DNA of 64,000 nt from the NCBI GenBank assembly GCA_922989275.2, contig OV277863.1, positions 48,156,999 to 48,220,998 on the forward strand, written 5' to 3'. Position 1 is the stretch's first letter. Each line of letters starts with the position of its first letter. The notes under the pieces were generated by a model that saw only the letters and a program-made list of their open reading frames with translations, ran no database searches and was not told the DNA's origin. Both the position numbers and the translations under genes were made by a program. The stretch is from Gari tellinella. Taxonomy: Eukaryota > Mollusca > Bivalvia > Cardiida > Psammobiidae. Shown here piece by piece: positions 1 through 64,000 of the stretch.

Positions 1-122
1 CTTCAAATGGACAATTTCAGTTTATCATTTTAGTCTAGTCCTTTTTTGACAATATATGTATACGATTTTTAAAGTAGTACAACATGACAAACTGTGCAGA
101 CCCTGTCTGATCAGAGAGCTCT
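1..122. repeat. Truncated arm of K-family palindromic MITE
   Basis: Positions 85-120 match one arm of the K-family hairpin core seen complete at 5151-5217. The match stops where MITE A1 starts at 123-124, so this is probably half of a K copy cut by A1 or by a rearrangement. Nothing coding is seen. Confidence 0.4.
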
Positions 123-124
123 TA

Positions 125-370
125 CAGTGGATAATCTGTTATTTTTTCCCGTTTAAACGCAAACGTACGCAAACGCAAAGCACTAAAACGTAGAACAGAA
201 CAACTTTTGGACAATTCTGATAATTCTTGTTTATCTTGGTGGTAAACAGTTTGGAGCCTGATCAGACGCCGGGTTACCCGGCGTCTGATCTGGCTCCAAA
301 CTGTTTGCACTGGAAATAATAGTTTTAGCGTAAACGCGTTTATTGGGAAAGAATAACAGATTCTCCACTG
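125..370. mobile_element. MITE family A, copy 1 (TA target site)
   Basis: A 246-bp non-coding element with terminal inverted repeats beginning CAGTGGAGAATCTG and ending at its complement, flanked on both sides by TA (123-124 and 371-372). TA duplication and CAGT-type ends are typical of Tc1/mariner-derived MITEs. Its centre is a near-perfect palindrome (about 245-310) related to the core found in other MITE families here. The ORF read across it on the minus strand is only a by-product of the palindrome. Confidence 0.8.
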
Positions 371-630
371 TAATACTTTAGCAGATATCAAGAATTAATA
401 AATATCATTTGTGTTTATTTCTTGATCGCTAAATCCAGGTTTTATTGTATATCATTGATATGCTTAAAATGAAAGTAAACAGTTTTTTCCCAGAACATCC
501 GACACAACCAACAGTAAAGTATGTGTTAAGTGAACCCTACAATGCCGGAAACAAACACACACATCCTTTGCAAACAGTCTACAGTGCTCCCTCTCTACAA
601 CGGCCCTCCCAACAACGACTCCCTCCTTAC
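125..630. repeat. Inverted duplication, left arm (partner 5821-6336)
   Basis: This 0.5-kb block contains MITE A1, a unique-looking spacer (371-568) and a fragment of MITE B (569-630). The same three parts occur in reverse order and orientation at 5821-6336. The shared spacer shows that a whole segment was copied after both MITEs had inserted. The ORF at 445-654 lies in the spacer and is not a gene. Confidence 0.75.
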
Positions 631-668
631 TACGCGTTTATTGGGAAAGAATAACAGATTCTTCACTT
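631..668. repeat. Terminal fragment of MITE family A
   Basis: The last ~38 bp of a family A element (the GGGAAAGAATAACAGATT end) are fused directly to the broken end of the MITE B fragment at 630. This marks a rearrangement breakpoint at the edge of the inverted duplication. Confidence 0.6.
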
Positions 669-718
669 TATGTCTTCACCGTTTGTAAAGGACATTCATT
701 TGTTACTCTTCACAGAAA

Positions 719-1063
719 CAGTGCCCCTCTCTACAACACCCATGGGGAGACACATATTGTGTGTTGTTCGGAGGAGTTGTTATAGGGAGGGAAATGGGTT
801 TACATTTGCAAATAGCTTGAACCAAGATCAGACGCGCGTAAGGCGGTGTCTGATCAAAATTCAAGCTGTTTACTAGTCAAATTATTTTTTTCTGTCAAAA
901 TGTCCATTATGTCACTGACAAAAACAACGGACGGCAATTTTAAGCAGAAGATATTGAAGCTGTTACAAGGTTAGACCTAATGGTTTTGTTTTGGGAACAG
1001 CGACATGCGTTGTTGTGAGAAGGGAATTGTTGTTCAGAGGGATATTGTAGAGAGGGAGCACTG
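719..1063. mobile_element. MITE family B, copy 1
   Basis: A 345-bp element with ends CAGTGCCCCTCTCTACAA and its complement, followed by TA at 1064-1065. It holds a hairpin core at about 809-867. Two further full copies (1805-2157, 5523-5869) have TA on both sides, supporting a Tc1/mariner-type origin. It is non-coding. Confidence 0.7.
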
Positions 1064-1074
1064 TATACACATAT

Positions 1075-1203
1075 GAGACTAGGGTTCAAAGGGTGAAACA
1101 GATTTCCGGATTAGATAGGATCCCTCTGAGCAAGGTCTGCACTGTTTGTCATTTTGCAATATATTGTTGAAATAAACCATAAATATTTAAAAATTGACTA
1201 GAC
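1075..1203. repeat. K-family MITE fragment
   Basis: It contains the 'ACTAGGGTTCAAAGGG' terminal motif of family K in reverse, and one arm of its core (TCTGCACTGTTTG). It is not complete. Confidence 0.4.
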
Positions 1204-1417
1204 TTAACCCTTAGCCTGCCACTCACGACTATAGCTCCATATGCAAACAGCTTGGATCCGGATGAGACGCCGAGTAACTCGGCGTCTCATCCGGATCCAA
1301 GCTGTTTGACACTGGGACAACATTTTCAGCAATTTTGAGCAACTTTGAAGCACTTTGAAACATGAAGCAGACGAGAAATATAGCAGACGACAATTTATTT
1401 GGCGGGCTAAGGGTTAA
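1204..1417. mobile_element. MITE family C, copy 1 (TTAA target site)
   Basis: A 214-bp element bounded by TTAA on both sides with inverted ends CCCTTAGCCTGCCA / TGGCGGGCTAAGGG. TTAA duplication and CCC-type ends point to piggyBac-type mobilisation. The core 1241-1307 is a palindrome around GACGCCGAGTAACTCGGCGTC. A second copy of exactly the same length lies inverted at 19571-19784 in a MyD88 intron. Confidence 0.8.
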
Positions 1418-1804
1418 TTTGAAACTGGCGCGGTCTACTTGGACCTTCAGTGAGGAAAGGGTTGATACAGAGTGACGGTAAACCATAAACTTCTGTAGAA
1501 GTTTTCTGCTTTTCTTTCAGCATGATTTAAGCAACCCTTTTCTACCCTGGAACATGCTATGAACGAGAAGATCAAACCAATAAAACGAGGACACGCGCAG
1601 ATAAAGTAGGACTCGAGCTTAATGTAGGACTAATAAATAGTTCACAAGACTCAAGAGTCTACACAGCCATATTTAGTCATTGTTGTAAAACATTGTTAGC
1701 AATGTCAGGTCTATACTCGTTGCTACCACACTCTCCTCTCCCCCGACACTTTACTTATAGTCATGAATCATTAATAGCCACTTACAGTTGAGAAGACGTT
1801 ATTA
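1418..1804. other. Unassigned AT-rich spacer
   Basis: No coding potential, tandem repeat or hairpin stands out in these ~390 bases. Confidence 0.5.
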
Positions 1805-2157
1805 CAGCGTTCCCTCTCTAGATCGACACCCATTGGGAGACATAATATGTGTGCGTTGTTCGGAGGGAGTCGTTATAAGGAGGAAAATTTGCACTTTGCA
1901 AACAGCTTAAATCAAGATCAGACGCCGCGTCACGCGGCGTCTGATCTGGATTCAAGCTGTTTGTCTCTCCTCATTAAGTTTTTTCTGTAAAAATGTCCAT
2001 TATATTACTTTGATAAACACAGCAGACGACAATATTAAGCAGACGATGTTGCAACTTTAAAACGTTAGACATAATTGTCCTGTTCAAGGAACTGCGGTTA
2101 GGGTCGTTGTAAGGAGAGAGTCGTTGTTGGGAGGGCCGTTGTAGAGAGGGAACACTG
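1805..2157. mobile_element. MITE family B, copy 2
   Basis: A 353-bp element with TA at 1803-1804 and 2158-2159, terminal motif CAGCGTTCCCTCTCTA and its complement, and a strong palindromic core at 1897-1962. It is non-coding. Confidence 0.8.
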
Positions 2158-2234
2158 TATTTCCGAATAAACGTCTTTATGCCGAAACAAACGTTTTGTA
2201 CAAGCAGTTTAGAGGTAACACGGTGTCAATATCA

Positions 2235-2540
2235 GGAAACACATGTGAACATTCTAGTATCTACAGTTTGGGGTCAATCTTAATCAAACTTCATCCAAAT
2301 CATGTTCATGACAAAATCTAGGCCAAGTTCGATCATGGACCATGTTGGCTCAAAAAGCACTTAACTATAAGTCAAACCCATTGAAAAACCTGGTGAACAT
2401 TCCAGAGGCTACACTTTGGGGTCAATCTTTATCAAACTTCTTCAAAAAAGTTATGTTCGAATATGGGACATGTGAGGTCAAACAGTAGGTCATCAGGTCA
2501 AATTATAGAAAAACCTTGTGAACACACTAATGGATTTGGG
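2235..2540. repeat. Degenerate tandem repeat, ~145-bp period
   Basis: The phrase GTGAACATTC...GGGGTCAATCTT...CAAACTTC recurs about every 145 bp (2246, 2395) with a weaker third unit. This is the internal monomer style of the tandem-core elements found elsewhere in the window. No termini are recognised. Confidence 0.45.
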
Positions 2541-2691
2541 TAATTGCCATCAAACCTGAACCACATGTTGTTCACATGTTGTGTGATTTATAAAAGTTAG
2601 CCCTATGTAAACCGTGTAGATCCAGAACAGAAGTCTCCTACTGGAGTCCTCTGAACAGTGTATCCACTGTTTTTTATTTTACAATATGTAG

Positions 2692-2716
2692 TATATATAT
2701 ATATATATATATATTG
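2692..2716. repeat. (TA)n microsatellite
   Basis: About 11 uninterrupted TA dinucleotides are visible. Confidence 0.9.
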
Positions 2717-2739
2717 CTTAAAGCATCCATGTTGTAAAA

Positions 2740-3420
2740 AAGGACTTTCTTTGAAACTGGATTTTCCATTAGAATTATAATACCTTGGATTGAAAAGCGA
2801 AAAACAGACAGTTACAGTAACCTTTATGTAAAATATATCAGAACTACTAAAAAGCTATCATCTACAGAAATGCCAAACAATAATTTAAACCTTATTCTGA
2901 TGGTCGTAGATTCTTCCATTAGTCTACTATTCTGTATATCAAACTTCATTCATGTATATATCATATCTAACAATAAAAACATGCCGTCATATAGCATTGC
3001 AGTCGGTGTCTCTTATTTGCAAAAAAGGGTAAAAGTACATAGACCAGCGTGCTCACCCCCTTCCCAATCAGACTATTCCGTTTTAAGCATGTGCCCTTAA
3101 ACCTAGATTTCTGATTTATTATCATTGGTTGAACTTGAACATGTGAAAATGCTGGTCTATAAAGATGTTATACAGTTCCGCTGAAAAAGATCCACTAGTT
3201 ATATTTGAGTCGCAATGCAAACAGTGTAAACTCTTACCAGAGTTCAAACGCAGCATCTGGTTTGGAAGTAGTTCTTTTCAATTCGGCATTATTATCTGCA
3301 CTATTAAAATAGCCATTAAACTCTTAAAGGGACTCGCAACCGGATGGTGTACTTGTCAAAATAAAATAAAATACTCAAATAAAAGCAAATTTGTGGCATT
3401 ATTTGGCGTCTGACATTAAA
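2740..3420. repeat. Interspersed repeat shared with 54090-54290
   Basis: The stretch from about 2780 (CTTGGATTGAAAAGC, then a near-match through AATTTAAACC) recurs at 54110 onward, so this is a dispersed repeat. The short ORFs at 2870-3100 and 3165-3413 have no recognisable domain and I do not call them genes. Confidence 0.45.
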
Positions 3421-3635
3421 AAAATATGATCAGTCCAAAAAAAGTCTCAAGAATCGTCACCGAATCTTAGATTTTTAGATATTTTCCATCGTTTTTCTAT
3501 ACCGACTAGTAGACGGTATAGTTGTTGTTGTTGCTTCTCTACACGGGCTCAGACATAAACCCGAGCCGAATTGTGAAGTTGTATGCACTTTCGATCGCTA
3601 CACATTGAAATACGTTAAATCGATCCGAGATAAAC

Positions 3636-3731
3636 GGATAGTTCCGTGGTCCATTGGTCTAAGCGGTTTCCCCTATTTTGCCTTCTGTCCGCCAATGCCG
3701 GGCCCCGGGTTCGAATCCCACCAGAGACCAA
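3636..3731 (+). other. tRNA-like promoter pair, probably a SINE head
   Basis: An A-box-like TGGTCTAAGCGG and a B-box-like GGGTTCGAATCCC lie about 50 bp apart, as in a tRNA gene. I cannot fold a convincing acceptor stem, so I read it as a tRNA-derived SINE head or tRNA pseudogene rather than a working tRNA. Confidence 0.35.
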
Positions 3732-3879
3732 TATTTTTTTTTATTGAAATACATTTTTTTAAACAGAATTTCTTATCTTAAACTAATTCTTTACCATTTA
3801 TATAAGCGTTTGACACATATTTACAAATCACTATTTTTAATGCACCATCTGGTTGCGAGTCGCTTTAAACCCAATCACT

Positions 3880-4075
3880 GCAACGAGGTCATCAATGTTA
3901 AAAAATTGTCGTCTGCTTTTATTTTTCAATCTTAAATTTTAGGTACACGTATCTTAAATCTTAAGAAATATTGCGATAAGTGTTAATCATTTTGGTCCCT
4001 GATCAGACACCGCGAAACGCGGCGTCTGATTAGGATCAAAACCGTTTGCAAATAACTATTGTACTCGGGGTAGGG
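3880..4075. repeat. Degenerate J-family MITE with hairpin core
   Basis: It carries the J-family motif TTGTCGTCTGCTTTTATTT (from 3906), the palindromic core 3988-4050 and the tail GTACTCGGGGTAGGGCAGTG. Related copies lie at 9520-9705, 13570-13705 (inverted) and 47442-48995. Confidence 0.5.
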
Positions 4076-4089
4076 CAGTGAACGGGTCA

Positions 4090-4215
4090 ATGAACAACTT
4101 CAGTCATATTTAAAGTTGTTTTCTCCAGTATATTACAAAATGACAATTCTTCAGTATATATTACAAAATGACAAAGAACCCTCTGGTATGGGTCTGCACT
4201 GTTTGCATCTATAGG
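4090..4215. repeat. K-family MITE fragment
   Basis: It includes TATTACAAAATGACAA and GGGTCTGCACTGTTTGCA, the right arm of the K core. No left arm is present. Confidence 0.4.
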
Positions 4216-4463
4216 ACAAATGTAACCTCACATGATATACTTTTTGTTATACTCGTTACTTAGGTTCCACGTGTTAAATAGCTCTTTCTTGGTTGCGTGG
4301 CTCATGTGAGTGTAGTAATTAAAATAGTTTTAAATACGCCCTATGTTGCACAAAGTAACAGAAACCCTTTGTCCGCTCATGGACAGTTCGTGAGTAAACC
4401 CTTACTAAGATTGTGGTATTATAATGGCCGCCTACTTCAAAGCATCATAAATTGATCACGTGT

Positions 4464-4716
4464 TTAACCATTTCCCTTATAGAAGCGACTTTTAGCACAT
4501 TCATTTTATTCATCCGCTGAAGAAAATAGTTCCAAATTATACCGTAATGAATATGTGTCATATTTAATACTTTCCTTATTCTAGCATTTAATAGCTTAAA
4601 GCAGGCTGAAAGTAAAGCAGAATGCGCCTTTGGGCGCATTCTGCTTTACTTTCAACCTGCTTTAAGTAGTCACATATCTTTAATACTAGAAACAATGATA
4701 TCAGGTAAAGGGTTAA
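4464..4716. mobile_element. MITE family D, copy 1 (TTAA target site)
   Basis: A 253-bp element bounded by TTAA, ends CCATTTCCCTTATAG... and ...ATCAGGTAAAGGG. Its centre is a long perfect-looking hairpin: arms containing GCAGGCTGAAAGTAAAGC meet at a short GCGC-rich loop near 4630. The short minus ORF here is an artefact of the palindrome. Confidence 0.8.
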
Positions 4717-4919
4717 CCCTTACAAAGCTAACTCTTGAAATGGATTAGATAATTCAGTGTTTCTAATAAATGACTTCAGTAAAAATTGCCTACAACGACA
4801 TTAAATTTTAAGTTGAAACGTGTTTGTTTGTTTTGTTTTAGCCGTGTGATAGCCGAATGCAGGTAAATGGGAAAGTATTATAGTCTACTTTGACTTCAAG
4901 GGTTGTCTCGCCGATATGT

Positions 4920-5457
4920 TTAACCCATGACTAAGCCTTTTACGCCTTTGATTTATTTCTCCACTGAGGAAAATAGTTCCAATGAGGAAAATAGTTCCAA
5001 TTTATACAGTAAGGAATATGTAACTATTTTCTATATTCTAGCAGATGGTAGCTTAATGCGGACTGAACGTGCCTTAACCCTTTGAACCCTAGTCCCGTAT
5101 ATAGGCGTCATTTTCAAACAGTGTATGTGCGAATAGTAAACTTGTCTTTTGCAAACAGAGAAGACCCAGATCAGAGGGCTCCGAAAGGAGCCCTCTGATC
5201 AGGGTCTTCACTGTTTGTCTTAATGCCAAACATTAACAAAAACATCCCTTAAAAGTTAGAAATGGACTAGACTAAAATGGAAAGTCTATTTTTCCATTTA
5301 ACGTTTTAGGGAGGAAAGAGTTAATGCACATTCTGCTTTACTTTCAACCTGCGTTAAGTGGTCATCTGGCGCCATATGACCATTTCTTGTGTCTCGGTGC
5401 CGTAAAACCCATCTCAATCAATCAAAACTAGAAAGAGGCTATGTGATAATGGGTTAA
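4920..5457. mobile_element. MITE family D, copy 2, split by a K-family MITE
   Basis: Family D ends (TTAACCCATGACTAAG at 4920; AATGGGTTAA ending 5457) enclose a D element whose central hairpin is interrupted at 5074-5324 by a family K element. The interruption falls on the TTAA at the palindrome's midpoint. Confidence 0.7.
5074..5324. mobile_element. MITE family K, complete copy (TTAA target site)
   Basis: A 251-bp element between TTAA (5074-5077) and TTAA (5321-5324), starting CCCTTTGAACCCTAG. Its core 5151-5217 is a palindrome centred on GAGGGCTCCGAAAGGAGCCCTC. It sits exactly at the centre of the host D element. Confidence 0.75.
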
Positions 5458-5522
5458 AAGTATGACAAACTATGCAGACCCACTTCAGATGGCTTCTTCA
5501 GGCACCCTCTGAAATGGAACTA
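5458..5522. repeat. K-core arm interrupted by MITE B3
   Basis: The K-type arm (ACAAACTATGCAGACCC ... CACCCTCTGAAATGGAAC) stops at 5522 where MITE B3 starts. The other end of the arm (GACTGTTTGC) resumes at 5872, so B3 inserted into a K copy. Confidence 0.5.
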
Positions 5523-5869
5523 CAGCACTCCCTCTCTTCAACGACACCCAATGGAAGACAAACATTATGCGCGTTGTTCGGAGGGAGTCGTTAAAGGGAG
5601 GGAAATTGGCGAAACATTGCAAACAGCTTGAATCCAGATCAGACGCCGCGTCACGCGGCGTCTGATCTGGATTCAAGCTGTTTGTCACTCGTCATTAAGT
5701 TTTTTCTGTCAAAATGTATATTATGTAACTGCAGACGACAGTTTTAAGCAGGCGATATCGCAGAAGTGAAAGTATTAGGCATATAATTGTATTGTTAGGG
5801 AAACAGCAGCAAGGGTCGTTGTAAGGAGGGAGTCGTTGTTGGGAGGGCCGTTGTAGAGAGTGAGCACTG
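5523..5869. mobile_element. MITE family B, copy 3
   Basis: A 347-bp element flanked by TA (5521-5522, 5870-5871), with a palindromic core at 5619-5684 and the terminal motif CAGCACTCCCTCTCTTCA. It is non-coding. Confidence 0.8.
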
Positions 5870-6336
5870 TAGACTGTTTGCAAAGGATGTGTGTGTTTGT
5901 TTCCGGCATTGTAGGGTTCACTTAACACATACTTTACTTTTGGTTGTGTCGGATGTTCTGGGAAAAAAGTGTTTACTTTCATTTTAAGCATATCAATGAT
6001 ATACAATAAAACCTGAATATAGCGATCACGAAATAAACACAAATGATATTTATTAATTCTTGATATCTGCTAAATTATTACAATGGAGAATCTGTTATTC
6101 TTTCCCAATAAACGCGTTTACGCTAAAACTATTATTTGCAGTGCAATCAGTTTGGAGCCAGATCAGACACCGGGTAACCCGGCGTCTGATTAGGCTCCAA
6201 ACTGTTTGCCACCAAGATAAACATGAATTATCAGAATTGTCCAAAAGTTGTACATTTCTCAATTTTAGTGTTTTGCGTTTGCGTACGTTTGCGTACGTTT
6301 GCGTTTAAACGGGAAAGAATAACAGATTCTCCACTG
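5821..6336. repeat. Inverted duplication, right arm (partner 125-630)
   Basis: Reverse-complement copy of 125-630: the end of MITE B3, the same spacer (5872-6080) and MITE A3. The ORF at 5695-6042 (minus) is the mirror of the one at 445-654 and is not a gene. Confidence 0.75.
6081..6336. mobile_element. MITE family A, copy 3
   Basis: A 256-bp copy, ten bases longer than A1 and A2 because of a tandem GCGTACGTTT duplication near 6281-6300. It is flanked by TA on the left and TG on the right. The palindromic core is at about 6145-6208. Confidence 0.75.
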
Positions 6337-7288
6337 TGCCTAAAGCCAATAGGACATTGGCAAACAGTACATGTCGCACTGAGCCACGTTTCGTAACGTG
6401 GCTTCTCATAAGGGCATACACAGTTTTCTATTTCATGTGAAATGTTCTGCTGCATGGACAAGCAATATTTAAAGTTTTATTCAAATAATATGCACTACTA
6501 TTTGAGGGCAACATCAGCGACAAACACATGCTATATACATTAAGCCTCGTGAACCACAGTGCATAATGCCCGTATTATATCTGGAAAACGACAGTATTTG
6601 TTAAGGGTGTGTGCTATTATTGTTACATTTTTTGGAACATGATATTTATATTGTAATAACAAGAGAATGAAAACACTAATTGTTTTCGAAGAAGATGATA
6701 AACACCACATTTGATTCAAATTAAACTATTAACATATCGCAAAAGTAGTATATCAAGGGTAGGGTATACATGTACACATTTTGAAATATGAAACGTCAAA
6801 ATTCATTTTGGGCAATAAACATATTACGGACAATAAACGCTGTTTATGTATGTTTTCACATTGTAATATTCTTGGAGATGTTATTCGTTGGTAAAAACAA
6901 TGTTTTACCTTTCAATGTTCAATTGTACCCATTTTAACACCTCTAAGAACATTACAATGTTGAATTCAATGGATTTCTCAATTTTGGTGAATTTTTAGAA
7001 ATTTCTTATTTTGATAATTTCCGAGACCGAGACAATTGTAATTAATATCAGAATCCATAAAGAAAACCCTCGGAAAATATTTCTCAAAATTTGGAAGGAA
7101 TCGAAAGAGATGTTGGACGTTATACGATGAAAAGGTGATAGGTGCATTGGAACCTATGGAGGTTTTACCCATGGTTCCTTAGCAAACTTTGAGTAGTATA
7201 TGATGATAGCACAGTGAGAGGTTGAGCTATCCCCATAAGTCCTGCACATTCACCTACTTTTAAGTGGCCCCTGCATTTTATAACATCG
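6337..7288. other. Unassigned AT-rich region
   Basis: Nearly 1 kb with only short random ORFs and no clear inverted or tandem repeats. Confidence 0.5.
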
Positions 7289-7320
7289 CACAGTGGAGAA
7301 ACACTGTTCTTTCCCAATAA
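7289..7320. repeat. MITE family A end fragment
   Basis: CACAGTGGAGAAACACTG followed by TTCTTTCCCAATAAACGCG is a solitary family A terminus. Confidence 0.5.
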
Positions 7321-7342
7321 ACGCGTCTATAGACTTAAATAA

Positions 7343-7595
7343 TTAACCCTTTACCTGATAGCCTATTTACTGTATTGAATATAGGTGACTACTTAAATCA
7401 GGTTGAAAGTAAAGCAGAATGTGCCTTAAGGCACATTCTACTTTACTTTCAGCCTGATTTAAACTAACATCTGCTAGGCTATACAAAAATATTTGTTATG
7501 GTAAATGTTCATGAGGGTATAAACTGGAACTATTTTCTTCAGCGGAAGAATAAATCACATTCGCTAAAAGGCGCTTCTATGGGGGAAAGGGTTAA
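7343..7595. mobile_element. MITE family D, copy 3 (TTAA target site)
   Basis: A 253-bp copy, same length as D1, bounded by TTAA (7343-7346, 7592-7595). The central hairpin spans about 7395-7463. The ORF at 7498-7728 overlaps its right half and is not a gene. Confidence 0.8.
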
Positions 7596-8220
7596 AGCCA
7601 TGGCAAACCATTTTGAGCCATATCAGAGGTCGGTAAGCCGCAATTTCCTTCACGAAGAGTATTCATTCGTTCCTCAACATAATCTCTGTCACAGGCTACG
7701 TCTCCAAATGTCAGGATTCTTGCCATAACTTTTATAACAAAACATTTTGTAAGCAATAAAACATTCCGATTAAAATCAGAAGTGATTAATTTTTTTATAT
7801 ATAAAATTTGTCAAATAATAGTATACATGTAGTTTTCATTCGAAAATAAGTAAAATATTACAGACAAATCTACATTTTAGAACGAACTATTATTTCGTGT
7901 ATTCTAAATCACCATTTCATGAATTTCGTAATTAAGAGTATAACACAATCACTCAGCTATTGTAAGCCTTTACACTGGCTTTTTAGATGAGTTTTTGGAA
8001 GATTTTCTTGTAAAAGACACTGACAGAGACTGGAACGCTATAATTCTGAAGATTACTACGCCTAGGCTGCGACCTTGGGTTCAGGTGTCTGATCAGCCTA
8101 AAATGTTCGTTCGCCACTCAGAATCGGAACAAAGTTTTCAAAATGCTGTCATGTTCTCCCTTTAATGGTATCGCGTTTCATTTGGACAGGAAACAATAAC
8201 GTCTTTTCTCCAATGTGACA
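7596..8220. other. Unassigned region
   Basis: No supported gene or clear repeat boundary is seen. Confidence 0.4.
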
Positions 8221-8560
8221 CGTGAATACTTTTATTTTGCAAACTTTGCAGTCGACAATTCAAAGCAGACGACATTACGACAAATACGGGTTAACTTTTT
8301 CACAGTCAAGTGGCAGAGTATTCGGCACGACGAAGGCGGCCAGTATACGGAAGAAGAAGTGTTGTATAGTCTGCAATGATAGTGTCGTCTGCAATAGTTT
8401 TGAAGTCAGCTTAAGAAATGTTTAAACTGAAGAATTTTCGACCTGAGTGTCAAACAGTTTGGATCCTGATCAGACGCCGCGTAACGCGGCGACTGGTCAG
8501 TCTCCAAACTGTTCGCATTGTCGTCTTTTGGCGCCGTTGGCAGTGAACGAGTTATTACAG
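8221..8560. repeat. Degenerate MITE with hairpin core (8451-8515)
   Basis: A recognisable palindromic core (CAAACAGTTTGGATCCTGAT ... its complement) is embedded in flanks carrying GTCGTCTGC motifs typical of these MITEs. Termini are not clear. Confidence 0.5.
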
Positions 8561-8639
8561 GATTGATTTATTTGGCAAATTGACCGTTATACGCCATTGT
8601 ATGGACCAGGAAGAGAAGAAAAACACTCTTCTGAAGAGA

Positions 8640-8895
8640 TCTAAGTCAATGAACAAACCGCTGACACAGTAGTCATTGAACTTATTGACCCATTTGTGCC
8701 CACGATTCCATAGATGGGACATAGGCAAACAGTCTATTCTGCGTCGTCTGATCAGAGTCTACACTGTTTGCTGATAGGAATTTCAATATAAAACAAAATG
8801 AAATTGAAAATTTTGACAAGGCATCCCTTTGATAAAAACATAGAATAATCCAATTTATAAACATGGAAGCATACGCTGGGTATTAATGGGTTAAA
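8640..8895. repeat. K-related MITE, degenerate
   Basis: It contains GCAAACAGTCTATTCTGC and CAGAGTCTACACTGTTTGC arms (8724-8772) and a terminal AATGGGTTAA at 8886-8895. Confidence 0.4.
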
Positions 8896-9024
8896 CTGTA
8901 GTAAGCTTTAGGCAACTTTGTAACACATATATCATGTATATAATCTATTTGCATAAACTTTGGATCCAGATTTAGACACAGAGAGTATAGATCTAACTAG
9001 AATTATCACTATAGGTGACACATG

Positions 9025-9370
9025 TTCTGGACAAGGTTTTTCAATAATCAATGTCTTAGGTCAAGGTAACCTGAAAGTCGTATGGGACTCTCGGCAATCC
9101 TTAGGTGTATCAAACACATTAGGTTTGGTAATCCTATAGATGGCATAGTGTAGGAGAAATTCTCCGGACAAGGTTTTTCAATAATCAATGTGAAAGTGAT
9201 CTGAGAGCGGTACACGATACTCTTCCATCTCAAGATGTATGCAAACACAAGGTTTAGTAATCGTAGATGATACGGTATAGGAGTTGTGCTCCGGACAAGG
9301 CTTTTTTATTAGCAAGGTCAGAGATCAAGGTCAGGGTTTTTCAATAATCAAGAATAAGGTCAAAGAGACC
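9025..9370. repeat. Tandem repeat, ~130-bp period
   Basis: GGACAAGGTTTTTCAATAAT recurs at about 9032, 9166 and, less exactly, 9292, followed each time by a GTCA...GGTCAAGG-type stretch. About 2.5 units are visible. Confidence 0.6.
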
Positions 9371-9519
9371 TGAACTTTGTGTCTCGCACATCTACTTTTT
9401 CTGAATAACATTTATACCAAGTATCAGGCGAATCAGATTGAAACTGAAGGAGGAGTTCACCGCACAAGATTTTGCAGACGGACCGACCCGATCGAATTCC
9501 ACAGTATAACCCTACTCAA

Positions 9520-9705
9520 ATGTGTTTGTGCCATGACGCCATCGGCTTCAAACAATTGTCGTCTGCTTTTATTTCTCAAATTTAAATCAGTTTAGGTATT
9601 TTGACTTAAGAAATATAAATGGTGTCAAACAGTTTGATCCTAATTGGACATCGCGTGATTCGCGTCATATATACTCGAATTTAGGCGTTGAAGGGGTTAA
9701 GTATG
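9520..9705. repeat. J-family MITE, truncated
   Basis: J-family motifs (ATGACGCCATCGGCTTCAAA, TTGTCGTCTGCTTTTATTT, CTTAAGAAATAT) are followed by a collapsed core and GGGGTTAA at 9694-9701. Confidence 0.5.
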
Positions 9706-9715
9706 TCGTCAGATA

Positions 9716-9961
9716 CAGTGGAGAATCTGTTATTCTTTCCCGTTTAAACGCAAACGTACGCAAACGCAAAGCACTAAAACTTAGAAAAGAACAACTTTTG
9801 GACAATTCTGATGATTCTTGTTTATCTTGGTGGTAAACAGTTTGGAGCCTGATCAGACGCCGGGTTACCCGGCGTCTGATCTGGCTCCAAACTGTTTGCA
9901 CTGCAAATAATAGTTTTAGCGTAAACGCGTTTATTGGGAAAGAATAACAGATTCTCCACTG
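9716..9961. mobile_element. MITE family A, copy 2
   Basis: A 246-bp element flanked by TA (9714-9715, 9962-9963), with core palindrome 9834-9900. Length and sequence are nearly identical to A1. It ends only ~50 bp before the 3' splice site of the candidate exon at 10011. Confidence 0.8.
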
Positions 9962-10010
9962 TACTTAGTTTGGCGCTATTGTTCATGGGAATTAATTTTT
10001 CTTCTTCAGG

Positions 10011-10134
10011 TAATGATTGTCGTCTCTTCGAGGAAAACCGGCAGATGGAAATCGAGGCCGCAAACTACAACATAGAACAAGACCCGACTGGTTGGCACTT
10101 TTCTTACATTCTAAAACAGTCATACATTTGTTAA
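10011..10134 (+). CDS. Candidate exon, possibly divergent MyD88 death-domain segment
   Basis: A pyrimidine-rich tract ending TTCTTCAG at 10010 is followed by an open stretch reading NDCRLFEENRQ...IEQDPTGW before a stop at 10132-10134. The spacing of the Asp, the acidic pair and the DPT motif resembles helices 2-3 of the MyD88 death domain, and it lies upstream of secure MyD88 exons. However, no strong 5' splice site is seen before the stop; the best GT is at 10088 (weak). The hydrophobic pattern is only partly kept and the second half of a death domain is missing. It could equally be a chance ORF. Confidence 0.25.
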
Positions 10135-10376
10135 GGTAGTTCACTACTAACGATCAGGCTCGTGCGTTTTCGACTATTTAGGGCTATTTTTATAATTTAC
10201 ATGTACATTACAAAATGACAAACAGTGAAGACCCTGATAAGAGGGCTCCTACAGGAGCCCTCTGATCACGGACTTCACTGTTTTCATAGGACAGGACTTA
10301 GTGTACACTTCACAGGTACACTTTTGGTAAAAGACGCATACAATATGCGTCACTAGTGCTTAATGAGTTAAATTAA
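10135..10376. repeat. K-related MITE with hairpin core (10217-10284)
   Basis: The core is palindromic around GAGGGCTCCTACAGGAGCCCTC-like arms, and GAGTTAA lies near 10362-10369. No matching TTAACCC start was identified on the left. Confidence 0.55.
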
Positions 10377-10982
10377 CCCTTTTATACCAGCATGAACTGT
10401 CCCGGTATATACTTGGTGGTAGATTTCATTATACATGTAAGTAAACAATGGTAATCTACAGTCACTGCCGTGTCCATACAGCAGAACGTTTTACGACCAC
10501 TATTTTAAAACGAATGCATCTTAATTACATGTATATAAAAGACAGGTAACAGTTTAAAGCAAAGTGAAAGTTAAACATAAATCATCTATATGAGCTTTTG
10601 TTTTATATTCACATTGATTTAAGCAGCCACATGTCTGATTACCTAATAATTAAAACAACTTAGAGGTTTAATTGTATATGAACTCGCAAACAGTGCAGAT
10701 TCTGACGAGACGTCGCGTTACGCTTTGTCTCATTTTTCCAATATCTTCTTTAGCAGACACTATAGGCTTAATTAAATGGGTTAATACCCGCATGCCGAAC
10801 CTGGGGCTGACTTATAGAAAGTAGAGATTAGAAATGATTTAGGATCGAACATATTGTTTGCTCTGTTCAGTCACTTCCGCTTTTTCAAGCTCGGGTTTCC
10901 CAGGTTTAATTGTATATGTTTTCTTATGGATTTCGTACTTATGTCTTGTTTCTCGTCATCATGGACTAGTTCTTTTTTTCAG
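10377..10982. other. Putative MyD88 intron sequence
   Basis: AT-rich, with one broken hairpin-core fragment at 10684-10735. The ORF 10858-11040 overlaps the exon at 10983 in the wrong frame and is not real. Confidence 0.4.
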
Positions 10983-11036
10983 TGTCCAACTCCGACATGA
11001 AAGTGAACGAATTCAAGTGTGCAGACGTAACGGCCG
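10983..11036 (+). CDS. MYD88: MyD88 linker exon (between death and TIR domains)
   Basis: A 54-bp exon between a strong 3' splice site (TTCTTTTTTTCAG, ending 10982) and a consensus donor GTAAGT at 11037. In the only frame without a stop it reads SNSDMKVNEFKCADVTA. It starts with two bases completing a codon and leaves one base that joins in phase with the exon at 13985. In MyD88 a short, poorly conserved intermediate segment separates the death and TIR domains, which fits both length and position. The assignment rests on phase, splice signals and location rather than on sequence similarity. Confidence 0.55.
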
Positions 11037-11067
11037 GTAAGTTTAACATGCTCCCTAACATGTCTGT

Positions 11068-11314
11068 TTAACCCATTACCTGTTTCTTGTTTTGAAAACA
11101 AGTGACCATTCAAAACAGGTTGGAAGTAAAACATATTGTGTCTTAGTGCGCATTCTGCTTTACTTTCAGTCTGCTTTAAGCTACCATCTGTTAGGATATG
11201 GAAAAAATAGTATGGTGCATGTTCATGACTGTATAAAGCAGAACTATTTTCTTCAGTGGAATAATAATTTAAAGGCGTATAAATAAAATGCGTATATATG
11301 GAGTAATGGGTTAA
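11068..11314. mobile_element. MITE family D, copy 4 (TTAA target site)
   Basis: A 247-bp element bounded by TTAA. The left hairpin arm is more diverged than in D1 or D3. It starts 31 bp after the donor of the linker exon, inside the MyD88 intron. Confidence 0.7.
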
Positions 11315-11359
11315 GCCAACTTGTCTGTTTCTAGCTCTTACTCTGTCACACGCAACTTC

Positions 11360-11450
11360 GACTACATTTGCAATCAGTTTGTATCCCGATCAGAAACCGA
11401 GTAATACGACGTCGCCATGGTCAGAATCCAAACTGATTGGCACTCGATTC
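11360..11450. repeat. Degenerate hairpin core
   Basis: TGCAATCAGTTTGTATCCCG and a rough complement (CAGAATCCAAACTGATTGG) mark an eroded MITE core. Confidence 0.45.
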
Positions 11451-11809
11451 ATTATTAATCCAGTCAAATTGAAGGGAAAAACCAACAAAACAGGCGACGT
11501 GTTGAATTTAGATGATATAGTAGTAAAAAGATTAAAATAATAATGTTTTCTTAATATTCGATATAGTCAACACACATACTTAGACTCTACGCCATATATA
11601 ATGTGTAGTTTTTCTGCTAAAGATATTAGATTATATATTTAAAAGAAAATGTATTTTAACTGAATGAAGATACCGTAATTATTATTGTAATATAGTACGG
11701 ATCTTTTTCAGAATTATATTACATGTCTGGTTTTAACTATTCACCTCTGAAACTTTTAATGGGCGCTTCGCACCTAAGACTTGTCTATGTTTTACTATTC
11801 AGTGTTGAT
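11451..11809. other. Unassigned AT-rich intron sequence
   Basis: No gene or repeat recognised. Confidence 0.4.
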
Positions 11810-12060
11810 TTAACCCTTTACCCCATAGAAGCGACTTTTAGCGAATCTGATTGATTCCTCCGCTGAAGAAAATAGTTCCAATTTAATCAGTCATGAATAT
11901 ATATTATAGGGAATATTTTCTATATTCTAACACTGGATAGCTTAAAGCAGGCTGAAAGTAAAGCAGAATGCGCCTTAAGCGCATTCTGCTTTACTTTCAA
12001 CCTGCTTTAAGTAGTCATCTATGTTCAATACTAGAAATAAGCTATCAGGTAAAGGGTTAA
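11810..12060. mobile_element. MITE family D, copy 5 (TTAA target site)
   Basis: A 251-bp element bounded by TTAA, very similar to D1. The hairpin at about 11945-12012 has near-perfect arms. Confidence 0.8.
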
Positions 12061-12600
12061 AACCGTGGAAATGGCAATACTTCCTACAAAGCAAACTGGC
12101 TGCTATAATGTGATGGAACCGATGAACGAGAGCGACCCATGCAATATGAAGTCTCTATCACATGTTGTTTAAGGGTAATGGCCAATGTTAAATTTGACCT
12201 GTAAATGACTTTGACTTTTTTATGACATGACCCAAGTTGTACTGAGCTCAAAAGCTTCTTGAGTTGAGTGCTTATGCCAAATATAAAGTCTCTATCAAAT
12301 GGAGTTACAAAGTTATGTCCAATATCAAATTCTATAGTAACCTATTTTCAATTCTAGAAATAGGCTATCAGGTAAAGGGTTAAAACAATGCATTGCAAAA
12401 TGGCAAACCGTGCATATCCTGATCAGAGGGCCCCTGCATAGGAGAAGAGTACTCGTCACATGTAATCCTTTTTTTGTAAACAACGAATGTACTCGTCAAT
12501 AGGGATCATTCACATCAATGGGGACCAATGTGTTAAAATGCCATAGTAAATGTTTGCACTCGGTAAAATAAGTTTTAAACTTAACCCTTTTAAAATATTA
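12061..12600. repeat. Fragments of D- and K-family MITEs
   Basis: A D-type terminus (GGCTATCAGGTAAAGGGTTAA, 12361-12381) is followed by a K-type arm (CATATCCTGATCAGAGGGC, 12413). Before it lies a short degenerate tandem stretch with TCTCTATCA at 12150 and 12291. Confidence 0.4.
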
Positions 12601-12790
12601 CCGTTTGCTGAACTCTTTCGCAGACAAAATATCGTCTGCTAAAATGTGTCGTCTGCGATTTTATGCCATGTTCATAATTTTGACAGAAAAAATATTGATA
12701 CATATGTCCAGCAATTTGGATCCTGATCTGACGCACAGTTTCGCGGCGTGTGATCTGGATCCAATCTGTTTGCAATGTCAAGTTGTGTCG
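12601..12790. repeat. Hairpin core repeat (12708-12773) with MITE flanks
   Basis: The core has arms AATTTGGATCCTGATCTGAC and GTGATCTGGATCCAATCTG, with GTCGTCTGC motifs on the left. The overlapping ORFs on both strands are explained by it. Confidence 0.5.
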
Positions 12791-13560
12791 CCTATGGCGG
12801 GTTCATGCAAACACCTATGTTATTTGGCATCTCTAGAAATACTAATGTCAACAAAGATTTGAAAAAGCTGGTGTTTCCCAAGTTTTGAAGCTTCTACAAA
12901 ATGAACAAAATAAGTTTGGCAAACAAATTAAGTTTATGTCTTCGTCAACACCAGACCTAACTAAACTGATTCGTGTAAACAGTTTGGATCTATATTAAGG
13001 ACTTAGTAACTCATAGACAATCAAAATGGCTTAACTCCCTCAAGCCTTGACGTCATCAATTTTATCTTTTTTCAAATTTAAATTATTAATTTTTTTTATT
13101 TGGGCACTGATTACACTTTATGCGTGTCTAAATCAGGATCCACACAGTTTGCCAATAATTAGTGTGCTCGGGGTCAGTTAAAGGGCTTTACTCTGAATTT
13201 AAAATAAAAAACCAACATGTAGACGACACATTTTAACACCTCTAAATTTCTAACGGACATTTTCAATGTTCAATTAAGTGTAGTCCATTTTAGAGTAATG
13301 GTGGTATTCTAGCAATATATCGCAAACTGAATAGCAGTGCAGACCCTGGTCAGAGAGCTGCTGCAGGATCCATCTGCTCTGGGTCTACATTGTTGACATA
13401 GGAAACGTGTACTTTCACGTGTCACAGGTACTGCTTATCAATTACGACTATACTCATCACCAGGGGCATGCGTTAAGCTCCGACCCGCGAAACTTCAAAT
13501 GGACAGTTTCGGATTAAGAATAGTCTATTTTTTCTTTCTTAAAGATTTTTCTACAATGTT
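12791..13560. repeat. Degenerate MITE fragments in MyD88 intron
   Basis: Half-cores at about 12978 and 13135, and a K-type core at about 13330-13395 (AGTGCAGACCCTGGTCAGAG and a rough complement). No complete element is present. Confidence 0.4.
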
Positions 13561-13569
13561 TTGTAAAAT

Positions 13570-13705
13570 GACACCTGTTTTGCAAACTGTTTGACACCCA
13601 TCTCAATGTTTCTTAAGTCAAAATAGGTAAACTTTAAATTTGAGAAATAAAAGCAGACGATAATTGTTTAAAAGTGATGACGCCATGGCAGTGGAGGAGT
13701 TAAAC
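13570..13705. repeat. J-family MITE fragment, inverted
   Basis: Reverse complement of the J motif set (GTTTGACACC, CTTAAGTCAAAATAGG, AAATAAAAGCAGACGATAA, GATGACGCCATGGCAGTG). Compare 9520-9705. Confidence 0.5.
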
Positions 13706-13785
13706 TGTCTGCATAAGACACATGTACTCTGAACGAGGTTTCGTTTGAATGGCTGCAATGATAGGAATCTACCATATTCAGGGCT

Positions 13786-13975
13786 CCAGATAAGAGGGAG
13801 TTTTCTGAACAAATCCAACATTTTCTCACTCATACAGCACCAATGCCTATGATGTCACTACTCATTAGAATCGAGACGATTCTAATGAGTAGTGGCACCA
13901 TAGGGATTAAAGCAGAAATAAAGGTTTTAGTTTATGAGATAACCTCCTGCATATTTACAGAAACATTTCTTGTTT
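13786..13975. mobile_element. MITE family L, copy 1 (hAT-like ends)
   Basis: It starts CAGGGCTCCAGATAAGA and contains a small palindrome ACTCATTAGAATCG/CGATTCTAATGAGT at 13859-13886. Similar sequence occurs at 37150-37330 and 54598-54790, the latter with both ends. It ends just before the splice acceptor of the MyD88 exon, so the ATG at 13843 belongs to the MITE and not to MyD88. Confidence 0.5.
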
Positions 13976-13984
13976 TGTTTGTAG

Positions 13985-14177
13985 CAAAGACTGGCGTATC
14001 GGTACAGTATGACGCCTTTATTTGTTATACCTTTGATGACGTTGACGATCTCAAGTTTGTCAAAGGCCTTATTGAAGAGCTAGAGAAAAACAAAGGACTA
14101 AAACTGTTTGTACCAGGACGGGACGATCTCCCTGGTTCTGCCTATCACGTGATTACATCCTACATGATAGAGAAGAG
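13985..14177 (+). CDS. MYD88: MyD88 TIR domain, first exon
   Basis: MyD88 is the cytosolic adaptor that links Toll-like and IL-1-type receptors to IRAK kinases. This exon encodes the N-terminal half of its TIR domain: box 1 is YDAFICY, box 2 is GRDDLPGS, and the exon ends in ...SYMIEKR, all close to MyD88 TIR domains. The acceptor is TTTGTTTGTAG (ending 13984) and the donor is GTAAGT at 14178. It begins with two bases completing a codon and ends after two bases of the next, matching the exons at 10983 and 19414. Translation upstream to the ATG at 13843 is intronic MITE. The 3' end of this exon was the seed of the minisatellite that follows. Confidence 0.92.
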
Positions 14178-15440
14178 GTAAGTAAATGCGTTATTACAGT
14201 CAACATGACAGAGAAAAAGTAAGTGCTGGCATGATTACAGCCTACATGATAGAGAAAAAGTGAGTGCTGGCATGATTACAGCCTACATGATAGAGATAAG
14301 TGATAGCGTTATTACAGCCTACATGATAGAGAAAAGGTGAGTGCTGGCATGATTACAGCCTACATGGCCGAGAAAAAGTGAGTGCTGGTATGATTATAGC
14401 CTACATTACAGAGAAAAAGTGAGTGCTGGCATGATTAGAGTCTACATGATAGAGAAAAAGGTGAGTGCTGGCATGATTACAGTCTACATGATAGAGAAAA
14501 GGTGAGTGCTGGCATGATTACAGCCTACATGATAGAGAAAAAAGTGAGTTCTGGCATGATTACAGCCTACATGACAGAGAAAAAGTGAGTGCTGGCATGA
14601 TTACAGCCTACATGATAGAGGAGAGGTAAGTGATAGCGTTATTACAGCCTACATGGTAAAGAAAAAGTGAGTGCTGGCATGATTACAGCCTACATGGTAG
14701 AGAAAAAGTGAGTGCTGGCATGATAACAGCCTACATGACAGAGAAAAAGTGAGTGCTGGCATGATTACAGTCTAAATGATAGAGGAGAGGTAAGTGATAG
14801 CATCATTACAGCCTACATGATAGAGAAAAAGTGAGTGCTGGCATGATTACAGCCTACATGATAGAGAAAAAGTGAGTGCTGGCATGATTACAGTCTACAT
14901 GATAGAGAAAAAGTAAGTGCTGGCATGATTACAGCCTACATTATAGAGGAGAGGTAAGTGATAGCGTTATTACAGCCTACATGACAGAGAAAAAGTGAGT
15001 GCTGGCATGATTACAGCCTACATGACAGAGAAAAAGTAAGTGCTGGCATGATTACAGTCTACATGATAGAGAAAAAGTAAGTGCTGGCATGATTACAGCC
15101 TATATGACAGAGAAAAAGTAAGTGCTGGCATGATTACAGTCTACATGATAGAGAAAAAGTAAGTGCTGGCATGATTACAGCCTACATGATAGAGGAGAGG
15201 TAAGTGATAGCGTTATTACAGCCTACATGACAGAGAAAAAGTGAGTGCTGGCATGATTACAGCCTACATGACAGAGAAAAAGTAAGTGCTGGCATGATTA
15301 CAGTCTACATGATAGAGAAAAAGTGAGTGCTGGCATGATTACAGTCTACATGATAGAGAAAAAGTGAGTGCTGGCATGATTACAGCCTACATGACAGAGA
15401 AAAAGTGAGTGCTGGCATGATTACAGCCTGCATGATAGAG
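14178..15440 (+). repeat. ~41-bp minisatellite derived from exon end and splice donor, part 1
   Basis: About 30 units of ~41 bp. The typical unit is GTGAGTGCTGGCATG-ATTACAGCCTACATGATAGAG-AAAAA; a second type reads GTAAGTGATAGCGTT-ATTACAG... ending GAGGAGAG. Both match the end of the preceding exon (ATTACATCCTACATGATAGAGAAGAG, here only in parts) plus its donor GTAAGT. Translated, the exon-like part gives ITAYMIEKK, against ITSYMIEKR in the exon. The array therefore arose by tandem duplication across the exon/intron junction. Confidence 0.9.
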
Positions 15441-16820
15441 AACAAGAGCACCGCAAGCCGGGCACATTATACGCCCGTCAAATCGATCTTAGAATGTAGT
15501 CATATTAAAACCCTATCAAGGTAAAGTGAACAAAAGGGGAAGAACCCTGAAAGTTAGGTGTCATATTCTGACCAAGTTTCAAAAGGATTGGAATAAATTT
15601 GTTTGAAAAAGAGAGCGGACAAACAAAAAATGCCCGTTTTTTACGATAAAAGGGGCATAACTCTTAAATGTCAGGGGCAATCTTGCTGGTTATCAAACAT
15701 GACCGAGACATTATGGTCATACACATGCTGCCAAAGTTTCAAAAAGGATTGGAATAAAGTTTGAGTTAGAGAGCGGACAAACTAAAAATGCATGTTTTTG
15801 ACAAAATAAGGGGCATAACTCTTGAATGTCAAGGGCAATCTTGCTGGTTATGGAACATATTTGAGACATTAGGGTAATACAGATGCTGACTAAGTTTCAA
15901 AAGGATTGGATTAATTTGTTTGAGTAAGAGAGCGGACAAACTAAAAAATGCCCGTTTTAGATAAAAAAAGGGGCATAACTCTTGACTGTCTGTGGCAATC
16001 TTGCTGGTTATGGTTCATAATCGAGACAGTACAGTCATACACATGCTGAACAAGTTTCAAAAGGATTGGAATAAATTTGTTTGAGTAAGGGCGCGGACAA
16101 ACTAAAATATGCCCGTTTTTTACGAAAAAGGGGCATAGCTCTTCAATGTCTGGGGCAATCTTGCTGGTTATTGAACTTGACCCAGACATTATGGTCATAC
16201 ACATGCTGACCAAGTTTCAAAAGGATTGGAATAAATTTGTTTAAGTTAGAGAGCGGACAAAATAAAATATGCCGGTTTTTGACGATAAAAGGGGCATAAC
16301 TCTTGAATGTCTGGGGCAATCCTGCTGATTATCGAACTTGACTGAGATATTATAGTCATACACACGCTGACAAAGTTTCAAAAGGATTAAAATAAATTTT
16401 TTGAGTGAGAGAGCGGACAAGCTAAAATATGCCTTTTTTACGAAAAAAGGGGCATAACTCTTGAATGTCTGGGGCCATCCTGCTGGTTATCGAACTTGAC
16501 CGAGATATTATGGTCAAACACATGCTGTCAAAGTTTCAAATAGATTAAAATAAATTTATTTGAGTAAGAGAGCGGACAAACCAAAATGCCTGTTTCTGTC
16601 GAAAAAAGGGGCATAACTCTTGAATGTCTAGGGCAATCTTGCTGGTTAACGAACTTGACCGAGATATTATGGTCATACACGTTCTGACTAAGTTTCAAAA
16701 GGATTGGACTTATTTTGTTTGAGTTAGAGAGCGGACATGAAAACAAAGTTAACGGACGGATGGACGGACGGACGGACAGCGCCACGACATAATACGTCCC
16801 GTCTGAAGACGGGCGTATAA
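15441..16820. mobile_element. Tandem-core (pearl/Helentron-like) element P1 inside the minisatellite
   Basis: Inserted between two minisatellite units. It starts AACAAGAGCACCGC, has a subterminal ATTATACGCCCGTC (15464) that is inverted at the right end (GACGGGCGTATAA), and closes with a short hairpin (CCCGTCTGAAGACGGG). Between these lie seven monomers of about 159 bp beginning GGGGCATAACTCTT at 15652, 15810, 15970, 16130, 16291, 16449 and 16608, then a (GGAC)n stretch at 16754-16780. The ORFs read through it are artefacts. The structure resembles bivalve pearl elements and non-autonomous Helentrons; no replicase is encoded. Confidence 0.75.
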
Positions 16821-18570
16821 AAAGTGAGTGCTGGCATGATTACAGCCTACATGACAGAGAAAAAGTGAGTGCTGGCATGATTACAGCCTACATGATAGAG
16901 GAGAGGTAAGTGATAGCGTCATTACAGCCTACATGACAGAGAAAAAGTGAGTGCTGGCATGATTACAGCCTACATGACAGAGAAAAAGTGAGTGCCGGCA
17001 TGATTACAGCCTACATGATTGAGAAGGGGTTTAGTAAAAGCGTTATTACAGTCTATATAATAGAGCAAAAGTGAGTGCTGGCATGATTACAGCCTACATG
17101 ACAGAGAAGAGGTAAGTGATAGCGTTATTAGTCTACACGATAGAAAACAAGTGAGTGCTGGCATGATTACAGCCTACATGATAGACAAAGGGTTAAGTAA
17201 AAGCGTTTTTACAGTCTATAAAATAGAGAAAAAATGAGTGCTGGCATGATTACAGCCTACATGATAGAGGAGAGGTAAGTGATAGCGTTATTTCAGCCTA
17301 CATGACAGAGAAAAAGTGAGTGCTGGCATGATTATAGTCTACATGATAGAGAAAAAGTGAGTGCTTGCATGATTACAGTCTACATGACAGAGAAAAAGTG
17401 AGTGCTGGCATGATTACAGCTTACATGATAGAGGAGAGGTAAGTGATAGCGTTATTACAGCCTACATGATAGAGAAAAAGTAAGTGCTTGCATGATTACA
17501 GCCTAAATGACAGAGAAAACGTGAGTACTGGCATGATTACAGCTTACATGATAGAGAAAAAGTGAGTGCTGGCATGATTACAGTCTACATGATAGAGGAG
17601 AGGTAAGTGATAGCGTTATTACAGCCTACATGACAGAGAAAAAGTGAGTGCTGGCATGATTACAGTCTACATGATAGAAAAAAAGTGAGTGCTGGCATGA
17701 TTACAGCCTACATGACAGAGAAAAAGTTAGTGCTGGCATGATTACAGTCTACATGATAGAGGAGAGGTAAGTGATAGCATTATTACAGCCTACATGATAG
17801 AGAAAAAGTGAGTGCTGCCATGATTACAGCCTACATGACAGAGAAAAAAAAGTGAGTGCTGGCATGATTACAGCCTACATGATAGAGAAAAAGTGAGTGC
17901 TGGCATGATTACAGCCTACATGACAGAGAAAAAGTGAGTGCTGGCATGATTACAGCCTACATGATAGAGGAGAGGTAAGTGATAGCGTCATTACAGCCTA
18001 CATGACAGAAAAAGTGAGTGCTGGCATGATTACAGCCTACATGACAGAGAAAAGGTGAGTGCTGGCATGATTACAGCCTACACGATAGAGAAAAAGTGAG
18101 TGCTGGCATGATTACAGCCTACATGATAGAGGAGAGGTAAGTGCTGGCATGATTACAGCCTACATAATAGAGGAGAGGTAAGTGATAGCGTCATTACAGT
18201 CTTCATGATAGAGAAAAAGTTAGTGCTGGCATGATTACAGCCTACATGATAGAAGAGAGGTAAGTGATAGCGTTATTACAGCCTACATGATAGAGAAAAA
18301 GTGAGTGCTGGCATGATTACACTCTTCATGGTTTAGAAAAGGTGAGTTATATTGTAGTTACAGGCTATATGATAGAGAAAAGGTGAGTGATGGCGTAATT
18401 CAACATACATAATAGAGAAAGGATGCGTACAATCGTGATTACGGCCTACATAGAGAAAAGATAAGTGCTAGCATTATTAGAGCCTACATGGAAGAGAAAT
18501 GTTAATTATAGCGAGATTACAATCTATATGATTAAAACATTTACAGCCTATATGATAGAGGAAATTTCAG
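16821..18570 (+). repeat. ~41-bp minisatellite derived from exon end and splice donor, part 2
   Basis: About 40 more units, continuing the array after P1. GAGGAGAGGTAAGTGATAGCG-type units recur about every 160-205 bp (16907, 17273, 17434, 17599, 17765, 17970), giving a higher-order period of 4-5 units. Units after 18330 become increasingly diverged, as expected at an array edge. Confidence 0.9.
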
Positions 18571-19413
18571 TGCTAGCGTAAGATAAAATCAAAGAGGATA
18601 ATCTCAAAGACAATCATGTCAAAATGCATGTCAAAAATACTCTTTGGTTTTATGGTTGATTTCATTACAAAATATGATATGTATTTGGGCATTTCTATCT
18701 TTGATAACAACCTAGCTGGTTTGAACTATTAGATCTAGGAAAATATTAAGATTAATGAGCGGTTGGTGTTATAGCACGAATTACTCTTTTCGTTGTTGCT
18801 GCGGAGAAGACAATATTCATGTCCAGTGTAAACGAGTCTAAATGAGCCGTGTCATGACAAAACCTGTCTTATTGCATTGCAATATTGTACAGACCAAGCA
18901 CAGTTTTCATGACAGGCTCTGCAGATGAGTTTGATCTACACTAACAACTACCATATACTTGTATAATACAGCTACATAAAATACTTTAGTTGCTTGCGGG
19001 TGTCAAACAGTGTAGATCAAGGCCAGACGCCGTGTCTTTGACGCGGCGGCTGGACTTGATAGACACTGTTTGAAATGCAATAAGGCATGTTTTGTCATGA
19101 CACAGTTCAAAACTAAACGCATGCAAATATAATATCATGTAGAAAATGATACTTTTTTGAAGATTCTGACGATTGACTTTAACCTGTGTGGCAAACAGCT
19201 TGGAATCTTATCTGACTCCAAACTTACGAATTTTTACATTAATTTTATGAACGTACGTACTTATTGTGAAAGAATATCTTCTCATCTACAAACTGCTGAT
19301 GACTCAATCCATTTCGGATTACGACATTATGAACCATGAGCACAGTTACATCTCTTGTCTCAGACATATGTACAATGAAATGTGTTGAGTGCAATATATC
19401 CTTAATATTTCAG
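18571..19413. other. Rest of MyD88 TIR intron, with hairpin 19004-19072
   Basis: AT-rich intron sequence. The only clear structure is a hairpin (CAAACAGTGTAGATCAAG ... CTTGATAGACACTGTTTG) with a GACGCCG/CGGCG stem, a variant of the window-wide core. The intron ends TTTCAG at 19413. Confidence 0.6.
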
Positions 19414-19505
19414 GTGTAAACGTGTTGTGGTCGTGATTTCCAAGTCTTTCCTGAAGAGCTCTGCCTGTGATTTCCAACTCAGATTCGCCCACTCCTTGGC
19501 ACCAG
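19414..19505 (+). CDS. MYD88: MyD88 TIR domain, second exon
   Basis: A 92-bp exon with acceptor CTTAATATTTCAG and donor GTAACG. It completes the Arg codon left open by the previous exon and continues [20 protein letters not shown] to ...FAHSLAPG. This is the conserved middle of the MyD88 TIR fold (betaC strand and following helix; CDF and FA.SL.PG are characteristic). It ends after one base of a Gly codon finished by the next exon. The minus-strand ORFs here are shadows. Confidence 0.92.
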
Positions 19506-20717
19506 GTAACGTAGAACGTGTCCATAGTAGCAACCACGGCCTTAATACGGGGTCACCAATGTTGAGATGATTAACCCTTAGCCCGCCAAATAAATTGTCG
19601 TCTGCTATATTTCTCGTCTGCTTCAAGTTTCAAAGTGCTTCAAAGTTGCTCAAAATTGCTGAAAATGTTGTCCGAGTGTCAAACAGCTTGGATCCGGATG
19701 AGACGCCGAGTTACTCGGCGTCTCATCCGGGTCCAAGCTGTTTGCATATGGAGCTATAGTCGTGAGTGGCAGGCTAAGGGTTAACTCTTTCATATACAAG
19801 TTGCATCGTCTGCTTTAACCATTTCACCGCCAAAACACCGTCTGTATGGATACTGTCGTAAATACGTGTTTGAAACTTTATGTCAAATAAAATCAGACAA
19901 GTATGCATACACTACACAGTTTTAAATATTATAATTTTATAAAAGTTAAAAATATAGCCACATGTTATACTAAAGTTAAAACACGTTCTGAAAATATATA
20001 TAAAAAAGATCTACTGTTATGTAAAAAATAGTTAGTAATAGCTCAAACTCATTTTTATATTAAACCAGGTATAATGCAAGCCGTTGAAGTAGGTTTTTAT
20101 GTTTTAAAATCAAAAGGTAGATATGCTAATCTAGAAAAATTTCATAGCGTTCGAAAAGACGTGTCGACTTTTTTCATTGGTAAAATAAGAAATATTATTT
20201 TTGGAAAAAAATGAGATTAAAGATAATTACACCTGTAAGTTGTAATGAAACTTTAATTTCATCAAAATTCAGACATAAACTGATATATTTCAAAAACACA
20301 TGTTAGAAATTGTACTTATTAAGAAGTTATTACGTCAAAAAAAAAAATATGTATGTTACAGTGTCCTCGAGTATCGGTCATTTAGGTTCATATTGTGACT
20401 TATCGAGTTATGTTATCTTATCGTGCATTATAATTTGTTGTCATAGGCAACGGATTGCTCTTTAAAATGATATATCACACCTGCATTTTGGACTTGTTGT
20501 ATTGAAGTTATTGATCAAGTATCATTAATTTTTGAATCACATTCGTACCATTTGTAAAGTATCCATGCATGAAGCATGATATATGCGGCGTCTGGTCTTG
20601 ATCCAATCCATTTGTCACTCTAATTAAAATATTCTTCAGTTTTGTGCAGAAAATACACTTAAGGAAGACGACAATTCAGTAGGGTTAAGCGTAATTTATG
20701 ACGTCATTACATTCCAG
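19506..20717. other. MyD88 last intron
   Basis: It contains MITE C2 and AT-rich sequence; a hairpin half-core lies at about 20584-20615. The intron ends CATTCCAG at 20717. Confidence 0.7.
19571..19784. mobile_element. MITE family C, copy 2 (TTAA target site)
   Basis: A 214-bp element bounded by TTAA, inverted relative to C1 (1204-1417) and the same length. It lies 65 bp downstream of the MyD88 donor at 19506. Confidence 0.8.
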
Positions 20718-21907
20718 GTGCCAGGAGCAAGAAACTTATTCCAGTGTTGAGAGACAGAAGGACGCCAATCCCTCGGATTCTGAGGTTTCTTGCGACGTGC
20801 GACTTTTCCAAGACAGATATGAGGGACTGGGTATTGGACCGTCTGTACTCGGCCATTATCGCTCCTATTGGTGTGGAAACCTACTATGATGACGACATGG
20901 ACGAGAGTTACAGTTACGAGGCTCACTTTGAAAACCAGAACATGACATACCCTAAATCACTGTGGAGTCCTTTCTCATCTTCACAGTCCAGTGGCATAGA
21001 CATTTCACCTTACTCCGGGTCGGCAGAAGCCAGTTCGAGTGGAATCAGTTCAGACTTACAGAGCAGTGTTTCCAGTGACGTCAGCATGAGTCCCACGACG
21101 TATTCACTAAGAACCACGATCCGTGATGAAACTCTAACAGACAGGTCTCACATTGACTCTTTAGGAGATGCACACTCAGATACCATGTCAGTTTGTACCC
21201 TAGGTGAGGATGACTCGGTGTATACCACAGCAACTAGTGACAATTGCCCAATTAACAAAAGGAATGAACGTAGTAGATCGCAATCCTCCCTTTCTGCTAG
21301 CGGAAGTCCGTCCTCTCAGTCGTCTATCAGCCAGTTATTCCCGAATGCCGCCTGTTGTCGGACTTCAGACCGAGCTCACAGTCCAGCTAAACAGAACCAA
21401 ACAAGTTCGCCAAAACTTCGAAAAGAAGGAAAGGAGCGAAATGACGGGAATGGAGGAAATAGTATTACAAGTATGCTTTCGCAATTCGTTAGAAGTAAAC
21501 AAAAGAAGCCCAAGAACCATTCCAAAGAGGGGGCGAAAGGATTTCATTCTGAAGTGCTCTATAACAGAGATGACTCAATGACGGGAAAACCTGTGCGCAA
21601 GTATAATAGTGGAATAGTGCCTGAAGAAGCATTCCAAATGACAAACTATCCACCCGATACCTCAAAAGACTTGTTTGATTTAAGCGTTACATCATCTTCA
21701 GAGTTCGTTAAAGTAGAGATTGACTCGCTGGAAGGGTATACTAGAATTTGTGTGCCCGAAACAATAAAGGAATATGTTCCCGTCCGTAAACCTAAACCGA
21801 AAATTCCTCCTAAACCAAACATGGCACCACGGAGGTCGCGGAGTCCTCCAGATGACGGGGCTTCTGGTAAAGACAGTACAGGGGACAAGGGCCAGATTTT
21901 TGTTTGA
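20718..21907 (+). CDS. MYD88: MyD88 last exon: end of TIR domain and long C-terminal tail
   Basis: It begins with two bases finishing the split Gly codon and reads ARSKKLIPVLRDRRTP, then ILRFLATCDFSKTDMRDWV, the C-terminal part of a MyD88 TIR domain with the box 3 Trp. From about 20865 a tail of some 340 residues follows that vertebrate MyD88 lacks: an acidic DDDMDES patch, long Ser-rich stretches, a Lys/Arg-rich segment and a proline motif KPKPKIPPKPNMAPRRSRSP near the end that looks like an SH3-binding site. Long tails on MyD88 are known in some invertebrates. The stop is TGA at 21905-21907. The ATG at 20744 is internal. The ORF at 21204-21581 is an out-of-frame shadow. Confidence 0.9.
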
Positions 21908-22082
21908 TTATAGTGTTAGTGCCAAACGGTTCATGGGTTATATATGTCTCACGCATATGTAGTGGAAATACATTCTTCTTTCTCGTAGCACCGTTTATAG
22001 AGGTCTCACAGAAGAAATGTCCATATGAGTATCAAATGTTTGGATCCTGATCAGACGTCATTTAACACGATGTCAGGCTCCG
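21908..22082. other. MyD88 3' flank
   Basis: No AATAAA is obvious in the first 170 bases. A half-core (ATGTTTGGATCCTGATCAGA) starts at about 22037. Confidence 0.4.
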
Positions 22083-22217
22083 AGGTTATAAAGCTTTTGA
22101 CTTGAGTCTAAACTCGTTTCCAAGCATTTGATTGGTCAGATTTGAGCCTAGGCTCAAATCTGTGTAATCAAATGCTTGGAAACACACTCAGACTCAACTA
22201 AAACGCTTTATAACCCC
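22083..22217. repeat. Long palindrome, family F, copy 1
   Basis: Arms CCAAGCATTTGATTGGTCAG and its near-complement meet at TTTGAGCCTAGGCTCAAA. The outer ends GGTTATAAAGC / GCTTTATAACC also pair. Related foldbacks lie at 22918-23066, 23786-24000 and 47255-47370. Confidence 0.75.
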
Positions 22218-22372
22218 GGAGCCTGATCATGTTTCAATCTACTTTGCAATGACTGTGGTTGCCTATGACAGTAAAAGGGTTAAAGCGAGTGAGGCTAACA
22301 AATTGCCTGTCAAATTTTAATTAATTGTGAAAATTAAAGGAACAACTCAAAACTGTCAATTTCTACCCACGA

Positions 22373-22455
22373 GTGTACTGCAGTTATTTTAATTTGGGCT
22401 ATAAAAGGGAACGAATAGAATACACTTATCCCTTTTATAGCCAAATTTAATATTG
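22373..22455. repeat. Foldback with 24-bp arms
   Basis: TTTGGGCTATAAAAGGGA and TCCCTTTTATAGCCAAA pair around a ~22-bp loop. Confidence 0.65.
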
Positions 22456-22524
22456 TTGTCTGGAATATTGCTTCAAAGTTAGATGCAAGACAGTACAATT
22501 GACGAAATTTTGAAACGAACGTAA

Positions 22525-22585
22525 AATAGTATGGTACCTGGTCAGACGCAGTATTATGCGGTATCTGATCAGGATCAAAACTTTT
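22525..22585. repeat. Hairpin core, degenerate
   Basis: GGTACCTGGTCAGACGCAG and its rough complement read as another copy of the window-wide core. Confidence 0.45.
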
Positions 22586-22633
22586 TGAAAAGGCACATTG
22601 GCAGAGATAGGGTTAAGGTAGTCCTACTGGTAT

Positions 22634-22830
22634 TTCAATGTCATTTACTTTTTATAGTCCAAATGTTCCAAGATATATTATGTAATTTACAGTTTGAGGG
22701 ATGTCATTTACTTTTGTAGTCCAAATGTTCCAAAATTATGTAATTTACAGTTTGAAAGATGTCATTTACTTTTGTAGTCCAAATGGTCCAAGATGAACTA
22801 TGTAATTTACAGTTTGAGGGATGTCTTGCA
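22634..22830. repeat. Tandem repeat, ~65-bp period, three units
   Basis: GATGTCATTTACTTTTGTAG and GTAATTTACAGTTTGAGGG recur at about 22636, 22699 and 22758. The ORF at 22531-22719 runs through it and is not a gene. Confidence 0.7.
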
Positions 22831-22917
22831 AAAATTTCAACAGAAACTTAATAAATCAAACAGTGCATGACCCACGCTGTTTGCCGTTGTAATATATATA
22901 AGGCTAACTTTGCAAAG

Positions 22918-23066
22918 GTCTAAGGTTATAAAGCGTATGAGTTGAGCCTGAGATTGTTCTCAAGCATTTAATTGTGATTTGTCAGATTGGGGCAAAAAAA
23001 TTAAATCTGATCAATAAAATGCCTGAGAACGATTTCAGATTAACCCAAATGTTTTATAACCCTATT
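22918..23066. repeat. Long palindrome, family F, copy 2
   Basis: The outer arms AGGTTATAAAGC / GTTTTATAACC and inner arms TTCTCAAGCATTTAATTG / CAATAAAATGCCTGAGAA pair with some mismatches. Confidence 0.6.
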
Positions 23067-23139
23067 AGGGCCAGGTCTAGAGCATGTGGTTACAGCTAAA
23101 GTAAAATTTACATTCAGTTAGTGTGGATTTAACATAAAT

Positions 23140-23440
23140 TGTGCCCCCTTAAACTTATGTTTTCATTTTACTGTCCATTGTTGACTATTTAGGGTTCTTG
23201 TCAATGCATAGCAATTTTACAAACAGTGCAGTCATTGAGCAGAGGGTTCCTTTAGGAGCCCTCTTTTGTTGGTATTCACTGCTTGAATAAGACACGTATA
23301 CTATTCACAGGTACTTTGTACAGGGCTTGCAAACTATGTATGACTATGGTTGAAATGGTTAACATACGCAAACAGTTTGGATCCAGCATAGACGCCGCGT
23401 GACGCTCGGTGTCTGAGCAGGACTCAAACTGTTTAACACG
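23140..23440. repeat. K-type and general hairpin cores
   Basis: A K-type core lies at about 23218-23286 (AGAGGGTTCCTTTAGGAGCCCTCT) and a general core at 23369-23434 (GCAAACAGTTTGGATCCAGC and complement). MITE termini are not clear. Confidence 0.5.
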
Positions 23441-23546
23441 CATAGTCTTGCATTTTTAGTTTAAAGCGCTTAAGTTCCAAATTTATAACAGACGACAAAT
23501 TTAAGCAGACGATACTATGGCAGCGACTGTTTTAGAAGGGTACATA

Positions 23547-23739
23547 CAGTCGAACTTTGATATCTCGAACTTGCTTAACTAGAACTATCCGATAGTTCGA
23601 CACAAGAACTGCATTATTTCATGCTCGGTTAAGTCGAACATACCCATATTTCAAAGTTAAAACGTGGCTAAGCCACGTTTTAACTTTGAAATATGGGTAT
23701 GTTCGATTGAACCAAGATCGAGATATCGAAGTTCGACTG
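23547..23739. mobile_element. pogo/Tigger-type MITE, family E, copy 1
   Basis: A 193-bp element with TA on both sides and ends CAGTCGAACTTTGATATC / GATATCGAAGTTCGACTG. The centre is a long hairpin (arms TTTCAAAGTTAAAACGTGGC). Such ends are typical of pogo/Tigger-derived MITEs. The ORF at 23686-24006 starts inside it. Confidence 0.8.
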
Positions 23740-23785
23740 TATTTACGTCGCGGCAGCGAATGTGTTTATAATATAATTATAGCGG

Positions 23786-24000
23786 TAGCAAACAAATTGG
23801 AGTCTGAGACCGTTCTCAAGCATCTGATTGGATCAGATTTGAGCTCAGATCTGACTAATGAAATGCTTGAAAACGATGTCGAACTCAACTCAGATGGGTC
23901 CAAGTCTATGGAACTCTCACTCTTTGAGCATGCAACAACTAAATTACTTGTACACAAATCTGATTGGTATAGGCTGAAAGTTGTACCGTTTGGGTTCGAC
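23786..24000. repeat. Palindrome, family F, copy 3
   Basis: CTCAAGCATCTGATTGGATC and its near-complement GACTAATGAAATGCTTGAAA form the core. It explains the ORFs on both strands. Confidence 0.55.
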
Positions 24001-24146
24001 ATTTGACTCACAGTGAGAAAGTTTCAAAACCTCGGACTCTGGTTTTGGAATATTTTGTTTAACAAACCCAAATAATAACCCTTTGTAATTGTAAATAGTT
24101 AGTATGTGTACTCCGACCTATATTGACACAATATCGTATGTATGTA

Positions 24147-24340
24147 CAGTATAAACTCGATACTTCGAACTCGCGTTAGTTCGAACATACCCATATTTCA
24201 AAATTAAAACGTGGCATAGCCACGTTTTAATTTTGAAATACGGGTATGTTCGACATAAGCGAGATCGAGTTATTGAAAGTATACTTATGAAAAACTGGTA
24301 AGGTCCATTTAAGCGAATTCGAAGTATCGAGTTTCGACTG
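24147..24340. mobile_element. pogo/Tigger-type MITE, family E, copy 2
   Basis: A 194-bp element flanked by TA with ends CAGTATAAACTCGATACT / AGTATCGAGTTTCGACTG and the same central hairpin as E1. It lies 400 bp from E1. Confidence 0.8.
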
Positions 24341-25399
24341 TATATGGATTTTATGCCCCCATAAAATTATTTATGCCAGTATCATGCTAAGTTTCTGTTG
24401 TTTCTATTAAGATTTTAAATAGTGTCCCATCGAGCCTTTTAGATGCATCATTCCAATACTTATATTTATTCATCATATGATGACTGTCTTTTGGGACATA
24501 AGGCGTTTGAATTTAATTGCGGCCAACTTTAACAAAGGCGACAGATTTCCGTATAAAGTATCTACTAGATCACAATTTCTTGATCATTATGACAATTCTT
24601 TTCAACATTTGTTTGTTTCTATATAATGCTACACACCCCTATCGGGTATTACGAGCAGGGGCACTTTTAAGTTGCACCATTGGGACAATATGAGTGGCAA
24701 ACAGTTTGGAGCCCGATCAGACGCCGGATAATCATTTGCGTTTTTGCATAAGCGTGTGTATTAATGTTGTAAAAATATGCCACTCTTCTCGGTTGGACCT
24801 CATCTGAAAAAATAGCTTGGCCAGCGTATGACATGAGCTCCCTTTAAGTCCCTCCAGACTGCCTTAGCCAGAGTGCACTAACATTGGCAAAATACAGACC
24901 TCCAGATCAGGGGAGTAGTTTAAAATCTAACTCTCTAATCTGGAGCCCTAACATAGTTCTGAACCACGATCAGACGCCGAGTAACTCTGCATCTGATCAG
25001 GACCCAAACAGGTTGACACATCCATCGACTTTTCTTCAGAAGTACTTAACGCTTAACATGCACAAAAATGAGTGTTTATATCTAGTGACGCATAACAAGG
25101 TCCTTTAAGCTACCATATGCTTATTATGCTAGGGTATACTTATTATATGGATCACACTTCTGAAATATGTCCGGTCGAATTCCGACTCGAGTTATTGTAT
25201 GTTTAATACAGTATTTCGCATGTGTTTGTAACCTTCTTGTTTTAGCTTTTAAAGCACCTACTAACCAGTTACTGTTATCACTAATAAATAGTTTGTTTTT
25301 TGATCATCCAAGTGTTGTTTTACATTTATAATGCAGTCAATATTTATCTAAGCGACGAAGTTATAGAAGACTCATGTGCAGTATTTTATACACAATAAA
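24341..25399. repeat. AT-rich region with MITE remnants
   Basis: A half-core with GGAGCCCGATCAGACGCCGG lies at 24706, and a fuller core at 24955-25013 (CGATCAGACGCCGAGTAACT...). The ORF 24884-25108 is explained by the core. No gene is supported. Confidence 0.4.
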
Positions 25400-25640
25400 C
25401 CGCACAATAAAGTCTAACGTTTAAAGTGTCGTCTGCTTATTTTTTCTTCAAAGTTGCATGTAAACATTAATGACGAGTTACAACAGCATAAATTCAGATC
25501 AGACGCCTCGTTACGCGTTGTCTGTTCTGGATTCAAGCTACGTGCAAATGTAAACCAATTTCCCTCCACATAACGACTCCCTCCGAATAACGCACACATG
25601 TTTGACTCCTATTGGATGACGTTGTAGCGAGGTAGCGCCG
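25400..25640. mobile_element. MITE family B, copy 4, inverted and eroded
   Basis: Family B motifs read in reverse: the GTGTCGTCTGC region, a core at 25490-25550, CCCTCCACATAACGACTCCC, and a degraded terminus ending near GTAGCGCCG at 25640. Confidence 0.6.
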
Positions 25641-26230
25641 TAATAATAACAAACTCTATTCTTTTTAAATTAATATATGATATTATGTTACATTATATAA
25701 TATTTTATAATCTGCATTAAATTTGTTTGCAGATTCAAAAATAAAATAGTAATAAGAAGACACATAAACGCAATGTCAAACAGATTGAATAATCATCATA
25801 ATTCACGTAAACATCCTAAAAATTGGGAAACCACGTGTAACTGCTGAAATTAACATAAAATTTGGACAAGATTTTCTTTTAGCGCGTGGTAGCTTGATGC
25901 AGGACAAAACAAATGTAATACAGAAAGCCCCCAAAATAGCTTAATGTATTATTACCCTTTTCCATACATTTAGTATCTCCTGCTTCTAAGATCTCTAGTA
26001 TCCTTTATGGTTCGTCGCTTGAAAGATAGTACATTTTTTGAACTTTTATAATAACTTCCCTGTACAAACATACCTATTGCATTAATCATATCATAATAAC
26101 CATCATGATACTTAGAGCACGTGACACTGATCACTAAGTGCACGTGACATTGGGAACGGTCAATTAATCATCAAAATATATCAGAATGTGCCGGTGTACT
26201 ATTGAACTATATTGTTTACTTTCAAGTGTC
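25641..26230. other. Unassigned AT-rich region
   Basis: A short repeat of TGATCACT/CACGTGACA occurs at 26115-26150. Otherwise no structure is seen. Confidence 0.4.
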
Positions 26231-26480
26231 AACGTCAACTGCTAATGGATGTTATCCATTCCAAATGGCTATTTAACGATTACATGTACTTCCATTGAAA
26301 ACAGCTTTGAGTTAGATCAGACACCGGGTAACCTGACATCTGATCAGGCTCAAAACTGTTTGCTACTCAGGTTAAAATGAATTATAAGAACTTTAAAAAT
26401 AAATGTCATTTTCTTTATTTTATTGCCATGCGATTGTGTTTGGACAGGAAAGAATAACGCCTCCACTGTTTAAGTTTAGC
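26231..26480. mobile_element. Degenerate family A-like MITE
   Basis: The core 26298-26362 (GATCAGACACCGGGTAACC) and the right end GGAAAGAATAACGCCTCCAC resemble family A. The left end is not clear. Confidence 0.5.
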
Positions 26481-26705
26481 GGATGGCCACACGTTTTTAA
26501 CTATCATATGATATTGGTTACCTGCAAGTGCCGCTAGTTACTGTCTTTATTCGAGATGTATTTTACCCTTTGAACCCTAGCGATGCATATACACGTCCTT
26601 TACACAGACATATTTGTCAAATATGCAAACATTACAGATAAAGGCTAAAAAATACCCCACCCCACTAGCAGTGTCAATTTTTGCAAGCACAAACGTTCAG
26701 TTTAA
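26481..26705. repeat. K-family end fragment and unassigned sequence
   Basis: ACCCTTTGAACCCTAGCG at 26562 is a K-family left terminus with no recognisable remainder. Confidence 0.4.
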
Positions 26706-26712
26706 CTAGAAT

Positions 26713-26792
26713 GTCTCCCCCCCCCCCCCCAAAAAAAAAAAAAAATAAAAAAATTAATAAAATAAAATAATTTTTTTTTTTTTTTTTTTAGA
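26713..26792. repeat. Poly-C/poly-A/poly-T low complexity
   Basis: A run of about 14 C is followed by A-rich sequence and about 19 T. Length may be unreliable in the assembly. Confidence 0.85.
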
Positions 26793-26799
26793 TAGTCCA

Positions 26800-28090
26800 G
26801 ATAAAATTTCAAACAACATAACATTTCACATACAAGTTGTTAATCCGTGAAAGTTTGGAGCAACCCACACACAAGTTTTCCTTACATATTCTATGCACGA
26901 AACGAATTCAAATTCATAATTTTTCTGTCAAAATGGTTGCATCCCAAATTGAAAACATCATGAACACAATATATATTTATAAGTAATTAATTTGTGAAAA
27001 CTGCTTTGAAAAAAAAAATAAGGGTCATAACTTTCGTCGAAAAGGTCCCAGTTCAGACTCCAAACCCCATTAACATCTTCCTATTAAAGTTGTATATCTG
27101 TGAAAGTTTGGAGGACACATCTTTAGTAGTATAGGAGGAGTTAGCTGCACACGATGTTTGCTCTTTATTTTCTTTGTAGGGAAACATTGAAAGGGCCATA
27201 AATTTTGTCAAAAAGGTTTGAGTTCAAATTCCAAGCCACATTCACATCTTCCAAAATAAGTTAAAGTTAAAGTTTTGAGCAAATCCTTCCAGTAGTAGTG
27301 TTCAACTTCATAGAATTTTAACAGGCTATAGAAACTAAACTACTAATCATATTTGTTTGCAATTCAGAGAACCTCTATGCTACTTTTTGAATTGTTATTT
27401 AAAAAAGGCCATACCTTTAGTCCAAAAGGTCACAGCTCGAATTCCAAAACCACATGAACATCTCCCTATATAAATTTTTCATCTGTGAGAGTTCTGAAGA
27501 AATCCCCCAGTAGTGTAGGAGGAGTTAGCTGCACAAGAGTTTTGCCCTATATATTTAATGTTAGAAAATTTTCGAAGGGCCATACCTTTTGTAAAACAAA
27601 AGCTGTCGGAGAACAGCAAAGGTCGCCGAATGAAACCTTTCTTAAATAGGTAACTATCAATAGAAAAATGAATCAGTACAGTGATATTCAAGCCACAGGG
27701 AACATCCATTAAACATACCAGCTTCCTGATGCAAATATGTCACGTAGTATTCCAAGTGCATTCCAACACTTACTCCATTACTAACATTGAAATTTCAGTG
27801 TCAAAACGCTAAGTCCACAACAGGTAAAATTATGACTTAAATCAAATTCTATTTTCATTTTAACTACGCAAAGTCAATGCTCAACCAACAGGGAACCTCC
27901 ATTCCAAATATCAGCTTCCTAATGTAAATATTTCATGTAGTATAAGTGTATTTCAACACTTACTCCAACACTTTAACCATGAGAAATCAGCCGAAAAATC
28001 TGTCCAAAACAGGTGAAATCTTGACTAAATTTCAATTATTTTAAAAACTTAACTATGCAACATCAACGTTCAACCCACTAGGAAATGTAT
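26800..28090. repeat. Degenerate tandem-core repeat array
   Basis: Monomers of roughly 150-200 bp share motifs such as GGGCCATA...TTTTGTC, AAAAGGTC, AACATCTTCC and GTGAAAGTTTGGAG at about 27015, 27190, 27405 and 27580. From 27640 a second monomer type (GGAACCTCCATT, ATATCAGCTTCCTAATG, TTCAACACTTACTCC) occurs twice. The ends are not recognised and the minus-strand ORF at 27479-27709 is not a gene. Confidence 0.55.
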
Positions 28091-28298
28091 TTTTTGTCGT
28101 TTGAATGAAGTGAATTAGACAGGAAATAATTACCCCTGGGTGTAGGAATCTCAATGTTGATTGGTTGATATACAGTTGTTTATATAGTCAGCTGACTATG
28201 GTCAGTATGCCTGATTGCATACATGTATTGGTCATTCAGCGTTGGACATTCATAGTGGACACTACAGTAAATTTCTAATGTACGAAGGACACGAGCAC

Positions 28299-29062
28299 AT
28301 GGCAGAAAATCTGGAGCACGTGGTGGTAGACATACCCGGCCCCAGTAACGGAAGGGTAGAATTGGTTCTAAACCAAGTTTTGTCTCAACTCAAAGAGCAG
28401 AGGGGGGAACTAAATGGACTCAGGTCTGAAGTAAAGGACAGCAGCATTTCTGTTAAGGCGGAGGTTCACAAATTGAAGGAGAAAGGGTTGACATGGAAGT
28501 GGGAGGGGAACAAGCTTCAGTACAACTTTAATTCAGACATTGAGCAGGACTATGTTCAAGCATTGTGGGCTGTGGACAATAGTAAGTTTGTGTACTCAAA
28601 GGATATCCTAAACTCATGTGTAGAGAAAATGAAAAAGCGGAACAAGCTTATCAGGATAGCCGATACTTCGGAGGCTGGTGGGATACGACCAAACTGTATA
28701 AATCCAATCCGGTGGCGAGCGACAGCGAGGACGAGTCCCGCATTACCAAGGCAGAAAACCGCGCCCTACGCAAGAGGAAACAAGCCGTTTCGAAGTCTAC
28801 AGGGAAAGCGAAGCATGTTCCCGTGCCTTCTCCAGGGCCTCATCCTTATGCTGGGCCATCTCTATTTGGATCGTGGGGAGGGTCAGGTTATGGAGCGCCA
28901 AACTATCAATCTGGTGGAGCTTCCAGTACTTTTCGACCCTCAACCAAAAAGCGAATGCCTACAGGATGCTGTTTTGCCTGCAGCAGTTTTCAACATTTCC
29001 GACGAGAATGTCCCTTTGTCAGAGTCCAGTCGAGAGAGTCCATTCCCAAAAGTGGTCAGTGA
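28299..29062 (+). pseudogene. Orphan DIRS-type retrotransposon gag with frameshift
   Basis: The ATG at 28299 opens MAENLEHVVVDIPGPSNG and a coiled-coil-like stretch (VLSQLKEQRGELNGLRSEV). After it come KLIRIADTSE and, in another frame, YKSNPVASDSEDESRITKAE and a zinc knuckle CFACSSFQHFRREC (CX2CX4HX4C, about 28967-29008). This order (IAD-SE-GW, then a D-SEDE-RI-AE segment, then a C-terminal knuckle) is what I know from ORF1 of DIRS-like tyrosine-recombinase retrotransposons of marine invertebrates. A one-base deletion near 28677 moves the frame, so the two halves are read as separate ORFs. No reverse transcriptase or recombinase follows, hence a truncated, dead copy. Confidence 0.6.
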
Positions 29063-29179
29063 TATCAAAGATGAGTATATTTCTAACAAGAATATCGTTC
29101 CCAACGATGGATGCTCCCCACAAAGAAAAACCCCAAGGTATAGCATGTTTAGTAGGTGAACACAGTATCGAGTTTCATC

Positions 29180-29843
29180 AACTTATGATATAACTTTCAG
29201 GAGATATGCTTCAGACAAAAATGATTTTTTATGAAAAAAGGGAGGCAATTCAATATTTGGCGATGACAGAGTTATAATTCTTGTGTAGTTCACTTCTTTT
29301 TGTCATCCGCTAACACAGTATCAAGGTTCAAGTTACAATGCGGCAGAAAGTTTGATTTTTTAAAAAGTTATGTAGAAAAAGGGAAATAATTCAATATTGG
29401 GAGATGGCAGACTTATGGTTCTTGAGTACAGCACTCTTTCTGTCATCTAGTATCACTGTATCAAGTTTCATCAACTTACAATGCAATGCTCGGGAGATAT
29501 GCTCCAGAAAAAAATTGATTTTTTTTAAATCGAAAAGGGGAGATAATTAAATATTGGGAGATGACAGAGTAATGGTTCTTGTGTACTGCACCTCCTTATA
29601 TCATCACCTATCACTGTATCAAGTTCCATTAACTTACGGTGTAGCAGTCAAGAGATATACTCCGGACAAAATTGTTTTGTATTTTTAGAAAAAGGGAGAT
29701 AATTCAATATTGGGAGATGACAGAGCTACCGTTCTTGTGTACTGCACTTCCTTTAGTCATCCTCTATCACTGTTACAAGTTTCATTAACTTTCAGTGTAA
29801 CGGTCCAGAGATATGCTCCGGACAAAATTGATTTTTTATGAGA
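29180..29843. repeat. Tandem-core repeat, ~150-bp monomers, left part
   Basis: Monomers with GGGAGATAATTCAATATTGG, CTTGTGTACTGCAC and ATATGCTCCGGACAAAAT recur about every 150 bp from 29230. The array is interrupted by P3 and resumes at 31123. Confidence 0.7.
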
Positions 29844-31122
29844 ACAAGAGGGCCTGAAGGCCCTGATATCGCTCACCATTTTGAAGCCTGATAGCTTTAC
29901 CTTTGAATTTCACCCGTTTTATTCTAAATCATTTCAATTTTGTAATATAGCATGTAAACAACATTGGAATACGACCTACTCTAGTATAGTAGAGTACATC
30001 AAGGGCAGATAACTAGAGCTTAAATAATACTGAAATGAGGCATTTTCTAGCATTTCAAAGTATATCAAGGGCAGATAACTCTTGCCACAATGATCAGATT
30101 TCAACAATAATTGCACTTCTTCGAGAACTTGTAGCTATATACATTGTGTGCAAGTATAATTAAAATCCATTGAAAACTGTAGTTGCAAGAGTGAAGATTG
30201 GTTAAAAATTGTTGCCTCTTGAGTGTAAACAGCGTTAAATATGGCATTTTCAGCGATTCAAAGGCAGATAACTCTTAACCTATTGGTCTGATTTCAACCA
30301 TAATCAAACTCATCCAAACTCTTATATTAATATACAATCTGAGCAAGTTTAAGAAAGATTTGATAAAAATTGTGGCCTCTAGAGTGTAAACATTGTTAAA
30401 TATGGCATTTTCAGCAATTCAAGGGTAGATAACTCTTGACCTATTTCAACCATAATCGAACTCATCTGAACTCTTATAGTAATATACAATCTGAGCAAGT
30501 TTGAGGAAGATTTGATAAAAATTGTGGCTTCTAGAGTGTAAACACAATTAAATATGACATCTTCAGCAATTCAAAGGCAGATTAAATCTTGACCTATTTC
30601 AACCATAATGGAACTCATCTGAACTCTTATAGTAATATACAATCTGAGCAAGTTTGAGGAAGATTTGATAAAAATTGTGGCTTCTAGAGTGTAAACACAA
30701 TTAAATATGACATTTTCAGCAATTCAAAGGCAGATAAATCTTGACCTATTTGTCCAATTTCAACCATAATCGAACTCAATCGTACTCTTATGGTAACATA
30801 CAATCTGAGCAAGTTTGAGAAAGATTGAATAAATCTGTGGCCTCTAGAGTGTAAACACTATTAAATATGGTATTTTCAGCAATTCAAAGGTAGATAACTC
30901 ATGACCTATTGGTCTGATTTCAACCATAATTGAACTCATTCGAATTATTATGGTAATATACAATCTGAGCAAGTTTGAGAAAGATAAGATTAAAATTGTG
31001 GCCTCTAGAGAATAAACACTAAAATTGTTGACGACGGACGACGAACGACGAACGACAAACGACGGACGCCGGACATTCAAGGATTGCAAAAGCTCACCCT
31101 GAGCTAGCTCAGGTGAGCTAAA
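29844..31122. mobile_element. Tandem-core (pearl/Helentron-like) element P3
   Basis: It starts AACAAGAGGGCCTGAAGGCC, has subterminal ATCGCTCACC, and ends with a hairpin AGCTCACCCTGAGC ... GCTCAGGTGAGCTAAAA. Inside are six or so ~155-bp monomers with GGCAGATAACTCTTGACCTA and CAATCTGAGCAAGTTTGA, then a GACGGACGACGAACGACG stretch. It splits the array around it, so it is younger. Confidence 0.7.
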
Positions 31123-31480
31123 AAGGGAGATGATTCAAAATTGGGAGATGAGAGAGTTACGGTTCTTGTGTACTGCACCTCCTCCTGTCATTCTCTATCA
31201 CTGTATCAAGTTTCATCAACCTACGGTGTATCGTTCAAGAGATATGCTCCGGACAAAAAGCGTGACGGACGGACAGACGTGCCACCGAATTGGGTTAGAG
31301 GGCTTTTTCTTTTGTTATTTTCTTTTGTTCGAATAACGGGCCACGGCCCCTTAGTGTATTGTTACGGAATGAACTCTATTGTCTTCTTTTGTTATGTTTA
31401 CCGTTATCTGGCCCTCTAACCCAATTCGGTGGCGCGGACAGACGGCCGGAAACACGGACGGACGGACAAAGCGGGAGCAT
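31123..31480. repeat. Tandem-core repeat, right part, with foldback 31281-31433
   Basis: One more monomer of the 29180 array and its GACGGACGGACAG tail, interrupted by a 153-bp foldback whose 22-bp arms begin GCCACCGAATTGGGTTAGAG and end at the exact complement. Confidence 0.65.
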
Positions 31481-32260
31481 AAAAATTGAGGTGTAAACGA
31501 GAAACGAAACCAACACCTCAAGGGAAATATAGGAGTTATAAGTAAGCATTTTTCGAAACCTAAATACAGATTTCGAAACCTAAATGCGGCCCTTCGTTCA
31601 AAGTCAAGGTCACAGGGGGTCAAACGTTTTAGTGGATACACTTGCATACCAAATATAAAAGCAATACTTCCAGGGACATAGAAGTTATGATTGTTTCCAC
31701 AGTTAATACACTTTTTGAAATTTAAACGCAGTGGCTGAGGTCAAGGTCAATGGGGTCAAACATATAAGGAAGGAAAGGTCTTGCCCCAAGGCATGTGTGG
31801 TGCAAGTATGAAAGAAAGATGTAGATGAAAGGGCATAGAAAACGTGAACACTTTCTTCAATCTGTTAACATGAACGGGAAAGGCAAAGGGTCAACGTCGA
31901 CGCCCAGGTGACAACATAATGCTTTCCTAGACATTCATATAGTGAGCTTAAATTTCAATATTCAAAGGCATAAAACACAAACCATTTAAACACACTTTTC
32001 ACTTTCATTTATTCCAATACACATTGTTTCAACAACTTGTCAACAATTTCTAAAGATTTCAAACATGCACATATTATTTTCCAACATATTACATAAGTTA
32101 CAAAATTTTATCCAAATTTGTTTTTGTGGATTTGTAAAAAAAACCACACCCACACTTACTGCTTTCTCATGCAAGTAAATTGGTTGCAATGTTTCTTTCA
32201 AAAATGTGTATTCATTCACAAAGTACCGTTAAAAAATTGTGTGAACACTATAATATCATC
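31481..32260. other. Repeat-like and AT-rich sequence
   Basis: 31560-31900 has phrases (GTCAAGGTCA...GGGTCAAA) that recur within it and resemble tandem-core tails. From about 31940 it is plain AT-rich sequence. Confidence 0.35.
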
Positions 32261-32580
32261 TTAACCCATTACCCTATAGATCTAGCTTGTTTCTAGTATT
32301 TAAGGAAAGGTGTTTTACTTTCAGCCTACTTTAAGCTACCATCTACTGGCATTATGCTCCGTATTCATGACTGTACAAACTGGAACTATTTACTAGTGTC
32401 TGGGTATATTAAAGGCATAAAAAGGTGTACGTATGAGGTACTGGGTTAAGCTACCATCTGCTAGGATATAGAAGATATTTCTATGGCGCCTATACATGAT
32501 AGGGGAAATTTTTCTTCATTGTATGAATAAATTAAAGGTCATCGGACATAACATCTATGGAGCAGCTGATTAAATTTACA
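32261..32580. mobile_element. MITE family D remnants
   Basis: A D-like element bounded by TTAA (32261-32264, 32445-32448) that has lost its left hairpin arm, followed by a second D right half (GCTACCATCTGCTAGGATAT). Confidence 0.55.
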
Positions 32581-33430
32581 AAACAATCTGAATATGAAAA
32601 TGAATTAACAAATCAAAAAGAATTAAAAACTTAATGCGATAACAAAATTATAAACAAAATAAAACATAACAAAAGATCTTTATTGCAGATATAACAATCA
32701 CAAGATGACTTTGTATGCCCTCATGGTCACCGGTGTCACATTTTTGTGTTGTTTTATTCAACCTTAACATTATAATTTGACATCTGGTGATTCTAAGAGC
32801 CGATTAATCTGAGTTTCCTTAAAAAATGATAATGAAAAAAAGCGTCAAACAATTTGAGTCCAGCGGAGATGACAACTTACTCGATCTGCTTATGGATACA
32901 AACTGCAATTTACAACTAGTATCATAAATTTGGCTGCAGAAAGCAGAAGGTTGATACCTAGAAATACTGTCCAAAATCAACAGCTCATACTCGCTAAACT
33001 TAAAACTACCATTTCCTCTCAAAGTTGAATTGTGGTTGAATCACATTTTACTTTAAAATAAGGATATGCTTGACTTATACAAGCTCAATTTATTGAAAGT
33101 TCAACTTTGAAATATGGGTAAGTTTGACGAAAGGAGTTTGAGTTATTGTGGTTTAAATGTTTTTAAATAGCAATCCTACAATTTTACAAAACAAATTATC
33201 ACAGCCTGTTTCAAAAGCACTTGTCCAGTCGAGCAAGGTTATGAGTAAATCTACTTGCCCAAAATGGTTTCCCCATGCCCGACATTGGAGTGTAATTTGG
33301 ATTTAAAAAGTACATAATCTTCTTGTAATGCTTGAATGACATTTAACATTTTGCATGCTGGGTAATTTATTTTATCGAAACAATTGTGGTGTGCTACTAT
33401 ATCTACTCTTAAATAGAATTTTCAAATTTC
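32581..33430. other. AT-rich region with a pogo-MITE fragment
   Basis: 33060-33150 contains TTTGAAATATGGGTAAGTTT and GAGTTTGAGTTATTG, half of a family E element. Nothing else is recognised. Confidence 0.35.
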
Positions 33431-33439
33431 ATTTCAAAA

Positions 33440-33795
33440 CAGGGTCAGATTGTCCAACAGTTTGGATCCTGATTAGACGCCGCATAATGTAGCATCTCAT
33501 CTGGATCAAAACAGCTTCAGGGCTGCCATTTCTCCGGATTTTTCCTAAATCTTCGGATTTTTTTCTGGTACATGGTAGCTTAAAGCAGGCTGAAAGAAAA
33601 GCAGAATGCGCCTTAAGGCGCATTCTGCTTTACTTTCAGCCTGCTTTAAGTAGTCACATGTCAACAAAACTAGAAACAGGCTACGTGGTAAAGGTACGAT
33701 TCGTAAAATCGCACTTGAAAAATGCAAATTTGGAAATCTTAGGATTTTTCAAGCCAACTTATGGCAGCCCTGCAGCTTGCAAAGGTAAACATGGT
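33440..33795. repeat. Hairpin core interrupted by a hAT-like MITE
   Basis: The left arm CAACAGTTTGGATCCTGATT (33452) and degraded stem continue to AAACAGCTT at 33517. The rest of the arm (CAGCTTGCAAAGG) resumes after the inserted MITE. Confidence 0.5.
33518..33772. mobile_element. hAT-like MITE carrying a family D hairpin
   Basis: Ends CAGGGCTGCCAT / ATGGCAGCCCTG are flanked by a 6-bp direct repeat CAGCTT. A family D hairpin (33567-33694, GCAGGCTGAAAGAAAAGC and complement) lies in its middle. Confidence 0.6.
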
Positions 33796-34526
33796 TTTGT
33801 GGCTAGCGTGCAAAGAGTTAAAGAAGATAAGGATACACAATGAAAGCAGATATTGGAATGTTTTTAATGAAGCAAATGGTAAGATATACAGAAAGCCTAT
33901 GAGACATTTTATATTTTAAATACTCATGTACATGTAATACTTGTTTTATCCCAGATATATCAATTTTAATAAGCTCTGTTTCCTATGATACGGAAATAAG
34001 CACATTTGTATAATATAATTATAAACATCTTTCTTTAACCTTTAGCATAGACTGACTTGAGCATTTGTACATTTTTGCATTTTTATGAATGTAAGGCAGA
34101 CGAAGTTGTATTAATTATATGACCGGCTGTCTTGATATGAGTTATTGCGTCACATCAAAATAGTTGGGTTCCTCGGAACACGTGTGTCACCTGCCAGCAA
34201 CTATCAGTCGAACAAGAGTTTTTAATGAACCCAACTGCACAAGTAAAGCTAGGTGGGTAAGCTTTAATATTAACACATTTACAGTTTTGTTGAAAACATA
34301 TGGGCAAGGCCGAGATATCACTGAATAAATTAGATCCCTGACGAATGACACTTACATCATTCTGTAATGCATGAATTTCTGCTAAAAAATCACAAGTGTT
34401 AAGGTGGTTTGACAGCGGGCGGCCCGCATCTCGAGTTCCGGAAATGCTGATGACTTTCACCTGCTCTTTGCGGCACGTGCTTATAGTAGAAAATTTAGAT
34501 AAAGAAAAGTTTGATCTTACTCAGTG
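33796..34526. other. Unassigned region
   Basis: No supported gene. The minus-strand ORF at 34155-34460 has no recognisable domain. Confidence 0.35.
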
Positions 34527-34606
34527 TCTGCTCTGTTAGCGCAGTGGATACGGTGATAGACTTGCAATCCAAAGGTTCTGGGTTCGATTCCCACTCGCTT
34601 CAAAAC
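34527..34606 (+). other. tRNA-like sequence, probably SINE head or tRNA pseudogene
   Basis: A-box-like TTAGCGCAGTGGATA and B-box GGGTTCGATTCCCAC are 40 bp apart, with an anticodon-arm-like segment GACTTGCAATCC between them. The acceptor and D stems pair poorly, so I do not call a functional tRNA. Confidence 0.35.
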
Positions 34607-35700
34607 TTTTTTTTTAACAAATTGTCTGATTTTAGTGACTAGTCATTTCATAACGCAGTGATCAAATGACAGGCTATGTTTAGTCAAGTAATAATGAATA
34701 ATATCAGATGCAAGTATAGTCAAGTGACAGCTAAATTTGTGAGTATTTATAGCCTATATGACAGATGGCAGCTTAACACAGGACAAAAATAATGCTAAAA
34801 GATAGATCCTAAAGGAGCTGTTATGCATTACTTTTGTTATGCATTAAGCAGTCACTTGCCTTTAAAGATCTACAGGCTACCGTTTTCAATGGTCCCTTAT
34901 TACAGGTTTGACTTATGGTATTATTTAGAGCTGACGGCATTTTAAAGTTGAACTCAAGGGAGGTTACTCGTTTTGTGTTTACATTTTGTCAGAATTTCAG
35001 GAAATCATGTATAAAATGTAAATTCCACTGTAGATTTTCATTAAATTTTTGTGACTAGTAGAATTAAGTTATATCTATCTAATAAGAGTAAAATAAGTGT
35101 ACGTTAAACAGCTAGATTTTTTGTAATTTGAGATTTTCAGAATTTGACTTTTTTTAAATATTGATATTTCCAACAAATATGTCATAAAATACTTTTGTTT
35201 GCCCAATATCTTATAGTCTATGTACAGTTTACTTGAATGTACAGAAATTATTGAGTTATATCATTTTATAAAGAAAATATTCCTGTTTATCAAAAAAGGA
35301 GCTTTTTTCGACAAAAGGTCCTGTCAGAAAAAAACGGCACTGTAACTTTTTTTTATTTTAACGATTTTTCACTCTCCATATGGTATATTTCAATTTAATC
35401 AAGGTTTCAAAGAATTCTGACACAGAATAAGCTGACCCGCGAACCACCTTAAGGTATTTTCCCGACTTATCTCGGCATTTTCCGTGTACAATTTATTTTC
35501 AAGGGCCTATACTCTGAAAATACAAATAATGACAACTTGATTTACAAAACCGTAACTATAATATTAGAAGCGACCAAACGTAATCCGAAACATTGCAACA
35601 AGCCTAGGGACAGCCTTGGTATAAGTTTTGTAAGAAAACGCAACCCAAGCTATATTAAAGAGAACTGGCGAGTGTTGACCGAACATAATTAAAGTTCTGG
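34607..35700. other. Unassigned AT-rich region
   Basis: 34740-34890 faintly resembles a family D element (GGCAGCTTAACACAGGACA and TTATGCATTAAGCAGTC). Otherwise nothing is recognised. Confidence 0.35.
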
Positions 35701-35720
35701 AGATATATGTAGCCGAAAAA

Positions 35721-36028
35721 ATGCAAAATAGGTGCCGACTTTCAAATGACGTGAATTTTGCAAAGAATGTCATCCGCTATGGATGGAGAAATGGGCACCG
35801 GATAGTTGAGTTTGGCAAACTATCTTCTCTGAAATACTGCTTTACATGTAAGATAGGCCCTGTATCATTGACGTATGACAGTGATGTTGGGGAGTTACCA
35901 AAATGTCTTATTGGATTTCTGTATGTCAGATGTCAAAGCAGAGAAGTCAACATTGTTTAGTCAAACAGGATTTACCATGAGCAGCATAGGAAAGGAATGG
36001 GGTGCTTTTCAGTCAATACTAAGCTTGG
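35721..36028 (+). pseudogene. Eroded Mutator-like transposase N-terminal segment
   Basis: Read in two frames: WRNGHRIVEFGKLSSLKYC, then a long GEL..CLIGFLYVRCQ stretch, REVNIV, and after a frame change around 35940 a stretch ending in a donor-like CACAG/GTAAAC at 36033. The pattern 'G.RIVE.G.L...L..C..C ... G..LYV.C ... N.V.TG' is what I associate with the N-terminal region of Mutator-like transposases of invertebrates. The frame break and missing catalytic region make it a remnant. The family call is tentative. Confidence 0.35.
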
Positions 36029-36349
36029 CACAGGTAAACAAAGATTGTTTTTTGTGTTATAAACCATCTTCCTCATACTGCGAGTAGGTATGATTCCATA
36101 ATTAAGAGTTATTATAAATGGAATTATAGATGGCAGAAACTGACGTTAACAACAAACAAACGAACTATCTCACACCAAAAAGCAATGCATGCTGAATTAT
36201 AGATCTAGCTACTGGCTGTGAATTGATAGATCATATTAACTCTTTAGTGCAAAAGGTCCTTTCTGCCTTCTATTTGTAATTATAAATAGCCCCTTTTCTG
36301 AACTGAGGGGTAATAAATAATGCAAAGTTTATTGCAGTTTTATTTTTAT

Positions 36350-37130
36350 TTATTAGTTTGAGGGAATACGATGTCACATATTACACAGATAGCAGCTGTA
36401 GGACCACAATCAAAAGCAAGATTCAACACGTAAAGATTCAACATGTAAAACATAAAGTGCAAGTATCTGCTGAAGCCCATCGGATCACTGGGATTGTAGT
36501 AAGCGATTCTGGTAATATGACATTACATGGTGAGACAGTTCAAAACTCAGGTGTGACATCAGCATCAAATAGTTTTATTTCATGGCTTAGCCGCTATCAC
36601 AATGTGGTTTAAAGTGGTGCACAATATTCGACGTTTTTGACTTCCCGGTGTTGGCTTTCTACGACGGAAAGTATTGGTGCAGTGGAAACGTTTTGTGATA
36701 CAGTGGTAAGTTTCATTGACAGTTAAGAGGTGTTTAAGAAAGTTTTTTTTTCAAAAGAAGGCTCCTTCAAGCAGGAGGACCTTGTAAAGAAATTCCTGGA
36801 CACATCATACAGTGCACACGACGTCATTAATGATTCCTTTCCATCCATGGCTGTATACAATCAGAGACTGTTCAACAAAGCAAAACCTAAACATGTAGAT
36901 TCTCCGAGTCCTTTGCTTGCAGAAGGAGTAATGAAACACTTAACTGCATAGAACGTAGCAGCTTCAGGACTCAATTTGAACCATATCCGGGTGATATTTA
37001 AAAGAGATGGAGAGGTTTGTTTACTAAACACTTTCAGTTAAAAACAGTGAAGGACAACCTCGAGTGACAAACACAAAACGAGTTTTGGAGAATGTAATTC
37101 CAAAACTGATCACTTTTTTCAACAATGACC
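36350..37130 (+). pseudogene. Unidentified coding remnants
   Basis: Open stretches at 36358-36612 and 36730-36951 (KEGSFKQEDLVKKFLDTSYS; KAKPKHVDSPSPLLAEGVMK) have protein-like composition. The second continues past a TAG at 36949 as NVAASGLNLNHIRVIFKRDG and, after a break, TNTKRVLENVIPKLITFF. This is a decayed protein-coding sequence, perhaps one gene together with 35721-36028, but I do not recognise the family. Confidence 0.4.
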
Positions 37131-37149
37131 AAACATGAATTTACAACAT

Positions 37150-37335
37150 TATATAGGGCTCCAGATAAGAACCATTTATTTCTGACAATGTTCTCCTTTT
37201 AGATGCCTCAACCAAATCCTTTGTTTTGATACTCATTAGAATTGGTGCAAGCAATAACATTAAGTAATACTATTTGGTTCGATGGAGGCATAAGGATTTT
37301 AGTTTTTGAAATAAGCTCTGATTATAAGCCCATGT
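37150..37335. mobile_element. MITE family L, copy 2
   Basis: AGGGCTCCAGATAAG at 37157, ATACTCATTAGAATTGGTG and GATTTTAGTTTTTGAAATAA align with 13786-13975. The right end has decayed. Confidence 0.5.
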
Positions 37336-37357
37336 AAAGTCATGTTCCTAGTTTTGA

Positions 37358-38975
37358 CAAGAGGGCCATGGCCCTTAATTCGCTCACCTGAGGTCATTGT
37401 GCCTTAGCTTACTAGGCAAGGCAACATTTTAATACAGCTGTAAATGGAATTATCTTCCAGACAAAAAAAACCATGACAAATTGGAATAACTTAAAAAAAA
37501 TATTGTTGGCAGGGTTATGGCCCTTATCCATGACACTTCCTCTTATCATTAAGCTACATGTATTTCCATATGATTATTTATTGCACATTCTGCTTTACTT
37601 TCAACCTGCTTTAAGTTATCATCTACTAAGATATAGAAACTATTTCTTATCTCTTACATTTTATGACTGTATGACTATGGAATTATTTTCTTTAGAGGAG
37701 GAATAAATTAAAGGCGTAAAAAGGCATAATTATGTATGGGGTAATGGGTTAACATCAGTAGAACTGGAGTTATCTCCAGGACAAGAAAATATGACAATGG
37801 GAAATAATTCAAAAATGACATTGACCTTTGTAGGACATGACCCAAGTTATAAAGTTTCTAACTTATGTAGTTCCAAAGTTATGGCTAAGATTAAGTTGTG
37901 GACTGACAGACAAACAAATGGACAAACAGACAAAAAAGCAGATAGACAAAAACAATATGCCCCAACTAAGTTGTGCAGGTGCATAAAAATGTAGCAGACA
38001 ACACCATATGTTGCTGTTACAGTGTACCTCAGTTGACCGGAGTTCAGTTATGTAATACAGTTCTGTCAGTTCTGCAGCAGGGGTCTTAACTCTTATAATG
38101 CTGAATTGCTGTCTGCTATACAAACATTGAATGTGAATTATGTAAAAAAAATCATACTTTACATTTTCTAAATTAAAGAAACTATGTAAATAAGTGGCAA
38201 ATAGTTTTGATCCAGATTAGATGCAGCATAATGTGGCATCTGATCTGTATCAAAACTGTTTGCAAATATCAGTGATTTACACTATATAACTCTATGTAAA
38301 ACTGTGAACCCCGGGGCGGGACCAATTTTGACCCCAGGGGCATAATTTTAACAAACTTGATAGAGGACATGTAGGCGATGATATGTGCCATATAGCTAAG
38401 CTCTGGCTCTTGTAGTTTCAGACAAGAAGATTTTTTAAGTTTCCATTGAAAAATCTATTTTTAGCTCCTGTGACCTAGATATGCAACCGACCAGAACCAT
38501 TTGAACAATATTGGTATAAGACATTTAGAAGTGTCACCATGCCAAATATCAAAGCTCTGGCCATATTAGTTTCAGAGGAGAAGACGTTTGAAAATTTCAC
38601 TATATAACTCTATGTTAAACTATGACCCCCAGGGGCGGGGCCAATTTTGACCCCAGGGGCATAATTTGAATTAACTTGATAGAGGACCTGTAGGTGATGC
38701 TATGTGCCAAATATCTAAGCTCTGGTCCTTGTAGTTTCAGACAAGAAGATTTTTTAAGATTTCCTTATTTTAGCACTTTGGTTGCCATGGCAACCAGAGT
38801 TCTACATTGTTTTTAATTCTTTGAACAAATTTGAAAGAGCTTGACCCAAGGAACATTCCTGTAAAGTTTGGTTGAAATCTGTTCAGCGGTATAGGAGGAG
38901 ATGTCATTTGAAGCAATTGTTAACGACGACGGACGACGGACACGGCCATCCCAATAGCTCACCTTGAGCTAAAAA
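37358..38975. mobile_element. Tandem-core (pearl/Helentron-like) element P4a
   Basis: It starts ACAAGAGGGCCATGGCCC with subterminal TTCGCTCACCTGAGG and ends AATAGCTCACCTTGAGCTAAAAA. Inside are a D-family remnant (37580-37752), a GACAGACAAACAAATGG stretch, a hairpin core (38197-38263) and two ~300-bp monomers with GCATAATTT and CTCTGG..CTTGTAGTTTCAG. Much of it is repeated in the same order at 53857-55998. ORFs inside it are not genes. Confidence 0.65.
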
Positions 38976-39172
38976 TAGGTGGCCACTTACAGCAGGTTTA
39001 AAGTAAAGAAGAAAGGTCCGTAGGTGTATTCTGCTTTACTTTTAGCCTGCTTTATCATCAATCTGCTAGAATGTTTCTTATGATACATATTTATGACTAA
39101 TTTTAACTATTTTCTTCAGTGGAGGAATAAATTTTATGCGTGAAAAGGAGTATCTATGGAGTAATCGGTTAA
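38976..39172. mobile_element. MITE family D remnant
   Basis: The hairpin arms (GCAGGTTTAAAGTAAAGAAG; CTGCTTTACTTTTAGCCTGC) and the right end GTAATCGGTTAA are present. The left end abuts P4a. Confidence 0.5.
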
Positions 39173-39299
39173 ATACATGTGTATGCCAGAATACAATGTA
39201 TGCATATTATTCTGATTGTAAGGAATTGTTAGACCTTTGCTAGATCTGTTTTCTTGTATATGATCAACAGTTGTCAAAAGTTGCACTTAAGAAATATAC

Positions 39300-39870
39300 A
39301 GTAAAACCTCTCTATTACAACCACTAAATCGATGAATAATTGATTGTATGCTTAAAGCAAGATGTTCTGTGCTGCAGCCTTTGGGCGTTGGCACAAATGT
39401 TGAAAACCTAACAGAACATGGAAAAGACAAGAACCGTTTTGAGCCCTAAATCACTCGCCTGAAACCATTGATGTAAATGTAAAATATCTTGGAAAGCTAA
39501 GAAATTATGACGATATGCTTATGTCAATTGCTGAGATGTTGCTGTGTGCAAAATATCTAAGCTCAGTGTAACTGTGGTGTAGGAAGATTCTATTAAGTTT
39601 TCATTCAAGAAAAAATATTTTAGTTCCTGTGACCTATATATGCAACAGACCGAAACCACTTGACCAACATTGGTACAGTACCTCTAGAAATTTCACCATG
39701 CCCAGTACACATACAATCTGATCAGGTTTGAGAAATAATGGATATATATAGGGCCTCTAGAGTGAAAACATAAGTTGTTGACAATGGAAGCCTAACGACT
39801 GACATTCAAGTATCACAAAAACTCACCCTAAGCTTTGCTCATGTGAGCTAAATATAGCTGCGAAAACTTT
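39300..39870. repeat. Tandem-core element remnant, related to 61860-62340
   Basis: From about 39370 to 39870 it matches 61390-61600 and 61850-62340 closely (GACGATATGCTTATGTCAAT, CCTCTAGAAATTTCACCATG). It ends with the hairpin ACTCACCCTAAGCTTTGCTC. Confidence 0.6.
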
Positions 39871-39922
39871 TTTTCCTATAGCAACCCACTTTAGCCAAAT
39901 AAAAAATTACCTGTGTTTCCTA

Positions 39923-39949
39923 TTACATGCCCCCCCCCCCCCAAAAAAA
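39923..39949. repeat. Poly-C/poly-A tract
   Basis: About 14 C are followed by 9 A, just outside the large transposon. Confidence 0.85.
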
Positions 39950-39980
39950 AATAGGGACGGACAGTCGGAATATATATATA

Positions 39981-40090
39981 TGTAGGACTCAAATCGAGGG
40001 CCGGTCCCAAATCGAGGGCCGTTTCGAAAATCGAGGGCTGATCCCAAATCGAGGGCCGTTTTCCAACCAAATCGTGGGCCGATTTGTAAA
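39981..40090 (+). repeat. Left terminal inverted repeat of the Ginger-like element
   Basis: It begins TGTAGGACTCAAATCGAGGG and contains five copies of AAATCG(A/T)GGGC(C/T)G at ~20-bp spacing. The reverse complement of 57297-57414 matches it with few mismatches over the first ~80 bp. Confidence 0.8.
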
Positions 40091-40283
40091 CCATATATAA
40101 TTCAGCCATACCTTAAAATTAAAACCCATTATTACAAAATTAGCTTATATGCAGGTTATAAAACGTCTCACAGATCTTTAAATAAACAAACAATATATTA
40201 ACTAGTGGAATTAACACAAATAAAATGTCCCAAAATGGTGGCGCCAAATGACGCGACGTCAAAACAAACGACTTTTGCGCAAG

Positions 40284-40291
40284 TGACGTCA
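40284..40291. promoter_or_regulatory. CRE-like palindrome upstream of candidate first exon
   Basis: TGACGTCA, 29 bp upstream of the ATG at 40321, with a related ACGCGACGTCA shortly before it. This is the consensus for CREB/ATF-type factors and is common in proximal promoters. Its function here is inferred. Confidence 0.4.
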
Positions 40292-40320
40292 CGTATTTTA
40301 CCGTTAAGTGTAAACAAAAA

Positions 40321-40400
40321 ATGGAGTCGCTTATTGACATCGGTGTCCAGTTAATACCAAAAAGAAAAAAAGTACTGTCAAAGGATCCAAATCCTAATTG
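40321..40400 (+). CDS. Candidate first exon of the Ginger-like transposase
   Basis: The ATG at 40321, following ACAAAAA, opens MESLIDIGVQLIPKRKKVLS and stays open to a stop at 40420-40422. A donor could be TG/GTTTTG at 40400-40401, which leaves two bases and would join in phase with 45638, or GA/GTAACT at 40414-40415, which would not. The peptide is basic (KRKK) and not recognised. Its place between the left terminal repeat and the integrase exons, just behind a CRE-like site, is the main support. Intron 1 would then contain the Ty3 insertion. Confidence 0.35.
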
Positions 40401-40429
40401 GTTTTGGGATGAGAGTAACTAATCTGCAA

Positions 40430-40500
40430 TACGTGTGTCGTTAGAGCAAGGGATTTGTAACATCGAGGTTCCGGGTTCGAATCCCGATAGAGGGCAAAAT
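40430..40500 (+). other. tRNA-like remnant
   Basis: It contains the B-box GGGTTCGAATCCCGAT and a rough A-box region GTGTCGTTAGAGCAAGGG. Stems are incomplete. Confidence 0.3.
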
Positions 40501-40632
40501 ATTTTTATCTTATAAAATGTTATTTTATAGACCAAACAGACGCTATGACATAATGTTTTTAAAAATAACAAAATAATCGTGTTCCAATCGATATAAATGT
40601 TGTATGATAACTTAAAGAAACAGCATAAATAG

Positions 40633-40849
40633 TGTGACGGACGTAAGTATGTGATAGAGTGAGGGGGCGAATCGGTATGAATATGACGTTTATGACGTAT
40701 GCATGATTGGAAGAGAGGGCGCGCGTGAGCGTTGTTGTGTGAGTTGGGAGAGTTGAATGGTGACAGTTGGGTGTGCAAACTAAAGGAAATAAAACGAGTA
40801 AATTGTGATTGGAGTTGTTGCTAACTTACTCAGATTGGACCACGTTACA
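40633..40849 (+). repeat. 5' LTR of the Ty3/Gypsy element
   Basis: 217 bp, TGTGACGGACG...CACGTTACA. It contains two TGACGT half-sites and an AATAAA at about 40788 that probably serves as its poly(A) signal. It has 9 bp more than the 3' LTR around GAGTTGGGAGAGTTGAATGG. Confidence 0.93.
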
Positions 40850-40851
40850 AC

Positions 40852-40869
40852 TGGTGGCAGCGGTGGGAT
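40852..40869 (+). other. Primer binding site (tRNA-Leu)
   Basis: TGGTGGCAGCGGTGGGAT, two bases after the LTR, complements the 3' end (..ATCCCACCGCTGCCA-CCA) that I recall for metazoan tRNA-Leu of the AAG/TAG type. Confidence 0.75.
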
Positions 40870-41059
40870 AAAGACCTGTATGCAGAAAAGAAAAGGGAAG
40901 TGAACTTTAATTAATATTGTAGCAATTGTTGACATTGTTTATATCTGGCTAGGCATATCGTCAGACTATAGCTATATTGACTTTGGAATTCTTTAGTGTC
41001 CCAACTGACGTTAACTTTTACAGTGTAGCCAAACAGTGCCTATGTTTAAGACGTTCTAT

Positions 41060-41362
41060 AGATATATCTTACTTCTAAGACCAAACTTCCTCTGACATCA
41101 GCCAATGGTCAACCCCTCGAAACTTGCGGTCAGGTACTATTGGCTTTTGAAGTGGCAGGGAAGAAATTTTACCACAAGGCAATAATCTGCAAGGATTTGG
41201 CACACATGTGCATATGTATTAGGAACAGATTTTCTAGGCAAGACAGGTGCATGTGTTGATTTTTCTGAAGGAACACTTAAAATTCAATCGCGTGCAACAA
41301 AGTTACAGCTTGGAAGAGGAAGTTCCTCCACCGTCTGTCGTATTACAGTCAAAAATACCGTT
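41060..41362 (+). pseudogene. Retropepsin C-terminal remnant
   Basis: In one frame TSANGQPLETCGQVLLAFEV, and in another GTDFLGKTGACVDFSEG, correspond to the second half of a Gypsy aspartic protease. The catalytic D-T/S-G half is not present upstream and a frameshift lies near 41210. From about 41222 the frame is continuous with the RT ORF. Between the primer binding site and 41060 nothing gag-like is seen. Confidence 0.6.
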
Positions 41363-42568
41363 TTGGTGCCGGGAAGGCATGAAATGCTCATACCGGGGAA
41401 AATCAAAACAAATGAGAGGGGGGTACAGTTGTCTTCCATCACAGGTGTTTTTCAGCCAAAGGTAAGATTCTCATCAGGTGATGGTCTTCTTGTGGCTCGC
41501 TCGTTAGCCACATCAAAAGAAAACCAAGTGCCTGTTAGACTAATAAATTTGTCTGACGATGATATAATGCTTTATAAGAACACTAACATTGGCACCTTAT
41601 CTGCAGCTGATTTGCTAGAGGATGCTGAAGGTGTTGTCAGAACGGGATATCCATACCAACATTCAGAGACATCGCTTGGAAGTTACTCCAGAGCAGCATG
41701 TAGCAGCTCAGGGAGTGTGTGCTCTAGGGCAGCATGTAGCAGCTCAGGGAGTGTGTGCTCCACACAACAAACAAAATGGGAGAAAAAGAAATTACTTGCT
41801 GAATGCGATATTCCAGGATCAGACTTGAACCCAAACCAAAGGTTGAAACTTGAACAATTGGTTGCCGAAAATGCAGACTTGTTTTCAAGTGGACCAAATG
41901 ACATTGGGAGAACCAGTCAGATTCAACACACAATCAGGACAAGTGATGCACCTCCTATTCGACTAGCACCACGCAGAGTCCCCATTCATCGGAAAGAAGA
42001 AGTGAAGGGGATGATTGCCGAGATGAAGGAAAATGGTATCATTCAAGCATCAGCTAGTCCATGGGGGTCGCCTGTTGTACTGGTCACCAAGAAGGATGGA
42101 AGCACGAGGTTCTATGTGGACTTCAGGAAGGTGAATGAAGTGACCAAGGCTGATGCATACCCGATCCCACGAATCGATGAAACGTTGGAATCATTAGCAG
42201 GAGCCCGCTATTTCTCAACTCTTGACTTGGCAAGTGGATACTGGCAAGTTGAGATTGACCCAAGGGACAAGGAAAAGACGGCATTTATTACTCCCTATGG
42301 GCTCTATGAATTCAATGTCATGCCATTCGGGCTTTCAGGGGCACCTAGCACCTTTCAAAGGCTTATGGAGGCAGTGTTAGCGGGTGTTCAGTATGAAATT
42401 TGCCTAGTTTATCTGGATGATGTTATAGTGTTCAGTAAGACTTTTGATGAACATATTACAAGACTCAAGTTAGTGTTTGACAAATTTAGGATAGCTAATC
42501 TTAAGATGAAACCGAGGAAATGTAAATTTGCTAGGACCAGTGTCACTTGTCTCGGACATGTTGTTTAA
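41363..42568 (+). pseudogene. Ty3/Gypsy pol: protease-RT linker and reverse transcriptase (ends in nonsense codon)
   Basis: After a linker (with a 39-bp tandem duplication at about 41682-41760, SRAACSSSGSVC twice) the RT domain runs from about 41950. Motifs are SPWGSPVVLVTKKDGSTRF, FSTLDLASGYWQVEI (first catalytic Asp), MPFGLSGAPSTFQRLM, and YLDD at 42410-42421 (catalytic Asp pair). The reading frame meets TAA at 42566-42568 in the middle of the conserved sequence following CLGHVV, and continues in the same frame beyond it. A single nonsense mutation therefore disables the polyprotein. Confidence 0.9.
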
Positions 42569-43678
42569 GATCAGGGAATAGCTACTGATCCCAGCAAGAT
42601 CTCGGCAATTCTAAACTGGCCAAAGCCAAAGAATGTTTCAGAAATTAGGCAGTTTCTAGGTTTAGCCTCATATTATAGACGGTTTATTAAAAACTTTGCT
42701 GAATTAGCTTCACCATTGAACAAGCTGTTACAAAAGAAAGAAAATTTTGTTTGGTCAGAACGATGTAATCAGGCATTTGAAACCTTAAGAAATTGTTTAG
42801 TCTCGTCTCCTGTGTTGGCATATCCAACTACACAGGACAACTTTATACTTGACACAGATGCGAGCAATGATTCTATTGGAGCTGTACTTTCACAAGTGCA
42901 ACATGGAGTGGAAAGGGTGATAAGTTATGGGAGTCGAAGCCTTTCAAAGGCAGAGAAGAATTATTCAACAAGGAAGGAACTTCTTGCTGTAGTCTATTTC
43001 ATGAAAAAATTCCGCCCATACTTGCTTGGCAGGCAATTCAATGTTCGCACAGATCATGGTGCTCTGAAATGGTTGTGGGGATTTAAAGATCCAGACGGTC
43101 AGGTAGCAAGATGGCAGACTCAGCTCGCAGAGTACTGTTTTGAGATTGAGCACAGGCCTGGCCGTGTACATGCCAATGCGGATGCTCTTTCCAGAATTCC
43201 AAATCAAAGTGGACAAGAAACAGTGTCTGTTTCAGTTACATCCTGTTTAACCAGTTCGAATTGGACGGATACTATTTCTTCAGAAGAGATGTCAGTTAGA
43301 CAAAAACAGGATGATGTGCTAAGCCGTCTTATGGCCAAGGTTCTTGGAGAAGTTTCGATTTCTGAGAGTGAAACAACTCAGGTGAATCTTAAACGTTGGA
43401 GAAAGCAAATGTCGCTCTTAGAGGTTGAAAAGGGTATCCTGTATCGGAAGGACGGGTTATCCAGGCAAGTAGTGCTGCCTCTATCGTTGCAGAAGTTTGT
43501 TTTGCACAATATTCATGGAGACTTCTCCGGTGGACACTTGGGTGTTACCAAGACTGCTGCAAAAATATCAGACAGGTTTTACTGGATTGATTGGAGACAG
43601 GATGTGGAAAAGTTTTGCAGGGAATGCGAGACATGTGAAGAAGGAGGACTCCTTGCAAGCCAGCTCGGGCACCCCTGA
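42569..43678 (+). pseudogene. Ty3/Gypsy pol: RT connection, RNase H and integrase N-terminus
   Basis: Same frame as the RT part. [20 protein letters not shown] is the conserved post-RT segment. RNase H residues are visible in [44 protein letters not shown] and [10 protein letters not shown] His-rich integrase zinc finger follows ([17 protein letters not shown] ... CRECETC). A one-base deletion near 43640, after CETC, throws the frame, which then stops at 43676-43678. Confidence 0.9.
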
Positions 43679-44934
43679 TGTCAACACAAGCATCAGGTCC
43701 ATTGGATATTGTGGCTATGGATATTTTGGGTCCATTGCCAGAGTCCTATTCTGGCAACAAGTACATATTAGTAGTGTCAGACTTGTTTACCAAATGGACA
43801 GAGGCTTATGCACTTAGGAATCACAAGGCCAAAACAGTTGCGAAAAAGGTGGTTGAAGAATTTGTGTGTCGATTTGGATCACCTTCGAAGATATTGACAG
43901 ACCAGGGGAGGGATTTCGAGTCCAAGCTTTTCAAAGAGATGTGCAATCTGCTGGATATTGAAAAAATAAGAACCACACCATACCATCCACAGTGTGATGG
44001 GCAGGTTGAACGGTTCAACAGGACACTACTGGATATGCTAAGTAAGCATGTAGACAAAGACCAGAGGGATTGGGATACTCATATTCCACACCTCATGATG
44101 GCCTACAGATCCAGTAAAAATGAGTCGACACAATATAGTCCAGCTTTTCTTATGCTAGGACATGAACTGAAGTTACCTGTGGACATCATATTAGAAAATC
44201 AGCCACTGTTTACTGATAGGAATCAGTATGTCGAACAATTTTCAAAAGGGTTGCAATCGGCCATCCAGTTGACAAGGGAAAACTTAATAAGGGCACACAA
44301 CAAGCAAAAGGAAGGATATGATGAGAAAGTCCATGGAAGGCCTTATGAGGTAGGAGAGGAAGTTTGGTTACATGAGCCTGCAGTAAAACCAGGACTTTCT
44401 AAGAAACTCCATTCGCCATGGTCTGGCCCTTTTGTTGTCCTAAAAAGGATCAATAGTGTCAATTACAGGATTCGAAAGGTAGGCACCCGGCTCAAGAAGG
44501 TGGTTCACTTCAATCGATTGAAGCCGCACCATGGTGGGAAAACTTGTGATCGAGCAAATCACAGTGCAGCTGATTATAATGCTAGGGTTCCGAGTGGTGA
44601 GTCGCATGTTGCAGCTCCCGCTCCAGCCCGTATAGACTTCACAGGGACAAAATACTTCAGTGGTGAGTCGCATGTTGCAGCTCCCGCTCCTACAGAAATG
44701 GCGAACGAGGAAGATAGCGTCGAGAGCGACTGGGAGGAAGTTAGTGTGGGTCACGGATCTGATGGGGAAGAATCGGACCACAAAGAGGCTGAGGAAGAGG
44801 AACCAGAGGAGATTGTTTCCGAAGCTGAAATGGACGAAGTCGCTTATGGTTCAGGCGAGAGAGGGAGAGCCCGGAGAGAAGTCAGACCTCCAGTGTGGAT
44901 GAAGGATTATACAGTGATGGACGATTCAGATTAA
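43640..44934 (+). pseudogene. Ty3/Gypsy pol: integrase core, GPF module and acidic tail
   Basis: Read in the frame after the deletion, upstream of the ATG at 43678. The catalytic triad is in DIVAMDILGPLP, LTDQGRDFESKLF and GQVERFNRTLLDML, with 35 residues between the second Asp and the Glu. The C-terminal module has WSGPFVVLKRINSVNYRI and KKVVHFNRLKPHH. The tail holds a duplicated SGESHVAAPAP segment (about 44590-44700) and a very acidic stretch before a stop at 44932-44934. It keeps all integrase residues but would not be translated as part of pol without frame correction. Confidence 0.9.
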
Positions 44935-45148
44935 GCTGTCCTTATTGAAACGTTATGACGGTTATGTGTATTATATATTCTTGCAACTTGGGAATTAATG
45001 ACCCTTAGCCAACAGTATCTAGTTAAATAATTTGTTATCTATTTGGGTTGTTTTATATTTTTTTTGGTTCTTGAAGATGTTACATAGTTGTTGAATGGAT
45101 GATTGATGAATGTTATAAGTATGAGTGAAGACCGGGGGCGTGTCTTTA

Positions 45149-45164
45149 AGAAAGGGGGGAGTAG
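45149..45164 (+). other. Polypurine tract
   Basis: AGAAAGGGGGGAGTAG lies directly before the 3' LTR and primes plus-strand synthesis in such elements. Confidence 0.8.
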
Positions 45165-45372
45165 TGTGACGGACGTAAGTATGTGATAGAGTGAGGGGGC
45201 GAATCGGTATGAATATGACGTTTATGACGTATGCATGATTGGAAGAGAGGGCGCGCGTGAGCGTTGTTGTGTGAGTTGAATGGTGACAGTTGGGTGTGCA
45301 AACTAAAGGAAATAAAACGAGTAAATTGTGATTGGAGTTGTTGCTAACTTACTCAGATTGGACCACGTTACA
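45165..45372 (+). repeat. 3' LTR of the Ty3/Gypsy element
   Basis: 208 bp, otherwise identical by eye to the 5' LTR apart from the 9-bp deletion around GTGAGTTGAATGG. Confidence 0.93.
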
Positions 45373-45402
45373 ATAGTAAAAAAAAAAGTGAAAAAATGTA
45401 CG

Positions 45403-45480
45403 AGTATTGCATGGGATTCGAACCAATGACTGTACGGAAAAATAATCTATAGTCATCTTCCTTACCACTTGCGCTAAATA
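45403..45480 (-). other. tRNA-like remnant
   Basis: On the minus strand, TTTAGCGCAAGTGGTAAGG and GGTTCGAATCCCATG resemble A and B boxes 45 bp apart. The stems are poor, so this is probably a pseudogene or SINE head. Confidence 0.3.
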
Positions 45481-45637
45481 CCTGTCGATATTTGTAGAAC
45501 CGGGCAATGCTATATTTTCTCGGTGCCGATGTGGTTACAATGTGCGTTCTCGTATAAATGATAACGAAGTGTTCCGAAGCTATATTTAGAAATGCAACAA
45601 AGTGTGTAATTATGCTAATAGAGGTCACCAACGTCAG

Positions 45638-45908
45638 GTCAATATTGTCGAAAACTACTGTGAACGAGAAAAAGTGCAAAAACATTCTTGAACACTATAT
45701 TTATGAAGAACAAACGCGGCTATTATACAGGAGAAGTCGGGAAGTTGAGGAGAGTCACCGTAGATGCCTAACTAGAGAAGAAGTGGTATGTAAGATACGA
45801 GAAAGCCATGCATTGGACCACAGGAAGGCAACCTCTCTGTATGAGTCTTTGAGATCAGCGTATTTTCCCATTGTTAGAGACACTCTAACAAAGTTATTCA
45901 AAAGTGAG
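45638..45908 (+). CDS. Ginger-like transposase, exon with zinc-binding N-terminus
   Basis: Open from 45558 through 45908, then a donor GTAAGA. The likely acceptor is ACGTCAG (ending 45637); the ATG at 45558 is an alternative start. It reads NEKKCKNILEHYIYEEQTRL and later SHALDHRKATSLYESLRSAY, ending KSE. The HALDH pair plus the CEQC at the start of the next exon gives an H-X3-H...C-X2-C zinc motif, as in the N-terminal domain of Gypsy/Ginger integrases. The exon ends in phase 0. The Ty3 insertion ends about 265 bp upstream. Confidence 0.65.
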
Positions 45909-46322
45909 GTAAGAGCTCATTCATAATGTATCAAGAGTATTAATAACATAAGCTTTACAAATAGCGTAGTACACAAGACAAACAGTGAAACAGACTATAC
46001 ATCATTATGACGTATGATCATGACGTTCCTGTTTACATATGGATTTACAGTTAAACCCGTGTCAAGCGGCGCCATTTCTTTGTTGCAGTAGATTTACTTG
46101 TTGTAACGCCTATTTAATCAATGAATTCCCTATTTGAGGCACGATTAAAGTGAATAAACGCATTGAATAGGAACTACTTCAAAGAAAATTAGCTATATCC
46201 TATGTACCATGACATGTGAAAAAATCGTGGCCTGACCCGACTCGTACCAAGGGTCTCTGGCTTACCGTATAACTAGTACACGTATATGAATTACACATAA
46301 TTCTGCTATACATTGACTAAAT

Positions 46323-46380
46323 GGTTTAAACCCTCGCCTTCCAAGCGGGATGTCTCGGGTTCGATTACCGCCCAGGTCAC
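46323..46380 (+). other. tRNA-Gly-like 3' half
   Basis: TCGCCTTCCAAGCGGGA looks like a Gly(TCC) anticodon arm and CTCGGGTTCGATTACCG like a T arm. A 5' half is not recognisable, so this is a truncated pseudogene. Confidence 0.4.
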
Positions 46381-46426
46381 TGTAGTAAGTCAAAACTACT
46401 TACATCCGACAATAGATTGAAGATAG

Positions 46427-46489
46427 GCAATGTAAACTCAGATTAGACGCCACATAATGCAGCTTCTGATCAGAGTCGACACCGTTTAC
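46427..46489. repeat. Hairpin core, degenerate
   Basis: GTAAACTCAGATTAGACGCC and a rough complement to GACACCGTTTAC. It lies in an intron of the transposase gene. Confidence 0.45.
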
Positions 46490-46733
46490 TAACTTGAATT
46501 TACATTTAAAATAAAACTCAACAAAATATATTTGTCTTGATAAGTCACTCTGGTAATCCGGTACTTTCTAGTATTTTCTTAAATATTGTTATTTAAAATT
46601 GAAAGTGTCTGTTGTGTTGTTTAATGAGTTGCTTAGTTCAAAACACTTCCAACTAATTTACACTTTTTTAATGTTGAACACTGTAAACTATCATACCTTG
46701 ATATTCTGCATCACGATATTCTACTTGATACAG

Positions 46734-47004
46734 ATCAAATGTGAGCAGTGCATGTGCGCCACTGAATTGCCAAAGACAACTCGTGCACGCCGGCCAATTC
46801 CCGCAACCTATCCGAACAGTCGCTGGCAAATCGACTTAAAGAAGATGCCCGCTTGCCGAGGATACAACTATGTTCTCAATATAGTTGACTGTTATTCGAG
46901 GCTGGGTTTTGGGAAGGCGCTGAAAGGAAAGACCGCAAAAGAGGTGGCCGAGGCAGTAATACATTTCATATACATTTACGGAGCCCCAAGGATACTGCAA
47001 TCAG
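46734..47004 (+). CDS. Ginger-like transposase, exon with first catalytic Asp
   Basis: A 271-bp exon, acceptor TTGATACAG, donor TCAG/GTAACA. It reads IKCEQCMCATELPKTTRARR, then NSRWQIDLKKMPACRGYNYV, VDCYSRLGFGKALKGKTAKE and YIYGAPRILQS. This is the first half of an integrase core (rve fold): the Asp in WQIDL is the first catalytic residue, and the GAP..LQSD block ends at the exon boundary. It leaves one base of an Asp codon finished by the exon at 49017. The ATG at 46599 is intronic. Confidence 0.85.
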
Positions 47005-47254
47005 GTAACATTCCCCCGTTTATTGTTTTTGCAATTCATAATAGAGAATATACATCTAAGACAGAAAATACATGTACATGTATAAGTGAACCTTCAATGA
47101 ATCACGTGTGACTCCGCATTAACATTTTGGACATCTTTGCGATTGTCAGCTAATTGGGCCGACTTCGTTTTATAGTATAACATCACTATCTCGATTCGAA
47201 CACAGGGTACAATCACTGCAGCACATGATTCTAGAGTTAATATACGGCCAGGAA

Positions 47255-47370
47255 TAAGCTCAAACCTCACCGATAAAATGCTTGAGAACGTTATCCGGCT
47301 CAAATCAAACACCTAACAATATTGGACACAGTCCATTTGCATTTCAAGCGTTTGATTTGAGCAGAAAGCT
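47255..47370. repeat. Palindrome, family F, copy 4
   Basis: ATAAAATGCTTGAGAACG and TTTCAAGCGTTTGATTTGAG lie in an inverted arrangement with mismatches, within the transposase intron. Confidence 0.45.
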
Positions 47371-47441
47371 TAAATAAGACCTATCAAAAGCTCAACAAAT
47401 ATCTCAGGCCCATGCCAAGCTGTATAAGCTTCGACAATGTA

Positions 47442-48995
47442 TTAACCCCTTCACTGTTATGACGTCGTCGATTTTAAACGAGAGCACCGCAAACGGGTGC
47501 TGGACGCTCGACTTTCATATACTTGAGACGGCTATATTTTTCAAACTTAAAGAATGTGTATGGGTGTTTAATGCCCTATTGATCATAGAAGTTTGTAAGC
47601 AACAACAACTTAAACATACTTGGACAGTCTACATTCCACTTAAAGTAAACTATTAGTCAAAAGAAGGACAATATCTTTGCCTGCTTTACCTGCCTTGTTG
47701 TAATGCGTTGCCCTTTTGAAACTAGACAAGTATTCAAATATATTGGAAGTTTGAAATTAATAACTTTCTACGGTTACTGAATAATTTCAAATACAAATTC
47801 TTAGTCAAACAAGGGCAATAACTCTGCAATGACAAATCTCATGGTTATCTGCTGTGTTGAAAGGTGATGCCCTTTTGAAACTGAACAAGCATTAAAAGTT
47901 TCAAGTTAATACCTATTGTAATTATTGAGAAATTTCAATTTACAAGTTTTATGTAAATAAAAACAAGGGCAATAACTCTGGAATGGCAAATCCCCGGTCA
48001 CCTTTCTAGATTGAATGAGTTGCCCTTTTGTTATAACACAAGTATTTAAAGTTTCAAGTTAAAACCTTTGACAGTTATTAAGATATTTCAATTTACAAGT
48101 TTTAAGTAAATATATCAAGGGCAATTACTCTGGAATCACAAATCACAGAGTAACCTACCTTGTTGTAATGAGTTGCCCTTTTGTTAACACAAGTATTTAA
48201 AGTTTCAAGTTAATATCTTTCATAGTTATTTAGATATGTTAATTTACAATTTTTAAGTAAATAAAATAGGGGCAATAACTCTGAAATGACAAATCCCTGG
48301 ATTACCTGCCTTGTTGTAATGAGTTGCCCTTTTGATACTAAACAAGAATTCAAAGTTTCAAATGGATACCTTTGATAGTTATTGAGATATGTTAATTTAT
48401 AATTTTCAAGTAAATAAAACAGGGCAATAACTCTGGAATGGCAAATCCTAGGATTACCTGCCTTGTTGTAATGAGTTGCTCTTTTGATACTTAGTAACTA
48501 TTCAAAGTTTCAAAATGGATACCCCTGATAGTTATTGAGATATGTTAATTTATAATTTTTAAGTAAATAAAACAAGGGCAATAACTCTGAAATGACAAAT
48601 CCCAGGGTTACCTGTCTTGTTGTAATGAGTTGCCCTTTTAATACTGAACAACTATTCCAAGTTTCAAATGGATACCTTTGATAGTTATTGATAAATGGAC
48701 TCTTACAAAAACCTTAAACAAAAAACTTAACCGACGCAGACGCTGACGCAGACGCAGACGCTGACGCAGACGACAGGGTGACGACAATAGCTCGACTTTT
48801 TGAAAAAGTCGAGCTAAAAATTGCCGTCTGCTTTTATTAACAAATTTTATTGTTTATGCATATTCACTTAAAAATATTGAAATGAATTATAAACAGTTTG
48901 GATCCTGACCAGACGCCCTATTATGTGTCGTCTGATCAGGATCCAAACTGTTTGCAAATAACCCCTGTACTCTGGGTTCGGCAGTGAAAAGCTTA
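47442..48995. mobile_element. J-family MITE split by tandem-core element P2
   Basis: The left end TTAACCCCTTCACTGTTATG (47442) and the right part TTGCCGTCTGCTTTTATTAA (48821), core 48890-48955 and GGCAGTGAAAAGCTTA belong to one J element, interrupted at about 47477-48820. Its right end lies 21 bp before the exon at 49017. Confidence 0.6.
47477..48820. mobile_element. Tandem-core (pearl/Helentron-like) element P2
   Basis: It starts AACGAGAGCACCGCAAACGG with subterminal GACGCTCGACTT, which is inverted in the right hairpin GCTCGACTTTTTGAAAAAGTCGAGC followed by TAAAA (hairpin arms of ten bases). Six monomers of about 150-157 bp carry GGGCAATAACTCTG at 47811, 47967, 48117, 48267, 48421 and 48575, then a (GACGCA)n/(GACGCT)n stretch at 48733-48775. 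The short ORFs are not genes. Confidence 0.7.
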
Positions 48996-49016
48996 CGACT
49001 AATTCATGGATTTCAG

Positions 49017-49309
49017 ACAACGGTCGAGAGTTCACGAATTCCGACTTGGAGAAGGTGACCAAAGAGTTTGAAAGCATACAGATGCACGGGCGGTCTTATC
49101 ACCCCCAATCTCAGGGCAGAGTGGAGCGATTCAACCGAACGATGACAGACTACTTTCGCCGGACGATGGTTGACGACACTAACTGGGTTTCATCATTGGA
49201 CCGTTTCTATTATTACTACAACAACAGAGTCCACAAAGCCACTCGCCCACAGACACCATACCAACTATTCTTCAGGAGGCCGAACTTTGCCTCACCATTA
49301 AACGATCAG
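49017..49309 (+). CDS. Ginger-like transposase, exon with second Asp and Glu of D,D35E
   Basis: A 293-bp exon, acceptor GGATTTCAG, donor CAG/GTAAAG. Two bases complete the Asp codon, giving SDNGREFTNSDLEKV; HGRSYHPQSQGRVERFNRTM supplies the Glu, exactly 35 residues after that Asp. It continues TNWVSSLDRFYYYYNNRVHK and TPYQLFFRRPNF, typical of the integrase C-terminal helix region. HGR..HPQSQG.VER is characteristic of the cellular/Ginger integrase group. It ends in phase 0. Confidence 0.88.
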
Positions 49310-49519
49310 GTAAAGCTTGTCACTTACTCTCGTACTCTAATGTACTTTTTACGAAAGAAAAGATACTGTCATATACACATGTCATTAGACAATGTCCTAC
49401 ACAATTACTTCTCAGTTGTCAACTGGTTCTGTGTTTGCCTCTAGCTATGATAATGTTAACAATGATAAAAATGGTTATACAATGGTAACGATAATACAAT
49501 GAATACGACCACGGTGATG

Positions 49520-49925
49520 GTGTTAGTCCTCATGATGATGATGATGCTGACGATCATTATGATGTCACTAATAGTGTTGCATCCCCAGCTAAGTCCTTCG
49601 GATGAGACTTTATAAACATAGGTTTTGATGTATCAGTGCTTTAAACTGAGCATCCCAAAGAAACAGAGAATTCTAGCAATGGTATGAATAGGGCTCCCGC
49701 CCGCGTTTTCTGTTTCCATTTTCCTCTCTCTGGGGCGTCCAATTAGCCGAAGTATAACGAAAACGAACAAACATAAGGAACTTGGAGTCTACCACGATGA
49801 AGGTGTATTTATTTTTGATGATGATGATAATGCTTTTGATAAGTGTGAGATTATTATTCATGTTGTATGTGTTGTTTATGATGATGATGATGATGACGCG
49901 GATGATGATGCTAATGACGAATATT
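49520..49925. repeat. ATG/GAT microsatellites in intron
   Basis: Short (ATG)n/(GAT)n runs occur at about 49531-49555, 49818-49832 and 49880-49915. The intron is otherwise unremarkable. Confidence 0.7.
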
Positions 49926-49960
49926 AAAAACCATATGTAACATAATTTACCACACTGTAG

Positions 49961-50042
49961 GTTCCATATTCAAGTCTGTCGAAGGATGAGAGACAGTTTC
50001 TGGAGAGCGCCCACTTAGACGTGGAGGAGAATGACCATGAGG
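49961..50042 (+). CDS. Ginger-like transposase, 82-bp exon
   Basis: Acceptor CCACACTGTAG, donor GTATGC. It reads VPYSSLSKDERQFLESAHLD then VEENDHE and leaves one base, in phase with both neighbours. Acidic linker downstream of the catalytic core; no known domain. Confidence 0.75.
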
Positions 50043-50300
50043 GTATGCATACTTACCAGTCATTAACTGTCTGTACTCTTGGGTTCTGTATCAATAATTG
50101 AACGAATAGGAAATGTTGGTTTATAAAACGAATGTCTTATAACTAGTTCTCTCGAGCCTGTACACATAAGTAATAGATCTTTTCCAATCTATTGTCGTTA
50201 CAAGGAACATTAATTGCGATTGGGCAACAGCGTGGGTTATCTACGTAGACGTTATTATTTCCCATTTGACTCGTTTACGTTAAAACGGGTTTTTACACGG

Positions 50301-50365
50301 CAAACAGTTTGGAGCCAGATCAGACACCTGGTAGCCCGGATTCTGATCTGGCTCTTAAATGCTTG
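50301..50365. repeat. Hairpin core in intron
   Basis: CAAACAGTTTGGAGCCAGAT and a degraded complement, close to the A-family version of the core. Confidence 0.55.
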
Positions 50366-50485
50366 ACACTCAGATTAAAAAGAATTGTTAGAAATGACAT
50401 GTTAAACATTTTTTACAACGAGCTTCGTTTCATTTGCATACATGTATAACAACTGTTAGCATATTGTGGTGTTATTTCTTTTCAG

Positions 50486-50542
50486 TCACAGACTTGGAGA
50501 CTGAGATGTCCACAGAGATTAGCGACAGCCACAATGCTGCAG
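50486..50542 (+). CDS. Ginger-like transposase, 57-bp exon
   Basis: Acceptor TTTCTTTTCAG, donor GTGATT. It reads (V)TDLETEMSTEISDSHNAA and keeps phase 1 at both ends. Acidic, Ser/Thr-rich linker with no known domain. Confidence 0.65.
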
Positions 50543-50701
50543 GTGATTTATTTTTTATCAAAAGTACACTCGTTTTTAAACGAATTGTAGTTTTCCTGGG
50601 TATGTCATTCTTTAGAACAATATAATATATTTAAATTTGTTTAACCCTATACTCCCAAGATACGCATTTATTTATGCTTTTCGGTGGATTACTGGAAAAT
50701 A

Positions 50702-50775
50702 GCAGTGGATTATCACTTGGTAATCCACTGCAGTGGATTATCACTTGGTAATCCACTGCAGTGGATTATCACCAA
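50702..50775. repeat. 28-bp palindromic tandem repeat
   Basis: GCAGTGGATTATCACTTGGT-AATCCACT occurs twice and a half time in tandem. Each unit is itself an inverted repeat (GTGGATTA/TAATCCAC). Confidence 0.8.
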
Positions 50776-50976
50776 TCGCCGTTTTCCCCGTAGGGCTCCC
50801 CAAAAATCGTGGTCAATCGTGTCTTATCGTTATATTCCGGCAGTTACCGGTAATGTGTACGATGTAAACTTGGGGCTCAACACGGGGTAAATCATGTACA
50901 TTCGCTTTCACAATTGTCTAACAATTTCGTTTAAAAAGTGGCTAAAAAGCATAAATAAATAGAATAATTGTATTTT

Positions 50977-51110
50977 TTCAGTATAAGATCGAATTTAATC
51001 CATTTCGTGAACATCAGACTGTTATATTTTCACTCGTGGCTTCGCCACTCGTGAAATATAACGTCTAATGTTCACTCAATGGATTAAATTTCTATCTTAT
51101 ACTGAAAAAA
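50977..51110. repeat. Foldback with ~55-bp arms
   Basis: Arms TTTTTCAGTATAAGATCG ... and ... TATCTTATACTGAAAAAA pair along most of their length and meet at GTGGCTTCGCCAC (about 51035-51047). A small hairpin MITE. Confidence 0.75.
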
Positions 51111-51244
51111 ACAATTATCCTCTATTTAAACGCAGTTAATTTAGTCCTCCATTGAAGATAAATATTCAATTTCATAACATAATTTTGGTAGCTTAACGCA
51201 GACATAAAGTTATAGATCTATAGTGTAACGTAATTATGTTATAG

Positions 51245-51325
51245 ATGCTGTTGTGGTTGAAAAGGAATGTACACCAGAGGCAATGGAGGATACTTTAAAT
51301 ACTGCCGTGGAAAGAATGCCCGCAG
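51245..51325 (+). CDS. Ginger-like transposase, 81-bp exon
   Basis: Acceptor TTATGTTATAG, donor GTAAGT. It reads (D)AVVVEKECTPEAMEDTLN then TAVERMPA, phase 1 at both ends. No known domain. Confidence 0.65.
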
Positions 51326-51684
51326 GTAAGTGTCAATTACTGTAGATTGGCTGTTGTCATATAATTTCATTTGGTTTTGGTAGGTTTTTATTTTTAGAAT
51401 TTGTTACCATTACTTTCTGTTATCTTTAAACAGACAGGAACGTGTCCATTGCTACGTGTTTCCGACCACTGTCGAACAATCCATCAGTTACATATAATTA
51501 AGAATGGGTTAAAGACTGGGTCCAGACGATAACTTCCAGTTTCTGTTAGGTGGTTTTCCATCTAACCAATGTCACAGTTACCATTGTTTCTACAGTTTAA
51601 AAGCTGTATATCACCAGAATTACCTAGCATGTGACGGTGCGATGTAGGTAAAACGAAACCATAATAAAACTGCATTATTTTCAG

Positions 51685-51776
51685 ATGCCTCCCCAGTGAA
51701 TGACCAGCATAATTGGTCAACTATGTCGATACCAATGCCGACCCTGTCAGAACAGAGAGGTCCATCAAGTAATCCA
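51685..51776 (+). CDS. Ginger-like transposase, 92-bp exon
   Basis: Acceptor CATTATTTTCAG, donor GTGAGT. It reads (D)ASPVNDQHNWSTMSIPMP then TLSEQRGPSSNP and changes phase from 1 to 0. No known domain. Confidence 0.65.
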
Positions 51777-52009
51777 GTGAGTTTTAATCTTAATTATCTT
51801 TTGTCAGTTAGTCATTATTAAAGATACTGAAATCAAATATTTGCCTGAAAATGTTTATTTTGTGTGAAAAGATGCCAGGTGCCTACATTAGGCTTACATG
51901 TAAATGTTAATTAAGGAAAATTATTTACATTTTAAATACACGGGAATATAAATCGAGACCATGTGGACATAAGTCACCAAAATACACCTCTTAGTTCGAC
52001 ATATAAACT

Positions 52010-52100
52010 GCATTAATACATGGTTGGTCAAGACGAACATAACCATATTTCAAAGTTAAAAATTGGCTTAATCACGATATATCGAAGGTCGACTGTACAA
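52010..52100. repeat. pogo-type MITE fragment
   Basis: CATATTTCAAAGTTAAAAAT and ATATATCGAAGGTCGACTG are family E parts with the middle lost. Confidence 0.5.
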
Positions 52101-52166
52101 GTTTTTAACGTTATATCTAACGTGACGCTTTTACGTGGATTTGACGTCATAGATGTATTTTTACAG

Positions 52167-52253
52167 ATGTGTCATGTTAACGAAGGAGAATCTCCTTTTC
52201 CCAACGGACCTGTATTTGACCCTGAGGCCGAGCCTGTAGAACACGAGTTTTCG
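52167..52253 (+). CDS. Ginger-like transposase, 87-bp exon
   Basis: Acceptor TGTATTTTTACAG, donor GTAAGG. It reads MCHVNEGESPFPNGPVFDPE then AEPVEHEFS, phase 0 at both ends. Acidic linker, no known domain. Confidence 0.65.
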
Positions 52254-52857
52254 GTAAGGCATTAAGTACATGATATCCAAGATACTAAAAGTTAATATTT
52301 CTGAGTGAAATGATTTATACACTTTCAAATGTTTTATGAATCCCCTGCCAGTAAATAGCGTGTGTTTTCAGTATTGCTATTATAGAACGAATTGGATAAA
52401 AAGGTACGTTGAGAGCCTTTGACGAACAACATATCGGTATATCCAACCAGTTCAAGAAATTTTATCTAAACCAAATTTGTTAGCATTGTCTAATTATGAT
52501 ATTTTGACACTTATTTCCGTTTTGAGATTTAAGTCAATGTTAGAACATGGCATCATTATGACTTCAAAATAAAATATTTGTTCATGCTACAAGCGATGTT
52601 ATCAGTCTTATTATGAGTTACGGTTAAGACAGCGAACCCTGTTTTGCGGCATTCGGCAATAGGGAAAACTGATATACACCAGTTAAAGAATGTTTGGTTG
52701 ACACGCGGTGATCCAAGTTTGTCAAACTAAACTGTAATTTTTTTAAAAATGGCGAAGTAAAACACTTTTTGATAACTTGGACTCGTAAAGTATTACTATT
52801 CCATGCACAGTGTGCTAAAGGTTTTGTTGTGCATTGTATATTTTGCATGTTTATCTG

Positions 52858-53111
52858 ATAAACCTTTTACCCCATATGCTGTTTCAAAATGTGAAGACAG
52901 ATGACCACTTAAAGCAGGTTGGAAGTAAAGCAGAATGTGTCTTAAGACAAATTCTGCTTTACTTTTAACCTGCTTTAAGCTACTATTTGCTAGGATATAG
53001 GAAGAAATATTTTTTTGGGCACATATTACTGACTGTATAATTGAACTATTTTCTTCAGTGTGGGAACAGATTAAATGTTCTAAACGTCGCTTCTATGGGG
53101 GAAAGGGTTAA
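52858..53111. mobile_element. MITE family D copy in transposase intron
   Basis: The left end is decayed (TAAACCTTTTACCCCATAT) and the right end GGGGGAAAGGGTTAA intact. Hairpin arms (GCAGGTTGGAAGTAAAGCAG and complement) lie at about 52912-52979. It ends 37 bp before the next exon. Confidence 0.7.
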
Positions 53112-53148
53112 GATAATTAGATCAATGTGATTATTCTTTATGTTGCAG

Positions 53149-53238
53149 CCAGCCGTACATGAATATTACCGAGGTATGTACAAGCGCAGATTTAGCGACC
53201 CTGTGAGGAACACTACAGGCAAGGAAAATCAGGAGCCG
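53149..53238 (+). CDS. Ginger-like transposase, 90-bp exon
   Basis: Acceptor TTTATGTTGCAG, donor GTATGT. It reads PAVHEYYRGMYKRRFSDPVR then NTTGKENQEP, phase 0 at both ends. Basic segment (KRRFSDP), no known domain. Confidence 0.7.
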
Positions 53239-53856
53239 GTATGTTTGTCATGACTCAATGTTTGAGACAAGCTAATCTCAACCGAATCTAGAAATAAACA
53301 TTTATTTCACTGATTTTGGGGGAGAGGGGCTAAATATTTTTTTTATCTATTCTAGAAGAGGTTGATAACAGTTTGTCTTAAAGATCGATGAGAAACAGCT
53401 TCTCTTTCTCACATGAACAATGCTGTCTAGTTAAATATCAATATACAATAGAGGATCTTTCTAAAGTGATCATTATTTTTCATTTTTAATAAAGGAGTTG
53501 ACTAAATTAATATGACGGGAACCTATGCGAGAGTCATATTCATTTTAGTCAACGAGTTTATTAAAAATAAAAAATAATTAGCAACGATGTGAGATTCTAT
53601 TTATCACATAACAGTTTAAGCACCTATTAAATTGATTGAAGCCGTATTTTGTAGACCCACCGCTATATATGTTTTCCGCTAAAACGTTTCTTTGATTACG
53701 TTAACGTCATTACAAAAGACGTCAATTGGCGTCCCGTTACATGCAGCGCTTGTGATCGAACAGGTTGGACAGGAACCAAAACAAGGATATTCCACTTGTG
53801 TATCACGATATTTATATAATTTCTTTATGTCACTATGAGACCGCAAGTTATGTGAT
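53239..53856. other. Intron sequence with a foldback
   Basis: ATTATTTTTCATTTTTAATAA and its complement (about 53470-53580) form a loose foldback around TATGACGGGAACC. Otherwise AT-rich. Confidence 0.45.
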
Positions 53857-55998
53857 ACAAGAGGGCCATGGCCCTTAATTCGCTCACCTGAGGTCATTGT
53901 GCCTTAGCTTAATAGGCAAGACAACATTTTAATATAGCTGTAAATGGAATTATCTTCCAGACAAAAAAAACCATGACAAATTGGAATAACTTAAACAAGA
54001 AATATCTTTAAAAAAGATATTCGGCGGAATGAGTGGTTGAACTAAGGCTATATAGATGGGTGTGCAAAATTGAATTAAATTGAGGTTTTCAAAGAATATA
54101 TATCTTGGATTGAAAAGCAAAAAATACAAGTATTCAATTGAAACAGTAACTTTTATTTAAAATGCAAAACTATCATGTACAAAAATGCAAAACAAAACAA
54201 TAATTTAACTCATATCCTAGCTACTGGTAGGAGATCCTCACATTAATCTATTGTTCCATTCATAGAGTTTCTTGAAACAAACTTGTACAGATACAACAAT
54301 CTACTGTACTTCACTCTTGTAAATAATGATGAAACAACACAATTGTGTTTAACTCACTTGAGGCTATTTATATATAAAATATTGCTTTTAATGTATGGCA
54401 AATGTGTACAAATAGTTAACAATTAAAACACCTAGCTTCCTCTGTATATCTATAAATAGATTTCAGATCATATATTAAAATAGAAGCATAATTTTGTCAA
54501 CAGTGGAACAGTGTAGTAAATAGCCAGCCTGTATCTCTAAATTTTACACCCACAGTCCACATCATGTAAAACTGTAATGGGACATAAACCAGCCTACAGG
54601 ACTCCAGATAAGAGTGAGTACTCTAAACAAATCACATTTTTTCACCTCTTTTAGCACCAAACCCTATGGTATTACCACTCATTTTGATTGTCTTGAAGAG
54701 ACAATTCATATGTATAGTGACACCACAGGGTTTAATGCACAAATAAAGATTTTAAGTTTTGAAACAATTCCCTTATCTGGAGCCCTGGCTACTATCCAAT
54801 TAGACTATTCAGTTTCAACAGGTGCTCTTAATTCTAAATTTCTGATCAAATATTATTGGTTGAAATGTGTGGCCAAATATAAAGTGTGTCTAAATAGAAA
54901 ACAGTCAGCTCCGCCGAAAAAATATTGTTGGCAGAGTTATGGCCCTTATCCATGACACTTCTTCTTATCAAGCTACATGTATTTCCACATGATTATTTAT
55001 TGCGCACTCTGCTTTACTTTCAACCTGCTTTAAGTTATCATCTACTAAGATATAGATACTATTTCTTATATCTTACATGTTTATGACTATATAAAGTGGA
55101 ATTATTTTCTTTTATCTCAAAGACAAGAAAATATGACACTGGGAAATATCTAAAAAATGACATTGACCTTTGTAGGACATGACCCAAGTTATAAAGTTTC
55201 TAACTTTAACAAAGTTATGGCTAAGATTAAAGTTGTGGACTGACAGACAAACAAATGGACAAACAGACAAAAAAGCAGACAGACAAAAACAATATGCCCC
55301 CAACTGCAGGGCATAAAATATAGCAGACACCACCATATGCAACCTCATCAGCTGACCAGCTGACCTGAGTTCAGTTATGTAACTCTGCCAGTAGGAAATT
55401 TGGCTAGGGTCTAACTCTTATAATGCTGAATTGCTGTCTGCTATACATATTTTGAATGTGAATTATGACCTAGATATTTAACCGACCAGAACCATTTGAA
55501 CAAACTAGGTAAAGGACATTTAGAAGTGTCACCATGCCAAATATCAAAGCTCTGGCCATATCAGTTTCAGTGGAGAAGACGTTTGAAATTTTCACTATAT
55601 AACTCTATGTAAAACTGTGACCCCCGGAGCGGGGCCAATTTTGACCCCAGGGGCATAATTTGAACAAACTTGATAGAGGACCTGTAGATAATGTTATGTG
55701 CCAAATATCTAAGCTCTGGCCCTTGTAGTTTCAGACAAGAAGATTTTTTAAGATTTCCTTATTTTTTCACTTTGGTTGCCATAGCAACCAGAGTTCTATA
55801 TTGTTTTCAATTATTTGAACAAATTTGAAAGAGCTTGACCCAAGGAACATTCCTGTAAAGTTTGGTTGAAATCTGTTCAGCCGTTTAGGAGAAGATGTCA
55901 TTTGAAGCAATTGTTAACGACGACGGACGACGCACGACGACGGACACAGGGCCATCCCAATAGCTCACCTTGAGCCTTTGGCTCAGGTGAGCTAAAAA
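53857..55998. mobile_element. Tandem-core (pearl/Helentron-like) element P4b in transposase intron
   Basis: It starts ACAAGAGGGCCATGGCCC like P4a and ends AGCTCACCTTGAGCCTTTGGC-CAGGTGAGC region with TAAAA. The parts 53857-54000 and 54900-55990 match P4a in order. 54000-54900 is an extra insertion block containing the repeat shared with 2740-3180 and MITE L3. ORFs at 54614-54955 and 55112-55348 are not genes. Confidence 0.65.
54598..54790. mobile_element. MITE family L, copy 3
   Basis: Ends GGACTCCAGATAAGAGTG and CCCTTATCTGGAGCCCT with an inner imperfect palindrome ACTCATTTTGATTGTCTTGA. The clearest copy of the family. Confidence 0.6.
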
Positions 55999-56240
55999 AC
56001 AAATTTCACCATCGCAAAGCGTTTCATTTCTTGATGCACGAATCATCGAATCAAGTCAACGTCACATGTAACAGCGCGTGCGTTTTATAAAAAAATTATA
56101 TTGAGAGTTACTTTATTTGTGTACATTATGTGTGTTATTGACATTCTAAGCTTACACTAAAATCGACAGTACACATCAACTAGAATGTATTGGTATTGTT
56201 GGTTTTTGATATTAAAGTATAAGTCCTTTATAAATTTCAG

Positions 56241-56546
56241 CCTCTCAAAAAATCAGTCACACTGATACAGAGGACAAATCTACACAGAGAAATGTACCCG
56301 TTAGAGCAGATTTCATCAAATTTGCAAGACGAGGTTGTGTTCTACCCAAATGTACAAGAGGCCGTCTACTACAGACTTAATCCGACTCTCTCTGCGGGAA
56401 CAGCTTTCCTGCAGACGGGTTTTTACAGACCAGGCGTTTGTACGGAAGTTATTAAAAAGCCGTCTGGTACAACGTACAGAATCAGAGACAGCAGTACGAA
56501 TGTGTGTCATATAGTTAATAGATATCAGTTAAAACAGTCGTTTTAA
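56241..56546 (+). CDS. Ginger-like transposase, last exon with integrase C-terminal module
   Basis: Acceptor TTATAAATTTCAG, stop TAA at 56544-56546. It reads PLKKSVTLIQRTNLHREMYP, later SAGTAFLQTGFYRPGVCTEV and TTYRIRDSSTNVCHIVNRYQ. The last part looks like the small beta-barrel (GPY/F-type) module that follows the core in Gypsy and Ginger integrases, where 'G.V..V....YRIR......H.NR..L' recurs. With the exon at 45638 as the first, the ten exons would encode about 542 residues without a stop. No OTU or Ulp1 protease domain of the sort reported for Ginger1 is seen. An AATAAA at about 56887 may be the poly(A) signal. Confidence 0.8.
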   Translation, partial: PLKKSVTLIQRTNLHREMYPLEQISSNLQDEVVFYPNVQEAVYYRLNPTLSAGTAFLQTGFYRPGVCTEVIKKPSGTTYRIRDSSTNVCHIVNRYQLKQSF

Positions 56547-56581
56547 CAAACTCATTCTTACTACAAAATGATATTTAACTA

Positions 56582-56774
56582 CGGTCGAACTGCGATATCT
56601 CGAAATCTGTTAAGTCGAAGATACCCGTAATTCAAAGTTAAAACGTGACTTAGCCACGTTTTAACTTTGAAATACGGATAATTTCGACATAACCTAGCAT
56701 GAAATAATGAAGTTCCTGTGTCGACATATCAGATAGTTCGAGTTAAGCGAGTTTGAGATATCGGAGTTTGACTG
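56582..56774. mobile_element. pogo/Tigger-type MITE, family E, copy 3
   Basis: 193 bp, same length as E1, flanked by TA, ends CGGTCGAACTGCGATATC / GATATCGGAGTTTGACTG. It lies in the 3' untranslated part of the transposon, 35 bp after the stop codon. Confidence 0.8.
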
Positions 56775-57296
56775 TAGTTCAATCCTATTCTTTCCCATTT
56801 AAACTTTTGTGGTTAACATGAGTTAGTTAAACCGACTGTTTTAGTCTTAGCGTGATTCGGTTGTGTTCATTCATAGATAATTTGTAATAAATAATCATAA
56901 TTGTCAGACTTTGGCCGGTTTCTACATTTGTTGGCAGTGCGTTGTGTTTGGTTTCATTTTCAAACTGCCAATGTACACACATGAAACGTGTTAATATTGT
57001 TTTCATACATTTCTACTTATTTGATAAAATATCGTCATATTAAAATGTGCTTCTCGTGTACATTGTCGTTATGTTGTTTATCACTGAAGTGTTAATTTGT
57101 TTCACATCGGCTCGCGATTTTCGAATTGGCATCCTGATTTATCGCGGAAGCCCGTTCGGAAATCGGAGCTCACAAGTTCGAGTTGGTAGAAGAGTGTACA
57201 TCACAAGATAAAAAACCCGACCATTTTAGCTCCGAATTTATTGAACACAATCCATATTTTCGCATATTGACACCTTGAACAATACCAATACAGTTT
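56775..57296. other. 3' region of the Ginger-like element
   Basis: AT-rich and non-coding. A short inverted pair (CGGAGCTCAC... / TTTAGCTCCGAATT) lies near 57160-57240. Confidence 0.4.
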
Positions 57297-57414
57297 TTTC
57301 AAAACGGCCCACGATTTGGGATTAGCCCAAGATTTTTGGCCCTCGATTTGGGATCGGTCCACGATTTTCGAAACGGCCCTCGATCTGGGACCGACCCACG
57401 ATTTGAGTCTTACA
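57297..57414 (-). repeat. Right terminal inverted repeat of the Ginger-like element
   Basis: The reverse complement starts TGTAAGACTCAAATCGTGGG and continues with (A/G)ATCG(A/T)GG(G/A)(C/T)CG-type units at ~20-bp spacing, matching 39981-40090. It is followed by TATA at 57415-57418. Confidence 0.8.
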
Positions 57415-58099
57415 TATATTTTTATTTTTTTTAAAAAACACCAAACTAATCATAAATAACATATTTAACTTTTCTGATGGAGTTTTTTTTAATATAAAAT
57501 CATATACATATATGAAAATATATGAATTATTTTACTTTGCAGAGCCCTGGGCCATATATAAAACCCCTTTAAAATATAAACTCAAATTGTTGATTTAATT
57601 GATAAGTCCCATTACCAAAATTACCTTAAACTTTATTGATTGTTAACAAATATACGTATACCAAACCGGCAAAGGAGTGACGTTTATAATTATAACATAT
57701 TGAATTAATAATGTTTTGAATGTGTTTTATGCATATCAAATGTGTCAATGAAATGTGTTGTCTGCATGTTGAATGTGTCAATAGTTGATTAACTAGCAGA
57801 TCATATCTGCAAAGAAGGTACTTTATGACAGATTTAGATAAAACTTCACTTAGATTCCTGCTTAATCTTATTTTAAAATTAATTTTTTAAAACACTTAAA
57901 TAACTTTTAAGTTGCTTTTTAAACAATTAAGTGGAGAATAGCTTCTATTACACATATGCGCCGCAAAAATGACCGACATTCACAAAAACATTTTTCGAAA
58001 AATGAAAAAAAAAGTTAAGGAGCGGAGGGAAAAACTAGGGTCGGTCAGGTTACCGGAAACAGATGTATATCTTTTATTTTGCCTAAATACAGAAAAATT
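57415..58099. other. AT-rich region with a small basic ORF
   Basis: The ATG at 57969 opens MTDIHKNIFRKMKKKVKERR then EKLGSVRLPET before running into the local repeat. It might be an exon or a retroelement remnant. It is not recognised and no splice pattern supports it. Confidence 0.3.
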
Positions 58100-59080
58100 G
58101 GAGTATAATTGGTATGAAAGACACTATGTATCTGTACATCATTACTTTATCTCCGTAAAATTACATTATTTAGAACTACATCGGTATAAAAGACACTGTA
58201 CGTATCTCTACATCGTTACTTAATCTCGAAAATATATCAAAGAAGCATGTCTGTGTCTGTTGACGGAATTGATTGCAAAGAAGTTAGTACAAAGACACGT
58301 CGTATCTGTAAGAATACAATGCAGAACAAACATTTTAACAGACACACACAGTAGAAGAGCTATATTTGATAGATTGCAAGTTGCACCATTGTCATATCAC
58401 TCATCGCAGTTGGCGCTGGCAAACATTTCCAAGATCTGTGAGATGGACTTTATACTCCAGAACTTCGAAGAATGGGAACATCAGATAGTCGAAAGAATTG
58501 AATGTGTGAATTCCTGGTATTTAAAATGCTACTTCTCAAACGCATCTTTCTATAACTGACACACTCCTCAACATCAAATTGTACAAACATTCAATAAGCA
58601 GGCGGATTCTTTCAAGCAACGCCAGAAAGAAATTGTGGAATCAACTGAACAGCTTGAATGCCAGAAGGCCCAGAACTATATAGTAACTTATTAAATGCTC
58701 GATTCTATTTCCAATTGTGATGTATATGTTTTTAATAAAAGTTTTAACAGACACACGAAATAGAAGAGCTACATCGATAGATTGCAAGTTGCACCATTAT
58801 CATATCACTCATCGCAGTTGGCGCTGGTAAACATTTCCAAGATATGTGAGATGGACTTTATACTCCAGAACTTCAAAGAATGCGAACATCAGATAGTCGA
58901 AAGAATTGAATGTGTGAGTTCTAGTTATTTGAAAATGCTACACCTCAAACACATCGTTCTATAACTGACATACTCCTCATCATCAAATTGTACAAACATT
59001 CAAAAAGCAGGCGGCTTCTTTCAAGCAACGCCAGAAAGAATTTGTGGAATCAACTTAACAGCTTGAAAGCCGGAACTATA
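58100..59080 (+). repeat. Local repeat family M, copies 1 and 2
   Basis: Copy 1 (58100-58690) and a shorter copy 2 (58740-59075) share CATATCACTCATCGCAGTTG, CGAACATCAGATAGTCGAAA-like and ACATTCAATAAGCAGGCGG-like blocks. In one frame the unit reads ISKICEMDFILQNFEEWEHQ then IVERIECVNS, and later KEIVESTEQL, so it may descend from coding sequence. No intact gene is supported. Confidence 0.6.
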
Positions 59081-59085
59081 TTATA

Positions 59086-60103
59086 CTCAGCCAAAAAAGA
59101 AAGTACCCATCGTATATTTTTTATCTGGATTGAAGAACAATTCCTTAGTGACATTCTGTGAAAAATTGAAGTCGACGCGATATTTTTTTTATTGTGGAAT
59201 ATTATGCCAAATGACATTGGGTCGTTTTAAAAAATGACACGTTCTTTGATAAGACTTGGTTCACCAAAAAGAAAGGTTTTATTTCATTTTGAATGTGGTA
59301 TAAGCACCCGAAATGGTCTTGAATTTGGAGTCTTTATATTTTGTCCAATGCATGTCATGAATCGGCGGCACACGTGTAGACGTAACGCTGTAATAACGGC
59401 GTGGGCAAATTGTTCCATTCAACTTGTAACGTTGTTGCCAAGTCATTTACCGTGTTGATTGCGTGATTTGTTCAAACACGACGTCCTAGTTCGCTCCACA
59501 TGTGTTCTTTAGGATTTAAATCGGGACAATTCGCAGGCCAGTCTAATATACTCAGCCTAAAAAGAAGTTACCCATGCACTCGTACATTTACTTCACATTT
59601 AGTACATTTTCAAGCTCGATAATTTTTAAAGTACTTTATCAACTCCAGTTTTGTTTGAGGTTTTAAAGGCTCTTACACTCACCAATGTATTCCAGTAAAA
59701 CATTCAGATTAAACGACACATGCAACGAAAATGAAACACTTAAAGTTTGTTCTTATTTCAATTCAAAGGGAGGTAATTTGATATTATAAGACTTTCTAGT
59801 CTCAATAACGCCGTGAGTATTGTAATGAATGAAAGTCATGTGATTTTATTTTCTTTAAGAAAAGGTTCTAGCTGATGAATATGAGTACATTTGTTTCTCT
59901 TCTGTTGAAAAGACATTCTTAGCAAAAATGCTGTTTTCAGAAAAAAGAGTTATGGACCTTTTATTTCCAATACAATGTGCCAGTTATTTAGCCACAATGA
60001 TTTCATCTGCTACTTTCTATAAAATAGACTTTAAATAAAGTTTATGTATAAAACGCTGATTATTTAGAATACAAAAATGGGTTCTTTCTTTTTTTGGCTG
60101 AGT
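59086..60103 (-). mobile_element. Tc1/mariner-type element, degraded, with internal TIR
   Basis: Left end ACTCAGCCAAAAAAGAAAGT and right end CTTTTTTTGGCTGAGT are flanked by TATA/TATA-like sites. A second copy of the left end occurs inside at 59551 (CTCAGCCTAAAAAGAAG), so this is probably a truncated element abutting a full MITE-like copy (59551-60103). Confidence 0.6.
59340..59547 (-). pseudogene. Tc1/mariner transposase C-terminal fragment
   Basis: The minus strand reads DWPANCPDLNPKEHMWSELG then RRV, a stop, and further on LQVEWNNLPTPLLQRYV. WPA.SPDLNP.EH.W followed by L..EWN..P is diagnostic of Tc1-like transposases and includes the last catalytic acid. In-frame stops and the missing N-terminal part show it is dead. 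The plus-strand ORF 59234-59458 is its shadow. Confidence 0.75.
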
Positions 60104-60205
60104 ATACATGTAGTTGCTAAATGCTCGATTCTATTTCCAATTTTAATGTATTTGTTTTTGTTTAAACAAAATAACTTATTGTCTTTCTTTTAAAATGATT
60201 ACAGA

Positions 60206-60480
60206 TGTCTGACTTAGTTGACGTACACGTAAGTGAACGAGAAATGTCTGGTTTTAACCAAGATCTCCGTCCCTTATTTCAACCGGTATCTTCCGTCGCC
60301 TATTGTGGAGAAAGAAGTTTTCAATCTATCAACACGTTCTTCAAACACTAGAAAAACGTTCACCACCCTCATGTTTTCCAGTACGTGTGTGAACATTGCT
60401 CTTACACGAACATGGGGAAGAACCAGTTATCACGCCACATTAAGTTTGTACACAAGAAAACAGACTCAGAGTTGAATACA
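60206..60480 (+). pseudogene. C2H2 zinc-finger remnant
   Basis: After TGATTACAG, an ATG at 60206 opens MSDLVDVHVSEREMSGFNQD. Then comes a decayed finger (YCGERSFQSINTFFKH, first Cys lost, followed by an in-frame TAG) and an intact one, YVCEHCSYTNMGKNQLSRHI..VH (CX2CX12HX4H). It ends at a donor-like ACAG/GTACTA. The internal stop makes it a pseudogene or a misread exon pair. The 80-aa ORF 60233-60475 is in another frame. Confidence 0.45.
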
Positions 60481-60481
60481 G

Positions 60482-60724
60482 GTACTAACTACCAATAACT
60501 TTTACATTAATCCTAAGGATCGCCAACCCTACAGGGTAGAAAGTGTGAAGGACAGAATGAAAAGAGAGGCGCGGCAGATCAGAGAGACAGTGGCTCAGAA
60601 GACATTGGAGCAGTCTTATCTGTTGTTTACAGAAGAAGTGGATTGCGGCCGCGACGAAATTATTACTTTAAAAGAAGGAAAAAAGATTAAGAGTGTCAAT
60701 AAGAGATGGTTACCACTGTTTTAA
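60482..60724 (+). pseudogene. Unidentified coding remnant
   Basis: An open frame reading NFYINPKDRQPYRVESVKDR, QIRETVAQKTLEQSYLLFTE and IKSVNKRWLPLF, stop at 60722-60724. The composition is protein-like, but the frame is not continuous with the zinc finger upstream and no start is obvious. It is not recognised. Confidence 0.35.
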
Positions 60725-61114
60725 ACATTTTGCCCCTGTTTGTATTACATGCAAACATTATAGACTAAGATCAAAAGGCTCATTTCGATGCCATCTGATC
60801 AGAGTCAATAATGTTTGTCATTTCCAAACTTTTTGATGTTTTAATAATTAAGTCATAATTGTTTTTAAAAGAAAACTATTTGAAGATTAGGGGTTTTATA
60901 GATTTTGCTCAGGGGTTAAACGTTAGAACAGGTATAATCGGAATGATGTTATCATACTTAAATAATTTATTTAATCTATTCTAATTTTAGTCATCTTATC
61001 TAAAATCCTTTCAATACACTTCTACAGTTTAAACAAATGTGTTTAATGTGCATTTGTTTAGATGGGGGTATTGTAATGGGGAAAAGGGAGGTATTTTCAA
61101 AGTTTAGTACAATT
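60725..61114. other. AT-rich region with half-core
   Basis: TCATTTCGATGCCATCTGAT and GAGTCAATAATGTTTG (60780-60817) are a decayed hairpin arm. Confidence 0.35.
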
Positions 61115-61146
61115 TGAATGTGTGTTAAATGCTACATCTCAAACGC

Positions 61147-62060
61147 ATTGTTCTAAAAAAGATATGCTCCTCAATATTTTTTAAATTGTTCAAACATTCA
61201 ATAAGCAGGCCACGTTGAAGCAAACAGAAAGAAATCGTCGAATCAACTGAACAGCTTGTACCTGGCTTCAGTCAGTATGCAGAACAAATCTACTTCAAAT
61301 ATGAGCAGTTGTAGCTGAACTTTGACCAATTGCAAAGACAACTCGTTGGTTTAACTGGGAAAGAACCTGATAACAACTGTGCTGCATCCTTTGAGTGTTG
61401 ACACAAATGTTGAAAACCGAACAGAACATTGAAATAACAAGAGTCGTAAATGGCCCTAAATCACCCACCTGGAACCATTGTTTAAATAATTTGGAATCTA
61501 AGAAATTATGACGATATGCTTATGCCAATAGCTGAGTAGATGTTGCTGTGTTCAAAATATCTAAGCTCAGGGTAATTGTGGTGTATTACAAGAAGATCCA
61601 TTTAAGGCATTGTTCTATAAAAGATATGCTCCTCAATATTATTCAAATTGTTCAAACATTCAATAAGCAGGCCACGTTGAAGCAACAACTGAAAGAAATT
61701 GTCGAATCAACTGAACAGCTTTTACCTGGCTTCAGTCAGTATGCAGAACAAATCTACTTCAAATATGAGCAGTTGTAGCTGGACTTTGACCATTTGCAAA
61801 GACAACTCGCTGGTTTAACTGGGATAGAACCTGATAACAACTTTGAATTTTGTTCTGTGTTGCATCCTTTGAGCGTTGACACAAATGTTGAAAACCGAAC
61901 AGAACATTGACCCACCTGGAACCATTGTTTAAATATTTTAGAAAAATTAGAATTTATGACGATATGCTTATGCCAATAGCTGAGTAGATGTTGCTGTGTT
62001 CAAAATATCTAAGCTCAGGGTAATATTGGTGTATTACAAGAAGATCCGTTTAAGTTTTCA
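61147..62060. repeat. Tandem duplication, two ~455-bp units
   Basis: Unit 1 (about 61147-61605) and unit 2 (about 61606-62060) each contain the M-family 3' part (GCATTGTTCTA, AAGATATGCTCCTCAATATT, ACATTCAATAAGCAGGCCAC, GGCTTCAGTCAGTATGCAGA), then GTTGACACAAATGTTGAAAA and GACGATATGCTTATGCCAAT. Unit 2 keeps a longer coding-like stretch (61548-61778). Confidence 0.75.
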
Positions 62061-62345
62061 TTGAAAAAAACTATTTTAGTTCCCGTGACCTAGATATGCA
62101 ACAGACGGAAACCACTTGAACAATACTGGTACAGTACCTCTAGAAGTGTCACCATGCCCAGTATTCATACAATCTGGTCAAGTTTAAGAAATAATGGATA
62201 AAAATCGTGGCCTCTAGAGTGGAAAAACAAGTCGTTGACGATGTACGACGTACATTCAAGAATCACAAAAGCTCATCCTGAGCTTTGCTCAAGTGAGCTA
62301 AATACAGCTGCAAAGGCTGCTTTTCCCTAAAGCAACCAACTTTAC
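62061..62345. repeat. Tandem-core element end, related to 39590-39890
   Basis: It matches 39590-39890 in the same orientation and ends in the hairpin AGCTCATCCTGAGCTTTGCTC followed by AAGTGAGCTAAA (arms of about ten bases). Confidence 0.6.
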
Positions 62346-62379
62346 AGTAGCATTAGTGTATTTACATTATTTATCAGAC

Positions 62380-62870
62380 CCCAATTGGTATAAAATATAC
62401 TATGTATCTGTACATCATTACTCTATCTTCGTAAAATTGCATTATTTATCAGAACTCGATTAGTTTAAAAGACACTGTACCCATCTCTACAAAATTACTA
62501 CATCTCCATCATTTACCAAAGATGCGTGTCTGTTGAAAGAATTGATTACAAACGTGTTGGTACAAAGAAGCGTCGTATCTGAAAGAAGACAATGCAGAGC
62601 AAGCATTTTAACAGACACACAAAGTCGAAGAGCTGCATCAATAGATTGTGAGTGGCACCATTGTCATACTACTCATTGCAGTTGGCGCTGGCAAACATTT
62701 CCAAGATATGTGAGATGGATTCTATACTCCAGAACTTCGAAGAATGCGAACATCAGATAGTCGAAAAGAATTGAATGTGTGAATTCCTGGTTATTTGAAA
62801 ATGCTACATCTCAAACGCATCATTCTATACCTGACACACTCCTCAACATTAATCAATAACTGACTGTAAA
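62380..62870 (+). repeat. Local repeat family M, copy
   Basis: It matches 58100-58580 block for block, with base changes that break the frame (ORF 62533-62760 reads a different frame from copy 1). Confidence 0.6.
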
Positions 62871-62874
62871 ACCA

Positions 62875-63285
62875 GTTAACAGGCATGGTCGCCATTTTTG
62901 GTTAGTAGTTCGTTAGTTCCCTGTATGGGCGTTTTGATGCGAGTGTGACTTTGTTCTGTGTATATGGCGTTCGCTGCTGATTAGACTTATAACCAACCTA
63001 GCAGCGTTATCTTAATGTAGTTTTGCCAAATCGGACGTTATAGATTCTGACACAGAACCCTTATATAAAATGCCACCAATACACACAACCTCAGCCGTGA
63101 TAAATAAACTTAGTGAATCAGATCTATCAAAGCTCTGTGACCGTATTTCTGCCAAACTCAAGTCGAGGTTCATCTCAAAATTAAAGATGAATTGAAATCC
63201 GTGGTGGCTTCGGAAGTAAAAGCTGAAACTAAAATCATCAATGCTGAAATCTCAAGGAGCAGACTAACCAACTCCAACGTGAAAA
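62875..63285 (+). pseudogene. Possible LINE 5' end with ORF1 start
   Basis: CCATTTTTGGTTAGTAGTTC leads to an ATG at 63070 opening MPPIHTTSAVINKLSESDLS then KLCDRISAKLKS, which continues after a frame change as IKDELKSVVASEVKAETKI. A 5' leader plus a coiled-coil ORF1 start suggests a 5' fragment of a non-LTR retrotransposon. It is interrupted by family M at 63285. The family is uncertain. Confidence 0.35.
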
Positions 63286-63800
63286 TTACTACATCTCCAT
63301 CATGATACCAAAGATGCGTGTCTGTTGAAAGAATTGATTACCAACGTGTTGGTACAAAGAAGCGTCGTATCTAAAAGGTAACAATGCAGAACAAGAATTT
63401 TAACAGACACACAAAGTCGAAGAGCTGCATCGATAGATTGTGAGTGGCACCATTGTCATATCACTCATTGCAGTTGGCGCTGGCAAACATTTCCAAGATA
63501 TGTGAGATGGATTCTATACTCCAAAACTTCGAAGAATGCGAACATCAGAAAGTCGAAAGAATTGAATGTGTGAATTCCTGAATACATGCATTTTAAAAAT
63601 GCTACATCTCAAATGAATATTTTATAACAGACACACTCCTCAACATTTATCAAACTGTACAAACATTCAATAAGCAGGAGGCCACTTTGAAGCAACTGAA
63701 CAGCTTAAACCTGGCTGATGTCAATGTGCATAAAAAATCTACTCGAAATACGTGCAGTTGCAGCAGAACTTTGATCAATTGCAAAGACAACTCTCAATAC
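63286..63800 (+). repeat. Local repeat family M, copy
   Basis: A further copy matching 62500-62860 and then 61200-61330 (GAATTGATTACCAACGTG, GTGAGATGGATTCTATACTC, CTCAAACTGTACA-like parts). Confidence 0.55.
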
Positions 63801-64000
63801 TGTGCCTAAATCTCAACAAAAACAAATTAATTATATTGACATTTGGACCAATATCCCCTTTGAGGCATCAGCCCACATGTGACGTCATATATGGGGAAAA
63901 TCAGGGATCTGGCACAAAAAAAAACTTGCATTCTCGGTGTATGACACCAAGTTTCGTTGGATTAGGGAAAGGGGCCCTGTTGGCCCACCAACCCAATGTC
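63801..64000 (+). other. Possible LINE reverse-transcriptase fragment at window edge
   Basis: One frame reads CLNLNKNKLIILTFGPISPL. The LN..K...L.FG pattern resembles the segment following the catalytic motif in non-LTR reverse transcriptases. It is too short to be sure. Confidence 0.25.

Follow-up and report, generated by a model that had tools for sequence, protein, structure and literature searches.

How did an integrase gene split by many introns come to lie between two inverted repeats in the bivalve Gari tellinella, and does it belong to a known kind of mobile element? The window, i.e. the whole 64,000-nucleotide stretch of DNA that was analysed, had been presented in a preliminary description as holding a 17.4-kb Ginger-like DNA transposon of a possibly undescribed Ginger subgroup. 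The reading favoured here, at a probability of roughly 0.85, is that it contains a full-length, disabled member of a transposon family of about 8.8 kb with a ten-exon transposase gene; by its ends, its target and its lack of a protease the family files with Ginger2/TDD. The features of the window copy are as follows.

39977-39980, no strand: left target-site repeat TATA (window ends and copy comparison)
39981-40110, forward: left terminal inverted repeat, TGTAGGACTC..., containing AAATCG-type units five times
40321-40414, forward: opening part of exon 1, which has the true start codon and is interrupted by insertion 1 (comparison with the 8.8-kb copy)
40415-45653, no strand: insertion 1, a Gypsy LTR retrotransposon (40633-45372) nested in another repeat
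45654-45908, forward: remainder of exon 1, encoding residues one and two of the H2C2 motif
46734-47004, forward: exon 2, with both H2C2 cysteines and the first catalytic D
47479-48815, no strand: insertion 2, six direct repeats of about 153 bp, not in the 8.8-kb copy
49017-49309, forward: exon 3, carrying the E and also the second catalytic D, whose codon is interrupted by intron 2
49961-50042, forward: exon 4
50486-50542, forward: exon 5
51245-51325, forward: exon 6
51685-51776, forward: exon 7, shorter by 27 nt than its counterpart in the 8.8-kb copy
52167-52253, forward: exon 8
53149-53238, forward: exon 9
53863-55994, no strand: insertion 3, not in the 8.8-kb copy
56241-56546, forward: exon 10, with the stop codon, encoding a conserved C-terminal domain whose model is barrel-like
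57290-57414, reverse: right terminal inverted repeat, ...GAGTCTTACA, containing AAATCG-type units six times
57415-57418, no strand: right target-site repeat TATA (window ends and copy comparison)

Ends, target sites and copies

The element runs from 39981 to 57414, where the inverted repeats stop exactly, with TGTA...TACA tips and TATA directly outside each. Self-comparison of the window found inverted arms at 39969-40057 and 57338-57426 that are 90% complementary with 17.3 kb between them; gapped alignment of both arms extends over about 130 bp, and the terminal inverted repeats measure some 115-130 bp, their tips reading TGTAG and TGTAA. A genome search with the left end scored 40 of 204 candidates; of these matches, 14, window included, reach 99-100% over 130 bp. 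For the right end 40 of 232 candidates were scored, and at least 30 of the left ends have a partner among the right ends listed. Ten of the 13 other loci with a 99-100% left end were fetched, and all ten possess both ends and start and stop at bases identical to those of the window copy. Matching 4-bp repeats flank all 11 copies, the one in the window included (TATA ten times, TATT once), the six-base site being ATATAT in the ten TATA copies and ATATTT, one base off RTATAY, in the eleventh. Of 30 loci taken, 29 could be read over the four bases just before the left end: 23 have TATA there, and the others TATT (2), CATA (2), TATG (1) and ATTA (1). For the TATT copy, all 40 scored places (1,462 candidates) matching the empty site span the junction at 96-99%, 38 of them with no difference in length and two shorter by one base, and a single TATT at each of the three fetched from this same genome establishes a 4-bp duplication at that copy. 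The inverted repeats, tips and TATA-type target first described from the window alone are thereby upheld, and the copy alignment and empty sites proposed as checks have fixed the ends and made the duplication visible for the TATT copy.

Divergence between copies is only 0.03-2.15%, which points to recent movement of the family; two copies on contig C5 with different flanks differ at 2 positions in 5,955 bases. The catalytic exons are lost from nine of the ten other copies fetched, and since these internally deleted copies have multiplied, they must have used transposase made elsewhere. Repeats found without an integrase between them had been named beforehand as an observation that would speak against the transposon; such copies do exist, but they do not weigh against mobility, as they derive from the same element by internal deletion and have target duplications of their own. 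At the level of sequence, then, this is a mobile family with common exact ends, a 4-bp duplication, dispersed copies and recent movement, and its description as a Ginger-like DNA transposon stands, given these copies and the integrase-type transposase. Exons and non-exon DNA diverge alike (24/1,708 versus 118/6,946, p 0.46), giving no sign of selection on the transposase gene.

The transposase gene and its interruptions

The native element is about 8.8 kb long, and the 17.4 kb originally given as the size of the transposon is this length enlarged by three later insertions, as judged against an 8.8-kb copy from which all three are missing; at the place of insertion 1 that copy has 80 bp, which have been replaced in the window. 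The Gypsy-bearing insertion splits exon 1 after 40414, the exon resuming at 45654, so the gene of the window copy is incomplete, and an ATG at 45558, considered as gene start, lies within inserted DNA, the true start being at 40321 according to the 8.8-kb copy. What had been called a complete spliced integrase gene therefore loses its completeness and keeps its D,D35E exons and splice sites, with GT at 9/9 donors and AG at 9/9 acceptors. The gene model is predicted from splice sites and homology, and the claim of at least ten exons agrees with the ten found both here and in the 8.8-kb copy. That copy shows CAA instead of AG before exon 5, and in another, on contig C13, exon 2 differs in length by 1 nt, so that with the window copy each of these three has defects and no clearly intact copy was seen.

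The predicted product of the 8.8-kb copy is a stop-free transposase of 604 aa with D,D35E spacing and an rve core (profile search, E 3e-16), whose HHCC and DDE residues are invariant across 17 relatives. Across the full 604 aa neither OTU nor Ulp1 is matched at E values up to 1, in agreement with the earlier statement that a protease domain is absent, and no literal GPY/F motif was found by eye, with a sub-threshold match to Integrase_p58_C at E 0.12. The C-terminal domain is tentatively barrel-like in the structural model; the fold is worded with this caution because a Foldseek search with the C-terminal model gave nothing under E 0.001 (best 0.011). In its native autonomous form the element would span some 8.8 kb, with a single ten-exon gene flanked on either side by an inverted repeat of about 115-130 bp, and the gene product would be an integrase-type (H2C2, D,D35E) transposase that may bind the AAATCG-type units repeated in the ends. 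The TGTA/TACA ends would be joined to the target by strand transfer with a 4-bp stagger at RTATAY-like sites, as by retroviral-type integrases, and the donor would be excised then or thereby, in a putative cut-and-paste reaction.

As the gene has several exons and a conserved core, and its relatives bear host-gene-like automatic names, it might be taken for a domesticated host gene surrounded by chance or unrelated repeats, and the Gypsy element that does sit between the inverted repeats might suggest an integrase left over from a decayed Gypsy retrotransposon. The former is scarcely credible, since numerous copies share these ends and show target duplications and since an unoccupied site is found; moreover, in a genome search with the catalytic exons (140 scored of 1,692 candidates) each of the five loci above 60% identity is enclosed by a left and a right end of the 8.8-kb family, which within this genome disposes of domestication. 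The latter is just as implausible, the 8.8-kb copy having the transposase and both ends without the Gypsy element, and the integrase of the inserted Gypsy grouping with Gypsy rows and not with this transposase.

Position among integrase lineages

A tree of the D,D35E domain, suggested at the outset, gave a firm clade. The first tree had 64 rows, six with long end branches; the second, of 69 rows, dropped four long-branch rows and added nine named KRBA2-like rows, and its bootstrap was unsettled. This transposase belongs to a mollusc-sponge clade of 18 rows (support 100/100), within which the last exon is conserved and which in both trees stands apart from the Gypsy rows, the KRBA2-like group and five of the six OTU-bearing rows. 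The OTU-bearing rows are presumably Ginger1, one of them (P0050) falling outside the Ginger1 cluster in both trees; P0141, a row with a chromodomain, groups with the Gypsy rows. Neither tree settles the sister group, and the rows include no Ginger2/TDD reference protein, none named TDD or Ginger2 being among the matches listed (best 120 of 247 and best 120 of 543). AU tests rejected neither the clade together with the KRBA2-like group (p 0.498) nor the clade together with the OTU-bearing rows (p 0.405).

The clade could conceivably be a third Ginger lineage, with the reaction and TATA-type target of Ginger2, its own mollusc and sponge transposases and its own conserved chromo/Tudor-like C-terminal barrel, although we consider this unlikely. 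The separateness of the clade and its conserved last exon, barrel-like in the model, would favour it, as does the position of the named Littorina saxatilis proteins in the KRBA2-like group; since a Ginger2 element has been published from this snail, published Ginger2 might be that group. Against it, the ends and target match those published for Ginger2/TDD, and the clade is not rejected as a partner of the KRBA2-like group. Were such a lineage real, the barrel might help to place insertions in chromatin. On the preferred Ginger2/TDD filing, the Ginger2-like family is young and its limits are well drawn: its ends are exact, its target duplication has been demonstrated, and shortened copies are numerous. 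The transposase gene is split into ten exons, with an intron inside a catalytic aspartate codon, so surveys for single-open-frame transposases would see only pieces; a bivalve survey counted Ginger from open reading frames (PMC10294476), and such elements may be undercounted in molluscs. Among the open-access papers listed (in one listing 20 of 139), no study of Ginger2 families in bivalves stood out.

Comparison with known systems

Gypsy elements have direct LTRs and reverse transcriptase, whereas here the end repeats are inverted and Gypsy genes occur within a later insertion; a domesticated integrase gene is immobile and lacks terminal repeats, whereas here there are many copies with ends. 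IS3EU/GingerRoot elements are described as having mostly TA..TA ends and 6-bp duplications (PMC10045372), compared to TG..CA and 4 bp. KRBA2-like integrase proteins, so named by automatic annotation, share the rve core and bear automatic names of the same kind, but form a separate cluster in both trees and have a C terminus that is cysteine-rich by eye (a Tesmin/TSO1-like match in P0044, E 0.36, is below cut-off). With Ginger1 as described by Bao et al. (2010, PMC2836005) the element shares an integrase-type transposase, TGTNR ends, a 4-bp duplication and introns (up to four in the published Ginger1 table); membership is rejected by target and domains, since it lacks the CCGG/CCGT targets of Ginger1 and the OTU or Ulp1 protease reported for nearly all members (absent in one); the GPY/F motif of Ginger1 is not seen in literal form by eye.

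The likeness to Ginger2/TDD is much closer. In the same description that group has TGTNR ends, 4-bp (or 5-bp) duplications, an RTATAY target, and H2C2 and DDE motifs without GPY/F and YPYY, and protease domains are described for Ginger1 alone (PMC2836005); Ginger2 is further reported as an intron-containing group, a Ginger2-like transposase being tied to insertion in (AT/TA)n (PMC10871703). The present element has TGTNR ends, a 4-bp duplication at an RTATAY-like target, inverted repeats within the published 45-297 bp, H2C2 plus DDE and no protease match (PMC2836005), and shares introns with Ginger2 (PMC10871703). As to GPY/F, no literal motif is seen by eye, but there are also the sub-threshold Integrase_p58_C match and the barrel-like C-terminal model. 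It differs in its ten exons, its conserved C-terminal domain and its 8.8 kb, compared to 2.75-6.7 kb for the autonomous Ginger2/TDD elements tabulated there (PMC2836005). The argument for an undescribed subgroup from TATA sites, introns and a missing protease accordingly fails, since the TATA-type target is a published mark of Ginger2/TDD, a group described without the Ginger1 proteases and as containing introns, and the element fits this already described group, as a new family and not as a new kind.

Termini and target site

The window copy (39981..57414) is bounded by inverted repeats that match at 90% complementarity over 89 bp with 17.3 kb between them, a match extended to about 130 bp by gapped alignment, and units of the type AAATCG(A/T)GGG make up most of these repeats (five on the left, six on the right). 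TATA lies outside each end, as the preliminary description had proposed. Both ends fall at the same bases in all ten copies fetched from the genome, and matching 4-bp repeats flank 11 of 11 copies (the ten fetched and the window copy), TATA in ten cases and TATT in one. Among 30 left-end loci cut out, 29 were readable, and the four bases preceding the left end were TATA in 23, TATT in two, CATA in two, TATG in one and ATTA in one.

The TATT copy is located within a dispersed repeat. When its flanks were fused with a single TATT, all 40 scored places (from 1,462 candidates) matched across the junction at 96–99%, the junction being identical in length at 38 and one base shorter at two. Each of the three unoccupied sites fetched carries a single, uninterrupted TATT, so that the 4-bp duplication, for which empty sites had been suggested as a check, is seen for this copy, the one on which the comparison was made.

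Other repeats in the window include a large tandem array (period 41 bp), running from 14169 to beyond 17530, and dispersed palindromic repeats around AAACAGTTTGGATCC...CAAACTGTTTG at 15 places from 224 to 50371.

Copies in the genome

Searches of the source genome (1.598 Gb in 80 contigs) score the best candidates alone, and copy numbers are therefore lower bounds. For the left end, 40 of 204 candidates were scored, and 14 of these matches, the window's among them, reach 99–100% across the full 130 bases; for the right end, 40 of 232 were scored. At least 30 of the 40 scored left ends have a properly oriented partner among the listed right ends, at a spacing of 2.2 to 21.6 kb; this is a minimum, because for one of the ten unpaired left ends (C5:30482978) the fetched sequence does contain the right end. 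Ends at 86–91% similarity, which where paired mostly delimit elements of about 4–5 kb, mark related families.

From the 13 other loci at 99–100%, 20 kb was fetched at ten and 3-kb pieces at the remaining three. The ten copies differ pairwise at 0.03–2.15% of aligned bases, a divergence which shows that the family moved recently. Two deleted copies on contig C5 (5,955 and 5,956 bp), separated by about 55 kb and unlike in their flanks, show two differences in 5,955 bases. Three family copies, two of them nearly identical, lie inside 200 kb at C5:30.28–30.48 Mb, a cluster that may reflect local hopping.

Catalytic exons are missing from nine of the ten fetched copies, and four copies have in common a junction of window positions 46202 to 51085, which shows that deleted forms themselves multiplied. 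At the protein level, a genome search (140 of 1,692 candidates scored) turned up five loci with catalytic exons at >60% identity, each of them flanked by the family's left and right ends.

Loci with catalytic exons at >60% identity
Window: one locus
Contig C10: one locus
Contig C13: two loci
Contig C6: one locus

The other strong matches are to exon 1 alone, and the remainder are 27–38% identical and lie mostly in long open frames, which were taken for Gypsy. KRBA2-like integrase sequences at >50% identity also occur in this genome (C4:55516628-55518474 and C5:26058985-26059413).

Native element and transposase gene

The 17.4 kb first given as the size of the element has to be revised to about 8.8 kb, since the copy at C10:34249819-34258618 is 8,800 bp long and is without three window blocks (40415-45653, 47479-48815 and 53863-55994). 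The first holds a Gypsy retrotransposon at 40633-45372 (limits set from TGTG...TACA termini and flanking ATAG), inside a second repeat that is itself inserted into the transposon; the LTRs of the retrotransposon are identical across 212 aligned bases apart from one 9-nt difference in length, and the retrotransposon is young. The other two blocks each finish with a hairpin followed by GAGCTAAAA and may belong to one repeat class.

In the 8.8-kb copy, ten exons, modelled from splice sites and homology, encode a stop-free 604 aa, with GT at 9/9 donors and AG at 8/9 acceptors (that of exon 5 is CAA). The complete spliced integrase gene originally described for the window stands in part: the ends do enclose integrase exons, modelled in the same way, that are bordered by GT-AG and encode a D,D35E core in which intron 2 splits the second D codon, but the gene is not complete. 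By comparison with the 8.8-kb copy its start codon is at 40321, and exon 1 is interrupted after 40414 with 80 bp replaced, so that the window copy is a broken full-length copy. Between the two copies, 24 differences fall within 1,708 exon bases and 118 within 6,946 bases elsewhere (p 0.46), and this comparison therefore gives no sign of selection on the gene.

Relatives and comparison with Ginger2

With the spliced transposase as query, 66 proteins matched at E ≤ 1e-3, with close named relatives in Mercenaria (the best, 67% identity across 53% of the query), Mytilus, Magallana and Plakobranchus; one further close relative bears a label that we take to denote a sponge transcript set. The nearest proteins suggest a bivalve host. 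Trees of 64 and 69 rows place the transposase in a clade of 18 rows with 100/100 support. Separate from it are 13 Gypsy rows, a KRBA2-like group and five of the six rows bearing OTU, which were taken as Ginger1. Constraining the clade to join either the KRBA2-like group (p 0.498) or these five OTU rows (p 0.405) was in neither case rejected. The last exon is conserved across the clade, and its predicted model (mean pLDDT 73.9, about 90 at residues 61–100) has barrel-like strands with a weak resemblance to Tudor and chromo domains (Foldseek E values from 0.011 upward).

A Ginger2 element has been published from Littorina (PMC2836005), and the named Littorina proteins, among the matches listed, group with KRBA2-like rows, which leaves room for the clade to be a lineage separate from published Ginger2. 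The probable Ginger2/TDD-like reading of the element draws on published descriptions of such elements. Ginger2/TDD elements have TGTNR ends, duplicate 4 bp at RTATAY targets, and encode a transposase that carries H2C2 and DDE but lacks GPY/F and YPYY (PMC2836005). According to two further sources, Ginger2 is intron-containing and a captured Ginger2-like transposase is tied to (AT/TA)n insertion (PMC10871703), and the duplication is given as 4 or 5 bp, with 30 autonomous Ginger2 Repbase entries used (PMC10045372). As such ends, targets and introns are already published, the undescribed subgroup proposed by comparison with Ginger1 is not upheld: its features are those known for Ginger2 (PMC2836005 and PMC10871703).
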